Source: Prevotella sp. (GTDB lineage Bacteria; Bacteroidota; Bacteroidia; Bacteroidales; Bacteroidaceae). Taken from it: a stretch of 47,549 bases of DNA. Made by a program: the position numbers and the translations under genes. This document shows positions 1 to 47,549 of the stretch, piece by piece; the stretch's first letter is position 1, and each line of letters opens with the position of its first letter. The DNA lies in the NCBI GenBank assembly GCA_017412705.1, contig JAFPWS010000073.1, forward strand, positions 1 to 47,549, read 5' to 3'. A model generated the notes under the pieces. It had not been told where the DNA came from. It saw only the letters and a list, made by a program, of their open reading frames with translations, and did not search any database.

Positions 1-970
1 CAGCCGTGTGTTTTTTTTATTTCCAGTCGTCATCGACTGCATATCGCTTTGAGTCTTTTTCCTTGCTTTTTCAAGAGTGAGGCTCACCAAGTGGCCTTCG
101 CCAAGAAATTCTGCGAGAAATTTTGTGGAATACCCAGATTGGCACAATCTGTGGAAGGCTGCCGCATAATTTATCCCGGAATAGCTTGCGGTTCTTGGTA
201 TGGCTACGGGCCTCGCTAATTTTGCAAGGGAAAAACGGCTCGCTGAAAGCGTTATGCACCGTTATCGGTGGAAATGACACACGAGTGGACGAAGATAATC
301 CAGAAAAGACGCTACTCATCGTGCTGTTGCCGTTGGTACGACGGATTGTTTTACATAGCTGCATCTGACTGTCACCAATGGATTCTGCCAGGAAAGCCCT
401 TTGACATCTCGCAAGGTAGGGGAACAAACAGGATTACCATTCAGACCTGCAATAAGGAGTGTGATGTTACAGCCAGCAGACAATGCTATGCGGTGGTGCA
501 GACATCAAAGAATGAAGATGTTTGAACCGCTGTTCAGGGTGTGTGTGACTATCATCAGGCACATTCTCCCTTAACAGAGTAGAGCACTGTCCGCTATCAG
601 GACGCAACGTTATTCTACGTTTACAGGTCAGAATAGTTTCCGTCGAGCAGGAACCCCCGAAGAGAGATATTCATGAACTTTCAGGGCAGACCAAGAGCCA
701 ATGGAGGAGTAGGATGTAGCGGTAGTTTTAAATGCTATCTGATGGATAAACTGGCGAGACAGGGGCCACACTGACAGACATCTGACGGCGACCAAAGCAG
801 CTGACGTGTCATCCAGGCTGGTACCCCAAGCTCCATGAGCTGCCGGGGATGAGCAGGGATGGAACATTAGCAGCTGCCAGGAGTGGGACATGTCCGTCAA
901 TGTAGTCGTGCCGCGAGTGAGTATTTGACGGTGATAGACTTATTATTTTTCTTTAAATGAAGTTAATATA
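1..970. other. Gene-poor left edge, no confident gene
   Basis: Only short, mutually overlapping frames are visible here, none with a recognisable domain and none with a TAnnTTTG promoter at a sensible distance. On the minus strand a frame without an ATG stays open from about position 250 to the window edge and reads like protein (… FLAEFLGEGHLVSLTLEKAR …), so the 3' part of a decayed or truncated gene may run off the left end. The rest looks like degenerate coding DNA next to an integrase. I assign no function. Confidence 0.4.
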
Positions 971-1002
971 TTTGTTAATATAGGTGCTATTTGGTAATTT
1001 TG
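971..1002 (+). promoter_or_regulatory. Bacteroidetes promoter for the small gene at 1018
   Basis: TTTG at 971-974, a 20-bp gap, then TAATTTTG at 995-1002. This is the exact -33/-7 arrangement of the phylum's housekeeping sigma factor and puts the transcript start about 9 nt before the ATG at 1018. Confidence 0.65.
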
Positions 1003-1017
1003 AATAAAAATTGATTT

Positions 1018-1233
1018 ATGGATTCTAAGAAAAGACATATTAAAGTTATCCATGTACATTTTCTACATGGTCACAAGAACTACTATTTTGGTAGTGTCAG
1101 CGGTGTCTATCGTAAGTTCACGGATGCAGATATAGGATGTAAGTCCTGGCAACTCAGACATCAGCTACGTTACGACGGAAGTACATACATCAACAGTCTT
1201 GTTGTTGTGTTCCGTTCTGTATTGTTAAGATAG
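1018..1233 (+). CDS. Small conserved-type hypothetical protein (71 aa)
   Basis: This is a 71-residue basic protein with no signal peptide or membrane segment. It holds HVHFLHGHKNYYFGSVSGVY, followed by FTDADIGC. I recall similar short proteins with a YYFGS-type motif in Bacteroides/Prevotella mobile regions, but no function is known to me. It has its own well-spaced promoter. Its stop is directly adjacent to the end of the convergent integrase gene, which is typical of cargo or regulatory genes in small integrated elements. It is probably a real gene. Confidence 0.55.
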   Translation: MDSKKRHIKVIHVHFLHGHKNYYFGSVSGVYRKFTDADIGCKSWQLRHQLRYDGSTYINSLVVVFRSVLLR

Positions 1234-2715
1234 TTATCTTACCATTCTTATGTAGTCTTTCTTTTGTTGTTTGTCTATGTTCTCTATACGTATTTGCACC
1301 ATTGAGCGCGGTGGTATGGTGTCAGGAAGCTTTTTCATCAATGCGTTGATGACTTCTTCTATATTATTGAATCCCACATCTTCTATCGTGTTCAATATGC
1401 GCCCTTTGAAATATAACGTTCCCTTTACAAGCTGCTTTGCAGAAAAGCGGAAGAATTCGCTTTCCGGTTCATCATTTTGGTTGGCTGACGATTTGTCGTC
1501 AGTGAAGAAAATCTTTTCTATAACTTTTTCGTTAAGCACCCAAGCAGGAGTAAAGTCTATTTTTACGTAAATACGTGCCATCTTTGTTTTGTGGGCGTGA
1601 TTGAGTCCAAAATCCACTTCAGCAAGTGATGCTCCACATTCGTTTTGGGCTACTGTTGCCCAGGTATGTCGGAATGTGTATGCACTATAGCTTTTACCGT
1701 GTTCTATTCCGAGAACCTTTTCGCAAATTTGCCTTATGCCAACATTGACATTGGCATTGAAGCTGTCATACGATGACAAACGCTTATGGAAGTTTAACAA
1801 ATAGGGAGAGTCGGTTTTATCGAGATATTTTTCGATGATGTCGTTTAAGATATTGGGTACTCTTATTTCAAAGTAGGCTTTGTCTGTTCTTGCCGTACGC
1901 GTTTTACGTCGCTCATATGATATGATGCCGTTATTATAGTTTTTCTTTTCGAGGTAGAAGAGATCCACTGTATTTATACCAGCAAGGCATAGTATCATCA
2001 TGGCCACGTCCCTTCCAAGTTCCGACAGAGGAAATTTTCTATCACTCTCTGGTAGTGGCGCTGTGAAGAAAGCTCTGCATTCTTCCATTGTGATTGCTCT
2101 TTGCCTTGGTGTATCACACTTCGGGATTTTCACCTTTGGCCATGGGTTTGTTGTTATTCTGAGCAAACCCGTATCATAGTCATTGTAATCCAACAGGGCT
2201 TGTTTGAATATCTGTCGCACACAGACAGGGTATTGTTCCTTTGCCCTGGCTGTTGATGACAGAGACTTTATCCATCCATTGATAAATCCAGATGTCAGAT
2301 GTGAGAACATCACTTTTGTTGTACCAGCATAGCGTTCCATATGTTGGTATGCCAGTTCATAAGTCCTGGCATTACGAGCATGTCCATCTGCTATCATTCT
2401 TGCTTGATACTGACGTGCATAGTCAGAAAAGCATACGTCTGATGTTCCTTCCTTCAGGAACTGGACAACTTCTTGTACTGTCCATGTCTTTGTGTCAACC
2501 TTATTCAGCCGTTCAATATAATTGGTGATAAGCATGTCACAAGCTTTTCTTACATAGGGGTCTTTAATCTCATTCGTGCTTTTCACGAGTCCTTTATTAT
2601 CTACCATTTTATTTGTTTTCATAAAGAATGGTTTTCTATTATGGACAACACGAATATAGACGGGCCAATAGCCGTCTGTCCTTTGCTTCTGTACTACAAT
2701 TTTAAATGTGGCCAT
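1234..2715 (-). CDS. Tyrosine recombinase / integrase, Bacteroidetes type
   Basis: A 493-residue site-specific recombinase. Residues 1-90 resemble the arm-binding domain (FKIVVQKQRTDGYWPVYIRV), about 95-190 the SAM-like core-binding domain, and about 205-400 the catalytic domain. Visible catalytic-region motifs are AGINTVDL (245-252), YTFRHTWAT (347-355), LNHAHKTKMARIY (371-383), with Tyr383 as the likely nucleophile. The first catalytic Arg position appears to be Asn248 and the HxxR His appears to be Tyr347; both are tolerated in some Bacteroidetes integrases as I recall. About 90 extra residues follow the catalytic domain. No clear promoter is visible, but direct repeats lie just upstream of the start. 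It probably mobilises, or once mobilised, the DNA to its left. Confidence 0.88.
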   Translation of the reverse strand: MATFKIVVQKQRTDGYWPVYIRVVHNRKPFFMKTNKMVDNKGLVKSTNEIKDPYVRKACDMLITNYIERLNKVDTKTWTVQEVVQFLKEGTSDVCFSDYARQYQARMIADGHARNARTYELAYQHMERYAGTTKVMFSHLTSGFINGWIKSLSSTARAKEQYPVCVRQIFKQALLDYNDYDTGLLRITTNPWPKVKIPKCDTPRQRAITMEECRAFFTAPLPESDRKFPLSELGRDVAMMILCLAGINTVDLFYLEKKNYNNGIISYERRKTRTARTDKAYFEIRVPNILNDIIEKYLDKTDSPYLLNFHKRLSSYDSFNANVNVGIRQICEKVLGIEHGKSYSAYTFRHTWATVAQNECGASLAEVDFGLNHAHKTKMARIYVKIDFTPAWVLNEKVIEKIFFTDDKSSANQNDEPESEFFRFSAKQLVKGTLYFKGRILNTIEDVGFNNIEEVINALMKKLPDTIPPRSMVQIRIENIDKQQKKDYIRMVR

Positions 2716-2723
2716 ATTTAAAT

Positions 2724-2786
2724 TTCTAAACTTATTCTTAACTTGCTCTTAACATCCCCTTGAAAAGTTCTAAACATACTCTTAAC
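2724..2786. repeat. Direct repeats upstream of the integrase
   Basis: TTCTAAACTTATTCTTAAC (2724-2742) recurs as TTCTAAACATACTCTTAAC (2768-2786) with 17 of 19 positions equal, and CTCTTAACAT appears once more at 2746-2753. Position and spacing suit arm-type binding sites of the integrase, or an operator for its own promoter. This is inference from position only. Confidence 0.5.
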
Positions 2787-2827
2787 ATTTGCCTAAATAA
2801 TACATAATTATCATGTAAAGAATGTTA

Positions 2828-2876
2828 TAAAAAAGTTGGATATAACCTCCTATTTTTAAGAGAGTTACACCCAACT
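2828..2876 (-). terminator. Rho-independent terminator of ppdK
   Basis: Read on the minus strand, AGTTGGGTGTAAC (2864-2876) pairs with GTTATATCCAACT (2834-2846) through G-U wobbles and is followed by a run of T (2828-2833). It lies just past the ppdK stop codon. Confidence 0.75.
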
Positions 2877-2899
2877 CATTCATTATCAGATGTTTTCTT

Positions 2900-5620
2900 T
2901 TACTCCTCAACAGCAGCCTGCGCGGCAGCAAGACGGGCAATGGGCACTCTAAACGGAGAGCATGATGCATAGTTCATGCCTATCTTAGCGCAGAACTTAA
3001 CTGAGCTGGGCTCACCACCATGCTCACCACAGATACCGCAACGGAGGTCAGGACGAACCTCGCGACCTTCCTTCACAGCGAACTTGATGAGACGGCCAAC
3101 ACCCTTCTGGTCGAGAACCTGGAACGGGTCAACTTTCAGAATCTTCTTGTCAAGGTAAACAGGCAGGAACGAGGCAATATCGTCACGGCTGTAACCGAAG
3201 GTCATCTGAGTCAGGTCGTTGGTACCGAATGAGAAGTACTGGGCCTCTGTTGCGATACGGTCAGCAGTCAGGGCAGCACGAGGAATCTCAATCATCGTAC
3301 CAATCTCGAACTCAACCTCGATGCCCTCAGCGGCGAAGGTCTCCTTAGCGGCATACTGGATAACATCCTTCTGCTGCTTCAACTCGTACAGCGTACCAAT
3401 CAGCGGAACCATAATCTCAGGCATAGGATTCTTACCTTCCTTCTTCAACTCGCAAGCAGCAGAGAGGATAGCCTTGGTCTGCATAGCCGTGATCTCGGGG
3501 AAGGTGATGCCCAGACGGCAGCCACGGTGTCCCAGCATGGGGTTGTTCTCGGCGAGAGAAGCAACGCGGCGCTGAATGTCCTCCAGAGAAACACCCATCT
3601 CCTTGGCCATGGTCTCCTGACCAGCCAAATCGTGGGGAACAAACTCGTGGAGAGGGGGATCGAGCAGGCGGATGTTGACGGGCAGACCGTCCATAGCCTC
3701 GAGGATACCCTTGAAGTCGGCCTTCTGATAAGGCAGCAGCTTAGCCAGAGCCTTCTCGCGTCCGGCAACGCTGTCAGAGAGAATCATCTCACGCATAGCT
3801 ACAATCTTCTTATCCTCGAAGAACATGTGCTCGGTACGTGTCAGACCGATACCCTTGGCGCCGAAGTCGCGAGCAACCTGTGCATCGTGCGGCGTATCAG
3901 CATTGGTACGAACCTGCAGCTTGGTGTACTTGTCGCAGAGGTCCATCAGCTCCTTGAAGTCGCCACTAAGCTCGGCAGCCTTGGTGGGAACCTCGCCAGC
4001 ATATACCTGACCAGTAGTACCATTCAGGGAAATGTAGTCGCCCTCCTTGTATGTGACGCCGTCAATCTCGACAGTCTTGTCCTTATAGCTAACGTTCAGC
4101 GAACCTACGCCCGATACGCAGCACTTACCCATACCACGAGCCACAACAGCAGCGTGAGAGGTCATACCGCCACGAGCAGTCAGGATACCCTCGGCTGCAG
4201 ACATACCGGCCAGATCCTCAGGAGAGGTCTCGATGCGAACAAGCACAACCTTGTGACCATCCTTGTGCCAATCCTGGGCGTCATCAGCGTGGAACACAAT
4301 CTGACCGCAGGCAGCGCCGGGAGATGCAGGCAGACCCTGAGCGATGACCTTAGCGGTAGTCAGCGCCTTCTTGTCGAAGATGGGGTGCAACAGTTCGTCG
4401 AGCTTCTGAGGCTCGCAGCGCATGATAGCAGTCTTCTCGTCAATCTTACCCTCGTGCAGCAGGTCGATGGCAATCTTCACCATAGCAGCACCAGTACGCT
4501 TACCGTTACGTGTCTGCAGGAACCACAACTTGCCTTCCTGCACGGTGAACTCCATATCCTGCATGTCACGATAGTGCTCCTCGAGCTTCTCCTGGATGCC
4601 GTTCAGCTGCTGATAAATCTCAGGCATAGCCTCCTCCATAGATGGATACTTAGCCACGCGGTCAGCCTCGCTGATACCAGCACGCTCTGCCCAACGCTGA
4701 GAGCCAATCTTGGTAATCTGCTGCGGCGTACGAATACCAGCCACAACGTCCTCGCCCTGAGCATTTACCAGATACTCACCGTTGAACAGGTTCTCACCGT
4801 TAGCGGCATCGCGGCTGAAGCACACACCCGTTGCAGAGGTGTCGCCCATGTTACCGAATACCATAGCCATCACGCTGACAGCAGTACCCCACTCGTCGGG
4901 AATTCCTTCCATCTTACGATACAGGATAGCGCGCTCGTTCATCCAAGAACGGAACACAGCGCAGATGGCGCCCCACAGCTGCTCGATAGGATCGTTGGGG
5001 AAGTCCTTGCCTGTGCGCTCCTTGATGGCAGCCTTGAAGAGCTGAACCAGCTTCTTCAGGTCGTCGACAGAGAGGTCCTTATCCAGCACAACACCGCTCT
5101 CCTTCTTCACCTTCTCGATAATCTCCTCAAACGGATCGATATCGGTCTTGTTTACAGGCTTCATCTCGAGCACCACGTCGCCATACATCTGTACGAAACG
5201 GCGGTAAGAGTCGTACACGAAGTGAGGATTGTTGGTCTTCTTCACCATACCCTCTGCAACCTCGTCGTTCAGACCCAGATTCAGGATGGTATCCATCATA
5301 CCAGGCATTGAGGCACGAGCACCCGAACGTACAGAGACGAGCAAAGGATTCTCCTTGTCGCCGAACTTCGAGTTCATCAGTGTCTCGATGTGCTTAACAG
5401 CAGCCATCACGTCGTCGTTCAGGAGCTCCATAATCTTCTCCTGACCAACCTGATAGTACTCGTTACAGCAGTCTGTAGTGATAGTGAAACCTGGAGGAAC
5501 GGGAACACCAATCAGGTTCATCTCGGCAAGGTTTGCACCCTTACCACCCAGTTCCTCACGCATTTTTGCGTTACCTTCAGCCTTACCATTACCGAAGGTA
5601 TAAACTCTTTTTTGGCTCAT
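2900..5620 (-). CDS. ppdK: Pyruvate, phosphate dikinase
   Basis: A cytosolic enzyme interconverting pyruvate, ATP and phosphate with PEP, AMP and pyrophosphate; in anaerobic Bacteroidales it serves PEP synthesis or pyrophosphate-linked glycolysis. The length of 906 residues is normal. The N-terminal ATP-grasp part opens with KGANLAEM. The phosphohistidine swivel motif GGMTSHA is at 484-490 (His489), and the C-terminal PEP-binding TIM barrel ends with GICGEHGGEPSS. The start (MSQKRVYTFG) matches the usual family start. It is a single-gene unit with its own promoter and terminator, divergent from the antiporter gene. High confidence. Confidence 0.97.
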   Translation of the reverse strand: MSQKRVYTFGNGKAEGNAKMREELGGKGANLAEMNLIGVPVPPGFTITTDCCNEYYQVGQEKIMELLNDDVMAAVKHIETLMNSKFGDKENPLLVSVRSGARASMPGMMDTILNLGLNDEVAEGMVKKTNNPHFVYDSYRRFVQMYGDVVLEMKPVNKTDIDPFEEIIEKVKKESGVVLDKDLSVDDLKKLVQLFKAAIKERTGKDFPNDPIEQLWGAICAVFRSWMNERAILYRKMEGIPDEWGTAVSVMAMVFGNMGDTSATGVCFSRDAANGENLFNGEYLVNAQGEDVVAGIRTPQQITKIGSQRWAERAGISEADRVAKYPSMEEAMPEIYQQLNGIQEKLEEHYRDMQDMEFTVQEGKLWFLQTRNGKRTGAAMVKIAIDLLHEGKIDEKTAIMRCEPQKLDELLHPIFDKKALTTAKVIAQGLPASPGAACGQIVFHADDAQDWHKDGHKVVLVRIETSPEDLAGMSAAEGILTARGGMTSHAAVVARGMGKCCVSGVGSLNVSYKDKTVEIDGVTYKEGDYISLNGTTGQVYAGEVPTKAAELSGDFKELMDLCDKYTKLQVRTNADTPHDAQVARDFGAKGIGLTRTEHMFFEDKKIVAMREMILSDSVAGREKALAKLLPYQKADFKGILEAMDGLPVNIRLLDPPLHEFVPHDLAGQETMAKEMGVSLEDIQRRVASLAENNPMLGHRGCRLGITFPEITAMQTKAILSAACELKKEGKNPMPEIMVPLIGTLYELKQQKDVIQYAAKETFAAEGIEVEFEIGTMIEIPRAALTADRIATEAQYFSFGTNDLTQMTFGYSRDDIASFLPVYLDKKILKVDPFQVLDQKGVGRLIKFAVKEGREVRPDLRCGICGEHGGEPSSVKFCAKIGMNYASCSPFRVPIARLAAAQAAVEE

Positions 5621-5671
5621 AAATCAGATAAATATTACGATTAACATTAAATAAATTGTTTTCTATTCGTG

Positions 5672-5703
5672 CAAAGTTACGATAAAAATATTAACCCTGC
5701 AAG
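5672..5703 (-). promoter_or_regulatory. Promoter of ppdK
   Basis: On the minus strand TAACTTTG (plus-strand CAAAGTTA 5672-5679) lies 20 bp downstream of CTTG (5700-5703). The leader to the ATG at 5620 is about 45 nt. Confidence 0.6.
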
Positions 5704-5740
5704 TATTTAGCAAAATTTTGCAATGTATAAGTAGCAAAAA

Positions 5741-5772
5741 TTTGGTTTTTCACTCACTTCTTCGTACCTTTG
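5741..5772 (+). promoter_or_regulatory. Promoter of the NhaC-type antiporter operon
   Basis: TTTG (5741-5744), a 20-bp gap, TACCTTTG (5765-5772). It lies inside the longest open frame, which rules out the upstream ATG at 5718. The predicted transcript begins only a few bases before the ATG at 5781, so the leader is almost absent. Confidence 0.75.
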
Positions 5773-5780
5773 CATCCATT

Positions 5781-7055
5781 ATGAAGAAAGGCTTGTTAGC
5801 TTTATCGCCCCTGATGGTGTTCATTGTACTGTATCTGGTCACGGGTATTATTGCGCGCGACTTTTATAAGGTACCCATCACCGTAGCCTTCATGATAGCC
5901 AGCATTTACGCTGTCATCATCTATGGCGGACGCCCCATCCGCGAGCGCATCAATGTCTTCAGCAAGGGAGCCGGCACAACGCAGATGATGCTCATGATGT
6001 GGATTTTCGTGCTGGCAGGTGCTTTTGCCAATTCTGCCAAGCTGATGGGTTCCATCGACGCTACCGTCAACCTGGCGCTGATGATGATGCCCGACGAAAT
6101 GCTGCTGGCCGGACAATTCCTCGCCGCCTGCTTCATCTCCTTATCCATCGGCACCAGCGTAGGCACCATCGTCGCACTAACTCCTATTGCCGCAGGCATC
6201 GCCCAGCAGACAGGAGCCTCCGTGCCGCTCATGACTTCCATCATCGTTGGTGGCTCGTTCTTTGGCGACAACCTCTCCTTCATCTCCGACACCACCATAA
6301 TGGCCACCTCTACACAAGGCTGCAGGCTTAGCGACAAGTTCCGCGTCAACTCGTTCATCGTCATCCCTGCGGCATTGGTCATCCTGGTTGTCTACATCCT
6401 CATGGGCTTGGGCATCACTATTCCCCAGCCGTCTTCCGACGTCGCCTTTGTCAAGGTGACACCCTATCTGGCTGTACTTGTGACAGCCATCTTCGGCCTG
6501 AACGTAATGGCTGTACTGACGCTGGGCATCCTGCTGACAGGTGTCATCGGCATTGCTGACGGCACTTTCGATGTCTTCAGCTGGTTTCAGGCCATGGGTG
6601 AAGGCATTGTCGGTATGGGCGAACTCATCATCATTACCATGATGGCTGGCGGGTTGCTGGAAATTGTCAAGCAACAGGGTGGCATCAACTTCATCATCGA
6701 GCGACTCACCCGTCACGTTCATACCAAGCGGGGGGCCGAACTCTCTATTGCGGCGCTGGTGTCGCTGGTCAATCTCTGTACGGCCAACAATACGGTAGCC
6801 ATCCTAACAGTGGGAGGCATCACCAAGCAGATAGGCGACCGCTACGGTGTCGACAGCCGTAAGGCAGCATCCATCCTCGACACCTTCTCTTGCATGACGC
6901 AGGGAGTCATACCCTACGGAGCACAGTTGCTGATAGCTGCCGGGCTCGCCTCGCTCAATCCTATCAGCATACTACCCTACCTCTATTATCCGCTGGCCTT
7001 AGGTGCGGCAGCATTGGTGGCTATAATATTCAGATATCCCAAACGCTACTCATGA
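5781..7055 (+). CDS. NhaC-family Na+/H+ antiporter
   Basis: A 424-residue inner-membrane protein with about ten to twelve hydrophobic segments. It carries the NhaC-family signatures SIGTSVGTIVALTPIAAG and GGSFFGDNLSFISDTT, where polar residues sit in membrane helices and are expected to take part in cation exchange. Family members exchange Na+ for H+ or, in some branches, amino acids or organic acids such as malate and lactate, so the substrate is not certain. The start at MKKGLLALSP is chosen because the promoter's -7 box ends 8 bp upstream. Its stop overlaps the next start (ATGA at 7052-7055), so the two are translationally coupled. Confidence 0.9.
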   Translation: MKKGLLALSPLMVFIVLYLVTGIIARDFYKVPITVAFMIASIYAVIIYGGRPIRERINVFSKGAGTTQMMLMMWIFVLAGAFANSAKLMGSIDATVNLALMMMPDEMLLAGQFLAACFISLSIGTSVGTIVALTPIAAGIAQQTGASVPLMTSIIVGGSFFGDNLSFISDTTIMATSTQGCRLSDKFRVNSFIVIPAALVILVVYILMGLGITIPQPSSDVAFVKVTPYLAVLVTAIFGLNVMAVLTLGILLTGVIGIADGTFDVFSWFQAMGEGIVGMGELIIITMMAGGLLEIVKQQGGINFIIERLTRHVHTKRGAELSIAALVSLVNLCTANNTVAILTVGGITKQIGDRYGVDSRKAASILDTFSCMTQGVIPYGAQLLIAAGLASLNPISILPYLYYPLALGAAALVAIIFRYPKRYS

Positions 7056-7420
7056 AAGACGTTATCATCCGAAACATAGAACGACTGCTCTTGCTCGACG
7101 CAGACGGCGGCGAGCAAGAACGCATAGAGCCCATGTCCGAGTGGAAATGGAACAAGCTCTACCAGATTGTCAGTAAATATCAGCTGGGGCCTTGGATTGC
7201 CGATGGCCTCAAGGCTTACGAGAACGACTTCTTCCTGCAGATGTCCCCCACCCTTCGGCAGATGTTCTTCGACTTGCAGGGAGAAAAGGATGAGGAGTTG
7301 CTCGAGCGCTTCCTGCTACAGGTAGAGCGCTCGCAAGGCACCCTGCACCATCTGACCAAGCGCTCGCTGGCTGCCTATGCCAACGAACTCATCAAGAACA
7401 TCAAGAACATCGAGGAGTAA
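7052..7420 (+). CDS. Hypothetical protein coupled to the antiporter (122 aa)
   Basis: The start is set by the ATGA overlap with the antiporter stop. The protein is soluble, acidic and mostly helical, without a signal peptide. It contains WKWNKLYQIVSKYQLGPWIADGL, reminiscent (weakly) of the leading helices of uncharacterised nucleotidyltransferase-like proteins, but no catalytic motif is seen. I do not recognise the family. The coupling suggests co-expression in fixed ratio with the antiporter. Confidence 0.7.
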   Translation: MKDVIIRNIERLLLLDADGGEQERIEPMSEWKWNKLYQIVSKYQLGPWIADGLKAYENDFFLQMSPTLRQMFFDLQGEKDEELLERFLLQVERSQGTLHHLTKRSLAAYANELIKNIKNIEE

Positions 7421-7437
7421 GGTCCCGTGTTTCACGC

Positions 7438-8067
7438 TTAAAGTCCACTTGCCGGAACCTCAACAGCCTGAGACTCCTGCTGTTGTATGGCAGCGTTCAG
7501 GCTATCACCCTTCTGCTGGGCTTCCTGTCTCTTGGCTTCTTCGGTCAGACTTTCATAGTTGGCCTTCGCAACGTCGAAGTACAATCCGTCGCTATGGTTG
7601 TCCAAATAGGTTTTATACGATGCTATCGTGTTTACATTGGCCGCCAGCTCCCAATCCAGCGAGTCAATGATGAGCCTGGCCTCAATATTGTGCACGTTCT
7701 GGGGATACAGCATCATGTACTTGAGCAAGGCGGTCTTCGACTTGCTACGGATGACATTCATCCATTCCGCATCAATCTTCTTGAGCTTCTCCAGACGGTC
7801 CGTCACCGTTTCACGATGCGCCTGCGGGGCAGTCACGTAGATATCAAGGAAGTTCTGCAGTACAGCAGGCTCGTTGCTCTGAATGGCATTCTCGTAGGCA
7901 TACTGCTCGCTCTGCCCCTGTGTCTGCTCATAGAAAAAATAACCGGCACCACCTGCGCCTATTCCCAACAACAGCACGATGGCGAGCACTATCCACAAAC
8001 CCTTATGGCTGCGCTTGGGTTCCTCTACCTCTATCTCTCTTCCGCAATCAGGACATTTGACAAACAT
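7438..8067 (-). CDS. Zinc-ribbon-start membrane protein, unknown function
   Basis: 209 residues. The N-terminus MFVKCPDCGREIEVEEP is half a zinc ribbon (one CxxC). It is followed by a basic stretch and one transmembrane helix (about 26-47, WIVLAIVLLLGIGAGG), then a mainly helical extracytoplasmic region rich in Q, E and A with repeat-like helices, and a glutamine-rich tail. Such ribbon-TM-helix proteins are common in Bacteroidetes and unassigned. It lies 45 bp downstream of the lysozyme gene on the same strand and may share its transcript. Confidence 0.75.
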   Translation of the reverse strand: MFVKCPDCGREIEVEEPKRSHKGLWIVLAIVLLLGIGAGGAGYFFYEQTQGQSEQYAYENAIQSNEPAVLQNFLDIYVTAPQAHRETVTDRLEKLKKIDAEWMNVIRSKSKTALLKYMMLYPQNVHNIEARLIIDSLDWELAANVNTIASYKTYLDNHSDGLYFDVAKANYESLTEEAKRQEAQQKGDSLNAAIQQQESQAVEVPASGL

Positions 8068-8112
8068 CTTCTTTTCTCCTTCTATTATTAATTATTGTAC
8101 CTTACTTATATA

Positions 8113-8862
8113 TTAGTGCTTAAAACGTATCTCCCTCAAACTGTGCTTTCCCATGAAACGGCTCTTGTCCACATAGCCGTTGATGCCTACGATGCGACCC
8201 TTGGCCGAATACTGCCACATGGTGTAGTCGCGATCGTCGGCCAGCACAGGAGGTTCCTCCGTATACATGGCTATCATCAGCTGGTAGTCGTCTACCTTCC
8301 CCCTCAGATGCTTGTTGTAGAAGTTGCGGAAGGTGTAGATCAGAGGCTTCTGGTGATATGCCTCCTCCACCAAGTCGAGGAAGTAGAACAGCGAGTCGCA
8401 GAACACATCTGTCGACAGCCCTCCCGTTGACTCAATGTCTATCATCGGCACCAGATCCTGCTCGCCAGGCAGGCATTGCGACATGAAGTTCTGCAGTTGC
8501 TTCTGCTGGTCAGTCAGCGGACGATAGAAATGGTAGCTGCCCACCTTCAGCCCATAACGGTGAGCCAGTTCGATGTTGCGCTCGAAGGTAGCGTCAATGC
8601 GGTCACCACCCTCTGTAGCCTTCAAATAGACGTAGGCCATCTTGGTGTTGTCGCCCACCGTCTCCCAGAACACGCTGCCCTGATAGTGACTCAGGTCAAT
8701 GCCGTGAATGTGTGAGCAGGTATCCTCGCACAGTATGTTAGGATTGCCCTTCGGCACCACAATGGTGTCCTCCTGCTCTTCCTCCACACCGACCTCTTCC
8801 TGGGCGCGTGCTTGGTCAGCTAAAAATGAGCATATAGCGATTAAAAACAGTAATTTCTTCAT
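8113..8862 (-). CDS. GH25-family lysozyme (N-acetylmuramidase), secreted
   Basis: 249 residues. A signal peptide (MKKLLFLIAICSFLADQARA) is followed by an acidic linker and a GH25 catalytic barrel. Expected active-site residues are visible: GIDLSHYQG (Asp56) and the paired acids in PMIDIES (Asp142, Glu144), with the barrel motif KATEGG near 81-86 and a late MWQYS. GH25 enzymes cut the beta-1,4 bond between MurNAc and GlcNAc in peptidoglycan. The ATG at 8862 is chosen over 8886 because it starts the signal peptide and the -7 box lies 22 bp upstream. Likely periplasmic cell-wall turnover. Confidence 0.92.
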   Translation of the reverse strand: MKKLLFLIAICSFLADQARAQEEVGVEEEQEDTIVVPKGNPNILCEDTCSHIHGIDLSHYQGSVFWETVGDNTKMAYVYLKATEGGDRIDATFERNIELAHRYGLKVGSYHFYRPLTDQQKQLQNFMSQCLPGEQDLVPMIDIESTGGLSTDVFCDSLFYFLDLVEEAYHQKPLIYTFRNFYNKHLRGKVDDYQLMIAMYTEEPPVLADDRDYTMWQYSAKGRIVGINGYVDKSRFMGKHSLREIRFKH

Positions 8863-8883
8863 CTTTATCTGAAAATTTAGCTG

Positions 8884-8891
8884 CAAAGGTA
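8884..8891 (-). promoter_or_regulatory. -7 box for the lysozyme gene
   Basis: TACCTTTG on the minus strand, 22 bp before the ATG. A good -33 element is not evident. It is back to back with the protease promoter at 8914-8943. Confidence 0.5.
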
Positions 8892-8913
8892 ATAAAAAGT
8901 TTAGAGTTTAGTG

Positions 8914-8943
8914 TTGAGAGTTGGGATAATTTTCGTAACTTTG
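8914..8943 (+). promoter_or_regulatory. Promoter of the clostripain-type gene
   Basis: TTG (8914-8916), a 19-bp gap, TAACTTTG (8936-8943). The start codon at 8953 is only 9 bp past the box. Confidence 0.6.
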
Positions 8944-8952
8944 CCGAAAATT

Positions 8953-10257
8953 ATGACTATTATGAAGTATTTTTTCTCTTTTGTAAGCGCATTGCTGCTC
9001 TTCGCATCGTGCAGCAGCAATGATGGTAACAGCGACACGCCAACTACCGGCCAGCGTACGGTGGTGGTTTATATGTCAGGCGAGAACCGCTTGTCTAAGG
9101 TCGTTCAGGAGGACATCGACGAGATGATTACCGGTGCCAAGAATCTGTCCGACGACAACAGGCTGGTTATCTTTGTCGACCGTGCAAGTACCAAGGAAAA
9201 GCCCTTTCTGGCTCGCATCGACATGAATTCGACGAAGACCAGGCTCGACACGCTCTATACCTATCCCGCAGACTTCTACGCCTCCAGCGCCGACAACTTC
9301 CGCGAGGTACTGCAGCGCGCCACTTCCTATTGTCCGGCTAAAGAGTACGGCCTGGTGCTTTGGGGACACGCCAGTGGCTGGCTCATCGAGAATGACTCCA
9401 TCCCCGCTACCGCCAACGCCCCTGGTCGGCGTGCCTATGGTGTCGACAACGGCAACAACGACCCAAGCACAGATGTCGGTAAATGGATGAACATACCCAC
9501 CATGCGCGCTGCCTTGCAGGCTTTGGGCATCAAGTTCCAGTTCATCTTTGCTGACTGCTGCAACATGATGTGTATCGAGAACGCCTATGAGCTGCGCAAC
9601 GTCACCAACTATATGATAGGCGCTCCCTCTGAGATTCCAGGTCTTGGCGCACCCTACAATGAGCTGGTTCCCGCGTTCTTCAAGAGCGGTAGCAGCCTCT
9701 ATACAGGCATCATCAACAGCTATTACGAGACCTATATAGATTACTATAATTTGAATACGAGTATCAGCGTGCAAAATGTCGGCGAAGAGAAGCTCAGCGG
9801 CTACAGCGTACCCCTGTCGGTTATCAACACACAATATCTTTCCGATTTAGCCAAGCAGACAAAAGCCATCATCGATAAGCTCGGCCCCACCTACACCTAT
9901 CCCAACGCTTTTGAGCTCGACAACATGCCTCATTATCTGGCCTATAAGGGTAGAGTAATGTACGACATGAAGGCCTTCATCAACAAGTTTGCCTCCGAGG
10001 CTGACTATACCGCATGGCTGAAAGCCTACAACCAGGCAGTGCCCCTCTATCGTCCGTCGCTCAAGTGGATGACCATTTACAGCAACCTCTACTACTCCTT
10101 CTCCAGCTTCAACCAAGACGAGTCCGTGTGGGGTTGCGTCAGCATGTTCGTCCCACAGAACGACACCAACTATACTGCAGGCACCTATGCCTACAACAAG
10201 AATGCCACCAAACTTGAATGGAACCGCACGATGGGTTGGAGCAATTACGGCTGGTAG
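8953..10257 (+). CDS. Clostripain-family (C11) cysteine peptidase lipoprotein
   Basis: A cell-surface or periplasmic protease. Two in-frame ATGs are possible: 8953 (MTIMKYFF, near-leaderless) or 8962 (MKYFFSFVSA, the better signal peptide). From 8962 a lipoprotein signal ends in FASC with acylated Cys17. The C11 fold follows: strand motif TVVVYMSGENRL, catalytic His136 in VLWGHASGW, and Cys199/Cys200 in FADCCNMMCIE. C11 enzymes usually cleave after Arg or Lys; in gut Bacteroidales they act on host or bacterial surface proteins. Total length about 431-434 aa is typical of the lipoprotein branch. Its stop touches the end of the convergent gldE. Confidence 0.92.
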   Translation: MTIMKYFFSFVSALLLFASCSSNDGNSDTPTTGQRTVVVYMSGENRLSKVVQEDIDEMITGAKNLSDDNRLVIFVDRASTKEKPFLARIDMNSTKTRLDTLYTYPADFYASSADNFREVLQRATSYCPAKEYGLVLWGHASGWLIENDSIPATANAPGRRAYGVDNGNNDPSTDVGKWMNIPTMRAALQALGIKFQFIFADCCNMMCIENAYELRNVTNYMIGAPSEIPGLGAPYNELVPAFFKSGSSLYTGIINSYYETYIDYYNLNTSISVQNVGEEKLSGYSVPLSVINTQYLSDLAKQTKAIIDKLGPTYTYPNAFELDNMPHYLAYKGRVMYDMKAFINKFASEADYTAWLKAYNQAVPLYRPSLKWMTIYSNLYYSFSSFNQDESVWGCVSMFVPQNDTNYTAGTYAYNKNATKLEWNRTMGWSNYGW

Positions 10258-11580
10258 TCAGGACTCTGCAGCTTTTTCGTGAACTATTACTTTTACCTTT
10301 GAGATGCGTCGTTCTTCCATGTCGAGTATCTCGAAGGAAAATTGTTGATAATCTATCTTCTCGTGCATCTTGGGGAAGTCTCCCTTGATTTCCAGCAGCA
10401 AACCGGCCAGCGAGTCAGCATCGCCCTCCACCTCCTCGAAGATGTCGTCGTCAACCTTCATTATCTTGTAGAAGTCGCTCAGCAGCGTCTTGCCCTCAAA
10501 GACAAACGTGTTCGAGTTGATGCGCTGGTACCACTTCTCGTCCTCGTCGTACTCATCGTTAATCTCGCCCACTATCTCCTCCAGGATATCCTCCAGCGTC
10601 ACGATGCCGCTGGTGCCGCCAAACTCATCCACCACGATGGCGATGTGAACCTTGTTCTCCTGGAACTCGCGCAGCAGGTCGTCAATCTTCTTCGTCTCGG
10701 GTACGAAATATGGCGGACGGATGAGCGACTGCCAACGGAAGTTGTTACCCTTCGACAGGTGAGGCAACAGGTCCTTGATATACAAGATGCCGCGAATGTT
10801 GTCGCTGTTGTCCTGATAGACGGGAATACGCGAGTAGTTGTTCTCCACCACGCATTGCATCACCTCCTGGAACGACGAGCTGAAATCCAAATCTACCACA
10901 TCCTGACGTGACGTCATAATCTCCTTGGCCGTCTCGTCGCTGAAGCGCACAATGCCTTCCAGCATGCGCTGTTCCTCCTTGATGTCCTCCTTGTCCGTCA
11001 GCTCCAAAGCCTGCTCCAGGTCGTTCACACTCAGCACGTGGTTCTCCTTGACGACCACCTTGTCAGCCAGTCGCCCCGACTTCATGACGAACGTCGCAAT
11101 GGGATAGAACAGCTTCCTGAAGAACAGCACGCCTCCTACGGCCCTTCTGCAGAATCTCAGCGGATGCTGGCCGCTATACACCTTCGGCATAATCTCGCCG
11201 AAGAGCAACAGGATAAACGTCAGCAGCACCGTCATAAACAGGAAGTGCAACCACCACGAGCCACCGAAGTCTATCGTATGGCTGAAGAAATAGGTGGTCA
11301 GCATGATGATGGTGACGTTCACCAGGTTATTCGTAATCAGAATGGTAGCCAGCGTACGCTCCGATTCCTCGCGCAACTGTTTGATGTGTGAGTCGTTAGG
11401 GGTCTTTTCCTCATCCAGCTCGTTCAGGTCTGTTGGCGACAGCGAGAAGAAGGCAATCTCCGACCCCGAGGCAAATCCTGACACCAACAATAACAGACAG
11501 GCGGCAACACCAGCCGCTATAGCTCCTAACGATGGTGACAGAAGCGTCACCCCATTGAATACTTGAAGATACTCGTCCAT
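10258..11580 (-). CDS. gldE: GldE-like CNNM/CBS-domain membrane protein
   Basis: 440 residues. A DUF21/CNNM membrane part (about 20-190, helices such as LLLLVSGFASGSEIAFFSL and a following pair) is followed by two CBS domains (about 205-330, with EIMTSRQDVVDLD and HIAIVVDEFGGTSGIVT) and a CorC/HlyC domain at the C-terminus. CNNM/CorC proteins act in Mg2+/Co2+ efflux; the Bacteroidetes branch next to ssb is named GldE, needed for gliding and lipoprotein handling in flavobacteria. The start at 11580 lies 2 bp after the ssb stop, so ssb-gldE are one operon. No gldD follows. Confidence 0.9.
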   Translation of the reverse strand: MDEYLQVFNGVTLLSPSLGAIAAGVAACLLLLVSGFASGSEIAFFSLSPTDLNELDEEKTPNDSHIKQLREESERTLATILITNNLVNVTIIMLTTYFFSHTIDFGGSWWLHFLFMTVLLTFILLLFGEIMPKVYSGQHPLRFCRRAVGGVLFFRKLFYPIATFVMKSGRLADKVVVKENHVLSVNDLEQALELTDKEDIKEEQRMLEGIVRFSDETAKEIMTSRQDVVDLDFSSSFQEVMQCVVENNYSRIPVYQDNSDNIRGILYIKDLLPHLSKGNNFRWQSLIRPPYFVPETKKIDDLLREFQENKVHIAIVVDEFGGTSGIVTLEDILEEIVGEINDEYDEDEKWYQRINSNTFVFEGKTLLSDFYKIMKVDDDIFEEVEGDADSLAGLLLEIKGDFPKMHEKIDYQQFSFEILDMEERRISKVKVIVHEKAAES

Positions 11581-11582
11581 GA

Positions 11583-11921
11583 TTATTCGGTAGGTTTGGG
11601 CGACAGCATTTCCATATTGTCTGCCCAAATCTCAGTTATATTCCGTCGCTGCCCCTGCTTGTCGTCGTAGGTGGTATAGCGGATGCGACCTTCTATATAC
11701 AGCTTGTCACCCTTATGCACATATTTCTCCACCACCTCGGCCAGCTTGCGCCAGAGAATGATGCTATGCCAGTCGGTATGTTCAGGCACCTGCGTACCGT
11801 TCTGCAGCGTATAGCCGCGCTCGGTAGTCGCCAGGCGCAGACGGGCCACAGCCACACCCTGCTCCACATAGCGGATTTCAGGCTCGGCACCCACATTACC
11901 AATCAGCATGACCTTGTTCAT
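11583..11921 (-). CDS. ssb: Single-stranded DNA-binding protein
   Basis: 112 residues, an OB fold with the SSB start MNKVMLIGNVGAEPEIRY, the core ATTERGYT, and the strand HSIILWRKLAEVVEKYVHKG. It binds ssDNA in replication and repair. It is shorter than classic SSB and ends SPKPTE without the acidic DDDIPF-like tip used to recruit partners, as seen in many Bacteroidetes paralogues. It is transcribed with gldE; in relatives mutY often precedes it, but here a gene of unknown function does. Confidence 0.93.
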   Translation of the reverse strand: MNKVMLIGNVGAEPEIRYVEQGVAVARLRLATTERGYTLQNGTQVPEHTDWHSIILWRKLAEVVEKYVHKGDKLYIEGRIRYTTYDDKQGQRRNITEIWADNMEMLSPKPTE

Positions 11922-11960
11922 AAGCGTAAACTATCCAATTGTCAATTTTCAATTATCAAC

Positions 11961-12494
11961 TCACTTGCAGTCTCCTAAGTAGCGGAACTTGAAGTTCTTA
12001 CCCTTGGCAGAGGGGAACTGACTGCGCGGATCCACACGTCCCAGCAGGTGGTCGACAATGCGGTTGTAGCACTCCAAGCCCGACTCTGCCTTGCAGCAAG
12101 CCACAAAGCGCGTGTCGCGATACTGGAACTTACCGGTGCCAGGCACCATCTGCACACGCTTGAAGTCAATGGTACCCTCATACCATCCGTAGCGCTCCTC
12201 GTTCAGTCGCACAATGGCGGGAGCAGGCTTCGGGGTGTTCGCTACCGGGTGCGTGCCTTTCTTGTCCTTGAAGTCCTGCATCGTGGCGGCGTCAGTCTTG
12301 ATAATGATGAAATAAACACGCGGACGAACCTTGTAGCGCTTCGGGTAAAGCACATCGCTGGCAACATAGTCACGTATGTCATGCTCCAGGGCAGCGTTCA
12401 TTCCTATTTCTTCAATTTCGGCAAGGAACGCAATAGCATCATCGACATTCGTCACCAAAATCTCCCTGTCAAAATACCTTAGATATAAATTCAT
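11961..12494 (-). CDS. Conserved-type hypothetical protein (177 aa)
   Basis: The start at 12494 (MNLYLRYFDREILV) is set because upstream codons run into tRNA-Gly. The protein is soluble with no signal. Its N-terminal half is mixed alpha/beta, with VRPRVYFIIIKTDAATMQDF. The C-terminal half is basic, with RYGWYEGTIDFKRVQ and DPRSQFPSAKGKNFKFRYLG. I have an impression of relatives in other Prevotella but no function. It lies 39 bp before ssb and shares its direction, occupying the place where mutY often lies. Confidence 0.7.
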   Translation of the reverse strand: MNLYLRYFDREILVTNVDDAIAFLAEIEEIGMNAALEHDIRDYVASDVLYPKRYKVRPRVYFIIIKTDAATMQDFKDKKGTHPVANTPKPAPAIVRLNEERYGWYEGTIDFKRVQMVPGTGKFQYRDTRFVACCKAESGLECYNRIVDHLLGRVDPRSQFPSAKGKNFKFRYLGDCK

Positions 12495-12532
12495 CAAAGC
12501 TTGGTTGTTTTCCTGTGTGTAGTATAAAAAAG

Positions 12533-12605
12533 AGCGGAAAACGGGACTCGGACCCGCGACCCCAACCTTGGCAAGGTTGTGCTCTACCAACTGAGCTATT
12601 TCCGC
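12533..12605 (-). tRNA. tRNA-Gly(GCC)
   Basis: Cloverleaf: GCGGAAA / TTTCCGC acceptor, D-arm AGCTCAGTTGGTAGAGC, anticodon arm AACCT-TGCCAAGGTT with GCC, T-arm with TCCGAGT, and U73. CCA is not encoded. It is followed by a T-run. It is an identical copy of the gene at 12880-12952 and the last gene in the four-tRNA array. Confidence 0.96.
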
Positions 12606-12628
12606 CTGAATAATTTCTTTGAGTAATG

Positions 12629-12712
12629 TGAAGAGGAGGAGACTCGAACTCCCACGTCGCAATTGACACTACCCCCTCAAAGTAGCGCGTCTACCAATTC
12701 CGCCACCTCTCC
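12629..12712 (-). tRNA. tRNA-Leu(GAG)
   Basis: A class II tRNA of 84 nt with a long variable arm. The acceptor GGAGAGG pairs with CCTCTTC with one wobble. The anticodon loop TTGAGGG gives GAG. Confidence 0.93.
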
Positions 12713-12744
12713 ATCATAAATTAACCGCTGACCAAAAAAGAGAG

Positions 12745-12826
12745 TGCCCAGAACAGGACTCGAACCTGCACGCCTCGCGGCACACGCACCTGAAACGTGC
12801 GCGTCTACCAATTCCGCCACCTGGGC
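12745..12826 (-). tRNA. tRNA-Leu(CAG)
   Basis: Class II, 82 nt. The acceptor GCCCAGG pairs with TCTGGGC. The anticodon loop TTTCAGG gives CAG, and a long variable arm (GTGTGCCGCGAGGCGTG) follows. Confidence 0.93.
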
Positions 12827-12879
12827 ATTCTTGCCATTAGAACCCAACGTTCTAATGCTCTTTTTTGTTCAACAAGTTG

Positions 12880-12952
12880 AGCGGAAAACGGGACTCGGAC
12901 CCGCGACCCCAACCTTGGCAAGGTTGTGCTCTACCAACTGAGCTATTTCCGC
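12880..12952 (-). tRNA. tRNA-Gly(GCC), second copy
   Basis: Same 72-base body as the copy at 12533-12605. It is the first gene of the minus-strand tRNA array Gly-Leu-Leu-Gly. Confidence 0.96.
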
Positions 12953-12996
12953 CTGTTCTATCCCCTATAGAGGAGCATCTCTCTCGATTGCGGATG

Positions 12997-13027
12997 CAAA
13001 GGTACTACTTTTTTCGGAACCACCAAA
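12997..13027 (-). promoter_or_regulatory. Promoter of the tRNA array
   Basis: On the minus strand TTTG (plus CAAA 13024-13027), a 19-bp gap, TACCTTTG (plus CAAAGGTA 12997-13004). It lies about 45 bp before the first tRNA. Confidence 0.7.
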
Positions 13028-13132
13028 ACTTTTCGCCGTTTTTTTTCAAAAAATCTTTCCCTGCGCCCATTTTTCGGACTTTGCCCCACCCTACACCTTA
13101 TTATATATAGGTCTCATGGGCCTTACAGGAGC

Positions 13133-13597
13133 CTACATGCTGATGTTCTCTATGCGCAGCTTCAGCACCCCTGCAGGCACACGCACCTCCACCACGTCGC
13201 CCACCTTCTTGTTCAACAGCGCCTCCGCAATGGGCGACTTGATTGAAATCTTACCCTCGCGCAGGTTCGCCTCGTGCGGACTTGCTATCGTATACGTCAT
13301 GCGGCTGTTGTTGCCCAGGTTCGTCATCTCCACCTTGCTCAGCAGCTGCACCGTACCGTTGGCCAGCTTCGACATGTCTATGACACGCGCATTCTCCAGC
13401 ACACGCTGCTTGAAGCGAATCCTACCCAGCAGCCTCGCCTGTTCGCGCTTGGCAGCATGATATTCGAAATTCTCGCTGAGATCGCCCTTGTCGCGCGCCT
13501 CCGCAATAGCCTCCCTCACCTGAGGCAGTTCCACGTTCTCCATCTGACGGAGCTCGGCCACGAGCTTGTCGTAGCCTTCCTGAGACATATATTCCAT
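13133..13597 (-). CDS. greA: Transcription elongation factor GreA
   Basis: 154 residues. An N-terminal coiled coil holds the cleavage-promoting acids in EARDKGDLSENFEYHAAKREQ, and a C-terminal FKBP-like domain holds SPIAEALLNKKVGDVVEV. GreA rescues backtracked RNA polymerase by stimulating transcript cleavage. The start MEYMSQEGYDKL at 13597 is chosen over the longer frame because the promoter lies at 13618-13648. The defence island begins just beyond that promoter. Confidence 0.96.
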   Translation of the reverse strand: MEYMSQEGYDKLVAELRQMENVELPQVREAIAEARDKGDLSENFEYHAAKREQARLLGRIRFKQRVLENARVIDMSKLANGTVQLLSKVEMTNLGNNSRMTYTIASPHEANLREGKISIKSPIAEALLNKKVGDVVEVRVPAGVLKLRIENISM

Positions 13598-13617
13598 AGT
13601 TCCTTTTTTTTGCCCTG

Positions 13618-13648
13618 CAAAAGTAACAAAAAACGGTCGAATAGCAAA
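13618..13648 (-). promoter_or_regulatory. Promoter of greA
   Basis: Minus-strand TTTG (plus CAAA 13645-13648), a 19-bp gap, TACTTTTG (plus CAAAAGTA 13618-13625). It stays intact 35 bp from the first island repeat. Confidence 0.7.
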
Positions 13649-13683
13649 AAATTCAGCCCACAAAAGTGCAAAAGCCGTCAAAA

Positions 13684-13711
13684 TGCGGCCAAGCTTAAGA
13701 GACGTTTCGAA
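13684..13711 (+). repeat. Island repeat, copy 1 (R1)
   Basis: A 28-bp sequence of form TGCGGCCAAGC-TTAAG-AGACGTTTCGAA, identical to copy 2 (17841-17868) and 26/28 equal to copy 3 (21601-21628), all in the same direction. Similarity with copy 2 continues about 14 bp further into the island. It contains the overlapping palindromes AAGCTT and CTTAAG and ends in TTCGAA. It lies 26 bp past the kinase stop and marks the island's left border. Confidence 0.85.
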
Positions 13712-13737
13712 ATCTTAGTTTTTGATTGTTGCGCTGT

Positions 13738-14433
13738 TTACTGTTTCCTTTTCGAAGAGTTTGCCCTTGGTGAAAGGCTGTTATATTTATCAACACCGCC
13801 TGTATCGGATGGATAGATGATTGTGTCAATGAAATAAAGATGTCCGTCTCCGCCAACCAGCACGTTGCCGTCAACAGCGTCAAAGATGTCATGCTGTCCA
13901 TTAGTGTAATACGCACCATTGTCCTCAGGACGGAAGCCTAAACGAATAAACTCATCATGAATTTCTTGATTGGTGGCCAAGCGGGCATCGTCAATATATG
14001 GCTGAACCAATATAGCACAAATATGCCCGTCACGATTTTCGGCAAGGCCTATCATTTTATAAGGGCATGCGTCGAAGTATTTATTGTGCGCTTTGATGCG
14101 CTCAAAGAAAGAAGTGAGATTGTCATCAGAGTAGCGGAAATCATTCAGTTTTACAATTTCCTTGGAGTTTGGTGACAAATACACTTCATTTTCAGATCCA
14201 CGATCAATGAAGTCACCAAACTGACTGCGGTCATTAAACCAGCAGCCATGTTCCTCTGCCCATTTACGGAGCCTTACCAGTTGGACAGATTTGCAAGTCG
14301 TTGTTCCCGCAAGAGCCTCAATCTCTTCAAGGACTCTTCGCGCGGCTTCGGATGCTGCATCCAATATGCAACACTCTTCCTCATTTCGGCATTCACCTTC
14401 TTGTGGTAATCGTTCAATACTATCTCCATTCAT
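13738..14433 (-). CDS. Polyvalent-type small protein kinase
   Basis: 231 residues. A kinase-like fold of the small type seen in phage polyvalent proteins and in toxin or defence modules. Visible are a glycine-loop-like GSENEVY (79-85), the ATP-site Lys95 in EIVKLND, the hinge QPYID (144-148), a catalytic-loop equivalent FDAVDGNVLV (184-193, acid plus Asn) and the metal-binding Asp203 in YFIDT. The N-terminal 75 residues are helical. The ATG at 14433 is chosen because a perfect promoter lies at 14458-14489 inside the longer frame. It stands alone as an accessory module, bounded by the shared promoter block and repeat R1. The target is unknown; a regulatory or abortive-infection role is inference. 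Confidence 0.7.
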   Translation of the reverse strand: MNGDSIERLPQEGECRNEEECCILDAASEAARRVLEEIEALAGTTTCKSVQLVRLRKWAEEHGCWFNDRSQFGDFIDRGSENEVYLSPNSKEIVKLNDFRYSDDNLTSFFERIKAHNKYFDACPYKMIGLAENRDGHICAILVQPYIDDARLATNQEIHDEFIRLGFRPEDNGAYYTNGQHDIFDAVDGNVLVGGDGHLYFIDTIIYPSDTGGVDKYNSLSPRANSSKRKQ

Positions 14434-14457
14434 TGAGTCTTTTTGGGTTTGATGCTG

Positions 14458-14489
14458 CAAAGATAGACTTTTTTTTCTTAACTTCCAAA
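14458..14489 (-). promoter_or_regulatory. Promoter of the kinase module
   Basis: Minus-strand TTTG (plus CAAA 14486-14489), a 20-bp gap, TATCTTTG (plus CAAAGATA 14458-14465). The surrounding block 14457-14505 is near-identical outside the spacer to 18575-18624 in front of mntA. Confidence 0.8.
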
Positions 14490-14495
14490 TCTTTG

Positions 14496-14642
14496 CTACT
14501 TTTTCGTCAAGCCATAGAGTTCTCCAACTAAAGGTCGAAGTGTGGTGTTGCAATGATAGACGAGGCGGTCGATGTCCCTGACGATGCCAAATGACAGTGC
14601 CGTCAAGAAAGGCCACCCGTACCAATGTGCTCTCCCTGTCAT
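14496..14642 (-). CDS. Small ORF coupled to the GIY-YIG gene (48 aa)
   Basis: Its ATG overlaps the GIY-YIG stop (ATGA, 14639-14642) and it ends inside the kinase promoter block with -GLTKK and TAG. It contains DIDRLVY followed, after about 11 residues, by ELYGLT. The combined phrase LVY-ELYGLT resembles the common C-terminal tail of restriction-modification proteins, here apparently interrupted. It could be a remnant of a larger subunit, a real micro-protein, or chance. Coupling favours at least some translation. Confidence 0.4.
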   Translation of the reverse strand: MTGRAHWYGWPFLTALSFGIVRDIDRLVYHCNTTLRPLVGELYGLTKK

Positions 14643-15544
14643 TGTTGTAGCCGTTTCTCCAGACATTCCATTTGAGTATTATATGTATAGCCCACTATGC
14701 TGCCATCCATAATTTTCCTAATAATCACATCCACTACTGCCAATGGTACAACAAACCATTCTTTAGGTTGATGGGCTATTCCCATTTCATCATATACCAC
14801 TACTTGGAATTGCACAGCCATCAGTAGTTGATGCACCAAATCCTCAAACTTCTGAGAGTTCAGGTTCACTACCTTATAGGTGGCTACTATCTTAACTGGA
14901 GCCATCAGATAAGTTGGGTCGTTCTCTGCATTAGCAATGCGCTGCTCCACACTATTTGTCGTAAATCCTATCTTATACAGGTTCTTAACCTCCTTGACAT
15001 CCGGGGCATCAGACAGCGAAGACAACACATAGATATAGCCAGTTACATTATCGTCTGTGGCAATATCCGCATTGCTAAAGAATTGGGCATCCGATTCATC
15101 TTGCAGTTCCGATATGGCATAGCCGTCACCTACGACACTCTTACGAAGGGTCTGCAAAAGGATGTCCGACTCGGTGCCATTCTCATAGATACAGCGCGTT
15201 CTGGCATCAGGCAGGAAGTTGCTGCTTCGTTTCAATTCGCCGATCTTCTCTAACAGCAACATCTGTCCACCCACATAATAGAATCTGCCTTCTACGAGAG
15301 TCGCAGTTTTGTTAATCTTCACCAAAGAACGCTTGCCTTCTTTCAGTTCCCTGTGCACTTTGTCAAACAGAGGCTTATAATCCTCAAAGTTCTCACAAAG
15401 AACATGCTGAGCCACGTAGTCGGCCTTTTTCTTGGCAATCACCCTCCGCATATCCTGAGGCATGTCGAAGAGGCTTTGCTCCTCTTCGCTCATCTTCAGC
15501 AGCGGGTCGTCGAATATCGCTTCCAGTTCCTTATCTATGTCCAT
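14639..15544 (-). CDS. GIY-YIG/T5orf172-type nuclease domain protein, main part
   Basis: 301 residues. Residues 1-20 carry KELEAIFDDPLL. A middle region (about 40-130) has VAQHVLCENFEDYKPLF and TRCIYENGTESDILL. The GIY-YIG-like domain (about 168-270) shows GYIYVLSS (169-176), LYKIG (189-193), Arg202, Glu234 and KEWFVVP (261-267), matching the order of the T5orf172/MUG113 branch. Such domains cut or bind DNA. It follows the helicase and a 77-aa ORF in one operon and overlaps that ORF by 10 bp. The two together (77+301) have the length I remember for B. subtilis YeeC-like proteins, so this gene is probably the larger piece of a split protein. Confidence 0.82.
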   Translation of the reverse strand: MDIDKELEAIFDDPLLKMSEEEQSLFDMPQDMRRVIAKKKADYVAQHVLCENFEDYKPLFDKVHRELKEGKRSLVKINKTATLVEGRFYYVGGQMLLLEKIGELKRSSNFLPDARTRCIYENGTESDILLQTLRKSVVGDGYAISELQDESDAQFFSNADIATDDNVTGYIYVLSSLSDAPDVKEVKNLYKIGFTTNSVEQRIANAENDPTYLMAPVKIVATYKVVNLNSQKFEDLVHQLLMAVQFQVVVYDEMGIAHQPKEWFVVPLAVVDVIIRKIMDGSIVGYTYNTQMECLEKRLQQ

Positions 15545-15768
15545 ACTTCAAATCCTTTTTCACGCAGTTTAGTCATCGCTGCATACATCATTCGCTCTTT
15601 CAGGTCGCCATCCTTTCTTGGTTCCCTGCCGTTTTGGACAATCCAGTTGTTCACCTCTGCCAGTTTCTGCTGCATCCTGTCGTTAGCTGTAGGTGCAGCA
15701 GCCTTAGGGCGTACACCTTCCAATAACGGATCATCAAACACTTCTAATAACTCTTTTGGCCATTCCAT
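15535..15768 (-). CDS. N-terminal piece of the GIY-YIG protein (77 aa)
   Basis: It starts 4 bp after the helicase stop (MEWPKELLEVFDDPLLEG) and ends …KGFEVWT, 10 bp inside the GIY-YIG ORF. Its own FDDPLL motif (11-16) is repeated at the start of the GIY-YIG protein, and the rest (DRMQQKLAEVNNWIVQNGREP, then KERMMYAAMTKLRE) resembles the leading region I recall in single-chain relatives. So it looks like the first repeat unit of that protein separated by a frame change. It may still work as a separate subunit. Confidence 0.7.
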   Translation of the reverse strand: MEWPKELLEVFDDPLLEGVRPKAAAPTANDRMQQKLAEVNNWIVQNGREPRKDGDLKERMMYAAMTKLREKGFEVWT

Positions 15769-15772
15769 GATA

Positions 15773-17782
15773 TTAACCCTCAAATTCTAATCCATTCACT
15801 TTTCTTTGTTTCAAATTCCACATTTTTACAAAAGCTACTGCCAGTTCCCTTACCTTTGGGTCGGGGTCATCCACAGAGGGCACCTTGCCATCATGCGCTG
15901 CCACCCATTCTTTCAGCGGTCCTTTAAAGAGCATGATGGCTTGCTCCAGCGTCATGTCGTATTTCTGCTCAGCGATGGTATCCTGGATTACTTTCAGCGT
16001 CTTGGCATCTACAGATTTCGAGATGACCTCGTATGCTCGCTGGAAAGGATTGATGGTGTCAATCAGGTTGATGCTCAGCTTGTCGATGTTGATAAACCGG
16101 TTGGCAATCTTTATCAGCCTGTTACCTTCGCTCGGCTGTTCATCGTCAGTAATCGTTGATATGGGATTGCCCTTTTCGTCAACAATATCATTTCCCTTGA
16201 TAATCGTGTCGAGCAGCACCCGCTGGCGAACCTCTTCCACCTCGACATCGCTCAACTCCGGGTAACGCTCACGTATCACTTTGGGTATCAGGTGCTGGGT
16301 AATGGTCTCTGCCGTTGTCGAGCCGCTGAGTGCTTTCACCACCATATCGTCTTGCAGGATGGCTGCCTTCAGGTCGTCGAGCTGACTCTCCACGATGGTC
16401 TTGGTCTTCACGCTCGATAGCGGTTTCAGTCCTTCCACCACAATGGTACGCGACAAGTCTTCCTCTGGCTCTACATCATCCTTTACCGTCTTGAACTTCC
16501 AGCTGGGCGCCATTACCTGCTCCATCAGCAGCGATGCTGTGATGGCTTTCAGAAAGTCATTTACAGCCACCTTCACCTCTGCCTGCTCTGCCTCTGGCAT
16601 CGCTATCATATTCACAAATCGTGCCGTTTCCTTACCCTCGCAGTCACGTGTACACCTTCCGATAATCTGTATCACCTCTGTCAGCGAACCACGCACGCCA
16701 ACGGTCAGACACATCTCGCACCATTGCCAGTCGAAACCCTCTTTGGCTGTACCCAAAGCAATGATAATATCAACATCGTCACGATGCTGAACGTTTTGCA
16801 GATATGCTTGCACCATATTTCGCTCCTTCTGCTCATCTTCCACGAGGTCGGCCACTTTCAGCATCCTGCCGTCAGCAGTTCTGACGTAATAGATGCCTGT
16901 ATTATAATCCTTATGATCCAGCGTGCCTATCACCCTCATAATCTCGGCTGTCTCTTGATATTTGCCCAAGCCAGTAGCCGCCCGCTGGTTAACGCTGGGA
17001 ATATGGATGATGGTCTTTTTCCTTGTATCCAGAACCTCACCGATATGATCCAGATACGAACCATGATAGAAGTGATAGCCAAGAATAAGATTCTTCAGAT
17101 ACTTATAGCCGTTCAACTGCTGATAGTAGTTATAGGTAATGGGATAGAACCTGGCTTCATCTTCTGCCCTCAATACTGGTATGCCGTCACCACGGAAATA
17201 GGAACCCGTCATCGCCACGATATGCCCTGTTGAGTTGTTCATTACGCGGCGTACCACATCGCCCAGATTAGAGTTAGCATCGGCACTGGTATGGTGGAAC
17301 TCGTCGATGGCCAGCAGCACATCGTTGAAGGTGTCGTCATTCAGCTCTTTTGTAGCATTACGCAGGGTGGCATGGGCACAAACCAACACCTTGGCCTTGC
17401 TGCTTAGAAAGAACTCCTTGAATCGTCCCTTCTTGTCCTGTTCGTTCTTGACGTCCGTCAGGTTGAAATACGTGGGAACTTCCCAGTTGGCAAAGAATCC
17501 GCCACTCATCAGATTGGTGTTCTTAAACGAGCGGCCTATGCTCTTTTCCGGCACAGCTACTACCACCTTCTTGATGCCTTGGTTTACTAACTTATCCAAG
17601 GCAATAAACATCAGCGCACGGCTCTTGCCTGAGGCTGGCGGTGCCTTGATCAGCAAAAACCTCTTGTCGCGAGCCTCGTAGGCCAAAGCCTGCATCTCGC
17701 GCATACCTAAAGCGTTGACGGCCGTAGCCGCCCCCGTCTGTTGATAGCTTATATCAACAATACTGTTGCTAAATTGCTCCAT
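15773..17782 (-). CDS. SF2 DEAD/DEAH-type helicase of a restriction-like system
   Basis: 669 residues. RecA domain 1 has Walker A APPASGKS (47-54), motif II DEFH (160-163) and motif III MTGS (191-194). Domain 2 has ALGTAKEGFDW (343-352) and motif VI QIIGRCTRD (372-380). A C-terminal region of about 270 residues has no motif I know. It resembles helicase/translocase subunits that pair with GIY-YIG proteins and MmeI/YeeA-like methyltransferases (B. subtilis YeeB, from memory). The ATG at 17782 directly follows a 12-bp stem-loop; a TTG at 17815 would add 11 residues and lie in that hairpin's loop. It drives a helicase-77aa-GIY-YIG operon. Confidence 0.85.
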   Translation of the reverse strand: MEQFSNSIVDISYQQTGAATAVNALGMREMQALAYEARDKRFLLIKAPPASGKSRALMFIALDKLVNQGIKKVVVAVPEKSIGRSFKNTNLMSGGFFANWEVPTYFNLTDVKNEQDKKGRFKEFFLSSKAKVLVCAHATLRNATKELNDDTFNDVLLAIDEFHHTSADANSNLGDVVRRVMNNSTGHIVAMTGSYFRGDGIPVLRAEDEARFYPITYNYYQQLNGYKYLKNLILGYHFYHGSYLDHIGEVLDTRKKTIIHIPSVNQRAATGLGKYQETAEIMRVIGTLDHKDYNTGIYYVRTADGRMLKVADLVEDEQKERNMVQAYLQNVQHRDDVDIIIALGTAKEGFDWQWCEMCLTVGVRGSLTEVIQIIGRCTRDCEGKETARFVNMIAMPEAEQAEVKVAVNDFLKAITASLLMEQVMAPSWKFKTVKDDVEPEEDLSRTIVVEGLKPLSSVKTKTIVESQLDDLKAAILQDDMVVKALSGSTTAETITQHLIPKVIRERYPELSDVEVEEVRQRVLLDTIIKGNDIVDEKGNPISTITDDEQPSEGNRLIKIANRFINIDKLSINLIDTINPFQRAYEVISKSVDAKTLKVIQDTIAEQKYDMTLEQAIMLFKGPLKEWVAAHDGKVPSVDDPDPKVRELAVAFVKMWNLKQRKVNGLEFEG

Positions 17783-17783
17783 A

Positions 17784-17825
17784 AGAATATCTTTTCTGTC
17801 AGCGCCATTCCTCAAAAGATATTCT
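17784..17825 (-). promoter_or_regulatory. Perfect 12-bp stem-loop at the helicase start codon
   Basis: AGAATATCTTTT (17784-17795) and AAAAGATATTCT (17814-17825) are exact reverse complements with an 18-nt loop. In the mRNA the helicase ATG begins one base after the stem. This could control translation of the helicase operon or be part of the R2 recombination region. Confidence 0.65.
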
Positions 17826-17840
17826 CGACGTTTGTCTGTC

Positions 17841-17868
17841 TGCGGCCAAGCTTAAGAGACGTTTCGAA
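17841..17868 (+). repeat. Island repeat, copy 2 (R2)
   Basis: Identical over 28 bp to R1, same direction. It lies 22 bp past the hepT stop, between that gene and the helicase hairpin. Like R1 it is followed on the island side by a TCTTA-T-run segment. Confidence 0.85.
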
Positions 17869-17889
17869 TTCTTATTTTTGTTACGCTAT

Positions 17890-18285
17890 TTATTTTGTAA
17901 TGTCCAACATTTCAATAAAACTATCTATAGCTTTTTTTAGTGGAGTTATTTCATTCGTTATAATCCAAAGCACTTGGGCAGGATCGACATCGAAATAGTG
18001 ATGCGAAATAATATCCCTCATACCTTTCACTTGTTTCCAAGGGATTGACGGATAGGTCGGCAACAATCTACCCTCTGTAACCTTATCCAGATTCTTTAAA
18101 CTCTCTCCTATGGCAATCAAAAGCATACATGTGGCATCCAACAATATCATACCATCAGAAGATCCAAGGAAATCATCGACTTCATGAATTCTTTCAGTTC
18201 TTTCTTGTAGTCTTTCTATTGCTGACTGGATATCACAAAGGATATCAAGTGCAAGACTCTTTTGTTCAGAAGACAGTGACTCCAT
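17890..18285 (-). CDS. HepT-like HEPN RNase toxin
   Basis: 131 residues, all helical. It carries the HepT active-site signature RX4HXY in MRDIISHHY (Arg90, His95, Tyr97 counted from the ATG at 18285; a TTG three codons earlier is also possible). Known HepT toxins cut RNA, some at tRNA, and are silenced when MntA adenylylates the signature Tyr. Its start overlaps the mntA end by 20 bp, so the pair is translationally coupled. Repeat R2 follows immediately. Confidence 0.88.
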   Translation of the reverse strand: MESLSSEQKSLALDILCDIQSAIERLQERTERIHEVDDFLGSSDGMILLDATCMLLIAIGESLKNLDKVTEGRLLPTYPSIPWKQVKGMRDIISHHYFDVDPAQVLWIITNEITPLKKAIDSFIEMLDITK

Positions 18286-18559
18286 CTCTTTCAATGCGTT
18301 TTCTTAATCTTGGGTTCAGATTGCGGTGATTACGTACGATGTCTACAGACCGACCAGTAGATTTCTCAAGATACTCTTTGGCTTCCATTAGAAGAAATGG
18401 ATTGGGAGTTAATGTCTCCACAAACACATCCACATCACTGCTTTCTCTTTGTTCATCTCTCGCTGTTGACCCAAAAAGCCGCAATGACGTGATGCCGTAA
18501 ACACTCCTCAGAGTTTCACTACAAGTTCTCAGCAAATCAATACATTCTTTCCTTGACAT
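18266..18559 (-). CDS. MntA-like nucleotidyltransferase antitoxin
   Basis: 97 residues, a minimal nucleotidyltransferase with the canonical GSX10DXD motif (Gly30-Ser31 … Asp42-Val43-Asp44) and a third acid in RSVDIV. MntA antitoxins transfer AMP to the Tyr of the partner HepT. It has its own perfect promoter inside the tail of the methyltransferase gene, so the pair can be expressed apart from the rest of the island. Confidence 0.88.
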   Translation of the reverse strand: MSRKECIDLLRTCSETLRSVYGITSLRLFGSTARDEQRESSDVDVFVETLTPNPFLLMEAKEYLEKSTGRSVDIVRNHRNLNPRLRKRIERDGVTVF

Positions 18560-18575
18560 ATCCTATATTTGGTTG

Positions 18576-18607
18576 CAAAGATAGGCATTATATCTGAAAC
18601 TTCCAAA
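18576..18607 (-). promoter_or_regulatory. Promoter of the mntA-hepT module
   Basis: Minus-strand TTTG (plus CAAA 18604-18607), a 20-bp gap, TATCTTTG (plus CAAAGATA 18576-18583). The flanking block 18575-18624, including GAAAAAGT over the methyltransferase stop codon, matches the kinase promoter block. Confidence 0.8.
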
Positions 18608-18614
18608 TCTTTTG

Positions 18615-21401
18615 TCACTTTTTCGCTGCCGTCAGATGACTGGTGCTCACCGTCATCTTTTCGTAGAGCTTGAACAGACATTCCAGGCGGGCTTCGTCTG
18701 AGGCGAAGGGATAACCAGGATAGCAACTCTCCACGATGTCATCCAGTTTGGCATGAGCCTCGCGCAAATCCTGTGGCATCTTGTCTGGATCATACAGTTC
18801 TGCCAAAGTCTTCTCTGGGTAATACTCACGGGTTATTAATACGTCTTCTGCGGCTGATTCTATTTCCTGCTTCTTCTCGTCAGAGATTTTGGGGAAGGGG
18901 AAGGTGTTGTAGCAAAGTTGGGCGGAATAACGAATACGAGATTCTAACTTTCCTGATGTAGCCTTTGTCCATAGAATATGTATCCTTGAAGTTATTATAC
19001 CGAAGTCAACTGTAGTCGCATTATAAATAGCAAAAGCAGAGTAATACACTACTGTTCCCTCTGACACAAACCCCATTGGGATATATTCTCTCCGTTCCGA
19101 AGAAACAACAGGAATAACTAATGCTTCATTTTCTCTATATCTATTCTCTGCAAATTTATAAGGAACTGATGCTAATCGTTTTGTAACTTCCTTTTTACTA
19201 GCTAGACGCATTTGCTTAACCATCTCAAATCTACTAGCAAACTGAGGAATAGAATTGGCCTCTGGATAATCGTTATCGTTAACCCAAATACAATATCTCT
19301 TTTCGCCATTAATCAACTCCTGTGCGCCAATAAAACTCTTTATATACTTTTGAGCATATGGATAATCATTGATAATTGAATCTTTCTCCACGTCATACAG
19401 AGTAAGATTGTTGTCATCCGCAGGCAAACTACCTTTTAGCATTGGTTTTAATCCAGAGATGCTTTTTGTTTGAGAATTAATTAGTGCAGATTGTTTGCTT
19501 GTTATAGTGGGGCTAATTTTATCAACGATAATGGAACTATCTGCGTCATAAATTACTCTCTGTCTTTTTAAACTGTTGCAACCAACACCAATAATAACAC
19601 ATGAAACACCAGCATTATACTTTGCATTATTTGACCACGGGAAAGTAGTATATGCAAATAGTATATCTTGGTTTAATTCATAAATAGGCTCCCACATTAT
19701 TGGTATTTGCGATCCTTGAGTTATAGAATTTGTACTTACGAATGCAAATGATGTATTTATGTTGTTTTGACAATATTTTGCTGCTTTATAAAACCAACTA
19801 CAAATATAATCAAGAACTCCATGCTGAATATCACCAAAAGCAATATTCATATCTTTCTTTTGTTCACTATTCTGATTCCTACTCCCCAAATACGGCGGAT
19901 TGCCAAAGATAAACACTTCTTCATCTTGGGTATGCGGACAAACTGCGTTCCAGTCGAGGCGGCAGGCATTGCCACAGACGATTTGGGTGATGTTCTTCAA
20001 AGGGAGGGCCTTGGTGTTGACGCCAAAGTTCTCGTTGAGCTTGGTGTTCATCTGGTGCTCTGCCAGCCAAAGGCTAAGCATCGCGACCTCATGAGGGAAA
20101 TCGAGCAACTCAATGCCGTAGAACTGGCTGAGGCTGATGACGCTATTGTCTACAAACAGGATTTCACCCTCTGGCGTACATTTGCGCTGTAAGGCGAGGA
20201 TATCCATTTCGAGGAAACGCAGGCACTTATAGGTGATAATCAGGAAGTTGCCACTACCGCAAGCAGGGTCGAAGAACTTCATGCGGCTCATGCGCTTCAA
20301 CAGGGCATCACCTTTCTTCTTTATCTGTTTGCATTCTTCATAGAACTGCTTTGTAGTCAGCGCGCCAATCTCCTTCATCTGCCGCTTCTGCTCGTACTGC
20401 TCGTTCAACTTGTTATACTCCCCTCGCAGCTCATCCAAGAACAGCGGATTAATCACTTTCATGATGTTAGGCACGCTGGTATAGTGCATGCCCTGGTTGG
20501 CTCGTTCCTCTGGGTTCACCACCGCCTGAATCATTGAGCCGAAGATGTCTGGGTTGATGTCCTTCCAATCCAGTTCGCCACACTCGATGATGATACGACG
20601 GGCCTTCTGACCCATCTTGGGAATCTGGATATGTTTCGAGAAAAGGCCGCCATTGACGTAGGGGAACTGCTTGATGATGCTCAGCGTCTCGCGACTGCGC
20701 AGCGACACGTCCATGATATTAAAGGTATGCGCCAGATAATCCGTCAGGTCTGAGCCGTCCTCCTTGGTATATCGCTGGATGCTGCTGGTAAAGAGGTTTT
20801 CCTCGAAGATGCCGGTGTCCTCGGCAAAGAAGCAGAACAGCAGGCGGCTGATGAAGATATTCAAGTCGTGCAGGTCATCATCGCTGCGGAACTCGTTGTA
20901 GCTACGAAGTTCATCGTGCAACTTGGCCAGCTTTTCTGCCGCCTTGATGTCAGCAGGGCTTTCCTCTACATAGTGCACACGCTCCACGTCCATCAGCGGA
21001 TAGAAGAAAGCAAAGTCCGACGGCAGACGCTCCAGCTGGTTTTCGTAAGTATCCTTCTCGCGGAGGTCGTATGCCAAGATTGTTTTTCCATCGCTCACGG
21101 CGATAATTTTGGGAGCAGCCTTCTGCACCTGCGGGTCTTGCTTCAGCCGCTCCAACATGTTCGTCAGTTGGGTTGTAGATGCAGCACGATAGCAGAACAA
21201 GCCCTTGATGAGCAGGCCATCAAAGGTCTTCAGGATTCCTTTACCTTCTTTGTAGCGCTCGATGTCGCGTTCGCTTTTGCCAAAGGAGTAGAGCAGCCAA
21301 TATGCTATCTCTATACTCCCCTCGCCCCTTGGAGAGGGGTTGGGGGTGAGGCTTAATCTTGCCTCTATCTCCCTATAGCCAAGTTGCAGTTTCTTTGCCA
21401 T
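18615..21401 (-). CDS. MmeI/YeeA-like N6-adenine DNA methyltransferase
   Basis: 928 residues. The SAM motif FDPACGSGNF (377-386) is followed by the catalytic NPPY (501-504), the gamma order of type IIG enzymes, with a helical spacer (about 170-330) before and a target-recognition region (about 550-830) after. Length and layout match MmeI. In the MmeI nuclease position (about 60-75, FDGLLIKGLFCYRAAST) the acid at 61 remains but no ExK follows, so cleavage activity is probably missing. It should methylate adenine at a specific site. It heads the island; the helicase and GIY-YIG protein downstream may supply restriction. A REP element is inserted in frame at residues 16-29. DNA at 18.95-19.9 kb is clearly AT-richer than both ends. 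Confidence 0.88.
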   Translation of the reverse strand: MAKKLQLGYREIEARLSLTPNPSPRGEGSIEIAYWLLYSFGKSERDIERYKEGKGILKTFDGLLIKGLFCYRAASTTQLTNMLERLKQDPQVQKAAPKIIAVSDGKTILAYDLREKDTYENQLERLPSDFAFFYPLMDVERVHYVEESPADIKAAEKLAKLHDELRSYNEFRSDDDLHDLNIFISRLLFCFFAEDTGIFEENLFTSSIQRYTKEDGSDLTDYLAHTFNIMDVSLRSRETLSIIKQFPYVNGGLFSKHIQIPKMGQKARRIIIECGELDWKDINPDIFGSMIQAVVNPEERANQGMHYTSVPNIMKVINPLFLDELRGEYNKLNEQYEQKRQMKEIGALTTKQFYEECKQIKKKGDALLKRMSRMKFFDPACGSGNFLIITYKCLRFLEMDILALQRKCTPEGEILFVDNSVISLSQFYGIELLDFPHEVAMLSLWLAEHQMNTKLNENFGVNTKALPLKNITQIVCGNACRLDWNAVCPHTQDEEVFIFGNPPYLGSRNQNSEQKKDMNIAFGDIQHGVLDYICSWFYKAAKYCQNNINTSFAFVSTNSITQGSQIPIMWEPIYELNQDILFAYTTFPWSNNAKYNAGVSCVIIGVGCNSLKRQRVIYDADSSIIVDKISPTITSKQSALINSQTKSISGLKPMLKGSLPADDNNLTLYDVEKDSIINDYPYAQKYIKSFIGAQELINGEKRYCIWVNDNDYPEANSIPQFASRFEMVKQMRLASKKEVTKRLASVPYKFAENRYRENEALVIPVVSSERREYIPMGFVSEGTVVYYSAFAIYNATTVDFGIITSRIHILWTKATSGKLESRIRYSAQLCYNTFPFPKISDEKKQEIESAAEDVLITREYYPEKTLAELYDPDKMPQDLREAHAKLDDIVESCYPGYPFASDEARLECLFKLYEKMTVSTSHLTAAKK
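21315..21353. repeat. C-rich REP-like element inside the methyltransferase gene
   Basis: The inverted-repeat motif CCCCTCGCCCC … GAGAGGGGTTGGGGG reads in frame as LSLTPNPSPRGEGS. The same phrase is familiar from dispersed intergenic repeats in Bacteroidetes genomes. It interrupts the start of the protein between REIEAR and IEIAYWLLYS without breaking the frame. Confidence 0.75.
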
Positions 21402-21444
21402 AGTTATTGTTGTTTGAGAAAGCGAACGGGATTCGTTCAGAAAC

Positions 21445-21589
21445 GTGAGACACCAGCCAAGCGCATAAAAAGAACGTGGACAGTTTATACTTATCCAACG
21501 TCTCAGGCGCTTGGCCGGTGCCCACAGAATGAGATAAGATAAACGCCCACGCTATCTGCGTGAGCATCCACTTATTTATTCTCATTCTG
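21445..21589 (-). ncRNA. Candidate structured leader RNA: two long stem-loops
   Basis: Read on the minus strand, 21525-21507 pairs with 21464-21445 as a 19-bp stem with one bulge, and its loop holds a second 7-bp stem. Next to it, 21589-21580 pairs with 21534-21525 (10 bp), enclosing a perfect 10-bp stem (21567-21558 with 21552-21543) and an AGATA loop. Several pairs are G-U on the minus strand and would be C-A mismatches on the plus strand, which indicates a minus-strand RNA, co-directional with the methyltransferase. It could be a 5' leader, a separate small RNA or a folded recombination site. Not recognised as a known family. Confidence 0.5.
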
Positions 21590-21600
21590 TTCGTCTATTT

Positions 21601-21628
21601 CGCGGCCAAGCTTAAGAGACGTTTTGAA
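21601..21628 (+). repeat. Island repeat, copy 3 (R3)
   Basis: 26 of 28 positions equal R1/R2 (C for T at the first, T for C in the GTTTTGAA end). Same direction. It marks the right border of the island, 200 bp before the methyltransferase start. An inverted variant with a different 5-bp centre (GCCTG instead of TTAAG) lies at 21497-21517 in the first stem-loop. Confidence 0.85.
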
Positions 21629-21739
21629 TAAAAAGCGTACGCTTCAATTGTTTATACCCTCGAAAATCATGCCGCCACCCTGCACTCAGGGGATATGCCT
21701 TGGCATCACCGTTTACGGCGCGTCAGCGGTATCTGGGGA

Positions 21740-21747
21740 CAAAGGTA
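21740..21747 (-). promoter_or_regulatory. Possible promoter of the island leader
   Basis: TACCTTTG on the minus strand, no good -33 element. It is the only TAnnTTTG box found upstream of the methyltransferase in that direction and would give a leader of about 330 nt covering R3 and both stem-loops. The first 110 nt contain small hairpins (CCCTG-AGTG-CAGGG at 21675-21690; the 12-bp palindrome AAGCGTACGCTT at 21633-21644). Confidence 0.4.
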
Positions 21748-21798
21748 CGAATAAAAAATGAGAATAACGGTGCAAGTGGAAGAAAAAATGCCGGCTTG

Positions 21799-21959
21799 CC
21801 GTCTGGTCAAAGTGGTCAAGGTCAAGATGGTCATTTTCATTTTCGGATTGTGTCATTTGCTCACTATATATAAATATAAATATTTATATTATAGTGGCGA
21901 TTTTGACACATTGAAAAACGATTTTGACCAAATGACCAAATGACCAAATGACCGCACGG
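21799..21959. other. 161-bp dyad with four GGTCA and four TGACC motifs
   Basis: GGTCA occurs at 21805, 21814, 21820 and 21829; TGACC at 21925, 21933, 21941 and 21949, the latter as an 8-bp tandem of TGACCAAA. Both arrays mirror each other about 21879, which is also the centre of an AT-rich palindrome bounded by CACTATA (21862) and TATAGTG (21896). The two 80-bp halves are recognisably inverted copies. It may be a protein-binding array, a large hairpin or a small palindromic element. The rest of 21630-22270 has no supported gene. Confidence 0.6.
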
Positions 21960-22131
21960 GTGGTGGAAACTGAAACTTTTTCGCAAAGATTCGTGAACCG
22001 CAATGGGGGCGTCGTACTTTTGCAGCGGCAAATCAATCGTAAGGTGAGCGGCCTTCGGGTTACGAGTGAAGAGGCCTCAGTCGTAAGCGGAGCCGGAGTC
22101 GAGCCGAAGCGGCCTGTGCAAGCGCGCACTT

Positions 22132-22248
22132 GGTTTTCACTACCTTTGACCTTGGTCAAGATAGGACGCACCACGGAAATGGAAAAGAAAATCCGGTTTT
22201 TTCTTTGCATTTTGCTCGGTTTTCACTACCTTTGACCCTTGGTCAAGG
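22132..22248 (+). repeat. Two copies of a promoter-like motif with palindrome
   Basis: GGTTTTCACTACCTTTGACC followed by TTGGTCAAG at 22132-22160 and again, with one extra C, at 22219-22248. Each contains a TACCTTTG box running into a CTTTGACC-TTGGTCAAG palindrome. The true XRE promoter at 22279-22309 has a related GGTTTTTTAC stretch. They may be decayed promoter duplicates or operator copies. Confidence 0.5.
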
Positions 22249-22278
22249 TACTCCCGCTCGAAAAAACTCAAGTTATTC

Positions 22279-22309
22279 TTGGTTTTTTACTCGCTTATTC
22301 GTACCTTTG
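22279..22309 (+). promoter_or_regulatory. Promoter of the XRE-cupin / acyl-CoA synthetase operon
   Basis: TTG (22279-22281), a 20-bp gap, TACCTTTG (22302-22309). The leader is about 35 nt before the ATG at 22350. Confidence 0.65.
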
Positions 22310-22349
22310 CAGCCAAAATTAAACGAGATATATCATTTCTATTAGCATT

Positions 22350-22934
22350 ATGTCGAACAACAGTACTATTGTGGGTGCCAAAATAAAGGGTATCCGAGAG
22401 TCAAAGAATCTCTCTGTTGAGGAGATTGCGGAGCGTAGTGGTCTTTCCGTTGACCAGATTAATTCCATTGAGAACGACGTGAACCTGCCGTCGCTGGGTC
22501 CGCTGATTAAGATTGCACGTGCGCTGGGGGTTCGCCTGGGCACGTTTATGGACGACAACGACGCCCTGGGTCCTGTGGTGACGCGTGCCAAGGACCGCGA
22601 GGCGGAGAGCAGCATCAGCTTCTCGAACGGTGCCACGGATGCCCGCAAGCACATGGAGTACCACCCGCTGGCTCAGCAGAAGGCCGGTCGCCACATGGAG
22701 CCGTTCATCATTGACATCAACCCCACGGAGAACCAGGACTTCCAGCTGTCGGCCCACGAGGGCGAGGAGTTCATCTACGTGATGAGCGGCGAGGTGGAAG
22801 TGGATTATGGCAAGGAGAAGTACACGCTGAGCGAGGGTGACAGCATCTACTACGACTCCATCGTGAAGCACCACCTGCACGGCGCCCCCGGCAAGTCGGC
22901 CAAGATTCTGGCAGTAGTATACATACCCTTCTAA
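22350..22934 (+). CDS. XRE-family regulator with C-terminal cupin sensor
   Basis: 194 residues. A helix-turn-helix domain (about 10-64, GAKIKGIRESKNLSVEEIAE, then SIENDVNLPSLGPLIKIA) is followed by a linker and a cupin barrel (about 120-192, AHEGEEFIYVMSGEVEVDYG, YTLSEGDSIYYDS, HHLHG). HTH-cupin proteins regulate genes for small-molecule metabolism by binding a ligand in the barrel. It lies 33 bp upstream of the acyl-CoA synthetase gene, a pairing common in Bacteroidales, so it likely controls that gene and itself. Confidence 0.92.
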   Translation: MSNNSTIVGAKIKGIRESKNLSVEEIAERSGLSVDQINSIENDVNLPSLGPLIKIARALGVRLGTFMDDNDALGPVVTRAKDREAESSISFSNGATDARKHMEYHPLAQQKAGRHMEPFIIDINPTENQDFQLSAHEGEEFIYVMSGEVEVDYGKEKYTLSEGDSIYYDSIVKHHLHGAPGKSAKILAVVYIPF

Positions 22935-22967
22935 TAGCCAAGGGGTAAAAAGGCAACAAAAGGAACT

Positions 22968-24695
22968 ATGAGCAACGTAAGATTAGACATGGCAGGCAGG
23001 CCTCTGCCGGACAGAAGCTACCCTGCCGAGACGGGAAGCAATGGCTACACGCTTTCGGAGCGTACGCTTGGCCAATGGCTGGAGCACTGGGCAGAAACCA
23101 CGCCCGACAAGGAGTACATCGTATACTCTGACCGCAACCTGCGCTTTACGTGGAAGACCTTCAACGAGCGTGTGGACAACCTGGCCAAGGGGCTTATGGC
23201 CATTGGCGTGAAGAAGGGTTCGAACGTAGGCATCTGGGCCACCAACGTGCCCGACTGGCTGACCTTCCTCTACGCGACGGCAAAGATTGGTGCTGTGCTG
23301 GTGACGGTGAACACCAACTACAAGCAGGCCGAGCTGGAGTATCTGTGCAAGGACTCGGACATGCACACGCTGTGCATTACGGACGGCACGTGGGATTGCA
23401 ACTACGTGGACATGACCTACACCATGCTGCCTGAGCTGCGCGAGTGTGAGCGCGGCCACCTGAACTCAGAGCGTTTCCCCTTCCTGAAGAACGTGGTGTT
23501 CATCGGCATGGAGAAGTACCGTGGCATGTTCAACACGGCAGAACTGCTCCTGCTGGGGCAGAACATCGAGGACGAGGAACTGCTGGAGGCCAAGAAGAAC
23601 GTGACGTGCCACGACGTCTGCAACATGCAGTACACCAGCGGTACGACAGGTTTCCCCAAGGGTGTGATGCTGACGCACTACAACATTGCCAACGACGGCT
23701 ACTTCACGGGCGAGAACATGGGCTTCACGCAGGACGACAAGCTGTGTGTCTGCGTGCCGCTGTTCCACTGCTTCGGCGTGGTGCTGGCCACGATGAACTG
23801 TCTGACGCACGGCTGTACGGAGGTGATGGTCGAGAAGTTCGACCCGCTCGTCGTGCTGGCCTCCATCCATAAAGAACGCTGTACGGCCGTGTACGGCGTG
23901 CCGACGATGTTTATTGCCGAATTGGACCATCCGATGTTCGACATGTTCGACGTGACTTGCCTGCGCACGGGCATCATGGCGGGAAGCCTCTGTCCTGTGG
24001 AGCTGATGAAGCGCGTGTCGGAGAAGATGTTCATGACCATCACGAGCGTTTACGGATTGACGGAGTCGTCGCCAGGCATGACACAAACCTGTCTGAACGA
24101 CACCTTCGAGCAGCGCTGCACCACCGTAGGTCGCGACTATCCGTTCGTGGAGGTGAAGGTGCTCGACCCCGAAACCAACGAGGAGTGCCCCGTAGGCGTG
24201 CAGGGTGAGATGTGCTGCCGAGGCTTCAACGTCATGAAGGGCTACTATAAGAACCCCAAGGCCACGGCTGAGGTTATAGACGAGAACGGCTTCCTGCACT
24301 CGGGCGACCTGGGTGTGAAGGACGAGCAGGGCTTCTACCGCATCACGGGCCGCATCAAGGACATGATTATCCGTGGCGGTGAGAATATCTATCCGCGCGA
24401 GATTGAGGAGTTCCTGTACCACATGCCTGGCATCAAGGACGTTCAGGTGGCCGCTGTGCCCTCGAAGAAGTATGGCGAGGCCGTGGGTGCCTTCATCATC
24501 CTGCACGAGGGTGTGAAGATGACGCCTGAGGAGGTACAGGACTTCTGTCGCGGAAAGATTGCACGCTACAAGATTCCAAAGTATGTGTTCTTCATCGACG
24601 AGTTCCCCCTGACAGGCTCAGGAAAGATTCAGAAGTTCAAGCTGAAGGAGATGAGCCTGAAGCTATGCGAGCAGTTAGGTATTGAGGTAATCTGA
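22968..24695 (+). CDS. AMP-forming acyl-CoA synthetase
   Basis: 575 residues of the ANL family. The phosphate loop [11 protein letters not shown] is at 222-232; the motif [10 protein letters not shown], the hinge region [18 protein letters not shown] and the C-terminal catalytic Lys in [12 protein letters not shown] are all present. It activates a carboxylic acid, probably a fatty or branched-chain acid, to the acyl-CoA through an acyl-AMP. The exact substrate cannot be read from sequence alone. Start [11 protein letters not shown] good terminator follows. Confidence 0.93.
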
Positions 24696-24712
24696 TATAG
24701 TAAGGTAAGATG

Positions 24713-24745
24713 AAAGCAGGCAGCCGTAATTGGTTGCCTGCTTTT
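24713..24745 (+). terminator. Rho-independent terminator
   Basis: AAAGCAGGCAGCC (24713-24725) and GGTTGCCTGCTTT (24732-24744) form a 13-bp stem with a 6-nt loop and one G-T pair, followed by T-rich DNA. It ends the XRE/acyl-CoA synthetase transcript. Confidence 0.85.
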
Positions 24746-24754
24746 CCTTTCTTG

Positions 24755-24828
24755 TGATTCCGTCGGGATTCGAACCCGAGACCCACAGCTTAGAAGGCTG
24801 TTGCTCTATCCAGCTGAGCTACGGAACC
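24755..24828 (-). tRNA. tRNA-Arg(TCT)
   Basis: A 74-nt cloverleaf: acceptor GGTTCCG / CGGAATC with one wobble, D-arm TAGCTCAGCTGGATAGAGCA, anticodon loop CTTCTAA (TCT), T-arm GGGTTCGAATCCC, A73. No CCA encoded. Confidence 0.95.
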
Positions 24829-24848
24829 CCAAAATCGGCTGCAAAGTT

Positions 24849-25122
24849 ACGAATAAGTGAGCAAAGAACAAAATAAATTAGGATTTATTTTTTCTTTCGA
24901 ACGAAAGTAACTTCGAGACAACGTCTCAATGTACGAATAAGTGAGCAAAGAACAAAATAAATTAGGATTTATTTTTTCTTTCGAACGAAAGTAACTTCGA
25001 GGCAGCGCCTCAAAGTACGAATAAGTGAGCAAAGAACAAAATAAATTGGGATTTATTTTTTCTTTCGAACGAAAGTAACTTCGAGACAACGTCTCAAAGT
25101 ACGAATAAGTGAGCAAAGAACC
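24849..25122. repeat. 84-bp tandem repeat, three units plus a partial fourth
   Basis: Units begin at 24849, 24933, 25017 and 25101, each with ACGAATAAGTGAGCAAAGAA. Every full unit carries a CTTTCG-AA-CGAAAG palindrome and a small hairpin, GAGAC-AAC-GTCTC in units 1 and 3 and GAGGC-AGC-GCCTC in unit 2. The paired base change keeps the stem. The array fills the gap between tRNA-Arg and the susC promoter. The open frame across it is an artefact of the period being divisible by three. Confidence 0.85.
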
Positions 25123-25161
25123 AAAAGAAAGGGAATTTTCTTTTGTTTCATAAAAAATTAG

Positions 25162-25169
25162 TATCTTTG
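25162..25169 (+). promoter_or_regulatory. -7 box of the susC-susD operon
   Basis: TATCTTTG, with a weak TTTC at 25137-25140 (21-bp gap). It lies 18 bp before the ATG at 25188. Confidence 0.55.
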
Positions 25170-25187
25170 TCCCAAAATTAAACACCT

Positions 25188-27857
25188 ATGACTATGAGAA
25201 CTAAGACTATCGCGCTATTGCTGGCTCTTGCCGGCACCTGTTCCGCCCAGACGCCGTCCGACTCTGTCCAACTGAATGTAGGCTACTCGAGCAGCAACGT
25301 GCGCACCACCGCCGGTGCTGTGGATCAGGTGACGCAGGAACGCATGAACAAGGGCTTGGTGACCAACTCGCTGGAGGCGCTGACGGGCCAGTCGGCCGGT
25401 GTGCAGGTGCAGACAGGCGGCAACCAGGAGGCCATGCTCTCGGCAGTACGCGTGCGTGGCACCACCTCGTTGACCGGCGGCAACGACCCCTTGGTGATTA
25501 TCGACGGTGTGCAGAGCGACATCACGGTACTGAGCACCATCTACCCGGCAGACATCGAGAGCTTTACCATCCTGAAGGACGCCTCAGAGACGGCACAGTA
25601 CGGCAGCCGCGGTGCTGCAGGTGTGATACAGGTGCAGACAAAGAAGGGCAAGGGTGGGCACTTCCACATAGCCTACGACGGGCAGGTGGGCTTCGAGGGC
25701 ATCTACAAAAACATCGAGATGCTGACTGCGAGCCAGTTCCGTCAGGCGGCCAGCAACCTGGGCATGAGCATCATCGACAAGGGCTACGACACCGACTTCA
25801 CCAAGTCAATCACCCGAACAGGATTCGTACACAACCACCACATCGCCTTTGGCGGCGGCTCAGAAACCGCCAACTACCGCACCTCCATCGGCATTACCGA
25901 CCACAACACGGTCATCAAGAACAACAGCTTCCGTAACTACATTGCCAAGCTGGACATCCACCAGAAGGCGTTCGACAACCGGCTGAGCATTGACCTGGGC
26001 GTCTTCGGCTCGCTGCAGAAGAACGAGTACATTCCCTTTGTGCAGAAGTTGTTCTACTCGGCAGCTACGTTCAACCCCACCTTCCCCCCGGGACGCAATG
26101 AGAGCGGAGGATACGACCAGGTGACGGAGGCGTTGTGGATTAACAACCCCTACTCGCTGCTCGACATAAAGGACGACGACAACAACGGCCACTTCAACGT
26201 ACACCTCAGGGGCAGCGTCGACCTTGGCTACGGCTTGACGCTGACAGGATTCGGCTCCTTCTCGTACAACAACGTGCTGAGCGGACACTACTACCCCACC
26301 TACGTATGGAGTCACGGCGAGGCATACAGGCGCTCCGTCAAGGAGGAAGACTTCCTGCTGAACCTCTCGCTGAACTGGCAGCGCGACATTGCAAAGCATC
26401 ACCACATAGACCTGCTGGGACTCTTCGAGGGCGAGAGCAACAAGCAGAAAGGCTTCTACACCACCGTCAGCAGCTTTAGCACCGATGCCTACGGCTACAA
26501 CAATCTGGCGGCCGGTGCCGAACGCCCCTGGGACGGCACCAACTCGTTCTACAACGACTCGCACCTGGAGGCGTTCCTCTTCCGTGCGCAATATACCTAT
26601 AAAGGCCGCTACACGCTGAACGTCACCGCCCGTACCGACGGCTCGTCGAAGGTGGGCGCGAACAACCGGTGGGGATTCTTCCCCTCCATCAGCGGTGCAT
26701 GGGTCGTCAGCGACGAGCCCTGGATGAAGCGCATCGGTTGGCTGGACAAGCTGAAGCTGCGCATGGGCTATGGAAAGAGCGGCAACCTGGGAGGCATTGA
26801 CAGCTACCTCTCGCAGCAGCTGGTCAAGCCCAACGGCGTAGTGTCGGTGGGAGGTACGACGGTGACCACGCTGGGCATCATCCGCAATGCCAACCCTGAC
26901 CTGCGCTGGGAAATCAAGCGCACCTTCAACGTGGGATTGGACATGTCCTTCTGGCAGAACCGCATCGTGCTGACAGCAGACTTCTACCTGTCACGCACCA
27001 GCGATATGCTGTACAACTACAACGTGCCTGTGCCCACCTTCACCTACGAGAACTTGCTGGCCAACCTGGGCAAGATGCGCAACCACGGCTATGAGCTGGG
27101 CTTTGGCGTTACGCCCATCCGCGAGAAGGATGTGGAGCTGAGCATCAACATGAACTGGAGCTTTGAGCGCAACAAGCTGGTGACCCTGAACGGCGAGTAC
27201 AACGGACAATACCTGACCGCCCCCTCCATCAAGGGCATCTCGGCCCTGAACGGTGCAGGATACCACGGTGCCAGCGATGTGTGCTTCCAGATTGTGGGAC
27301 AGCCCTTAGGCGTCTTCTACCTGCCCCACTTCGAGGGGTACGAGACCGCCGCCGACGGCTCGAAGCGCTACATCATCAGCAGCGAGAAATACATCTGCGG
27401 ACAAGCTACGCCGAAAGCCATGATGGGCTCAAACATCGCCTTCCGCTACCGGCAGTGGGACATCACCGTACAGATGAACGGAGCCTTCGGACACAAGATA
27501 TACAACGGCACCAAGCTGGCGTACATGAACATGCTCTCAATGCCCAACTACAACGTCATGCAGGGGGCTCCGGAGATGAACATTCAGGATCAGGACATCA
27601 GCGACCTCTACCTGGAAAACGGTGACTACGTGAACATCGACTACGTGACAGTCGGCTGGAACGTGCCCATCCGCTCGAAGTACATCCAGAACCTGCGACT
27701 GTCGTGCTCGGTGAACAACCTGGCCACCATTACCGGCTACTCAGGGCTGACACCAATCATCAACTCGTCGGTCATCGACTCCACCTTAGGCACCGACGAC
27801 AAGCGATCCTACCCCGTCTATCGCACCTATTCCCTGGGATTAAGCATTCAATTCTGA
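25188..27857 (+). CDS. SusC/RagA-family TonB-dependent outer-membrane transporter
   Basis: 889 residues. After a signal peptide (…LLALAGTCSAQ) a TonB-box-like LNVGYSSS leads straight into the plug domain (about 40-150: SLEALTGQSAGVQVQ, VRVRGTTSLTGGNDPLVIID, SETAQYGSRGAAGVI) and then the beta-barrel, ending in LGLSIQF with the terminal aromatic. SusC proteins import glycans or peptides bound by their SusD lid, powered by TonB. The usual N-terminal carboxypeptidase-like domain is absent, so it is shorter than most. Either ATG, 25188 or 25194, could start it. Confidence 0.93.
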   Translation: MTMRTKTIALLLALAGTCSAQTPSDSVQLNVGYSSSNVRTTAGAVDQVTQERMNKGLVTNSLEALTGQSAGVQVQTGGNQEAMLSAVRVRGTTSLTGGNDPLVIIDGVQSDITVLSTIYPADIESFTILKDASETAQYGSRGAAGVIQVQTKKGKGGHFHIAYDGQVGFEGIYKNIEMLTASQFRQAASNLGMSIIDKGYDTDFTKSITRTGFVHNHHIAFGGGSETANYRTSIGITDHNTVIKNNSFRNYIAKLDIHQKAFDNRLSIDLGVFGSLQKNEYIPFVQKLFYSAATFNPTFPPGRNESGGYDQVTEALWINNPYSLLDIKDDDNNGHFNVHLRGSVDLGYGLTLTGFGSFSYNNVLSGHYYPTYVWSHGEAYRRSVKEEDFLLNLSLNWQRDIAKHHHIDLLGLFEGESNKQKGFYTTVSSFSTDAYGYNNLAAGAERPWDGTNSFYNDSHLEAFLFRAQYTYKGRYTLNVTARTDGSSKVGANNRWGFFPSISGAWVVSDEPWMKRIGWLDKLKLRMGYGKSGNLGGIDSYLSQQLVKPNGVVSVGGTTVTTLGIIRNANPDLRWEIKRTFNVGLDMSFWQNRIVLTADFYLSRTSDMLYNYNVPVPTFTYENLLANLGKMRNHGYELGFGVTPIREKDVELSINMNWSFERNKLVTLNGEYNGQYLTAPSIKGISALNGAGYHGASDVCFQIVGQPLGVFYLPHFEGYETAADGSKRYIISSEKYICGQATPKAMMGSNIAFRYRQWDITVQMNGAFGHKIYNGTKLAYMNMLSMPNYNVMQGAPEMNIQDQDISDLYLENGDYVNIDYVTVGWNVPIRSKYIQNLRLSCSVNNLATITGYSGLTPIINSSVIDSTLGTDDKRSYPVYRTYSLGLSIQF

Positions 27858-27881
27858 CAACAGCAAACAACATTCCGCCCT

Positions 27882-29441
27882 ATGAAGATAAAGCATTTAA
27901 TCGTCCTTGCCTCGCTGCCCTTGTTCGGCGCCTGTTCGCTGGAAGAGCAGCCACGCGACCAGATACCCGTAGAGGAGGCCATCTCCAACATGGACAACCT
28001 GTTTCTGAACACCGTGGCCACCTTATATAACTATATAGGCGGTTCTACCGACGGACAGGGCCTGCAAGGCACCTGCCGAGGGGTGTATGACCTGCAGACC
28101 TTCGGTTCCGACGAGGCCATGCTGCCCACCCGTGGCGGTGACTGGTTCGACGGAGGCATCTGGCAGGCCATGTACAAACACTCGTGGAATGCCGGGCACG
28201 ACCTGCCGAAGAATGCCTGGCTGTACCTGTACAAGATGATTACACTGTGCAACCAATCGCTGGAGACCCTAAGCCTGTACAAAAGCATAGCCGGCAAGAA
28301 CTACGAGGCGTGGGACGCGGAAGTACGCGCCATCAGGGCCATGTACTACTGGTACTTGATTGACCTGTTTGGTGACGTGCCGCTGGTGACGACAAACGAT
28401 GTCTCGATGAACGAGGTCACACGCACACCCAGAGCCGACGTCTTTAAGTTCTGTGTCGAGGAACTGGAGTACGCAAGCCTCTTGTTGCCAGCCACTTCAA
28501 GTGTGGCTGGGGGCGACTACTACGGCCGTGTCACAGCTCCGGTGTGCATGTTCGTGCTGGCCAAGCTGATGCTCAACCACAAAGTATATACCGGCACGGA
28601 AAACCAGGAGTATTACAAGAAGTGCATCGACTATTGCAGCGAGTTCGAATTTATGGGCTATACGCTGGAAAGTGACTATACCAGCAACTTCAAGGTCTAC
28701 AACGAAGGCTCCAAGGAGAACATCTTTACCATACCCATGGATAAGCACCTCTATTCCAACCAGCAGCAGAACCTGTTCCGCTCGTACCACTACCGTCATG
28801 CCGCCGCCTATGGCTTTACGGGCGAGAACGGCACCTGTGCCACCAAGCGCGTGCTGAGCATCTTCCGCTACGGAACCGAGAATCAGGACAACCGATTCAT
28901 ATACAACTACTATTACGGAACGGTTTACGACCTGAACGGAGAGGAAGTGTCGGATCGTACAGGTCAGCCACTGACCTATTATCCGGAAGAGGTAGAGCTT
29001 GACCTGAGCGGCTCGCCCTATGTGGAAACCGCCGGTGCCCGTATGCACAAGTACGAGGTGGACAGAAACGCTCCCAAGGACGGCAAACTGATGGACAACG
29101 ACATCGTGCTGTTCCGCTATGCCGACGTACTGCTGATGCGTGCCGAAGCCTGTCTGAGAACAGGCCGTCAGGAGGAAGGGCAGCTCTGTCTTGACCTGGT
29201 GCGCAGACGCGTGGACATGCCCACCTGTCAGCTGACCTATGAGAACCTGCTCGACGAGCGCCTGCTGGAGCTCTGCTGGGAGGGCTGGCGCCGTCAGGAC
29301 CTCATCCGATTCGGAAAGTACAAGTCGCTGTATGAAGGCGACGATGCCGTTGACGAGAGCGACGGCCACACCACCGTGTTTCCCATTCCTGCCGATGTGC
29401 GGGCGTTGAATGGCAACCTGACCCAGAACCCAGGATATTGA
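27882..29441 (+). CDS. SusD/RagB-family surface lipoprotein
   Basis: 519 residues. A lipoprotein signal ends in LFGAC (Cys19). The SusD helical scaffold follows, with EVRAIRAMYYWYLIDLFGDVPLV (about 143-165) and the late DIVLFRYADVLLMRAEAC and WEGWRRQDLIRFGKY motifs. It sits on the cell surface as the binding lid of the SusC upstream (24 bp gap). No hydrolase or regulator lies beside the pair, so the substrate cannot be guessed. Confidence 0.93.
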   Translation: MKIKHLIVLASLPLFGACSLEEQPRDQIPVEEAISNMDNLFLNTVATLYNYIGGSTDGQGLQGTCRGVYDLQTFGSDEAMLPTRGGDWFDGGIWQAMYKHSWNAGHDLPKNAWLYLYKMITLCNQSLETLSLYKSIAGKNYEAWDAEVRAIRAMYYWYLIDLFGDVPLVTTNDVSMNEVTRTPRADVFKFCVEELEYASLLLPATSSVAGGDYYGRVTAPVCMFVLAKLMLNHKVYTGTENQEYYKKCIDYCSEFEFMGYTLESDYTSNFKVYNEGSKENIFTIPMDKHLYSNQQQNLFRSYHYRHAAAYGFTGENGTCATKRVLSIFRYGTENQDNRFIYNYYYGTVYDLNGEEVSDRTGQPLTYYPEEVELDLSGSPYVETAGARMHKYEVDRNAPKDGKLMDNDIVLFRYADVLLMRAEACLRTGRQEEGQLCLDLVRRRVDMPTCQLTYENLLDERLLELCWEGWRRQDLIRFGKYKSLYEGDDAVDESDGHTTVFPIPADVRALNGNLTQNPGY

Positions 29442-29447
29442 AGACTG

Positions 29448-30248
29448 ATGATAACAGAGATTACATCACTCGACGACCCACGGGTCAGCATGTTCAGCCG
29501 GCTGACAGAGGCCCAGCTGCGCATGGAGTTGGAGCCGGAGAAGGGAGTGTTTATTGCAGAGAGCCCCAAGGTCATCCGTGTGGCGCTCGATGCCGGATGG
29601 GAACCCACGGCCCTGCTCTGCGAGCGCAAGCATATTGAGGGCGACGCCAAGGACATCGTTGCGCGCATCGCCTCGCGTGTACCTATTTATATAGGCAGTC
29701 GTGAGCTACTGACTCAGCTGACGGGCTTTACCCTGACGCGGGGGGTGCTGTGTGCCATGCGGCGTAAACCCCAGCCGACAGTAGCCGAAGTGCTCAGCAA
29801 TGCCCGTCGCGTGGTTGTCATAGAGGCTGTCACCGATACCACCAACATCGGAGCCATCTTTCGCTCAGCAGCGGCCTTGGGCATAGATGCCGTACTATTG
29901 ACACGCGACACCTGCGACCCCCTGAACCGTCGTGCCGTACGCGTCAGCATGGGCACCGTGTTCCTTGTCCCCTGGACGTGGCTCGACGCTCCCATCAGAT
30001 CCCTGCACGACTATGGTTTCCGAACAGCGGCAATGGCGCTGAGCGAACAATCCGTATCCCTCGACAATGCACAACTGAAAGCCGAACCCCGACTGGCAGT
30101 CATCATGGGGACAGAAGGCGACGGCCTCCCCTATCAAACGATAGAAGAGGCCGACTATACAGTACGTATCCCCATGGCTCACGGCGTCGACTCGCTCAAT
30201 GTAGCGGCTGCTGCCGCCGTAGCCTTCTGGGAACTTAGAAATCCTTAG
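29448..30248 (+). CDS. TrmH/SpoU-family RNA 2'-O-methyltransferase
   Basis: 266 residues. An N-terminal substrate-binding domain (about 1-100) is followed by the SPOUT knot: [15 protein letters not shown] (motif 1), [12 protein letters not shown] (motif 2) and [18 protein letters not shown] (motif 3). It methylates a ribose in rRNA or tRNA; the exact site is not evident. It starts 6 bp after susD and runs 14 bp into the convergent thrS. Confidence 0.92.
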
Positions 30249-32181
30249 TCATCTCAGCCACCTCGGCATTGATGTGGTCAATGAACTGCTGGATGCCCAT
30301 CACCGTCTGCTCGCCACCACCCTGGGGACGAACGGCTACGGTTTGGTCTTGCTGTTCCTTCTCGCCGACAATCACCATGTAGGGGATGCGCTTCAGCTCG
30401 TTGTCGCGAATCTTACGACCCAGCTTCTCGTTGCGCAGGTCTATGGTAGGACGTACCCCACCCTGCTCGAACTTCTTAGCCACCTCACGCGCATAGTCGT
30501 TGTACTTCTCTGACAGGGGCAGGATTGCCACCTGGTCGGGCGTGAGCCACAAGGGGAAGTGACCTGAGGTGTGCTCAATCAGCACGGCACAGAAACGCTC
30601 GAGAGAGCCGAAGGGAGCACGGTGAATCATGACGGGCGTCTTCTTCTGGTTGTCCTCGTCGGTATATTCCAGCTGGAAACGCTTAGGCAGGTTGTAATCT
30701 ACCTGAATGGTACCAAGCTGCCAGCGACGGCCAATGGCGTCCTTAATCATAAAGTCGAGCTTAGGACCGTAGAAAGCAGCCTCGCCGTATTCCACCTTTG
30801 CAGGCAGCCCCTTCTCCTGACAAGCCTCCACGATGGCCTTCTCAGCCAGAGCCCAGTCTTCGTCGGTTCCCACATACTTATCGTGGTCGTTAGGATCGCG
30901 CAGCGAGATCTGTGCCTCGAAGTTGAATCCGAAAGCCGTCAGCACGATACCGATGATATCCATCACATTCAGGAACTCCTGCTTTACCTGGTCAGGACGG
31001 CAGAACAAGTGGGCATCGTCCTGGGTGAACGAACGGACACGGGTCAGGCCGTGAAGCTCACCACTCTGCTCGTAACGATACACCGTACCGAACTCTGCGA
31101 TACGCAGCGGCAGGTCACGATACGAGCGGGGCTTCCATGCGAAGATTTCGCAATGGTGAGGACAGTTCATGGGCTTCAGCATGTACTCCTCATCCTCCTC
31201 AGGGGTGTGGATGGGTTGGAACGAGTCCTTGCCGTAGTGGGCATAGTGGCCAGAGGTCACGTACAGGCTCTTGGAACCAATATGCGGAGTGATGACCTCC
31301 TGATAGCCGAAACGCTTCTGAACCTTTCGTAGGTGGTCCTGCAGGCGCAGACGAAGATCGGTACCCTTGGGCAGCCAGATGGGCAGGCCTTTGCCAACCT
31401 TGTCTGAGAACATGAAGAGCTCCATCTCCTTGCCAATCTTGCGGTGGTCGCGCTTCTTGGCTTCCTCGAGCATCACCAGATACTCGTCGAGCATCTTCTT
31501 CTTGGGGAACGAGATGCCATACAGACGCTGCATCTGCTCACGTGTAGCATCGCCACGCCAGAAGGCACCGGCTACGCTGGTCAGCTTCACAGCCTTGATC
31601 TCGCCTGTATCCACGAGGTGAGGACCACGGCACAGGTCGGTGAATGAACCCTGGGTATAAGTGGTGATAGAACCATCCTCCAGGTCCTGATCAATGTGCT
31701 CGCACTTGTAGGTCTGACCGTCGGCAGCAAACTGCTTCAGGGCATCGGCCTTGGCCACTTCCTTGCGAATCACAGGCTCCTTCTTGGACGACAGTTCCTT
31801 CATCTTTGCTTCAATGGTGGGGAAGTCGCTCTCCTTGATCATCTGTCCGTCGGGCAGCAACACATCATAGAAGAAACCATTCTCGACAGCAGGGCCAAAA
31901 CCGAACTGGATGCCAGGATACAACTCCTGCAAAGCCTCGGCCAACAGGTGGGCAGAGGTGTGCCAGAAGGTATGCTTACCCTGCTCGTCGTCGAACTTGT
32001 AGAGCGCGATGGTAGCGTCCTCGTTGATGGGACGGTTCAGCTCTACGGTCTCGCCGTTAACGCCACAGCTTACTACGTTGCGTGCCAGAGCCGGTGAGAT
32101 GCTCTCGGCAATCTGAAGTCCAGTGACGCCCTGCTCATACGAGCGAACAGAACCGTCTGGAAAAGTAATGTTGATCATCAT
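30235..32181 (-). CDS. thrS: Threonyl-tRNA synthetase
   Basis: 648 residues, class II. The N-terminal TGS domain (1-65, [14 protein letters not shown]), editing domain with [11 protein letters not shown], catalytic core with [10 protein letters not shown] and [15 protein letters not shown], motif 3 region [15 protein letters not shown], and a C-terminal anticodon-binding domain are all present. It charges tRNA-Thr. Two adjacent ATGs (32181, 32178) are possible; relatives favour the second. A TAATTTTG box at 32215-32222 (minus strand) may be its promoter. Confidence 0.97.
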
Positions 32182-32263
32182 ATTTACAATATATGTTTAA
32201 GTTTAAATCGCGTGCAAAATTAATAAAAATCTGTGAACTACGGCTATGAACCATGAACTTTTT

Positions 32264-34096
32264 TCACTTCCTGTTGCGTTTGATGATGCTATAGGCTGTG
32301 TAGAGTCCCAGCTCGCCCGCCTTCGACAGGTCGTTGACGGCCTCGGCTTGCTGTTTCAGCGCCATGCGGGCCAATCCGCGATTGTACCACGCCTCAGCAA
32401 GGTTGGGATCCAGCTCTATGGCTCGTCCATAGTCGGCAATGGCCTGCTCATACTCCATGCATTGCACATGGGCATAGGCACGGTCGTAATAGAGATAGGG
32501 GTTGCCAGGGGCGCGTTCCACGGCCTTGGTCAGGTTCTCCAGCAGATGGGCCGTCATCAGAGGCATATCGTCCTTTTCCTGTTCCGCCTGACACATACTA
32601 CGCAGCCAACAGGCCACCGCAGAGGTGGAGTCGTTGTGCAGCCACAGTGTAGGGTCGCTGATGGACGACTTGCCGCAGACAATATACAGTTGCCTGTCGG
32701 CAGGAAGGGTGCGATTAAGTGAGTCAACCTGACGGTCGTAGGCCACGTAGTTCTTGACGACACTCTGCTGACGCTCCGTCGAGAGCACATACATGGGCTG
32801 GTAATCCATGCCTACCCTACGGTTCTGCACACGTCCGCGCCACTCGCTCTGGTACTCCTGTCTCATCTCCTCCTCGTCGGCCACAGCCAACTGGTTGTAC
32901 TTCTCAATATCCTCGTCGCTGCGCTTGCGCATCTGCTTCTTCGACAGGCGTGGCTGATGACCAAAACGCTTGTCTATCTGGGCTTTCAGAATACGGAACT
33001 CGTCTTGCTCGGCCTGCTTCGTCAGCCCCAGCTTACGGTAGCACTGGGCACGCTGGTGCAGACCTGTCCAGAAGTTAGGATACTGTTCTATGACCTTCGA
33101 GTAGTCGCGGATGGCGGCTCTGGGATTTCCCGTATTCTCCAACAGCAAGGCACGGTTGTAGAGCGCCATCAGGTTGTCGGGTTCCAGTTTCAGCACAAAG
33201 TCGAAGTCGGTGATGGCGCGGTTGTCGTCGCCTACCTGGGCGCGCAAAAGTCCGCGGTTGTAATGCCCAAGGAAATTGTTGGGGTCGAAGTCGAGTGCCG
33301 TGTCGTAGTCGGCCATAGCGCCTCGCAGGTTGCTCTGGTTGAAACGTGCCAAGGCACGGTTGATATATAGTCCTGCATTCTTAGGCAGCAGATGGATGGC
33401 TTTGTCCAGCGCCTCCTCGCCCTCCTTCCATTCGCTACGAGCCAAGCTGATGACAGCTCGCTGAGCCCACACATTGCCGTCGTAGGCATCGAGCTCTATA
33501 CTCTTCTCCAAGGCGGCAATGGCCTTTGTCGTGTCTTTCTGCTGCAAGTATGCCTCAGCCTTCATGGCTGGTATGCGGGCGTTCTTACTCCAGCGTACCG
33601 ACATGGTGTCCAGCTCTACCAGCGCGCCCTCGTAGTCTTTCTGCTGTAGGCGGCATAATGCGCGGTTGTGCCACAGGTTGATAGACTCTGGAGCATAGCG
33701 CAGCGCACGGTTGTAGTCGTCAATGGCCTCCGTATAGTTCTTCTGCTGAATACGGCAGAGTCCGCGCAACTCGTAGATGCCCACCACGAAGGGATTCCTG
33801 TCGATGGCCTCCGTACAGTCGCGCTCAGCACCCACGTAGTCGTCCAGATAGTACTTCGCAACGGCTCGGTAGTACCAGGGCTCGTACATATAAGGCTTTG
33901 CGGCGATGACCTGGTTGAAATACTGCATCGAGAGCACATAGTCCTCGTAGTACAGGGCAGCCCGCCCTATCGTCACCAGACGGTCGGTATTAAACTGGGC
34001 AAAGGAAGCAATCAGCGATAAGTGATAGGTGATAAATAGTGACAGAACTCTCTGCCACCATCGTTTACTGATAAACCATTCGCATTTATCAAACAT
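32264..34096 (-). CDS. Secreted tetratricopeptide-repeat protein
   Basis: 610 residues. A hydrophobic N-terminal signal (VLSLFITYHLSLIASFAQ) is followed by ten or more TPR units (for example YYRAVAKYYLDDYVGAERDC, LWHNRALCRLQQKDYEGALV, LGHYNRGLLRAQVGDDNRAI) and a final set near the C-terminus. A central segment (about 385-500) lacks repeats. TPRs mediate protein binding, here in the periplasm or at the outer membrane. The ATG at 34096 is preferred over a TTG at 34102. It lies 7 bp after def in the ruvX-def-TPR operon typical of Bacteroidales. Confidence 0.88.
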   Translation of the reverse strand: MFDKCEWFISKRWWQRVLSLFITYHLSLIASFAQFNTDRLVTIGRAALYYEDYVLSMQYFNQVIAAKPYMYEPWYYRAVAKYYLDDYVGAERDCTEAIDRNPFVVGIYELRGLCRIQQKNYTEAIDDYNRALRYAPESINLWHNRALCRLQQKDYEGALVELDTMSVRWSKNARIPAMKAEAYLQQKDTTKAIAALEKSIELDAYDGNVWAQRAVISLARSEWKEGEEALDKAIHLLPKNAGLYINRALARFNQSNLRGAMADYDTALDFDPNNFLGHYNRGLLRAQVGDDNRAITDFDFVLKLEPDNLMALYNRALLLENTGNPRAAIRDYSKVIEQYPNFWTGLHQRAQCYRKLGLTKQAEQDEFRILKAQIDKRFGHQPRLSKKQMRKRSDEDIEKYNQLAVADEEEMRQEYQSEWRGRVQNRRVGMDYQPMYVLSTERQQSVVKNYVAYDRQVDSLNRTLPADRQLYIVCGKSSISDPTLWLHNDSTSAVACWLRSMCQAEQEKDDMPLMTAHLLENLTKAVERAPGNPYLYYDRAYAHVQCMEYEQAIADYGRAIELDPNLAEAWYNRGLARMALKQQAEAVNDLSKAGELGLYTAYSIIKRNRK

Positions 34097-34103
34097 CACC
34101 AAA

Positions 34104-34664
34104 TCACTTTCTAACCACCTTCGTCTTGTATCCGCAGCGGAAACGACCTTGAAGCAACGATTTCAACTTACTCTTTATCAGCTGCTTACGAAGCGGTGAG
34201 ATTCGATCTACAAACACTTTTCCGTCCAAATGGTCGAACTCGTGCTGCATCACGCGGGCCAGATAGCCCTCTACCCACTCGTCGTGGTGCTGGAACTGCT
34301 CGTCGTCCCACTCCACATGGATACGTGTGGGGCGTACTACCTTCTCGTGAATGGCGGGCAGCGAGAGGCAACCCTCCTCTGAGGAGTCCGTCTTCGACTC
34401 GTCGTACTCCACAATATGCGGATTGATGAACACCTGTCGGAAGCCCTTATACTGGGGCAGGTCGTCGCTGATGACATCCAGGTCGATGATCACCAGGCGG
34501 ATGGCCTTGCCTATCTGCGGAGCCGCCAATCCGATGCCTTCGCTCTCGGCCAGCGTGTCCCACATGTCGCCAATGAGCTCCTTCAGCTGAGGGTAGTCCT
34601 CACCGATGTCCTCAGACACCTTGCGCAACACCGGCTGACCATAAATATATATAGGTAGAATCAT
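34104..34664 (-). CDS. def: Peptide deformylase
   Basis: 186 residues with all three family motifs: GIGLAAPQIG, EGCLSLP (metal Cys) and MQHEFDHLDG (two metal His and the catalytic Glu). It removes the N-formyl group from new proteins. It overlaps nothing and lies between ruvX and the TPR gene. Confidence 0.97.
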   Translation of the reverse strand: MILPIYIYGQPVLRKVSEDIGEDYPQLKELIGDMWDTLAESEGIGLAAPQIGKAIRLVIIDLDVISDDLPQYKGFRQVFINPHIVEYDESKTDSSEEGCLSLPAIHEKVVRPTRIHVEWDDEQFQHHDEWVEGYLARVMQHEFDHLDGKVFVDRISPLRKQLIKSKLKSLLQGRFRCGYKTKVVRK

Positions 34665-34687
34665 TTACTATTTGACAATTTGACAAT

Positions 34688-35104
34688 TTAGATTTTTCGG
34701 CTACGAAGGTAGTCCTCAAGGATAATAGTGGCGCTGATCTCATCGACGAGGGCCTTGTCCTGACGGGCTTTCTTCTTCAGGCCGCCCTCCAACATTGCCC
34801 TGTGAGCCAGCACCGACGTGAAACGTTCGTCGTAGTACTCAATAGGTATCTGGGGCATCTGCTTGCGCCAGCGATTCACGAACTGCTCCACACGCGCCAG
34901 GTTCTCGCTGGGTTGACCGTTGGGCTGTCGCGGTTCGCCAATGACGATGCGCTCCACAGGCTCACGACCTACATAGGTACTCAGATATTCGAACAACTCC
35001 GATGTGGAGACAGTCGCCAACCCGCCAGCTATCAGCTGTAGCGGGTCGGTGACTGCCAGTCCTGTTCGTTTCTTACCGTAATCTATAGATAATACGCGAG
35101 CCAC
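34688..35104 (-). CDS. ruvX: RuvX/YqgF pre-16S rRNA RNase-like protein
   Basis: 138 residues with an RNase H-like fold: LSIDYGKKRTGLAVTD (catalytic Asp), IVIGEPRQPNGQPSE, YYDERFTSVLAHRAM, and the final acid in DEISATIILEDYL. It is thought to finish 16S rRNA 5' processing. The start codon is GTG (35104), 3 bp after the SPOR gene stop; no nearby ATG fits. Confidence 0.93.
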   Translation of the reverse strand: MARVLSIDYGKKRTGLAVTDPLQLIAGGLATVSTSELFEYLSTYVGREPVERIVIGEPRQPNGQPSENLARVEQFVNRWRKQMPQIPIEYYDERFTSVLAHRAMLEGGLKKKARQDKALVDEISATIILEDYLRSRKI

Positions 35105-35107
35105 GGC

Positions 35108-35605
35108 TTACTTCGCATACAGCAGCCATGCACCGGGATACTTCGTCTGCAAGTCGTTGCGGCTTGCAGCAGCCTCGGCCTTTGTCTCGAAAGTCGTTGC
35201 TACCACACGGTACATAGGGGGCTGAACAGCCTGGTTAAGCACCACCTGGGCCTGATAGCCCTGGTTCAGCAGCGTCTGCTGCAATCCCTCGGCATTAGCC
35301 TTCAGAGAGAACGAGCCCACCACAACGCTGAAATTCTTCAGACCATTACCGCTGACGACCGTCACATTCTCCTGACGTACGGCAACATTGTCAGCATTGT
35401 CAACCACACGGGTATTGTTAGCAGCCTTCTCCTCCAGGGGAACTACCACGTTCTGCTCTACGGGCTGCTGCTGGACGGTCTGCTGAGCCTCCTCCTGAGC
35501 CTTTGCCTTCAAATAAGCCTGCTTGTAGGCACTCTCACTTGACTTACAACTTGTTAAAGCCATTGCTGCGCAAACACCTGCGCAAAGTACGATGTACTTC
35601 TTCAT
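35108..35605 (-). CDS. SPOR-domain lipoprotein
   Basis: 165 residues. A lipoprotein signal ends in LTSC (Cys20). A Q/E/V-rich linker (about 25-85) leads to a SPOR domain (about 88-165, FSVVVGSFSLKANAEGLQQT, YRVVATTFETKAEA). SPOR domains bind denuded septal peptidoglycan, so a role at the division site or envelope is likely. It is the first gene of the SPOR-ruvX-def-TPR operon; a TAATTTTG box lies at 35658-35665 on the minus strand. Confidence 0.9.
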   Translation of the reverse strand: MKKYIVLCAGVCAAMALTSCKSSESAYKQAYLKAKAQEEAQQTVQQQPVEQNVVVPLEEKAANNTRVVDNADNVAVRQENVTVVSGNGLKNFSVVVGSFSLKANAEGLQQTLLNQGYQAQVVLNQAVQPPMYRVVATTFETKAEAAASRNDLQTKYPGAWLLYAK

Positions 35606-35705
35606 AATTTTACTTCTTTTCTTATTTTAAAATTAGACTTTATTCCGTTTATGCCCGCAAAATTACAAAATATCGGGCAAACTTGGAGAAAAATACTGCG
35701 TAAAG

Positions 35706-35737
35706 TTTGTTAATTTGGAAAACTTTCCGTATATTTG
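35706..35737 (+). promoter_or_regulatory. Promoter of the YtxH/holin-X operon
   Basis: TTTG (35706-35709), a 20-bp gap, TATATTTG (35730-35737). The leader to the ATG at 35779 is about 35 nt. Confidence 0.7.
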
Positions 35738-35778
35738 CCCGCAGAAAACCGTTTAACACTATAAAAATTGATACGATT

Positions 35779-35997
35779 ATGAGAAGTTTAGGTTATTTAG
35801 GCGCATTCTTCGGCGGAGCACTTGCCGGGGCAGTAATGGGTCTTTTGCTGGCACCTGAGAAAGGTGAGGACACCCGTACAAAGATTACGGATGCGGTAGA
35901 CGACTTCATGAAGAAGCATAACATCAAACTCAGCCGCAAGGAAGTCAGCGACCTCGTTGACGACATTGCCGAGGCTGCACCCGAAGTAGAAGCCTGA
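35779..35997 (+). CDS. YtxH-domain small membrane protein
   Basis: 72 residues. An N-terminal membrane helix with the glycine-rich GAFFGGALAGAVMGLLLAPEKG (the YtxH signature APxxG) is followed by a helical, charged tail. The ATG at 35779 is chosen because the promoter lies within the longer frame. Members are stress-induced inner-membrane proteins of unknown mechanism. First of three co-directional small genes. Confidence 0.88.
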   Translation: MRSLGYLGAFFGGALAGAVMGLLLAPEKGEDTRTKITDAVDDFMKKHNIKLSRKEVSDLVDDIAEAAPEVEA

Positions 35998-36033
35998 TTG
36001 GATTTTGGCTGTTAGCTTTTAGCTGTTAGCAGG

Positions 36034-36384
36034 ATGCTCAGTAGCGACAAGAACGTAGAGACCATTGCCCAGCTTGCGGAGGTTGTCAAGCACTACCTCG
36101 GACTCCAGAAGGAGTATCTGAAGGTAGATATCATTGACAAGGTAGTCCGCTTGCTGATGGCATTGGCTATGCTCGTAATTCTGGTACTTATTATCATCGC
36201 CGTGGTGATATGTTGCTCTTTCGCGATAGCTTTCTGGCTGTCGCCCTATCTGGGTGGCCACACACCAGCGTTCTTCATTGTCGCTATCGTCCACTTCATC
36301 ATCCTAATCCTGTTCTTCGTCTACCGCAAGCGACTCATCGAGCGTCCCCTGGTCCGCTTTCTGACCAGCCTGTTCATGAACTAA
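36034..36384 (+). CDS. Holin-X/phage-holin-superfamily-like membrane protein
   Basis: 116 residues with two strong membrane helices (about 38-68 and 78-98) after a soluble helix (AQLAEVVKHYLGLQKEYLKV). This matches the putative Actinobacterial Holin-X family (PF07332-like), which in Bacteroidetes regularly follows a ytxH gene. It is not likely to be a phage holin here, given the chromosomal operon. Confidence 0.8.
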   Translation: MLSSDKNVETIAQLAEVVKHYLGLQKEYLKVDIIDKVVRLLMALAMLVILVLIIIAVVICCSFAIAFWLSPYLGGHTPAFFIVAIVHFIILILFFVYRKRLIERPLVRFLTSLFMN

Positions 36385-36420
36385 CCCGTCTCTCCTCCAC
36401 TTATCACTTATCACTTTTTT

Positions 36421-36690
36421 ATGATGCTTCCCACCCGAACTCCAGAAAAGAGCTACCATTCGCTCGAAGAGCTCCATCAGCGCAAGGAAGAGCTTGCCGC
36501 CCAGATCCGACAGGACAACGACCGTTTCGGCACGCTATGGAAGAGTGTTTTCTCGGCTACCAAGGATGGAACCAAAGGTGAGATGATAGCTAACATCGTT
36601 TCCCATAGCGTCACCGCTATTGACGCCTTCCTCCTGGTGCGCAAGCTCATGAAAAACTACGGCTTCCTCTTTGGCCGCAAACGCAAGTAA
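36421..36690 (+). CDS. Hypothetical third gene of the YtxH operon (89 aa)
   Basis: A soluble, basic, helical protein: a coiled-coil-like stretch (SLEELHQRKEELAAQIRQDN), then TKGEMIANIVSHSVTAIDAF and a basic end FGRKRK. No known domain. It probably belongs with the two membrane proteins upstream (36-bp gap of ATCACTT-type spacer DNA). Confidence 0.7.
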   Translation: MMLPTRTPEKSYHSLEELHQRKEELAAQIRQDNDRFGTLWKSVFSATKDGTKGEMIANIVSHSVTAIDAFLLVRKLMKNYGFLFGRKRK

Positions 36691-36734
36691 ACAGGCTGAC
36701 GGGCTATGGCAATTCCCATATCCCATTTATCTTT

Positions 36735-37499
36735 TTACTCACCGACTTTAATAACCTGGCCGTCGTAGGCCAGCTGGATGTCGGGAGGTAGCTGGGCGTT
36801 AACCTCGGCATGGCGTCCGATGTCGTGGCTGGAGTGGATGAGCCACGTCTGGCGGGCTCCTACCCTACGGGCAAAGCTGACGGCTTCCTCGACGGTCTGG
36901 TGCGAGTGATGAGGTTTGTCGCGCAGGGCGTTGACAACGAGCACCTCGGTGCCTTGAAGATAGGGAAGCTCGGCGTCAACCATAGTCTTCATGTCTGTGA
37001 TATAGGTCAGCTTTCCAAAGCGGTAGCCAAGGATGGGCAGGTCGTGGTGCATCACCTCGAAGGGCATGACGGGAATGTCGCCAATGGTAAAGGCCTCGTG
37101 GCGGTGTATCTCGTGCAGCTGGATAGCGGGAACGCCTGGATAGCGATGCTCCGCAAAGCAATAGGGCAACATTTGGAGCATTCCCTCGCGAGCCAGTGGG
37201 TCGGCATAGACGTTGATCTCGCCAAACTGACAGTAGGGCCGTATATCGTCCATGCCTCCCATGTGGTCATAGTGGGCATGGGTGATGAGTATACCGTCAA
37301 TCTTGCGGAAGGGTTGCGGAAGGATCTGCTGCCGGAAGTCAGGACCACAGTCGATGAGCAGGCGCGTGGTATCAGTCTCGACGAGTGCCGAGCAGCGCAG
37401 GCGCTTGTCGTGTGGATCGGGGCTGGTGCAGGTATGACACCGGCAACCTATGGTTGGTACGCCGCACGAGGTTCCTGTTCCGAGAAATGTCAGCTTCAT
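36735..37499 (-). CDS. MBL-fold metallo-hydrolase (PhnP-like)
   Basis: 254 residues. It starts MKLTFLGTGTSCGVP with a Cys pair GCRCHTC as in PhnP-type proteins. The metal-binding HxHxDH is in ITHAHYDHMGG, further ligands in VMHHDLP and ITDMKT, and a late His in LIHSSHD. PhnP-like members hydrolyse cyclic phosphodiesters; the substrate here is unknown. It lies 46 bp after murB on the same strand. Confidence 0.9.
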   Translation of the reverse strand: MKLTFLGTGTSCGVPTIGCRCHTCTSPDPHDKRLRCSALVETDTTRLLIDCGPDFRQQILPQPFRKIDGILITHAHYDHMGGMDDIRPYCQFGEINVYADPLAREGMLQMLPYCFAEHRYPGVPAIQLHEIHRHEAFTIGDIPVMPFEVMHHDLPILGYRFGKLTYITDMKTMVDAELPYLQGTEVLVVNALRDKPHHSHQTVEEAVSFARRVGARQTWLIHSSHDIGRHAEVNAQLPPDIQLAYDGQVIKVGE

Positions 37500-37545
37500 A
37501 TAGGTATAAATGATTAATGAAGTGTTAAGTGATGAGCCCAAACGG

Positions 37546-38547
37546 TCAAATGATATTGACTTCGGGATAAATGTCGATGCCAAACCTTTGGCGCACATCG
37601 TGCTGGACGGCCCGACAGAGTCGGACGACATCCTGTCCTGTCGCTCCTCCCCGGTTGACGAGGACGAGGGCCTGACGGTCGTGAACCCCTGCAGGCCCCA
37701 TGGAGCGCCCCTTCCACCCACATTGGTCTATCAACCACCCTGCGGGAATCTTCTCGTGGTCGGCATCGACCGTATAGTGTGGCATGTCGTGATACGTGGC
37801 GGCAAGCTGCAGATACAGCTGACGGGGAACAACAGGATTCATGAAGAAGCTGCCGGCATTACCCAGCTCGTTAGGGTCGGGCAACTTGGCACGGCGAATG
37901 TCGATGATGATTTGTCGCAACTGCCGTGCAGTGGGATTACTGATGCCCTGACGCTCCAGCTCGGTGCGTATGTTGCCATAGTCCAAACGCGGACGAAATT
38001 CTGTAGAGAACTCATAGACGACACTGGTAATGAGAAACCGGCCTGCCCACTCGCCCTTGAAGCGACTCTGACGGTAGCCGTACTGGCATTCGGCTGGGGT
38101 GATGACCCGCAGCTCTCCGGTAGCTATCTCGACAGCCTGCACCTCGACGATGAAATCCTTGACCTCAGCGCCATAGGCACCGATGTTCTGGACGGCAGAG
38201 GCACCGACGTCGCCTGGGATGAGCGACAAGTTCTCGGCGCCATAGAGTCCTACGGCCAGGCTGGCTTCCACCACGTCATCCCATGCCTCGCCACTACCGC
38301 ACGTCATGCGACAGCCCTTGACGGTGCGCCCCTTGATGGCCGAGTGTATGACGATGCCCTGATAGTCGCACGTTAGCAGCAGATTGCTGCCTCCGCCAAT
38401 GATGATATAGGGCGAAGACGACTGTCGGAGGATTTCAGCCACCTGCTGCGCCTCCCGGACGGATTCATACTCCAGGAAACGGCCGCAACGGGCATCAATG
38501 CCGAAGGTATTGTGTCTTAGCAGGCTATAATCGCGAATATCCTTCAT
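37546..38547 (-). CDS. murB: UDP-N-acetylenolpyruvoylglucosamine reductase
   Basis: 333 residues. FAD-binding signature IIIGGGSNLLL, SLIPGDVGASAVQNIGAYG, and the type I catalytic motif GNAGSFFMNP (Ser), with a C-terminal Glu in DIYPEVNII. It reduces UDP-GlcNAc-enolpyruvate to UDP-MurNAc for peptidoglycan. Length and the extra C-terminal part correspond to E. coli-type MurB. Confidence 0.96.
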   Translation of the reverse strand: MKDIRDYSLLRHNTFGIDARCGRFLEYESVREAQQVAEILRQSSSPYIIIGGGSNLLLTCDYQGIVIHSAIKGRTVKGCRMTCGSGEAWDDVVEASLAVGLYGAENLSLIPGDVGASAVQNIGAYGAEVKDFIVEVQAVEIATGELRVITPAECQYGYRQSRFKGEWAGRFLITSVVYEFSTEFRPRLDYGNIRTELERQGISNPTARQLRQIIIDIRRAKLPDPNELGNAGSFFMNPVVPRQLYLQLAATYHDMPHYTVDADHEKIPAGWLIDQCGWKGRSMGPAGVHDRQALVLVNRGGATGQDVVRLCRAVQHDVRQRFGIDIYPEVNII

Positions 38548-38570
38548 CTGTCAAAATTACGTATCACTTG

Positions 38571-39410
38571 TCAGGTTGTGAGCTTGATGAGTTTCCAGTG
38601 GTCTTCCTTGCGCACGAAGGTCATCTCCAGCTCCATGCCGTTGGCAATGCCTCGCAGCACGAACAGCATCTTGCCTACGTCCTTGCGGGCCTTCCCGTAG
38701 ACGATGTTATAAATCATCTTTTCAGGCAGTTCGGGGGCGAAGGCCTCCCACGTGTCAGGCGATATCTCTCCCTCCATGCGGGCAAAGTCGTCGTCGGGGT
38801 CGGGACCCTCGAAGTGGATGGACTCGCCCAGGCTCTCTGTCTGGAACTCAGCGTCGGTGACGAAACGATGGTAGAACTCCAGGAACGAGGCGTTGGGGGA
38901 GCTCTTGATGGGAATGGTCTCGATGGATGTCAGCATCCACACGCCGCGCAGACGGTCGAAGACATGCTGTATAACGGCTCCGGTGTTGAAATATATCATC
39001 TCCACCACCGCATGGCTGACGCTGGTGTCCTTCACCACCTCCATGTGGCGCTCGCTGTCGAAGAGCAGGGTGTAGTACTGCTGTCGCATGAAGTAGCGCT
39101 CCGTCTTCCAATGTGCGGCCTCTATGGTCTCTACCTTGTCGCCATTGATCTTCTTCAGCGGGAACAGGATGCGCTCGCGCTGTAGCTTCTTGTTGGCGGC
39201 AAAGTTGAAGATGAAGTCGTCGAACAGCTCATCGATGGCCTTGGGAACGGGAAGGTTTGAGAGGGGGTCTTCAATGGAGTCGGTAGTGGCACTGTCGGCG
39301 CTGACCACGGTGGTGTCAACGGGGATTTCCTCCGTCGTGCCTCCTGTCTTGCGGCCTCCACAGGCCATCAACAACAGGGCGCAAAAAATTGCTACCCAGA
39401 ACCGTCTCAT
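38571..39410 (-). CDS. DUF4348-like lipoprotein
   Basis: 279 residues. A lipoprotein signal ends in LLMAC (Cys17). An acidic, Thr/Ser-rich linker precedes a domain with AIDELFDDFIFNFAANKKLQ and RILFPL, which I recall from the uncharacterised DUF4348 family of Bacteroidales. The ATG at 39410 starts the signal, with a perfect promoter upstream. It precedes murB (23 bp), so the lipoprotein, murB and the MBL gene may be one transcript. Confidence 0.82.
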   Translation of the reverse strand: MRRFWVAIFCALLLMACGGRKTGGTTEEIPVDTTVVSADSATTDSIEDPLSNLPVPKAIDELFDDFIFNFAANKKLQRERILFPLKKINGDKVETIEAAHWKTERYFMRQQYYTLLFDSERHMEVVKDTSVSHAVVEMIYFNTGAVIQHVFDRLRGVWMLTSIETIPIKSSPNASFLEFYHRFVTDAEFQTESLGESIHFEGPDPDDDFARMEGEISPDTWEAFAPELPEKMIYNIVYGKARKDVGKMLFVLRGIANGMELEMTFVRKEDHWKLIKLTT

Positions 39411-39435
39411 TTGATGCTGTTCTCTCAAAAAACGG

Positions 39436-39467
39436 TACAAAGGTAGCAATTTTTTATTTCCCGTGCA
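39436..39467 (-). promoter_or_regulatory. Promoter of the lipoprotein-murB-MBL genes
   Basis: Minus-strand TTTG (plus CAAA 39464-39467), a 20-bp gap, TACCTTTG (plus CAAAGGTA 39436-39443). Confidence 0.75.
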
Positions 39468-39497
39468 AATTTACGACACAAAAATCTTCAATATCTA

Positions 39498-41051
39498 TCA
39501 GAAGCTGTACGACAAGGTGCAGAGCAGCTGGTGGCGATTGTCCTTGACGCCTACGGAACGGCACTCGTTAGTGAGCGTCTTCGTCTGTCCTTCAGCATCT
39601 ATATAGCTGGCCGAGAGGCCGTTCTGGTAGGGATAGAAATCGCCGTCGCGCATAGAGTACTGATAGGCCAGGTCAAGACGGAACTGGTCGAAGCTGAAGC
39701 CTACGCCTGCCGTCAGGCGGTGGGTATCCTTCCAGTTCGTGTAGTCGGTAGTCGAGGCCATGTAGGTCGAAGGCGAGTCCAGCGTCTGGTCGCGTACTCC
39801 CGTGGTCTTATACATGGGCGAGACGTAGTTATAGCCTACCCTTACGGACACCGTCGGGTCAATCTTGTACTCTGCACCCAGCTTCAGCGTCGACACGCCA
39901 CGCAGGGTGTTCTCCGTATGGCGCTTCAGCACACGGTCGCTGGAGCTGTTCTCGTAGTAGTAGCCATCCCAGTCGTAGCCGGAGCCGTCGATGGTACGCA
40001 TGTCGATGGTCGAATAGTCAGCATACTCGTAGCTGGCTCCCAGCGCCAGATAGTTGCCTACGGTATGTCCTAAGGAGAGGCCGAACTTCCATGGGGTATT
40101 CAAACGGAAGTCAGCATCCGAGCGTACCTCCTTCTGCATGCCGTACTGGTCATGGATGGACGACGTGTTCCTGGTGGTCAGCTTATAGAAGGTGGGTGAG
40201 GCCACGCTGACACCAAAACGGAAGGGGGACTCCTCCACGGGGCGCACAATGATACCAGCCTTGATGTCAAAGCCATAGCCCGTGATGCGATGATCGTCCT
40301 TCATGCCCACAAAGTTGATGCCATCCAAGACTGGGGCCAGATTCTCGCTGTACTCCGTATAGCTATTGTAGTGCACGTCCTTGATGCCGACGGTCAGACC
40401 CAGATAGACACGGTTCTTGACATTGCCGGAAAGGTTCAGGTCGTACTCGCCTATGTAGCCCGTCTGGGCACGGTCGAACTGATAGTCCTTGGAGTCGATG
40501 GTATACATTACGCCGTCCTCGACAATCATCTTGTCGTAGAGGTTGTCCACCTGGCTCTCGCCATAGTAGGTGTCCAGATCGCCACGAATGCCCTTGATAC
40601 AGGTCTGACGGTTCTGCGACGACCCATTGACAGCCTGTGCCGCGGCCGAGAGCACGTGGTTGAAGTTACGGTTCTTGTGGAAGTTGAAGCCGAAGTTCAG
40701 GTAGCTGTGCATGCCCGAACGGGTGGAGAACACCACGCCAATCTGATCGAACGAAGCATTGGTCTTTGAACCGTCCTGGAACGACTTGCCATTACTCTGC
40801 GACACCAGTCCGAACGAGCCAGACACCTGAGTGTGACGGAAGAGTCCCATGCCTGCAGGATTGGTACCGATGGTCGAGATGTCGGCACCCAGCGACTCCA
40901 TAGCGCCACCCATACCCACGTAGCGGGCTGTTCCGTTCAAGTCTTCTGTAGCCAGCTGTGCGCCGATATAGGTATCGAGTGTGATGCGCTGAGCCTGAAG
41001 CTGCATAGCTGTCATAGCAATGGCAGCAAACAAATATATCCTCTTCTTCAT
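39498..41051 (-). CDS. FadL/OmpP1-like outer-membrane beta-barrel protein
   Basis: 517 residues. A signal peptide (MKKRIYLFAAIAMTAMQLQA) is followed by GTARYVGMGGAMESLGADIS and TIGTNPAGMGLF, the conserved N-terminal part of FadL/PorV-like proteins, then repeated barrel strands and a terminal aromatic (LLCTLSYSF). It likely lets hydrophobic substrates pass or has a structural role. It lies 65 bp after the Gly/Tyr-rich protein gene and probably shares its transcript. Confidence 0.88.
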   Translation of the reverse strand: MKKRIYLFAAIAMTAMQLQAQRITLDTYIGAQLATEDLNGTARYVGMGGAMESLGADISTIGTNPAGMGLFRHTQVSGSFGLVSQSNGKSFQDGSKTNASFDQIGVVFSTRSGMHSYLNFGFNFHKNRNFNHVLSAAAQAVNGSSQNRQTCIKGIRGDLDTYYGESQVDNLYDKMIVEDGVMYTIDSKDYQFDRAQTGYIGEYDLNLSGNVKNRVYLGLTVGIKDVHYNSYTEYSENLAPVLDGINFVGMKDDHRITGYGFDIKAGIIVRPVEESPFRFGVSVASPTFYKLTTRNTSSIHDQYGMQKEVRSDADFRLNTPWKFGLSLGHTVGNYLALGASYEYADYSTIDMRTIDGSGYDWDGYYYENSSSDRVLKRHTENTLRGVSTLKLGAEYKIDPTVSVRVGYNYVSPMYKTTGVRDQTLDSPSTYMASTTDYTNWKDTHRLTAGVGFSFDQFRLDLAYQYSMRDGDFYPYQNGLSASYIDAEGQTKTLTNECRSVGVKDNRHQLLCTLSYSF

Positions 41052-41116
41052 GTTGCTAAAAATCTTTATTGGTTCAATATTCTATTCCTGTTTACACCTG
41101 ATAGGGATGCTGCCCC

Positions 41117-41917
41117 CTATCTGCGACCTCCGAACGAGCGTCCGCCAGAGGTTGAGCGTCCTCCTCCACCGAAGCTGCCTCCGCTACGGCCTCCGCCAAA
41201 CGATGAGCCTCCGCTGTATGTACCACGTGTATTGCCGAACGTGCGACCGCTACTGTAAGTGGTTCGACCACGTGACTGTCCGAAGGAGCGTCCTGACGAA
41301 TAGGTCGTTCTGCGAATAGGACGTGAGACGTAGTAGCGTCCACCCCTGCCTCCACCGTAGTACCAACGCGGGCCACGGTAGCCGTACCAGCCTGTATAGT
41401 ACCAGGGACGGTAGTAGCCATAGTGCCAGGGCGAGTACCACCTGTAGTAGCTGCCATAGTACCAGGGGCTATCCCAGTACCAGGGGTCGTAGTCGTACCA
41501 GCCATACCAGCTGCTGCAGTACCAGGGCGACGACCAGCGTCCGTCGCGATAGCCGTCCCAGTAGGCCTCGGAGGGCGTATAGCAGTCGAAGCGGGCCATC
41601 TGCCGCGTGTACTTATAGTCTTCGGCAGACTCCTTGTAGGTTGAGTCAGGATAGACACCACGAACTGCCGAGAAGTCAATGATGTCGTTACCCGCAGAGT
41701 CTATCGGCATCACACTCGACCGCAACTGACGGTTGTAGTCGTCCACCGAGCGTGAGCTACCCGAGTAGTAGGTATTGGAAGGCATACCGTACGTCTTCGC
41801 CTCCTTAGCCTTGTTCTCCTTCGTAGGAACAAAGTACATATCATCGTCCTGCGCCACAACAGTCAGTGGCAGGGCTCCTGACAGGAGCAAGGACAGCATC
41901 AGCTTTTTCATCTTCAT
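41117..41917 (-). CDS. Secreted Tyr/Trp/Gly-rich low-complexity protein
   Basis: 266 residues. The signal peptide ends TVVAQ. A normal stretch (about 25-120) is followed by a segment made almost entirely of W, Y, P, G, S, D and R (YWDGYRDGRWSSPWY …), then a GGGRS-rich basic tail ending SFGGRR. Such proteins occur in Bacteroidales next to outer-membrane barrel genes and may be exported or surface-bound. No enzyme motif. TAATTTTG boxes at 41946-41953 and 41969-41976 (minus strand) are possible promoters. Confidence 0.82.
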   Translation of the reverse strand: MKMKKLMLSLLLSGALPLTVVAQDDDMYFVPTKENKAKEAKTYGMPSNTYYSGSSRSVDDYNRQLRSSVMPIDSAGNDIIDFSAVRGVYPDSTYKESAEDYKYTRQMARFDCYTPSEAYWDGYRDGRWSSPWYCSSWYGWYDYDPWYWDSPWYYGSYYRWYSPWHYGYYRPWYYTGWYGYRGPRWYYGGGRGGRYYVSRPIRRTTYSSGRSFGQSRGRTTYSSGRTFGNTRGTYSGGSSFGGGRSGGSFGGGGRSTSGGRSFGGRR

Positions 41918-42018
41918 TTCTCCTATGATTTATTGTTTCACGTTGCAAAATTAATACTAAATTTAGTGCAAAATTAAGGAAAAACCCTAAGATGCGGTAG
42001 GTTTTTCCCTATTTTTTG

Positions 42019-42026
42019 TAAATTTG
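42019..42026 (+). promoter_or_regulatory. -7 box of prmA
   Basis: TAAATTTG, 20 bp before the ATG at 42047. No clear -33 element. Confidence 0.45.
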
Positions 42027-42046
42027 CACCCAAATTTAACAATGCT

Positions 42047-42898
42047 ATGAAGTACTACGAAGTGGAATTCACGCTGGAGCCTTGCTCGCAAGATGCTCGC
42101 GACATCCTCTCAGCACTGGCTGGCGAGGCAGCTTTCGAAACTTTTGAGGAGACGGAGAACGGTCTGACGGGCTACGTGCAACAGGAAATGTTCGACCAGC
42201 CCCTGCTCGATGCGGTGCTCGAAGGCTTTCCCTTTGGGGACACCCATATCTTTTATAAGGTACGCGAGGCTGAAGACCGCGACTGGAACGAGCAATGGGA
42301 GCAGGAGGGTTTCGACCCCATCGTGGTCAACAGCCGGCTGACCATTCACGACGGACGCCATCTGCCCACGGAGACCACCCCGCTGAGCATCGAGATTGAC
42401 GCCCGCCTGGCCTTTGGAACGGGGACGCACGAGACCACACGCATGATTTGCGCCACGCTGCTCGACAGCAATGTCGCCGGCTGCAACGTGCTTGACTGTG
42501 GTTGCGGAACAGGCATTCTCTCCATCTGTGCCCTGAAGTTAGGCGCCACCAGCTGTACGGCATACGACATCGACCAGTGGAGCGTAGAGAATACACGCCA
42601 CAACAGCGTTATCAACCAGGTAGACAGTCGCATCACCATCCTACACGGCGACGCTACCCTACTCGACTCCCTGCAACAGCGCTTCAACCTCGTCATGGCC
42701 AACATCAACCGCAACATCCTGCTTCAAGACATGGAGCGCTTTGTCAGCGTTATGGCCCCCCAGGGCACCCTCCTGCTCAGCGGGTTCTACCAACAAGACT
42801 GCGCCCTGCTGCAGAGCAAGGCGCAAGCGTTAGGACTCACACTGCAGGACACCCGTCACGATGGCGACTGGGCCTGCCTCAGCTTCCGTCACTCATAG
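42047..42898 (+). CDS. prmA: Ribosomal protein L11 methyltransferase
   Basis: 283 residues. An N-terminal substrate domain (MKYYEVEFTLEPC) is followed by a linker and a Rossmann methyltransferase with AFGTGTHETTRM, VLDCGCGTGILSI (SAM loop), and VMANINRNIL (NxN-type active-site strand). It trimethylates L11. It overlaps the end of the convergent DUF2461 gene by 10 bp. Confidence 0.94.
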   Translation: MKYYEVEFTLEPCSQDARDILSALAGEAAFETFEETENGLTGYVQQEMFDQPLLDAVLEGFPFGDTHIFYKVREAEDRDWNEQWEQEGFDPIVVNSRLTIHDGRHLPTETTPLSIEIDARLAFGTGTHETTRMICATLLDSNVAGCNVLDCGCGTGILSICALKLGATSCTAYDIDQWSVENTRHNSVINQVDSRITILHGDATLLDSLQQRFNLVMANINRNILLQDMERFVSVMAPQGTLLLSGFYQQDCALLQSKAQALGLTLQDTRHDGDWACLSFRHS

Positions 42899-43602
42899 TC
42901 GTCGACCACCGAGTTGATGAAGTCTTGCATGGGCTTGGCAGCCTTGAACATCGGCTCAATCTTCTTCAGCCATTGGTCGCCCTCGAAGAAGCTGTCAGGC
43001 ACCCGATGCCAACAGCAGTAATTCTTCAATCGAAGATACTTAACGTACTGGTAGTCACGAGGAAAACCCGCCGGACACGTCTTCAGTTTCTCTAATCCGA
43101 AGCCCTGCTTCGTCTCCCACGAATCATGCTCGGAACAAGGCTCAAACGTGTCGGCATAGAACCTCAGGAACTCCTTGCTCTCCACACAGCGCAGCCACTC
43201 CTCCTCGTTGGCCATGATCTCATTCCTGCACGATGCCAGGATGTTCGTCGGAAGCCAGTAGCTGCCACAGGCCACCAGACAACCATCAGGCTGCAGATGG
43301 ACATAATATCCTCCGTGCAGCGACTTCTTGCCATGGGCCGAGACGTACGCTCCGAAATGGTTCTTGTAGGGAGACTTGTCGGGCGAGAAACGGGTATCGC
43401 GATAGAAACGGTACGTACAGTCCTTCACCGTCAGATGGGCCACACTGTCGTCAAAGCTGGCAATGCGTGCTATGAGCTGGGCAGTAGAAGCCTCAAACTC
43501 AGCCCGTGCAGCCTGGTACTCGTCCTTATGAGTCTGGAACCAGGGACGATTGTTGTTGGCCGCAACGGCACGCAGAAATGAAAAAATAAGGTTCGTATTC
43601 AT
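42889..43602 (-). CDS. DUF2461-family protein
   Basis: 237 residues. It begins FSFLRAVAANNNRPWFQTHKDEY and continues with FRDTRFSPDKSPYKNHFGAYVS-type motifs (RFYRDTRFSPDKSPYKNH), the hallmark of DUF2461/TIGR02453. Cytosolic; function unknown. The ATG at 43602 follows from the promoter at 43623-43653. Confidence 0.9.
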   Translation of the reverse strand: MNTNLIFSFLRAVAANNNRPWFQTHKDEYQAARAEFEASTAQLIARIASFDDSVAHLTVKDCTYRFYRDTRFSPDKSPYKNHFGAYVSAHGKKSLHGGYYVHLQPDGCLVACGSYWLPTNILASCRNEIMANEEEWLRCVESKEFLRFYADTFEPCSEHDSWETKQGFGLEKLKTCPAGFPRDYQYVKYLRLKNYCCWHRVPDSFFEGDQWLKKIEPMFKAAKPMQDFINSVVDDYE

Positions 43603-43614
43603 CTTTTTTCGGTT

Positions 43615-43653
43615 TTTGATTGCAAAGATAGTGATTTTTGTGTACTTTTGCAA
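43615..43653. promoter_or_regulatory. Interleaved divergent promoters
   Basis: Minus strand: TATCTTTG (plus CAAAGATA 43623-43630) with TTG (plus CAA 43651-43653) at 20 bp. Plus strand: TTG (43620-43622), a 20-bp gap, TACTTTTG (43643-43650). Each -33 lies over the end of the opposite -7 box, so the two polymerases compete for the same 35 bp. Confidence 0.65.
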
Positions 43654-43654
43654 C

Positions 43655-44869
43655 ATGAAATGGCGTTTTTTATGCTTCCTGCTCCTTATTGCAGGGCACA
43701 TCCATGCCGGCAACCGCATCTTTGTGCCTAATGTCAAGTCGCTGACCAGCGTGGTCAATGGCGACTGGCTCAACCGTCCCGTGATGGAGCTTAACAGCAG
43801 CGACCAGCTGACCGTCGGCTTCGACGAGTTGTCGCATAACTACCACCGTTTCGTCTATCGTCTGGAGCATTGCGGATGGGACTGGACACCCAGCGATGGC
43901 TTGTTCGAGAGCGACTGGATGGAGGGCTTCAACAACAACCCCATCGACAACTACCGCAACTCCTTGAACACCACGGTGCTCTACACCCACTACGAGCTTA
44001 CCATCCCCAACGACAAGTGCTGGCTGAAGATGAGTGGCAACTACCGGCTGACCGTCTACGACGAGGACAATGCCGACGAAGCCGTGCTGGAAGTGCAGTT
44101 CTACGTGGTGGAGCCTATAGCCAGCGTGGGTTTGGAGGTGACCACCAATACCGACATCGACCACAACAGCAGCCACCAGCAGCTGTCCATGAGCGTCAGC
44201 TACAACAACCTGCGCATCACCCATCAGGACGAACAGCTCCACACCGTGGTGATGCAGAACTGGCGCGAAGACAATGCCCGCAGGGACGTACGCCCCAACT
44301 ACATCAACAGCCAGGGCCTGACGTGGGAGCACAACCGCGAGCTTATCTTCGACGCCGGCAACGAGTTCCACAAGTTCGAGATCCTCGATGTCAGCCACCC
44401 CACCATGGGCGTCGAACGCATCTCGTGGGACGGCGAACACTACCAGGTGTGGCCCTTTACTGCACAGGTGCGTCGCAACTACCTCACCGACGTCGATGCC
44501 GACGGTGCCTTCATCATCCGCAACAGCGACATCAGGGAGGTTGACTACACCTGCGACTACGTATGGGTCAACTACGTCCTGCAGGCACCCTATCAGGGCG
44601 ATATCTATCTCCACGGCCACTGGACCACCGATGCCGACCAGGAGAACTACAAGATGCGCTACGAGGGCGCTCAGGGAGCCTACTACACCCAGCTCATGCA
44701 AAAACAGGGATACTACTCATACCAATACCTCACCCCCGACGGCAAGAATCCCCCCTCAGAGGGAGACTTCTATCAGACGGAGAACCGCTATCAGGCATTT
44801 GTCTATTATCAGGGTATTGGAGAGCGCGCCTGGCGCCTGGTCGGCTATCGGGCATTAGAGTTCCGATAG
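43655..44869 (+). CDS. Type IX secretion plug-domain protein (DUF5103)
   Basis: 404 residues. The signal peptide ends HIHAG. Typical motifs for the family are visible: NRPVMELNSSDQLTVGFDEL, YRLEHCGWDW, the Ig-like central part and YYSYQYL near the end. Members are periplasmic or outer-membrane proteins linked to the type IX secretion translocon plug. The ATG is only 5 bp after the -7 box, so its mRNA is probably leaderless. It overlaps the convergent regulator gene by 25 bp. Confidence 0.88.
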   Translation: MKWRFLCFLLLIAGHIHAGNRIFVPNVKSLTSVVNGDWLNRPVMELNSSDQLTVGFDELSHNYHRFVYRLEHCGWDWTPSDGLFESDWMEGFNNNPIDNYRNSLNTTVLYTHYELTIPNDKCWLKMSGNYRLTVYDEDNADEAVLEVQFYVVEPIASVGLEVTTNTDIDHNSSHQQLSMSVSYNNLRITHQDEQLHTVVMQNWREDNARRDVRPNYINSQGLTWEHNRELIFDAGNEFHKFEILDVSHPTMGVERISWDGEHYQVWPFTAQVRRNYLTDVDADGAFIIRNSDIREVDYTCDYVWVNYVLQAPYQGDIYLHGHWTTDADQENYKMRYEGAQGAYYTQLMQKQGYYSYQYLTPDGKNPPSEGDFYQTENRYQAFVYYQGIGERAWRLVGYRALEFR

Positions 44870-47304
44870 GCCTCTGGCGTCTGACGATATTGGTGGTAGA
44901 AGCTGGCAATGAAATAGTTCGGCGACACGAAGCCACACTTCTCAGCAATATCCTCTATCGACAGTTCCTTCTGCTTCAGCAGGTCGCGGGCATCCTGCAA
45001 CCTGAGCTTCAGTGCCAGTTGGCGCGGACTCTTGTACAGGTTGTAGGACATCACCTCATACAAACGGGCCAGATCAACCCCCGTCATATACGACAGCTGG
45101 CGCATGGTGACACGGGCACCCCGCAGTTCGCCGTTGACAAAGGGAACTATCCTCAGCATGGCCTTCACGAAGTCCTCGTCCAGCGTCTCCTGCACCCCGC
45201 GACTGTCATCCACCGATGACGCAAACGGTGTCAACACATCGCCTGACATGCTGTTGCAGCGCTCCGCAAAGTTCAGGATACGCTTCATCAGGTCGTCCTC
45301 CTCCGTGTTGCGCTTAAAGCGCAGGCGGGCGTTGCGCAGAGAACAGAAGAAGTTGGCTGTCAGCAATATCGCTATCACACAGCCCAGCAGGATGTAGATG
45401 CCCGTGGTGCGCCACCAGGGTTCCTCCACACGCACCGTCCATACCAAGGGTTCCTCTGGCCATGAATCGGGTGACATCGAGGCTTGCAACTCTATCTGGT
45501 AGTTTCCGGGAGGCAGTGCCGTCAGAGGCAGGTGCAGCAGGCCGCGACTGTCCACCCAACCTCCCGACTTGGCGTACGACAACACCTTCCAGTCATCAAA
45601 CACCTCTCTCACGCGCACACGATAGTACGTCTGTATGGGGCGCATATAGTTCAGTCCCGAGAAGGTCATCGACAGCGTGTTCTGGTTGTAGTCCACCGCA
45701 AATTCCCTCACCCTGGTGATGGCACGGTCCAGAATTTCCCTGCCATCCACCTTGACACCTGCGCCGATGAAGTAGCCGTTTACCATCAGGCGGACGAGCT
45801 TGGGGAAGAGACTCACCTTGCTTAGCTCCTTCTCGTAGAAGTTAGACGGATGGAAGACCACCATGTGGTCCAGCGACTGCATCACGATGGTACCGTCCTC
45901 CAGCTTCATGGCCCTGCCGTTGACAAACGACTCGCTGGGTACGTTGTCACGATTGGTATAGGTCTCTATATGGTGTACGCTGTCGCCACGGATATACAGA
46001 TGCGAGATGCCGAAGCTCGTGGCTATCCAGACATTGTTGCTGTCGTCCTCTATCACGCTGTGCACCATCTCGTTCAGCAAGCCGTCTTTACAGGTGAACG
46101 ACTTCACCTTGCTGCTTCCGGGCTTCTTCAGATACAAGCCCGTATACGTTCCGGTCCACGTCCATCCGCGACTGTCCTTGTATTTACAGTTGACACGGCG
46201 TGGCAGAGGCTCAGAGGCCGGAAGACGGTCCAGCATGTTCGAATACTCCAATGCCTCGGGCTCGTCCCAGGTATAGCAGACAAAGGGAATCTTGAACGGT
46301 CGCGAGTACAGTACTCCGCGTTTCTCCGTACCCAGCCACATGCCACCCTGACGGTCGAAGCTGATGGTGTTGATGTCCGTGCATAGCGTCCCGCCCCTCG
46401 TCAGGTGCAAATTCTCTATATGCTCCGTTTCGCCCGACATGATGTTGTAGGTCCAATAGCCATACTCCGAGCCAATATACAGCTTATGACGGTTCCTCAC
46501 CATGTTGTTCAGGTGGTAAGGCGTCTCCAGCAGTTTCTCCCATCGGCGCCTCCCAATGTCAAAGCGCAACAGGACAGCCTCCTTCTCACCATTGCGAATC
46601 TGGTAGTACAGGTTGCTGTCGGGATAGATTACTGACGAGTTTGTATAGCGCGAAGCCTCGGCAGGCTCCAGCGCCGTGCAGTCATACTGGTGGCGACCCG
46701 TCTCCAGGTCATAGACCGACACCACGCTGTTGGCAAAGAACTGCAGCAGCTGCTTATTGTTGTACACACCCACGTCCTGCAGCTCTTCCTTCAGCCTTAC
46801 AGGCAGCGTCTTCTTGGCATTCACGCCATAAAGCTCACGTCCCGACAACACCCACAGATGGCTGTTGACGTCGCCGAACATGTCGTCCACAGGCTGCTTC
46901 ACACCCAGGCTCTTCATCACGCTGTCCACATTCACGACGAAGCGCTCCGTCATCAGGTCCACACACGTCACCGACCGCTTGTCCTTCAGCCACAGATGGT
47001 GGAAGCGGTCAAAGTAGAGGTGGTAGTGTCCGTTGTACTTCGGTAGCGGGAAAACGTTCTCCGGCCTGGGGTCTATATGCGTAAAGGCATCACCGTCGTA
47101 GAAATTCACGTGTCCTATGGTTGTAATCACCATACGCCCCGTCTTGGTACACGTAATGGTCTGGGCACTGTTGTCAGCCAGACCATTAGAGGCGTCAAAC
47201 GAGAAGAACAGCCGTTCCAGCTTAGGGCCGGCAACAGCACCGGCATTTGCCAGAGAGATGCCGGCAAGCAGCAAGCACAACTTGATGGTAAGGTTTCTTC
47301 TCAT
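44845..47304 (-). CDS. Membrane propeller-sensor AraC-type regulator
   Basis: 819 residues. Signal peptide (IKLCLLLAGISLANA), a two-component-regulator-type beta-propeller (about 30-560: NGLADNSAQTI, DRQGGMWLGTEKRGVL, DSRGWTWTGTYTGLYL, DDSNNVWIATSFGISHL), a Y_Y_Y-like domain (about 570-655), one membrane helix (GIYILLGCVIAILLTANFF) and a C-terminal AraC HTH (MRQLSYMTGVDLARLYEVM and IAEKCGFVSPNYFIASFY). It has the outline of hybrid two-component regulators but without histidine kinase or receiver, so the signal must pass straight to the DNA-binding domain. Start MRRNLTIKL at 47304. Confidence 0.88.
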   Translation of the reverse strand: MRRNLTIKLCLLLAGISLANAGAVAGPKLERLFFSFDASNGLADNSAQTITCTKTGRMVITTIGHVNFYDGDAFTHIDPRPENVFPLPKYNGHYHLYFDRFHHLWLKDKRSVTCVDLMTERFVVNVDSVMKSLGVKQPVDDMFGDVNSHLWVLSGRELYGVNAKKTLPVRLKEELQDVGVYNNKQLLQFFANSVVSVYDLETGRHQYDCTALEPAEASRYTNSSVIYPDSNLYYQIRNGEKEAVLLRFDIGRRRWEKLLETPYHLNNMVRNRHKLYIGSEYGYWTYNIMSGETEHIENLHLTRGGTLCTDINTISFDRQGGMWLGTEKRGVLYSRPFKIPFVCYTWDEPEALEYSNMLDRLPASEPLPRRVNCKYKDSRGWTWTGTYTGLYLKKPGSSKVKSFTCKDGLLNEMVHSVIEDDSNNVWIATSFGISHLYIRGDSVHHIETYTNRDNVPSESFVNGRAMKLEDGTIVMQSLDHMVVFHPSNFYEKELSKVSLFPKLVRLMVNGYFIGAGVKVDGREILDRAITRVREFAVDYNQNTLSMTFSGLNYMRPIQTYYRVRVREVFDDWKVLSYAKSGGWVDSRGLLHLPLTALPPGNYQIELQASMSPDSWPEEPLVWTVRVEEPWWRTTGIYILLGCVIAILLTANFFCSLRNARLRFKRNTEEDDLMKRILNFAERCNSMSGDVLTPFASSVDDSRGVQETLDEDFVKAMLRIVPFVNGELRGARVTMRQLSYMTGVDLARLYEVMSYNLYKSPRQLALKLRLQDARDLLKQKELSIEDIAEKCGFVSPNYFIASFYHQYRQTPEAYRNSNAR

Positions 47305-47336
47305 CAGGATTTCAGTCTTTTCTTCCAGTTTTTCTG

Positions 47337-47344
47337 CAAATTTA
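47337..47344 (-). promoter_or_regulatory. -7 box of the propeller-AraC gene
   Basis: TAAATTTG on the minus strand, 33 bp before the ATG. The -33 element is weak (ATTG with a 22-bp gap). Confidence 0.4.
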
Positions 47345-47416
47345 CAGCATTTCCGTAAGAAACAGTCAATAACACCCTGAAAATTAGGCTTTTTTTTCAT
47401 TTCAGGACGCAACCAA

Positions 47417-47448
47417 AAATACCCCTGTCCTCGCGGACGGGGGTATTT
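47417..47448 (-). terminator. Terminator of a gene beyond the right edge
   Basis: AAATACCCCTGTCC and GGACGGGGGTATTT form a 14-bp stem with one mismatch and a 4-nt loop. On the minus strand it is followed by TTTTTGG, so it probably ends a minus-strand transcript entering from outside the window. The last 100 bases hold no supported gene. Confidence 0.65.
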
Positions 47449-47549
47449 CCTTATGAAAAAACAGAAGAAAATTGAAGAATCGTTCAAAGATGATGAACAA
47501 AACGATTTTCAAAAGTAGAGTGGGCCGTGGCCCATGCAACTGGTGGTGC

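Follow-up and report, generated by a model that had tools for sequence, protein, structure and literature searches.

The locus raises the question of why one short sequence should occur three times, in the same direction, within a single defence island. The window (the whole stretch of DNA analysed, 47,549 nt of Prevotella sp. contig JAFPWS010000073.1, assembly GCA_017412705.1) contains three direct 28-nt copies of this repeat, R, at positions 13684–13711 (R1), 17841–17868 (R2) and 21601–21628 (R3), all on the minus strand, as are the other features described below. R1 and R2 agree over 28/28 nt, R3 over 26/28. A sequence-only reading had reported these copies and identities, together with a start block, GAAAAAGT / AAAGATTTGGAAGTT / TATCTTTGC, at 14505 and 18624, and all of them are found in the sequence as described; from these it had proposed mobile gene cassettes with a common start, a common end (R) and unrelated cargo. 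Copies 1 and 2 do stand behind modules, but copies 2 and 3 equally precede genes, those of a helicase and a methyltransferase, respectively.

Read along the minus strand, the island consists of R3, a leader, an MmeI-like type IIG enzyme, mntA, hepT, R2, a DEAD/ResIII helicase, an 82-aa protein, T5orf172, a 36-codon fragment, a Kinase-PolyVal protein and R1, after which comes greA. The IIG methyltransferase, the cargo slot, the helicase, the 82-aa protein and T5orf172 form one same-strand operon. The type IIG restriction enzyme-methyltransferase (18615–21401, 928 aa) carries the Pfam MmeI methyltransferase, target-recognition and helicase-spacer domains and matches the PADLOC model REase_MTase_IIG (E 2e-290). 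Its stop codon is overlapped by the promoter-like start block of mntA-hepT (18574–18624). The slot-1 cargo itself consists of an mntA-like nucleotidyltransferase gene (18266–18559; Pfam NTP_transf_2), whose name and antitoxin role are our assumption, and, adjacent to it as in MntA-HepT toxin-antitoxin systems, a hepT-like ribonuclease gene (17890–18294; Pfam HepT-like). The helicase (15773–17782, 669 aa; Pfam) is followed by the 82-aa protein (15535–15783), which sequence comparison shows to be conserved at this place between helicase and T5orf172 and for which a Pfam search at E ≤ 0.001 returned zero families, and then by the T5orf172 protein (14639–15544, 301 aa; Pfam), presumably related to GIY-YIG.

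The kinase lies in a relocated module (13684–14506, delimited by homology with locus L105) made of the start block, a small ORF, the Kinase-PolyVal gene (13738–14439; Pfam, E 5.5e-47) and R1. The small ORF, of 51 aa (14274–14429), overlaps the kinase frame, is present in 11/11 kinA loci examined and, judging by its position, may be antitoxin-like. Both ORFs upstream of the start blocks end in Lys-Lys-stop, as the sequence-only reading held; the one before the kinase, however, is the 36-codon fragment (14496–14606) and not T5orf172, whose C-terminus is Gln-Gln and whose stop codon lies at 14639–14641. By its sequence the fragment may be the C-terminal part of a different DNA methyltransferase; a convincing homologue was absent among the fetched loci. 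The promoter form TTTGGAAGTT-N10-16-TAnnTTTGC occurs five times in the genome, two of them in the island; it is scarce, not unique.

In the 3.42-Mb assembly the sole matches to the 23-nt core of R (≤3 mismatches) are the three island copies, and a reversed control pattern gave 0 matches. A match was found in 15/200 sampled same-genus genomes (the own genome included in both numbers), one of which, L015, carries 3 mismatches. An exact scan of species-representative contigs returned 40 stretches, whose titles name Prevotellaceae, Prevotella, Xylanibacter ruminicola, Bacteroidaceae or Bacteroidales, with many rumen isolate names. Most copies sort by their flanks into two classes, one before a methyltransferase (R3 type) and one before a helicase (R2 type). 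In the 12 loci also recovered by a helicase search, the R2 23-mer is unchanged in 12/12 and the R3 23-mer in 11/12, the remaining locus having one mismatch. The sequence-only reading had suggested looking for R at the end of other small modules: in the own genome only the three island copies turned up, and elsewhere the matches are of the island type or likely remnants, apart from L015 (3 mismatches; its surroundings lie outside the comparison). A common dispersed repeat with no link to defence is therefore not what these matches describe. As candidates for R we discarded a dispersed repeat, on account of the three copies in the genome; a promoter, given that the −7 box lies ~110 nt upstream of R3 and that R contains no TAnnTTTG; and a terminator, for which the T-run is absent at R.

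Folding places R3 inside a structured leader RNA (21482–21631), which matches our covariance model with 135.9 bits, its own sequence being part of the model. R3 is the 5′ strand, S1, of this fold (21601–21628; leader alignment and sequence). There follow the arm B hairpin, with its covarying outer stem (21525–21595; 26-leader alignment), strand S2 (21490–21523), complementary to both S1 and S3 according to the alignment and the duplex energies, and strand S3 (21442–21464), which by fold and duplex energies rivals S1 for S2. The span from S1 to S3 is ~190 nt, and the region 21400–21660 has a minimum free energy of −101.1 kcal/mol (z −8.3). A terminator-like hairpin lies between S2 and S3; alone, it leaves unexplained how the availability of S1 would alter termination. 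At E ≤ 1, Rfam 15 returned two sub-threshold matches elsewhere in 13600–21900 and none at the leader, and zero matches for nine leader loci; within the scope of the open-access literature and Rfam 15, no such leader was found. In L078, L081 and L094, read by eye from the sequence, a small HTH/Xre-like gene seems to replace the leader.

Several comparisons support this fold. In the 26-leader alignment, 7 outer-stem pairs of arm B, and 10 pairs in the whole fold, show double-sided changes with pairing kept. S1 and S2 barely vary within the R clade, so the S1:S2 pairing was tested in other lineages only. The same architecture recurs, in other letters, in eleven relatives that lack R (fold z −6.7 in L084, for instance). 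In these 11 leaders S1 pairs with its own S2 at a mean of −25.6 kcal/mol vs −15.7 between different leaders, and S2 with its own S3 at −34.7 vs −24.9 kcal/mol; the own means were summed from the pairwise matrices, and the cross-leader values are strengthened by some close relatives in the group. L082 is an exception, with an own S1:S2 value of −13.0 kcal/mol, equal to or worse than with other leaders. A sequence-only alignment of 18 leaders gave 65 double-change cells vs 19.1 in shuffles, with 0/500 shuffles as high; sliding the partner strands abolishes the pairing, and 11/14 S1:S2 pairs have at least one double change. The element thus possesses the secondary structure with compensatory changes by which a structured leader is recognized.

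The position of the element is that of a leader as well. The −7 box of the methyltransferase transcript (TACCTTTG, 21740–21747) lies ~110 nt upstream of R3. We take TAnnTTTG to be the Bacteroidetes −7 box; R3 should therefore fall inside the RNA, and the leader is probably transcribed. TAnnTTTG is present ≤160 nt upstream in 67/76 leader elements having that much upstream DNA, against an expectation of 0.055 per 160 nt calculated from the loci's own upstream DNA. The distance from the end of the element to the start codon has a median of 86.5 nt and is 60–95 nt in 59/76 cases. Behind a promoter, the element thus keeps a fixed orientation and distance relative to the coding gene, as in a cis-regulatory leader.

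To describe the spread of the leader we used a covariance model of S1, arm B and S2, whose short calibration makes the E-values rough. The own genome holds 5 copies at E ≤ 0.01, the window copy included; at this threshold a match is present in 129/200 same-genus genomes, and at E ≤ 0.001 in 47/198 genomes of the order, belonging to 41/151 genera (own genome included in each). From the top of the same-genus list, with island copies, several copies at contig ends and a few others left out, we took 80 leader copies outside R islands: 3 weaker own-genome copies, 17 strong ones and 60 lower in rank order. The downstream gene was defined as the longest same-strand ORF of ≥90 aa starting within 500 nt, which 79/80 copies have (L186 has none). 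Although S3 is outside the covariance model, S2:S3 pairing reaches z < −3 in 66/80 copies (30 mononucleotide shuffles per copy); the 14 exceptions comprise 7 before non-RM genes, 6 before RM/defence genes and 1 (L186) at a contig edge.

With the own genome excluded, the first downstream gene belongs to restriction-modification or defence in 66/76 copies. Labelled from family tallies and not per member, the main clusters are SNF2/PLD helicases (16), EcoRI-type methyltransferases (16) and a second type II methyltransferase family (16), followed by IIG/Eco57I-like (6), HsdM-like (4) and type III-like methyltransferases (3). Single genes encode a D12 methyltransferase (L141), a methyltransferase (L198), a Tsp45I restriction enzyme (L144), ResIII (L165) and NERD (L190). 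The other 10/76 are DUF4419 (3), fimbrillin, PAP2, TPR, acyltransferase, DUF2779 and two without identification (L134, L182). Among the weaker copies of the own genome, L128 precedes a ResIII protein, and L129 and L130, in which S2:S3 pairing is absent, precede other genes. As a control we used 71 long upstream ORFs from the same loci: no methyltransferase or SNF2 protein appears among the commonest 25 of 77 Pfam families (E ≤ 1e-5), and the commonest 25 of 74 PADLOC families (E ≤ 1e-10) are PDC-S05, PDC-S23 and SoFic with 3–4 members each, again with no RM family among those listed. At the level of the order, 19 loci inspected by eye include RM genes after the leader in L208, L209, L215 and L226, and secreted proteins in L214, L216, L219–L221 and L223–L225. 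Because many matches outside the genus precede secreted proteins, the leader is not exclusive to defence; it is tied to restriction operons strongly, not exclusively. Within the genus, the same fold with unrelated S1, S2 and S3 letters precedes many unrelated RM and SNF2/PLD-helicase genes. We therefore consider it likely that R represents the S1 strand in a bistable leader RNA by which restriction-modification operons are controlled.

The cargo was studied in the slot between methyltransferase and helicase. A helicase search without R as bait gave hits in 37/398 same-genus genomes, and these were fetched together with the R-bearing contigs. The slot table comprises 49 loci, the window included, in which a single contig covers both the end of the methyltransferase gene and the start of the helicase gene; it leaves out L064, L067 and L072 (read as remnants), L065, L069, L076 and L118 (the contig does not reach the methyltransferase end or the helicase end) and L119. 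Of these slots, 8 are empty, with a gap of 1–24 nt; cargo on the same strand occupies 24, cargo on the opposite strand 16, and 1 (L096) contains no clear gene. With one representative each, Pfam identified the same-strand cargo as mntA-hepT, two Kinase-PolyVal types, DUF6169, RhuM, BroN-RhuM, DUF1016/YhcG and SLFN-AlbA2, and the opposite-strand cargo as YoeB and PIN. By eye we recognized in addition a two-gene pair resembling ParE-type modules (Pfam match absent) and, on the opposite strand, further VapC-, YoeB-, RelE- and GNAT-like modules and two antitoxin-only remnants. Judging from these sequences, many of the modules are toxin-antitoxin-like.

On a helicase tree of 50 tips, from which rows with <550 aligned residues or lacking a cargo label were left out, the cargo labels, assigned by the analyst and partly by eye, require at least 30 changes, a raw minimum without shuffled control. 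For instance, two well-supported branches combine DUF6169 and kinase loci, one uniting L108 (DUF6169) with the kinase loci L065 and L104, the other L070 (DUF6169) with the kinase locus L089. From these changes we conclude that the interchangeable modules are real. The modules do vary independently of the island core, as the sequence-only reading implied; the kinase+R unit, moreover, is found in different slots with clean ends. The 8/49 operons with an empty slot 1 have neither R2 nor its 55–60-nt flank. Exchange presumably proceeds by homologous recombination in the conserved flanks, that is, the 3′ end of the methyltransferase gene on one side and R2 plus the 5′ end of the helicase gene on the other.

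R2 (17841–17868) is, according to sequence, alignment and tree, an extra S1 copy within the helicase leader. Homology between loci extends ~55–60 nt beyond R2, up to the helicase start, and the distance from R2 to the aligned helicase start is 81–88 nt in 19/22 loci. Sequence and fold reveal a hairpin, GAATATCTTTT...AAAAGATATTC (17785–17824), that immediately precedes the start codon of the helicase gene and in whose loop GCGCT can pair with an upstream AGCGY (within 17860–17887). The R2 leader is accordingly predicted to choose between a long-range fold and the hairpin ending at the start codon; the alternative fold shows no covariation. The predicted R2:S2 pairing (−32.2 kcal/mol) is as good as R3:S2. 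In the R clade R2 is present in 22/22 loci with same-strand cargo vs 0/7 loci with none or opposite-strand cargo (Fisher 6.4e-7), a contrast that represents about two independent events and has small phylogenetic weight, because the helicase tree shows just two changes for R2 and two for same-strand cargo. On the operon strand of the 7 R2-less slots, the best match has ≥10 mismatches in 23. L116 and L117 combine R3, methyltransferase, cargo and R2, and their helicases branch outside the well-supported clade formed by the other R loci; this pattern fits either functional coupling or block transfer. Among 20 other leader loci there is no extra S1 copy with <10 mismatches in 28 on the same strand, not even in L142, whose methyltransferase and helicase genes enclose a toxin-antitoxin-like pair. 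R2 is therefore a local invention.

R1 (13684–13711) is the S1 copy that closes the relocated kinase module, and its homology with R2 ends at its last base. The module and the slot-1 module of L105 are 92.7% identical over 824 aligned positions (window 14506–13684); since the match stops there on both sides, the two module boundaries of the sequence-only reading are real homology boundaries. No further operon gene follows R1, greA being next, and the greA upstream regions of relatives do not align with the window. By eye, a possible 6-bp target duplication, TTGACG, was seen at the slot-2 module. In L067, kinA is flanked, as judged by eye, by methyltransferase and helicase-like genes that belong to a different restriction system, and no R stands behind it; genes like these flanking ones in L142 and L147 match PADLOC restriction models. 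Behind that other system L067 carries an ORF of 75 codons that is 94% identical, at its end, to the tail of the MmeI-type gene; kinB and R follow. From their sequences, the R copies of L064, L067 and L072 look like remnants of decayed islands. We read these three cases and R1 as modules settling behind methyltransferase genes and as decayed islands; they are no proof of a site-specific cassette. R1 would mark either a kinase+R2 unit that was shifted to the operon's end or what is left of a second operon.

These data bear on the proposal that R is the recombination end of self-contained mobile cassettes integrating site-specifically after the start block. The homology of the window kinase and L105 slot-1 modules, which starts exactly at the Lys-Lys-stop block and ends with the final base of R, is what a cassette would leave, and R2 closes four cargo families in five types; the combination of R3, methyltransferase, cargo and R2 in L116/L117, on helicases outside the well-supported R clade, and, in L067, the group of MmeI-type tail, kinB and R that follows a different restriction system would also suit it. 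Yet elsewhere in the genome there is zero R, R3 precedes the methyltransferase even without cargo (L109) and is part of a folded leader, opposite-strand modules of the R clade lack R2, homology runs 55–60 nt past R2, kinA in L067 has no R, and the copies of L067, L072 and L064 resemble decayed-island remnants. Furthermore, a Pfam scan of seven island proteins detected no recombinase or integrase, in keeping with the absence already remarked on by the sequence-only reading. On this evidence we hold the cassette mechanism to be quite unlikely. The earlier proposal is therefore partly supported, in its modular cargo, and not in R as a general cassette end.

It is also unlikely, to a lesser degree, that R2 and R1 are passive recombination scars, an S1 sequence copied into the helicase leader and hitch-hiking with cargo without a function. 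The trait changes only twice on the tree, S1 copies are absent in 20 other leader loci and R1 stands where the operon genes end, with greA next, all of which a scar would explain; on the other hand, a functionless copy would hardly keep its 23-mer unchanged in 12/12 loci while the flanks differ, or its distance to the helicase at 81–88 nt in 19/22. The same constancy of the 23-mer (12/12 R2 and 11/12 R3 loci) would suit a DNA operator bound by a repressor, in the manner of RptR, which binds direct repeats in front of the type I system that contains DarTG2, as would the HTH/Xre-like gene that, by eye, seems to take the place of the leader in three loci (L078, L081, L094). However, R3 lies ~110 nt downstream of the −7 box, other lineages have a different S1 with matching S2 and S3, and an unsystematic look saw no regulator gene accompanying R; an operator is thus very improbable.

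We return to the bistable leader, with R as its strand S1. Its mode of action would be the alternate pairing of S2 with S1 or S3, and this choice would set operon expression, by attenuation or by start-site masking. Restriction systems need their own DNA to be protected before cutting. A cargo module's own promoter would otherwise drive the nuclease arm unchecked, and R2 would bring this arm, through RNA-RNA pairing, under the same S2 strand.

Cis-acting leader RNAs, attenuators and riboswitches are 5′ leaders with mutually exclusive pairings and a terminator-like hairpin. The leader described here differs in being common to unrelated RM operons, in having one strand repeated within the operon and in giving no relevant Rfam 15 match at E ≤ 1. 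Integron gene cassettes are short cargo modules associated with an imperfect palindromic element, attC. The island shares the short cargo modules and an imperfect palindromic element; in contrast, no integrase is among its seven scanned proteins, its leader is fixed in orientation and mostly 60–95 nt before the gene, and R2 has no local complement. As for the cargo, MntA-HepT, Kinase-PolyVal, YoeB, PIN, RhuM, DUF1016/YhcG and DUF6169 are ordinary Pfam members.

The nearest published case found is DarTG2 in a type I system under RptR. The RptR-regulated RRDM island of enteropathogenic E. coli has DarTG2 embedded in a type I RM system, at a site termed a potential recombination hotspot, and the RptR protein binds direct repeats in promoter DNA with the palindrome TAGCTA (PMC12255303). 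The likeness lies in the toxin-antitoxin pair between restriction subunit genes, just before the restriction gene, and in direct repeats linked to operon control (PMC12255303). There, however, a protein, RptR, binds DNA (PMC12255303), whereas R, which does not contain TAGCTA, forms one RNA strand within a folded leader; and the RRDM system is of type I, the present one of the IIG/helicase/T5orf172 type. A further parallel is ‘guilt-by-embedding’, the nesting of defence genes in other immune systems, which is reported to be the subject of a preprint by Payne et al. and likewise concerns variable defence or toxin-antitoxin cargo within another defence operon; the present island differs in its two orientation classes and in the S1 copy added with same-strand cargo.

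The regulation of defence operons is described as largely open in the RRDM study (PMC12255303). As a broader and more tentative proposal, to which we give somewhat less than even chances, a new bistable leader family may govern unrelated anti-phage restriction operons across Bacteroidales (the order as given by record titles), and in one clade intra-operon S1 copies may act on the leader in trans or in long-range cis, so that RNA pairing would wire the acquisition of toxin-antitoxin modules, nuclease expression and methyltransferase expression together. The leader reading accounts for the striking repeat without a new recombinase, and the slot data describe a restriction operon that has a regular site for interchangeable modules resembling toxin-antitoxin pairs. 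The leader would also offer a sequence handle for new defence operons through the genes downstream. If the proposal is true, one leader architecture before MmeI-type, EcoRI-type, type I, type III and SNF2/PLD-helicase genes would amount to a common defence control layer in Prevotella-like bacteria and, because the strand letters differ between systems, each system would have a private RNA address.

The structured RNA leader that precedes the MmeI-like type IIG methyltransferase gene is covered by a model of S1-armB-S2, in which strand S2 can pair with either S1 or S3. In loci L131-L142, roughly 80 nt between the promoter box and this element also look conserved, and this stretch includes a CCTCAGNGGAGG-like hairpin as well as GAGGGTAA; the actual leader is probably larger than the modelled part. 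Three matches to the leader model (L197, L200, and L202) are followed downstream by DUF4419 proteins and are without good S2:S3 pairing; the leader before these genes is perhaps a related but different one. In other families of the order, matches are often located 5′ of secreted-looking proteins (L214, L216, L219-L221, and L223-L225), with up to 14 copies in a single genome.

Other repeats are present in the window. Three tandem copies with a spacing of 84 nt and 91-96% identity occupy an intergenic position between two genes (24848-25144), while two identical tRNA-Gly(gcc) genes (12532-12605 and 12879-12952, minus strand), found near the greA end of the island, enclose two tRNA-Leu genes.

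As to the Kinase-PolyVal cargo, an ORF of 50-51 aa overlaps the kinase start in another frame in all 11 kinA loci examined (window copy at 14274-14429, minus strand), and the second type, kinB, is accompanied by a 55-aa ORF. The small ORF that goes with the kinase is likely a missed small antitoxin gene, and the true kinase start is perhaps downstream of the annotated one.

In the L111 island, a kinA module (4566-5274, operon orientation) lies 5′ of R3, the 28-nt repeat copy that constitutes strand S1, ahead of the methyltransferase leader, and slot 1, between methyltransferase and helicase, holds a different cargo. In L075, the full methyltransferase gene plus about 600 nt is followed by a 62-codon methyltransferase 3′ tail, 95% identical to the window, and then by the kinase, an arrangement that reads as a tandem or layered insertion. 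Finally, a pair resembling a toxin-antitoxin by eye is located between the methyltransferase and helicase of a non-island restriction system in L142, whereas L147 carries the same system without it; an unrelated system here shows the same slot habit.
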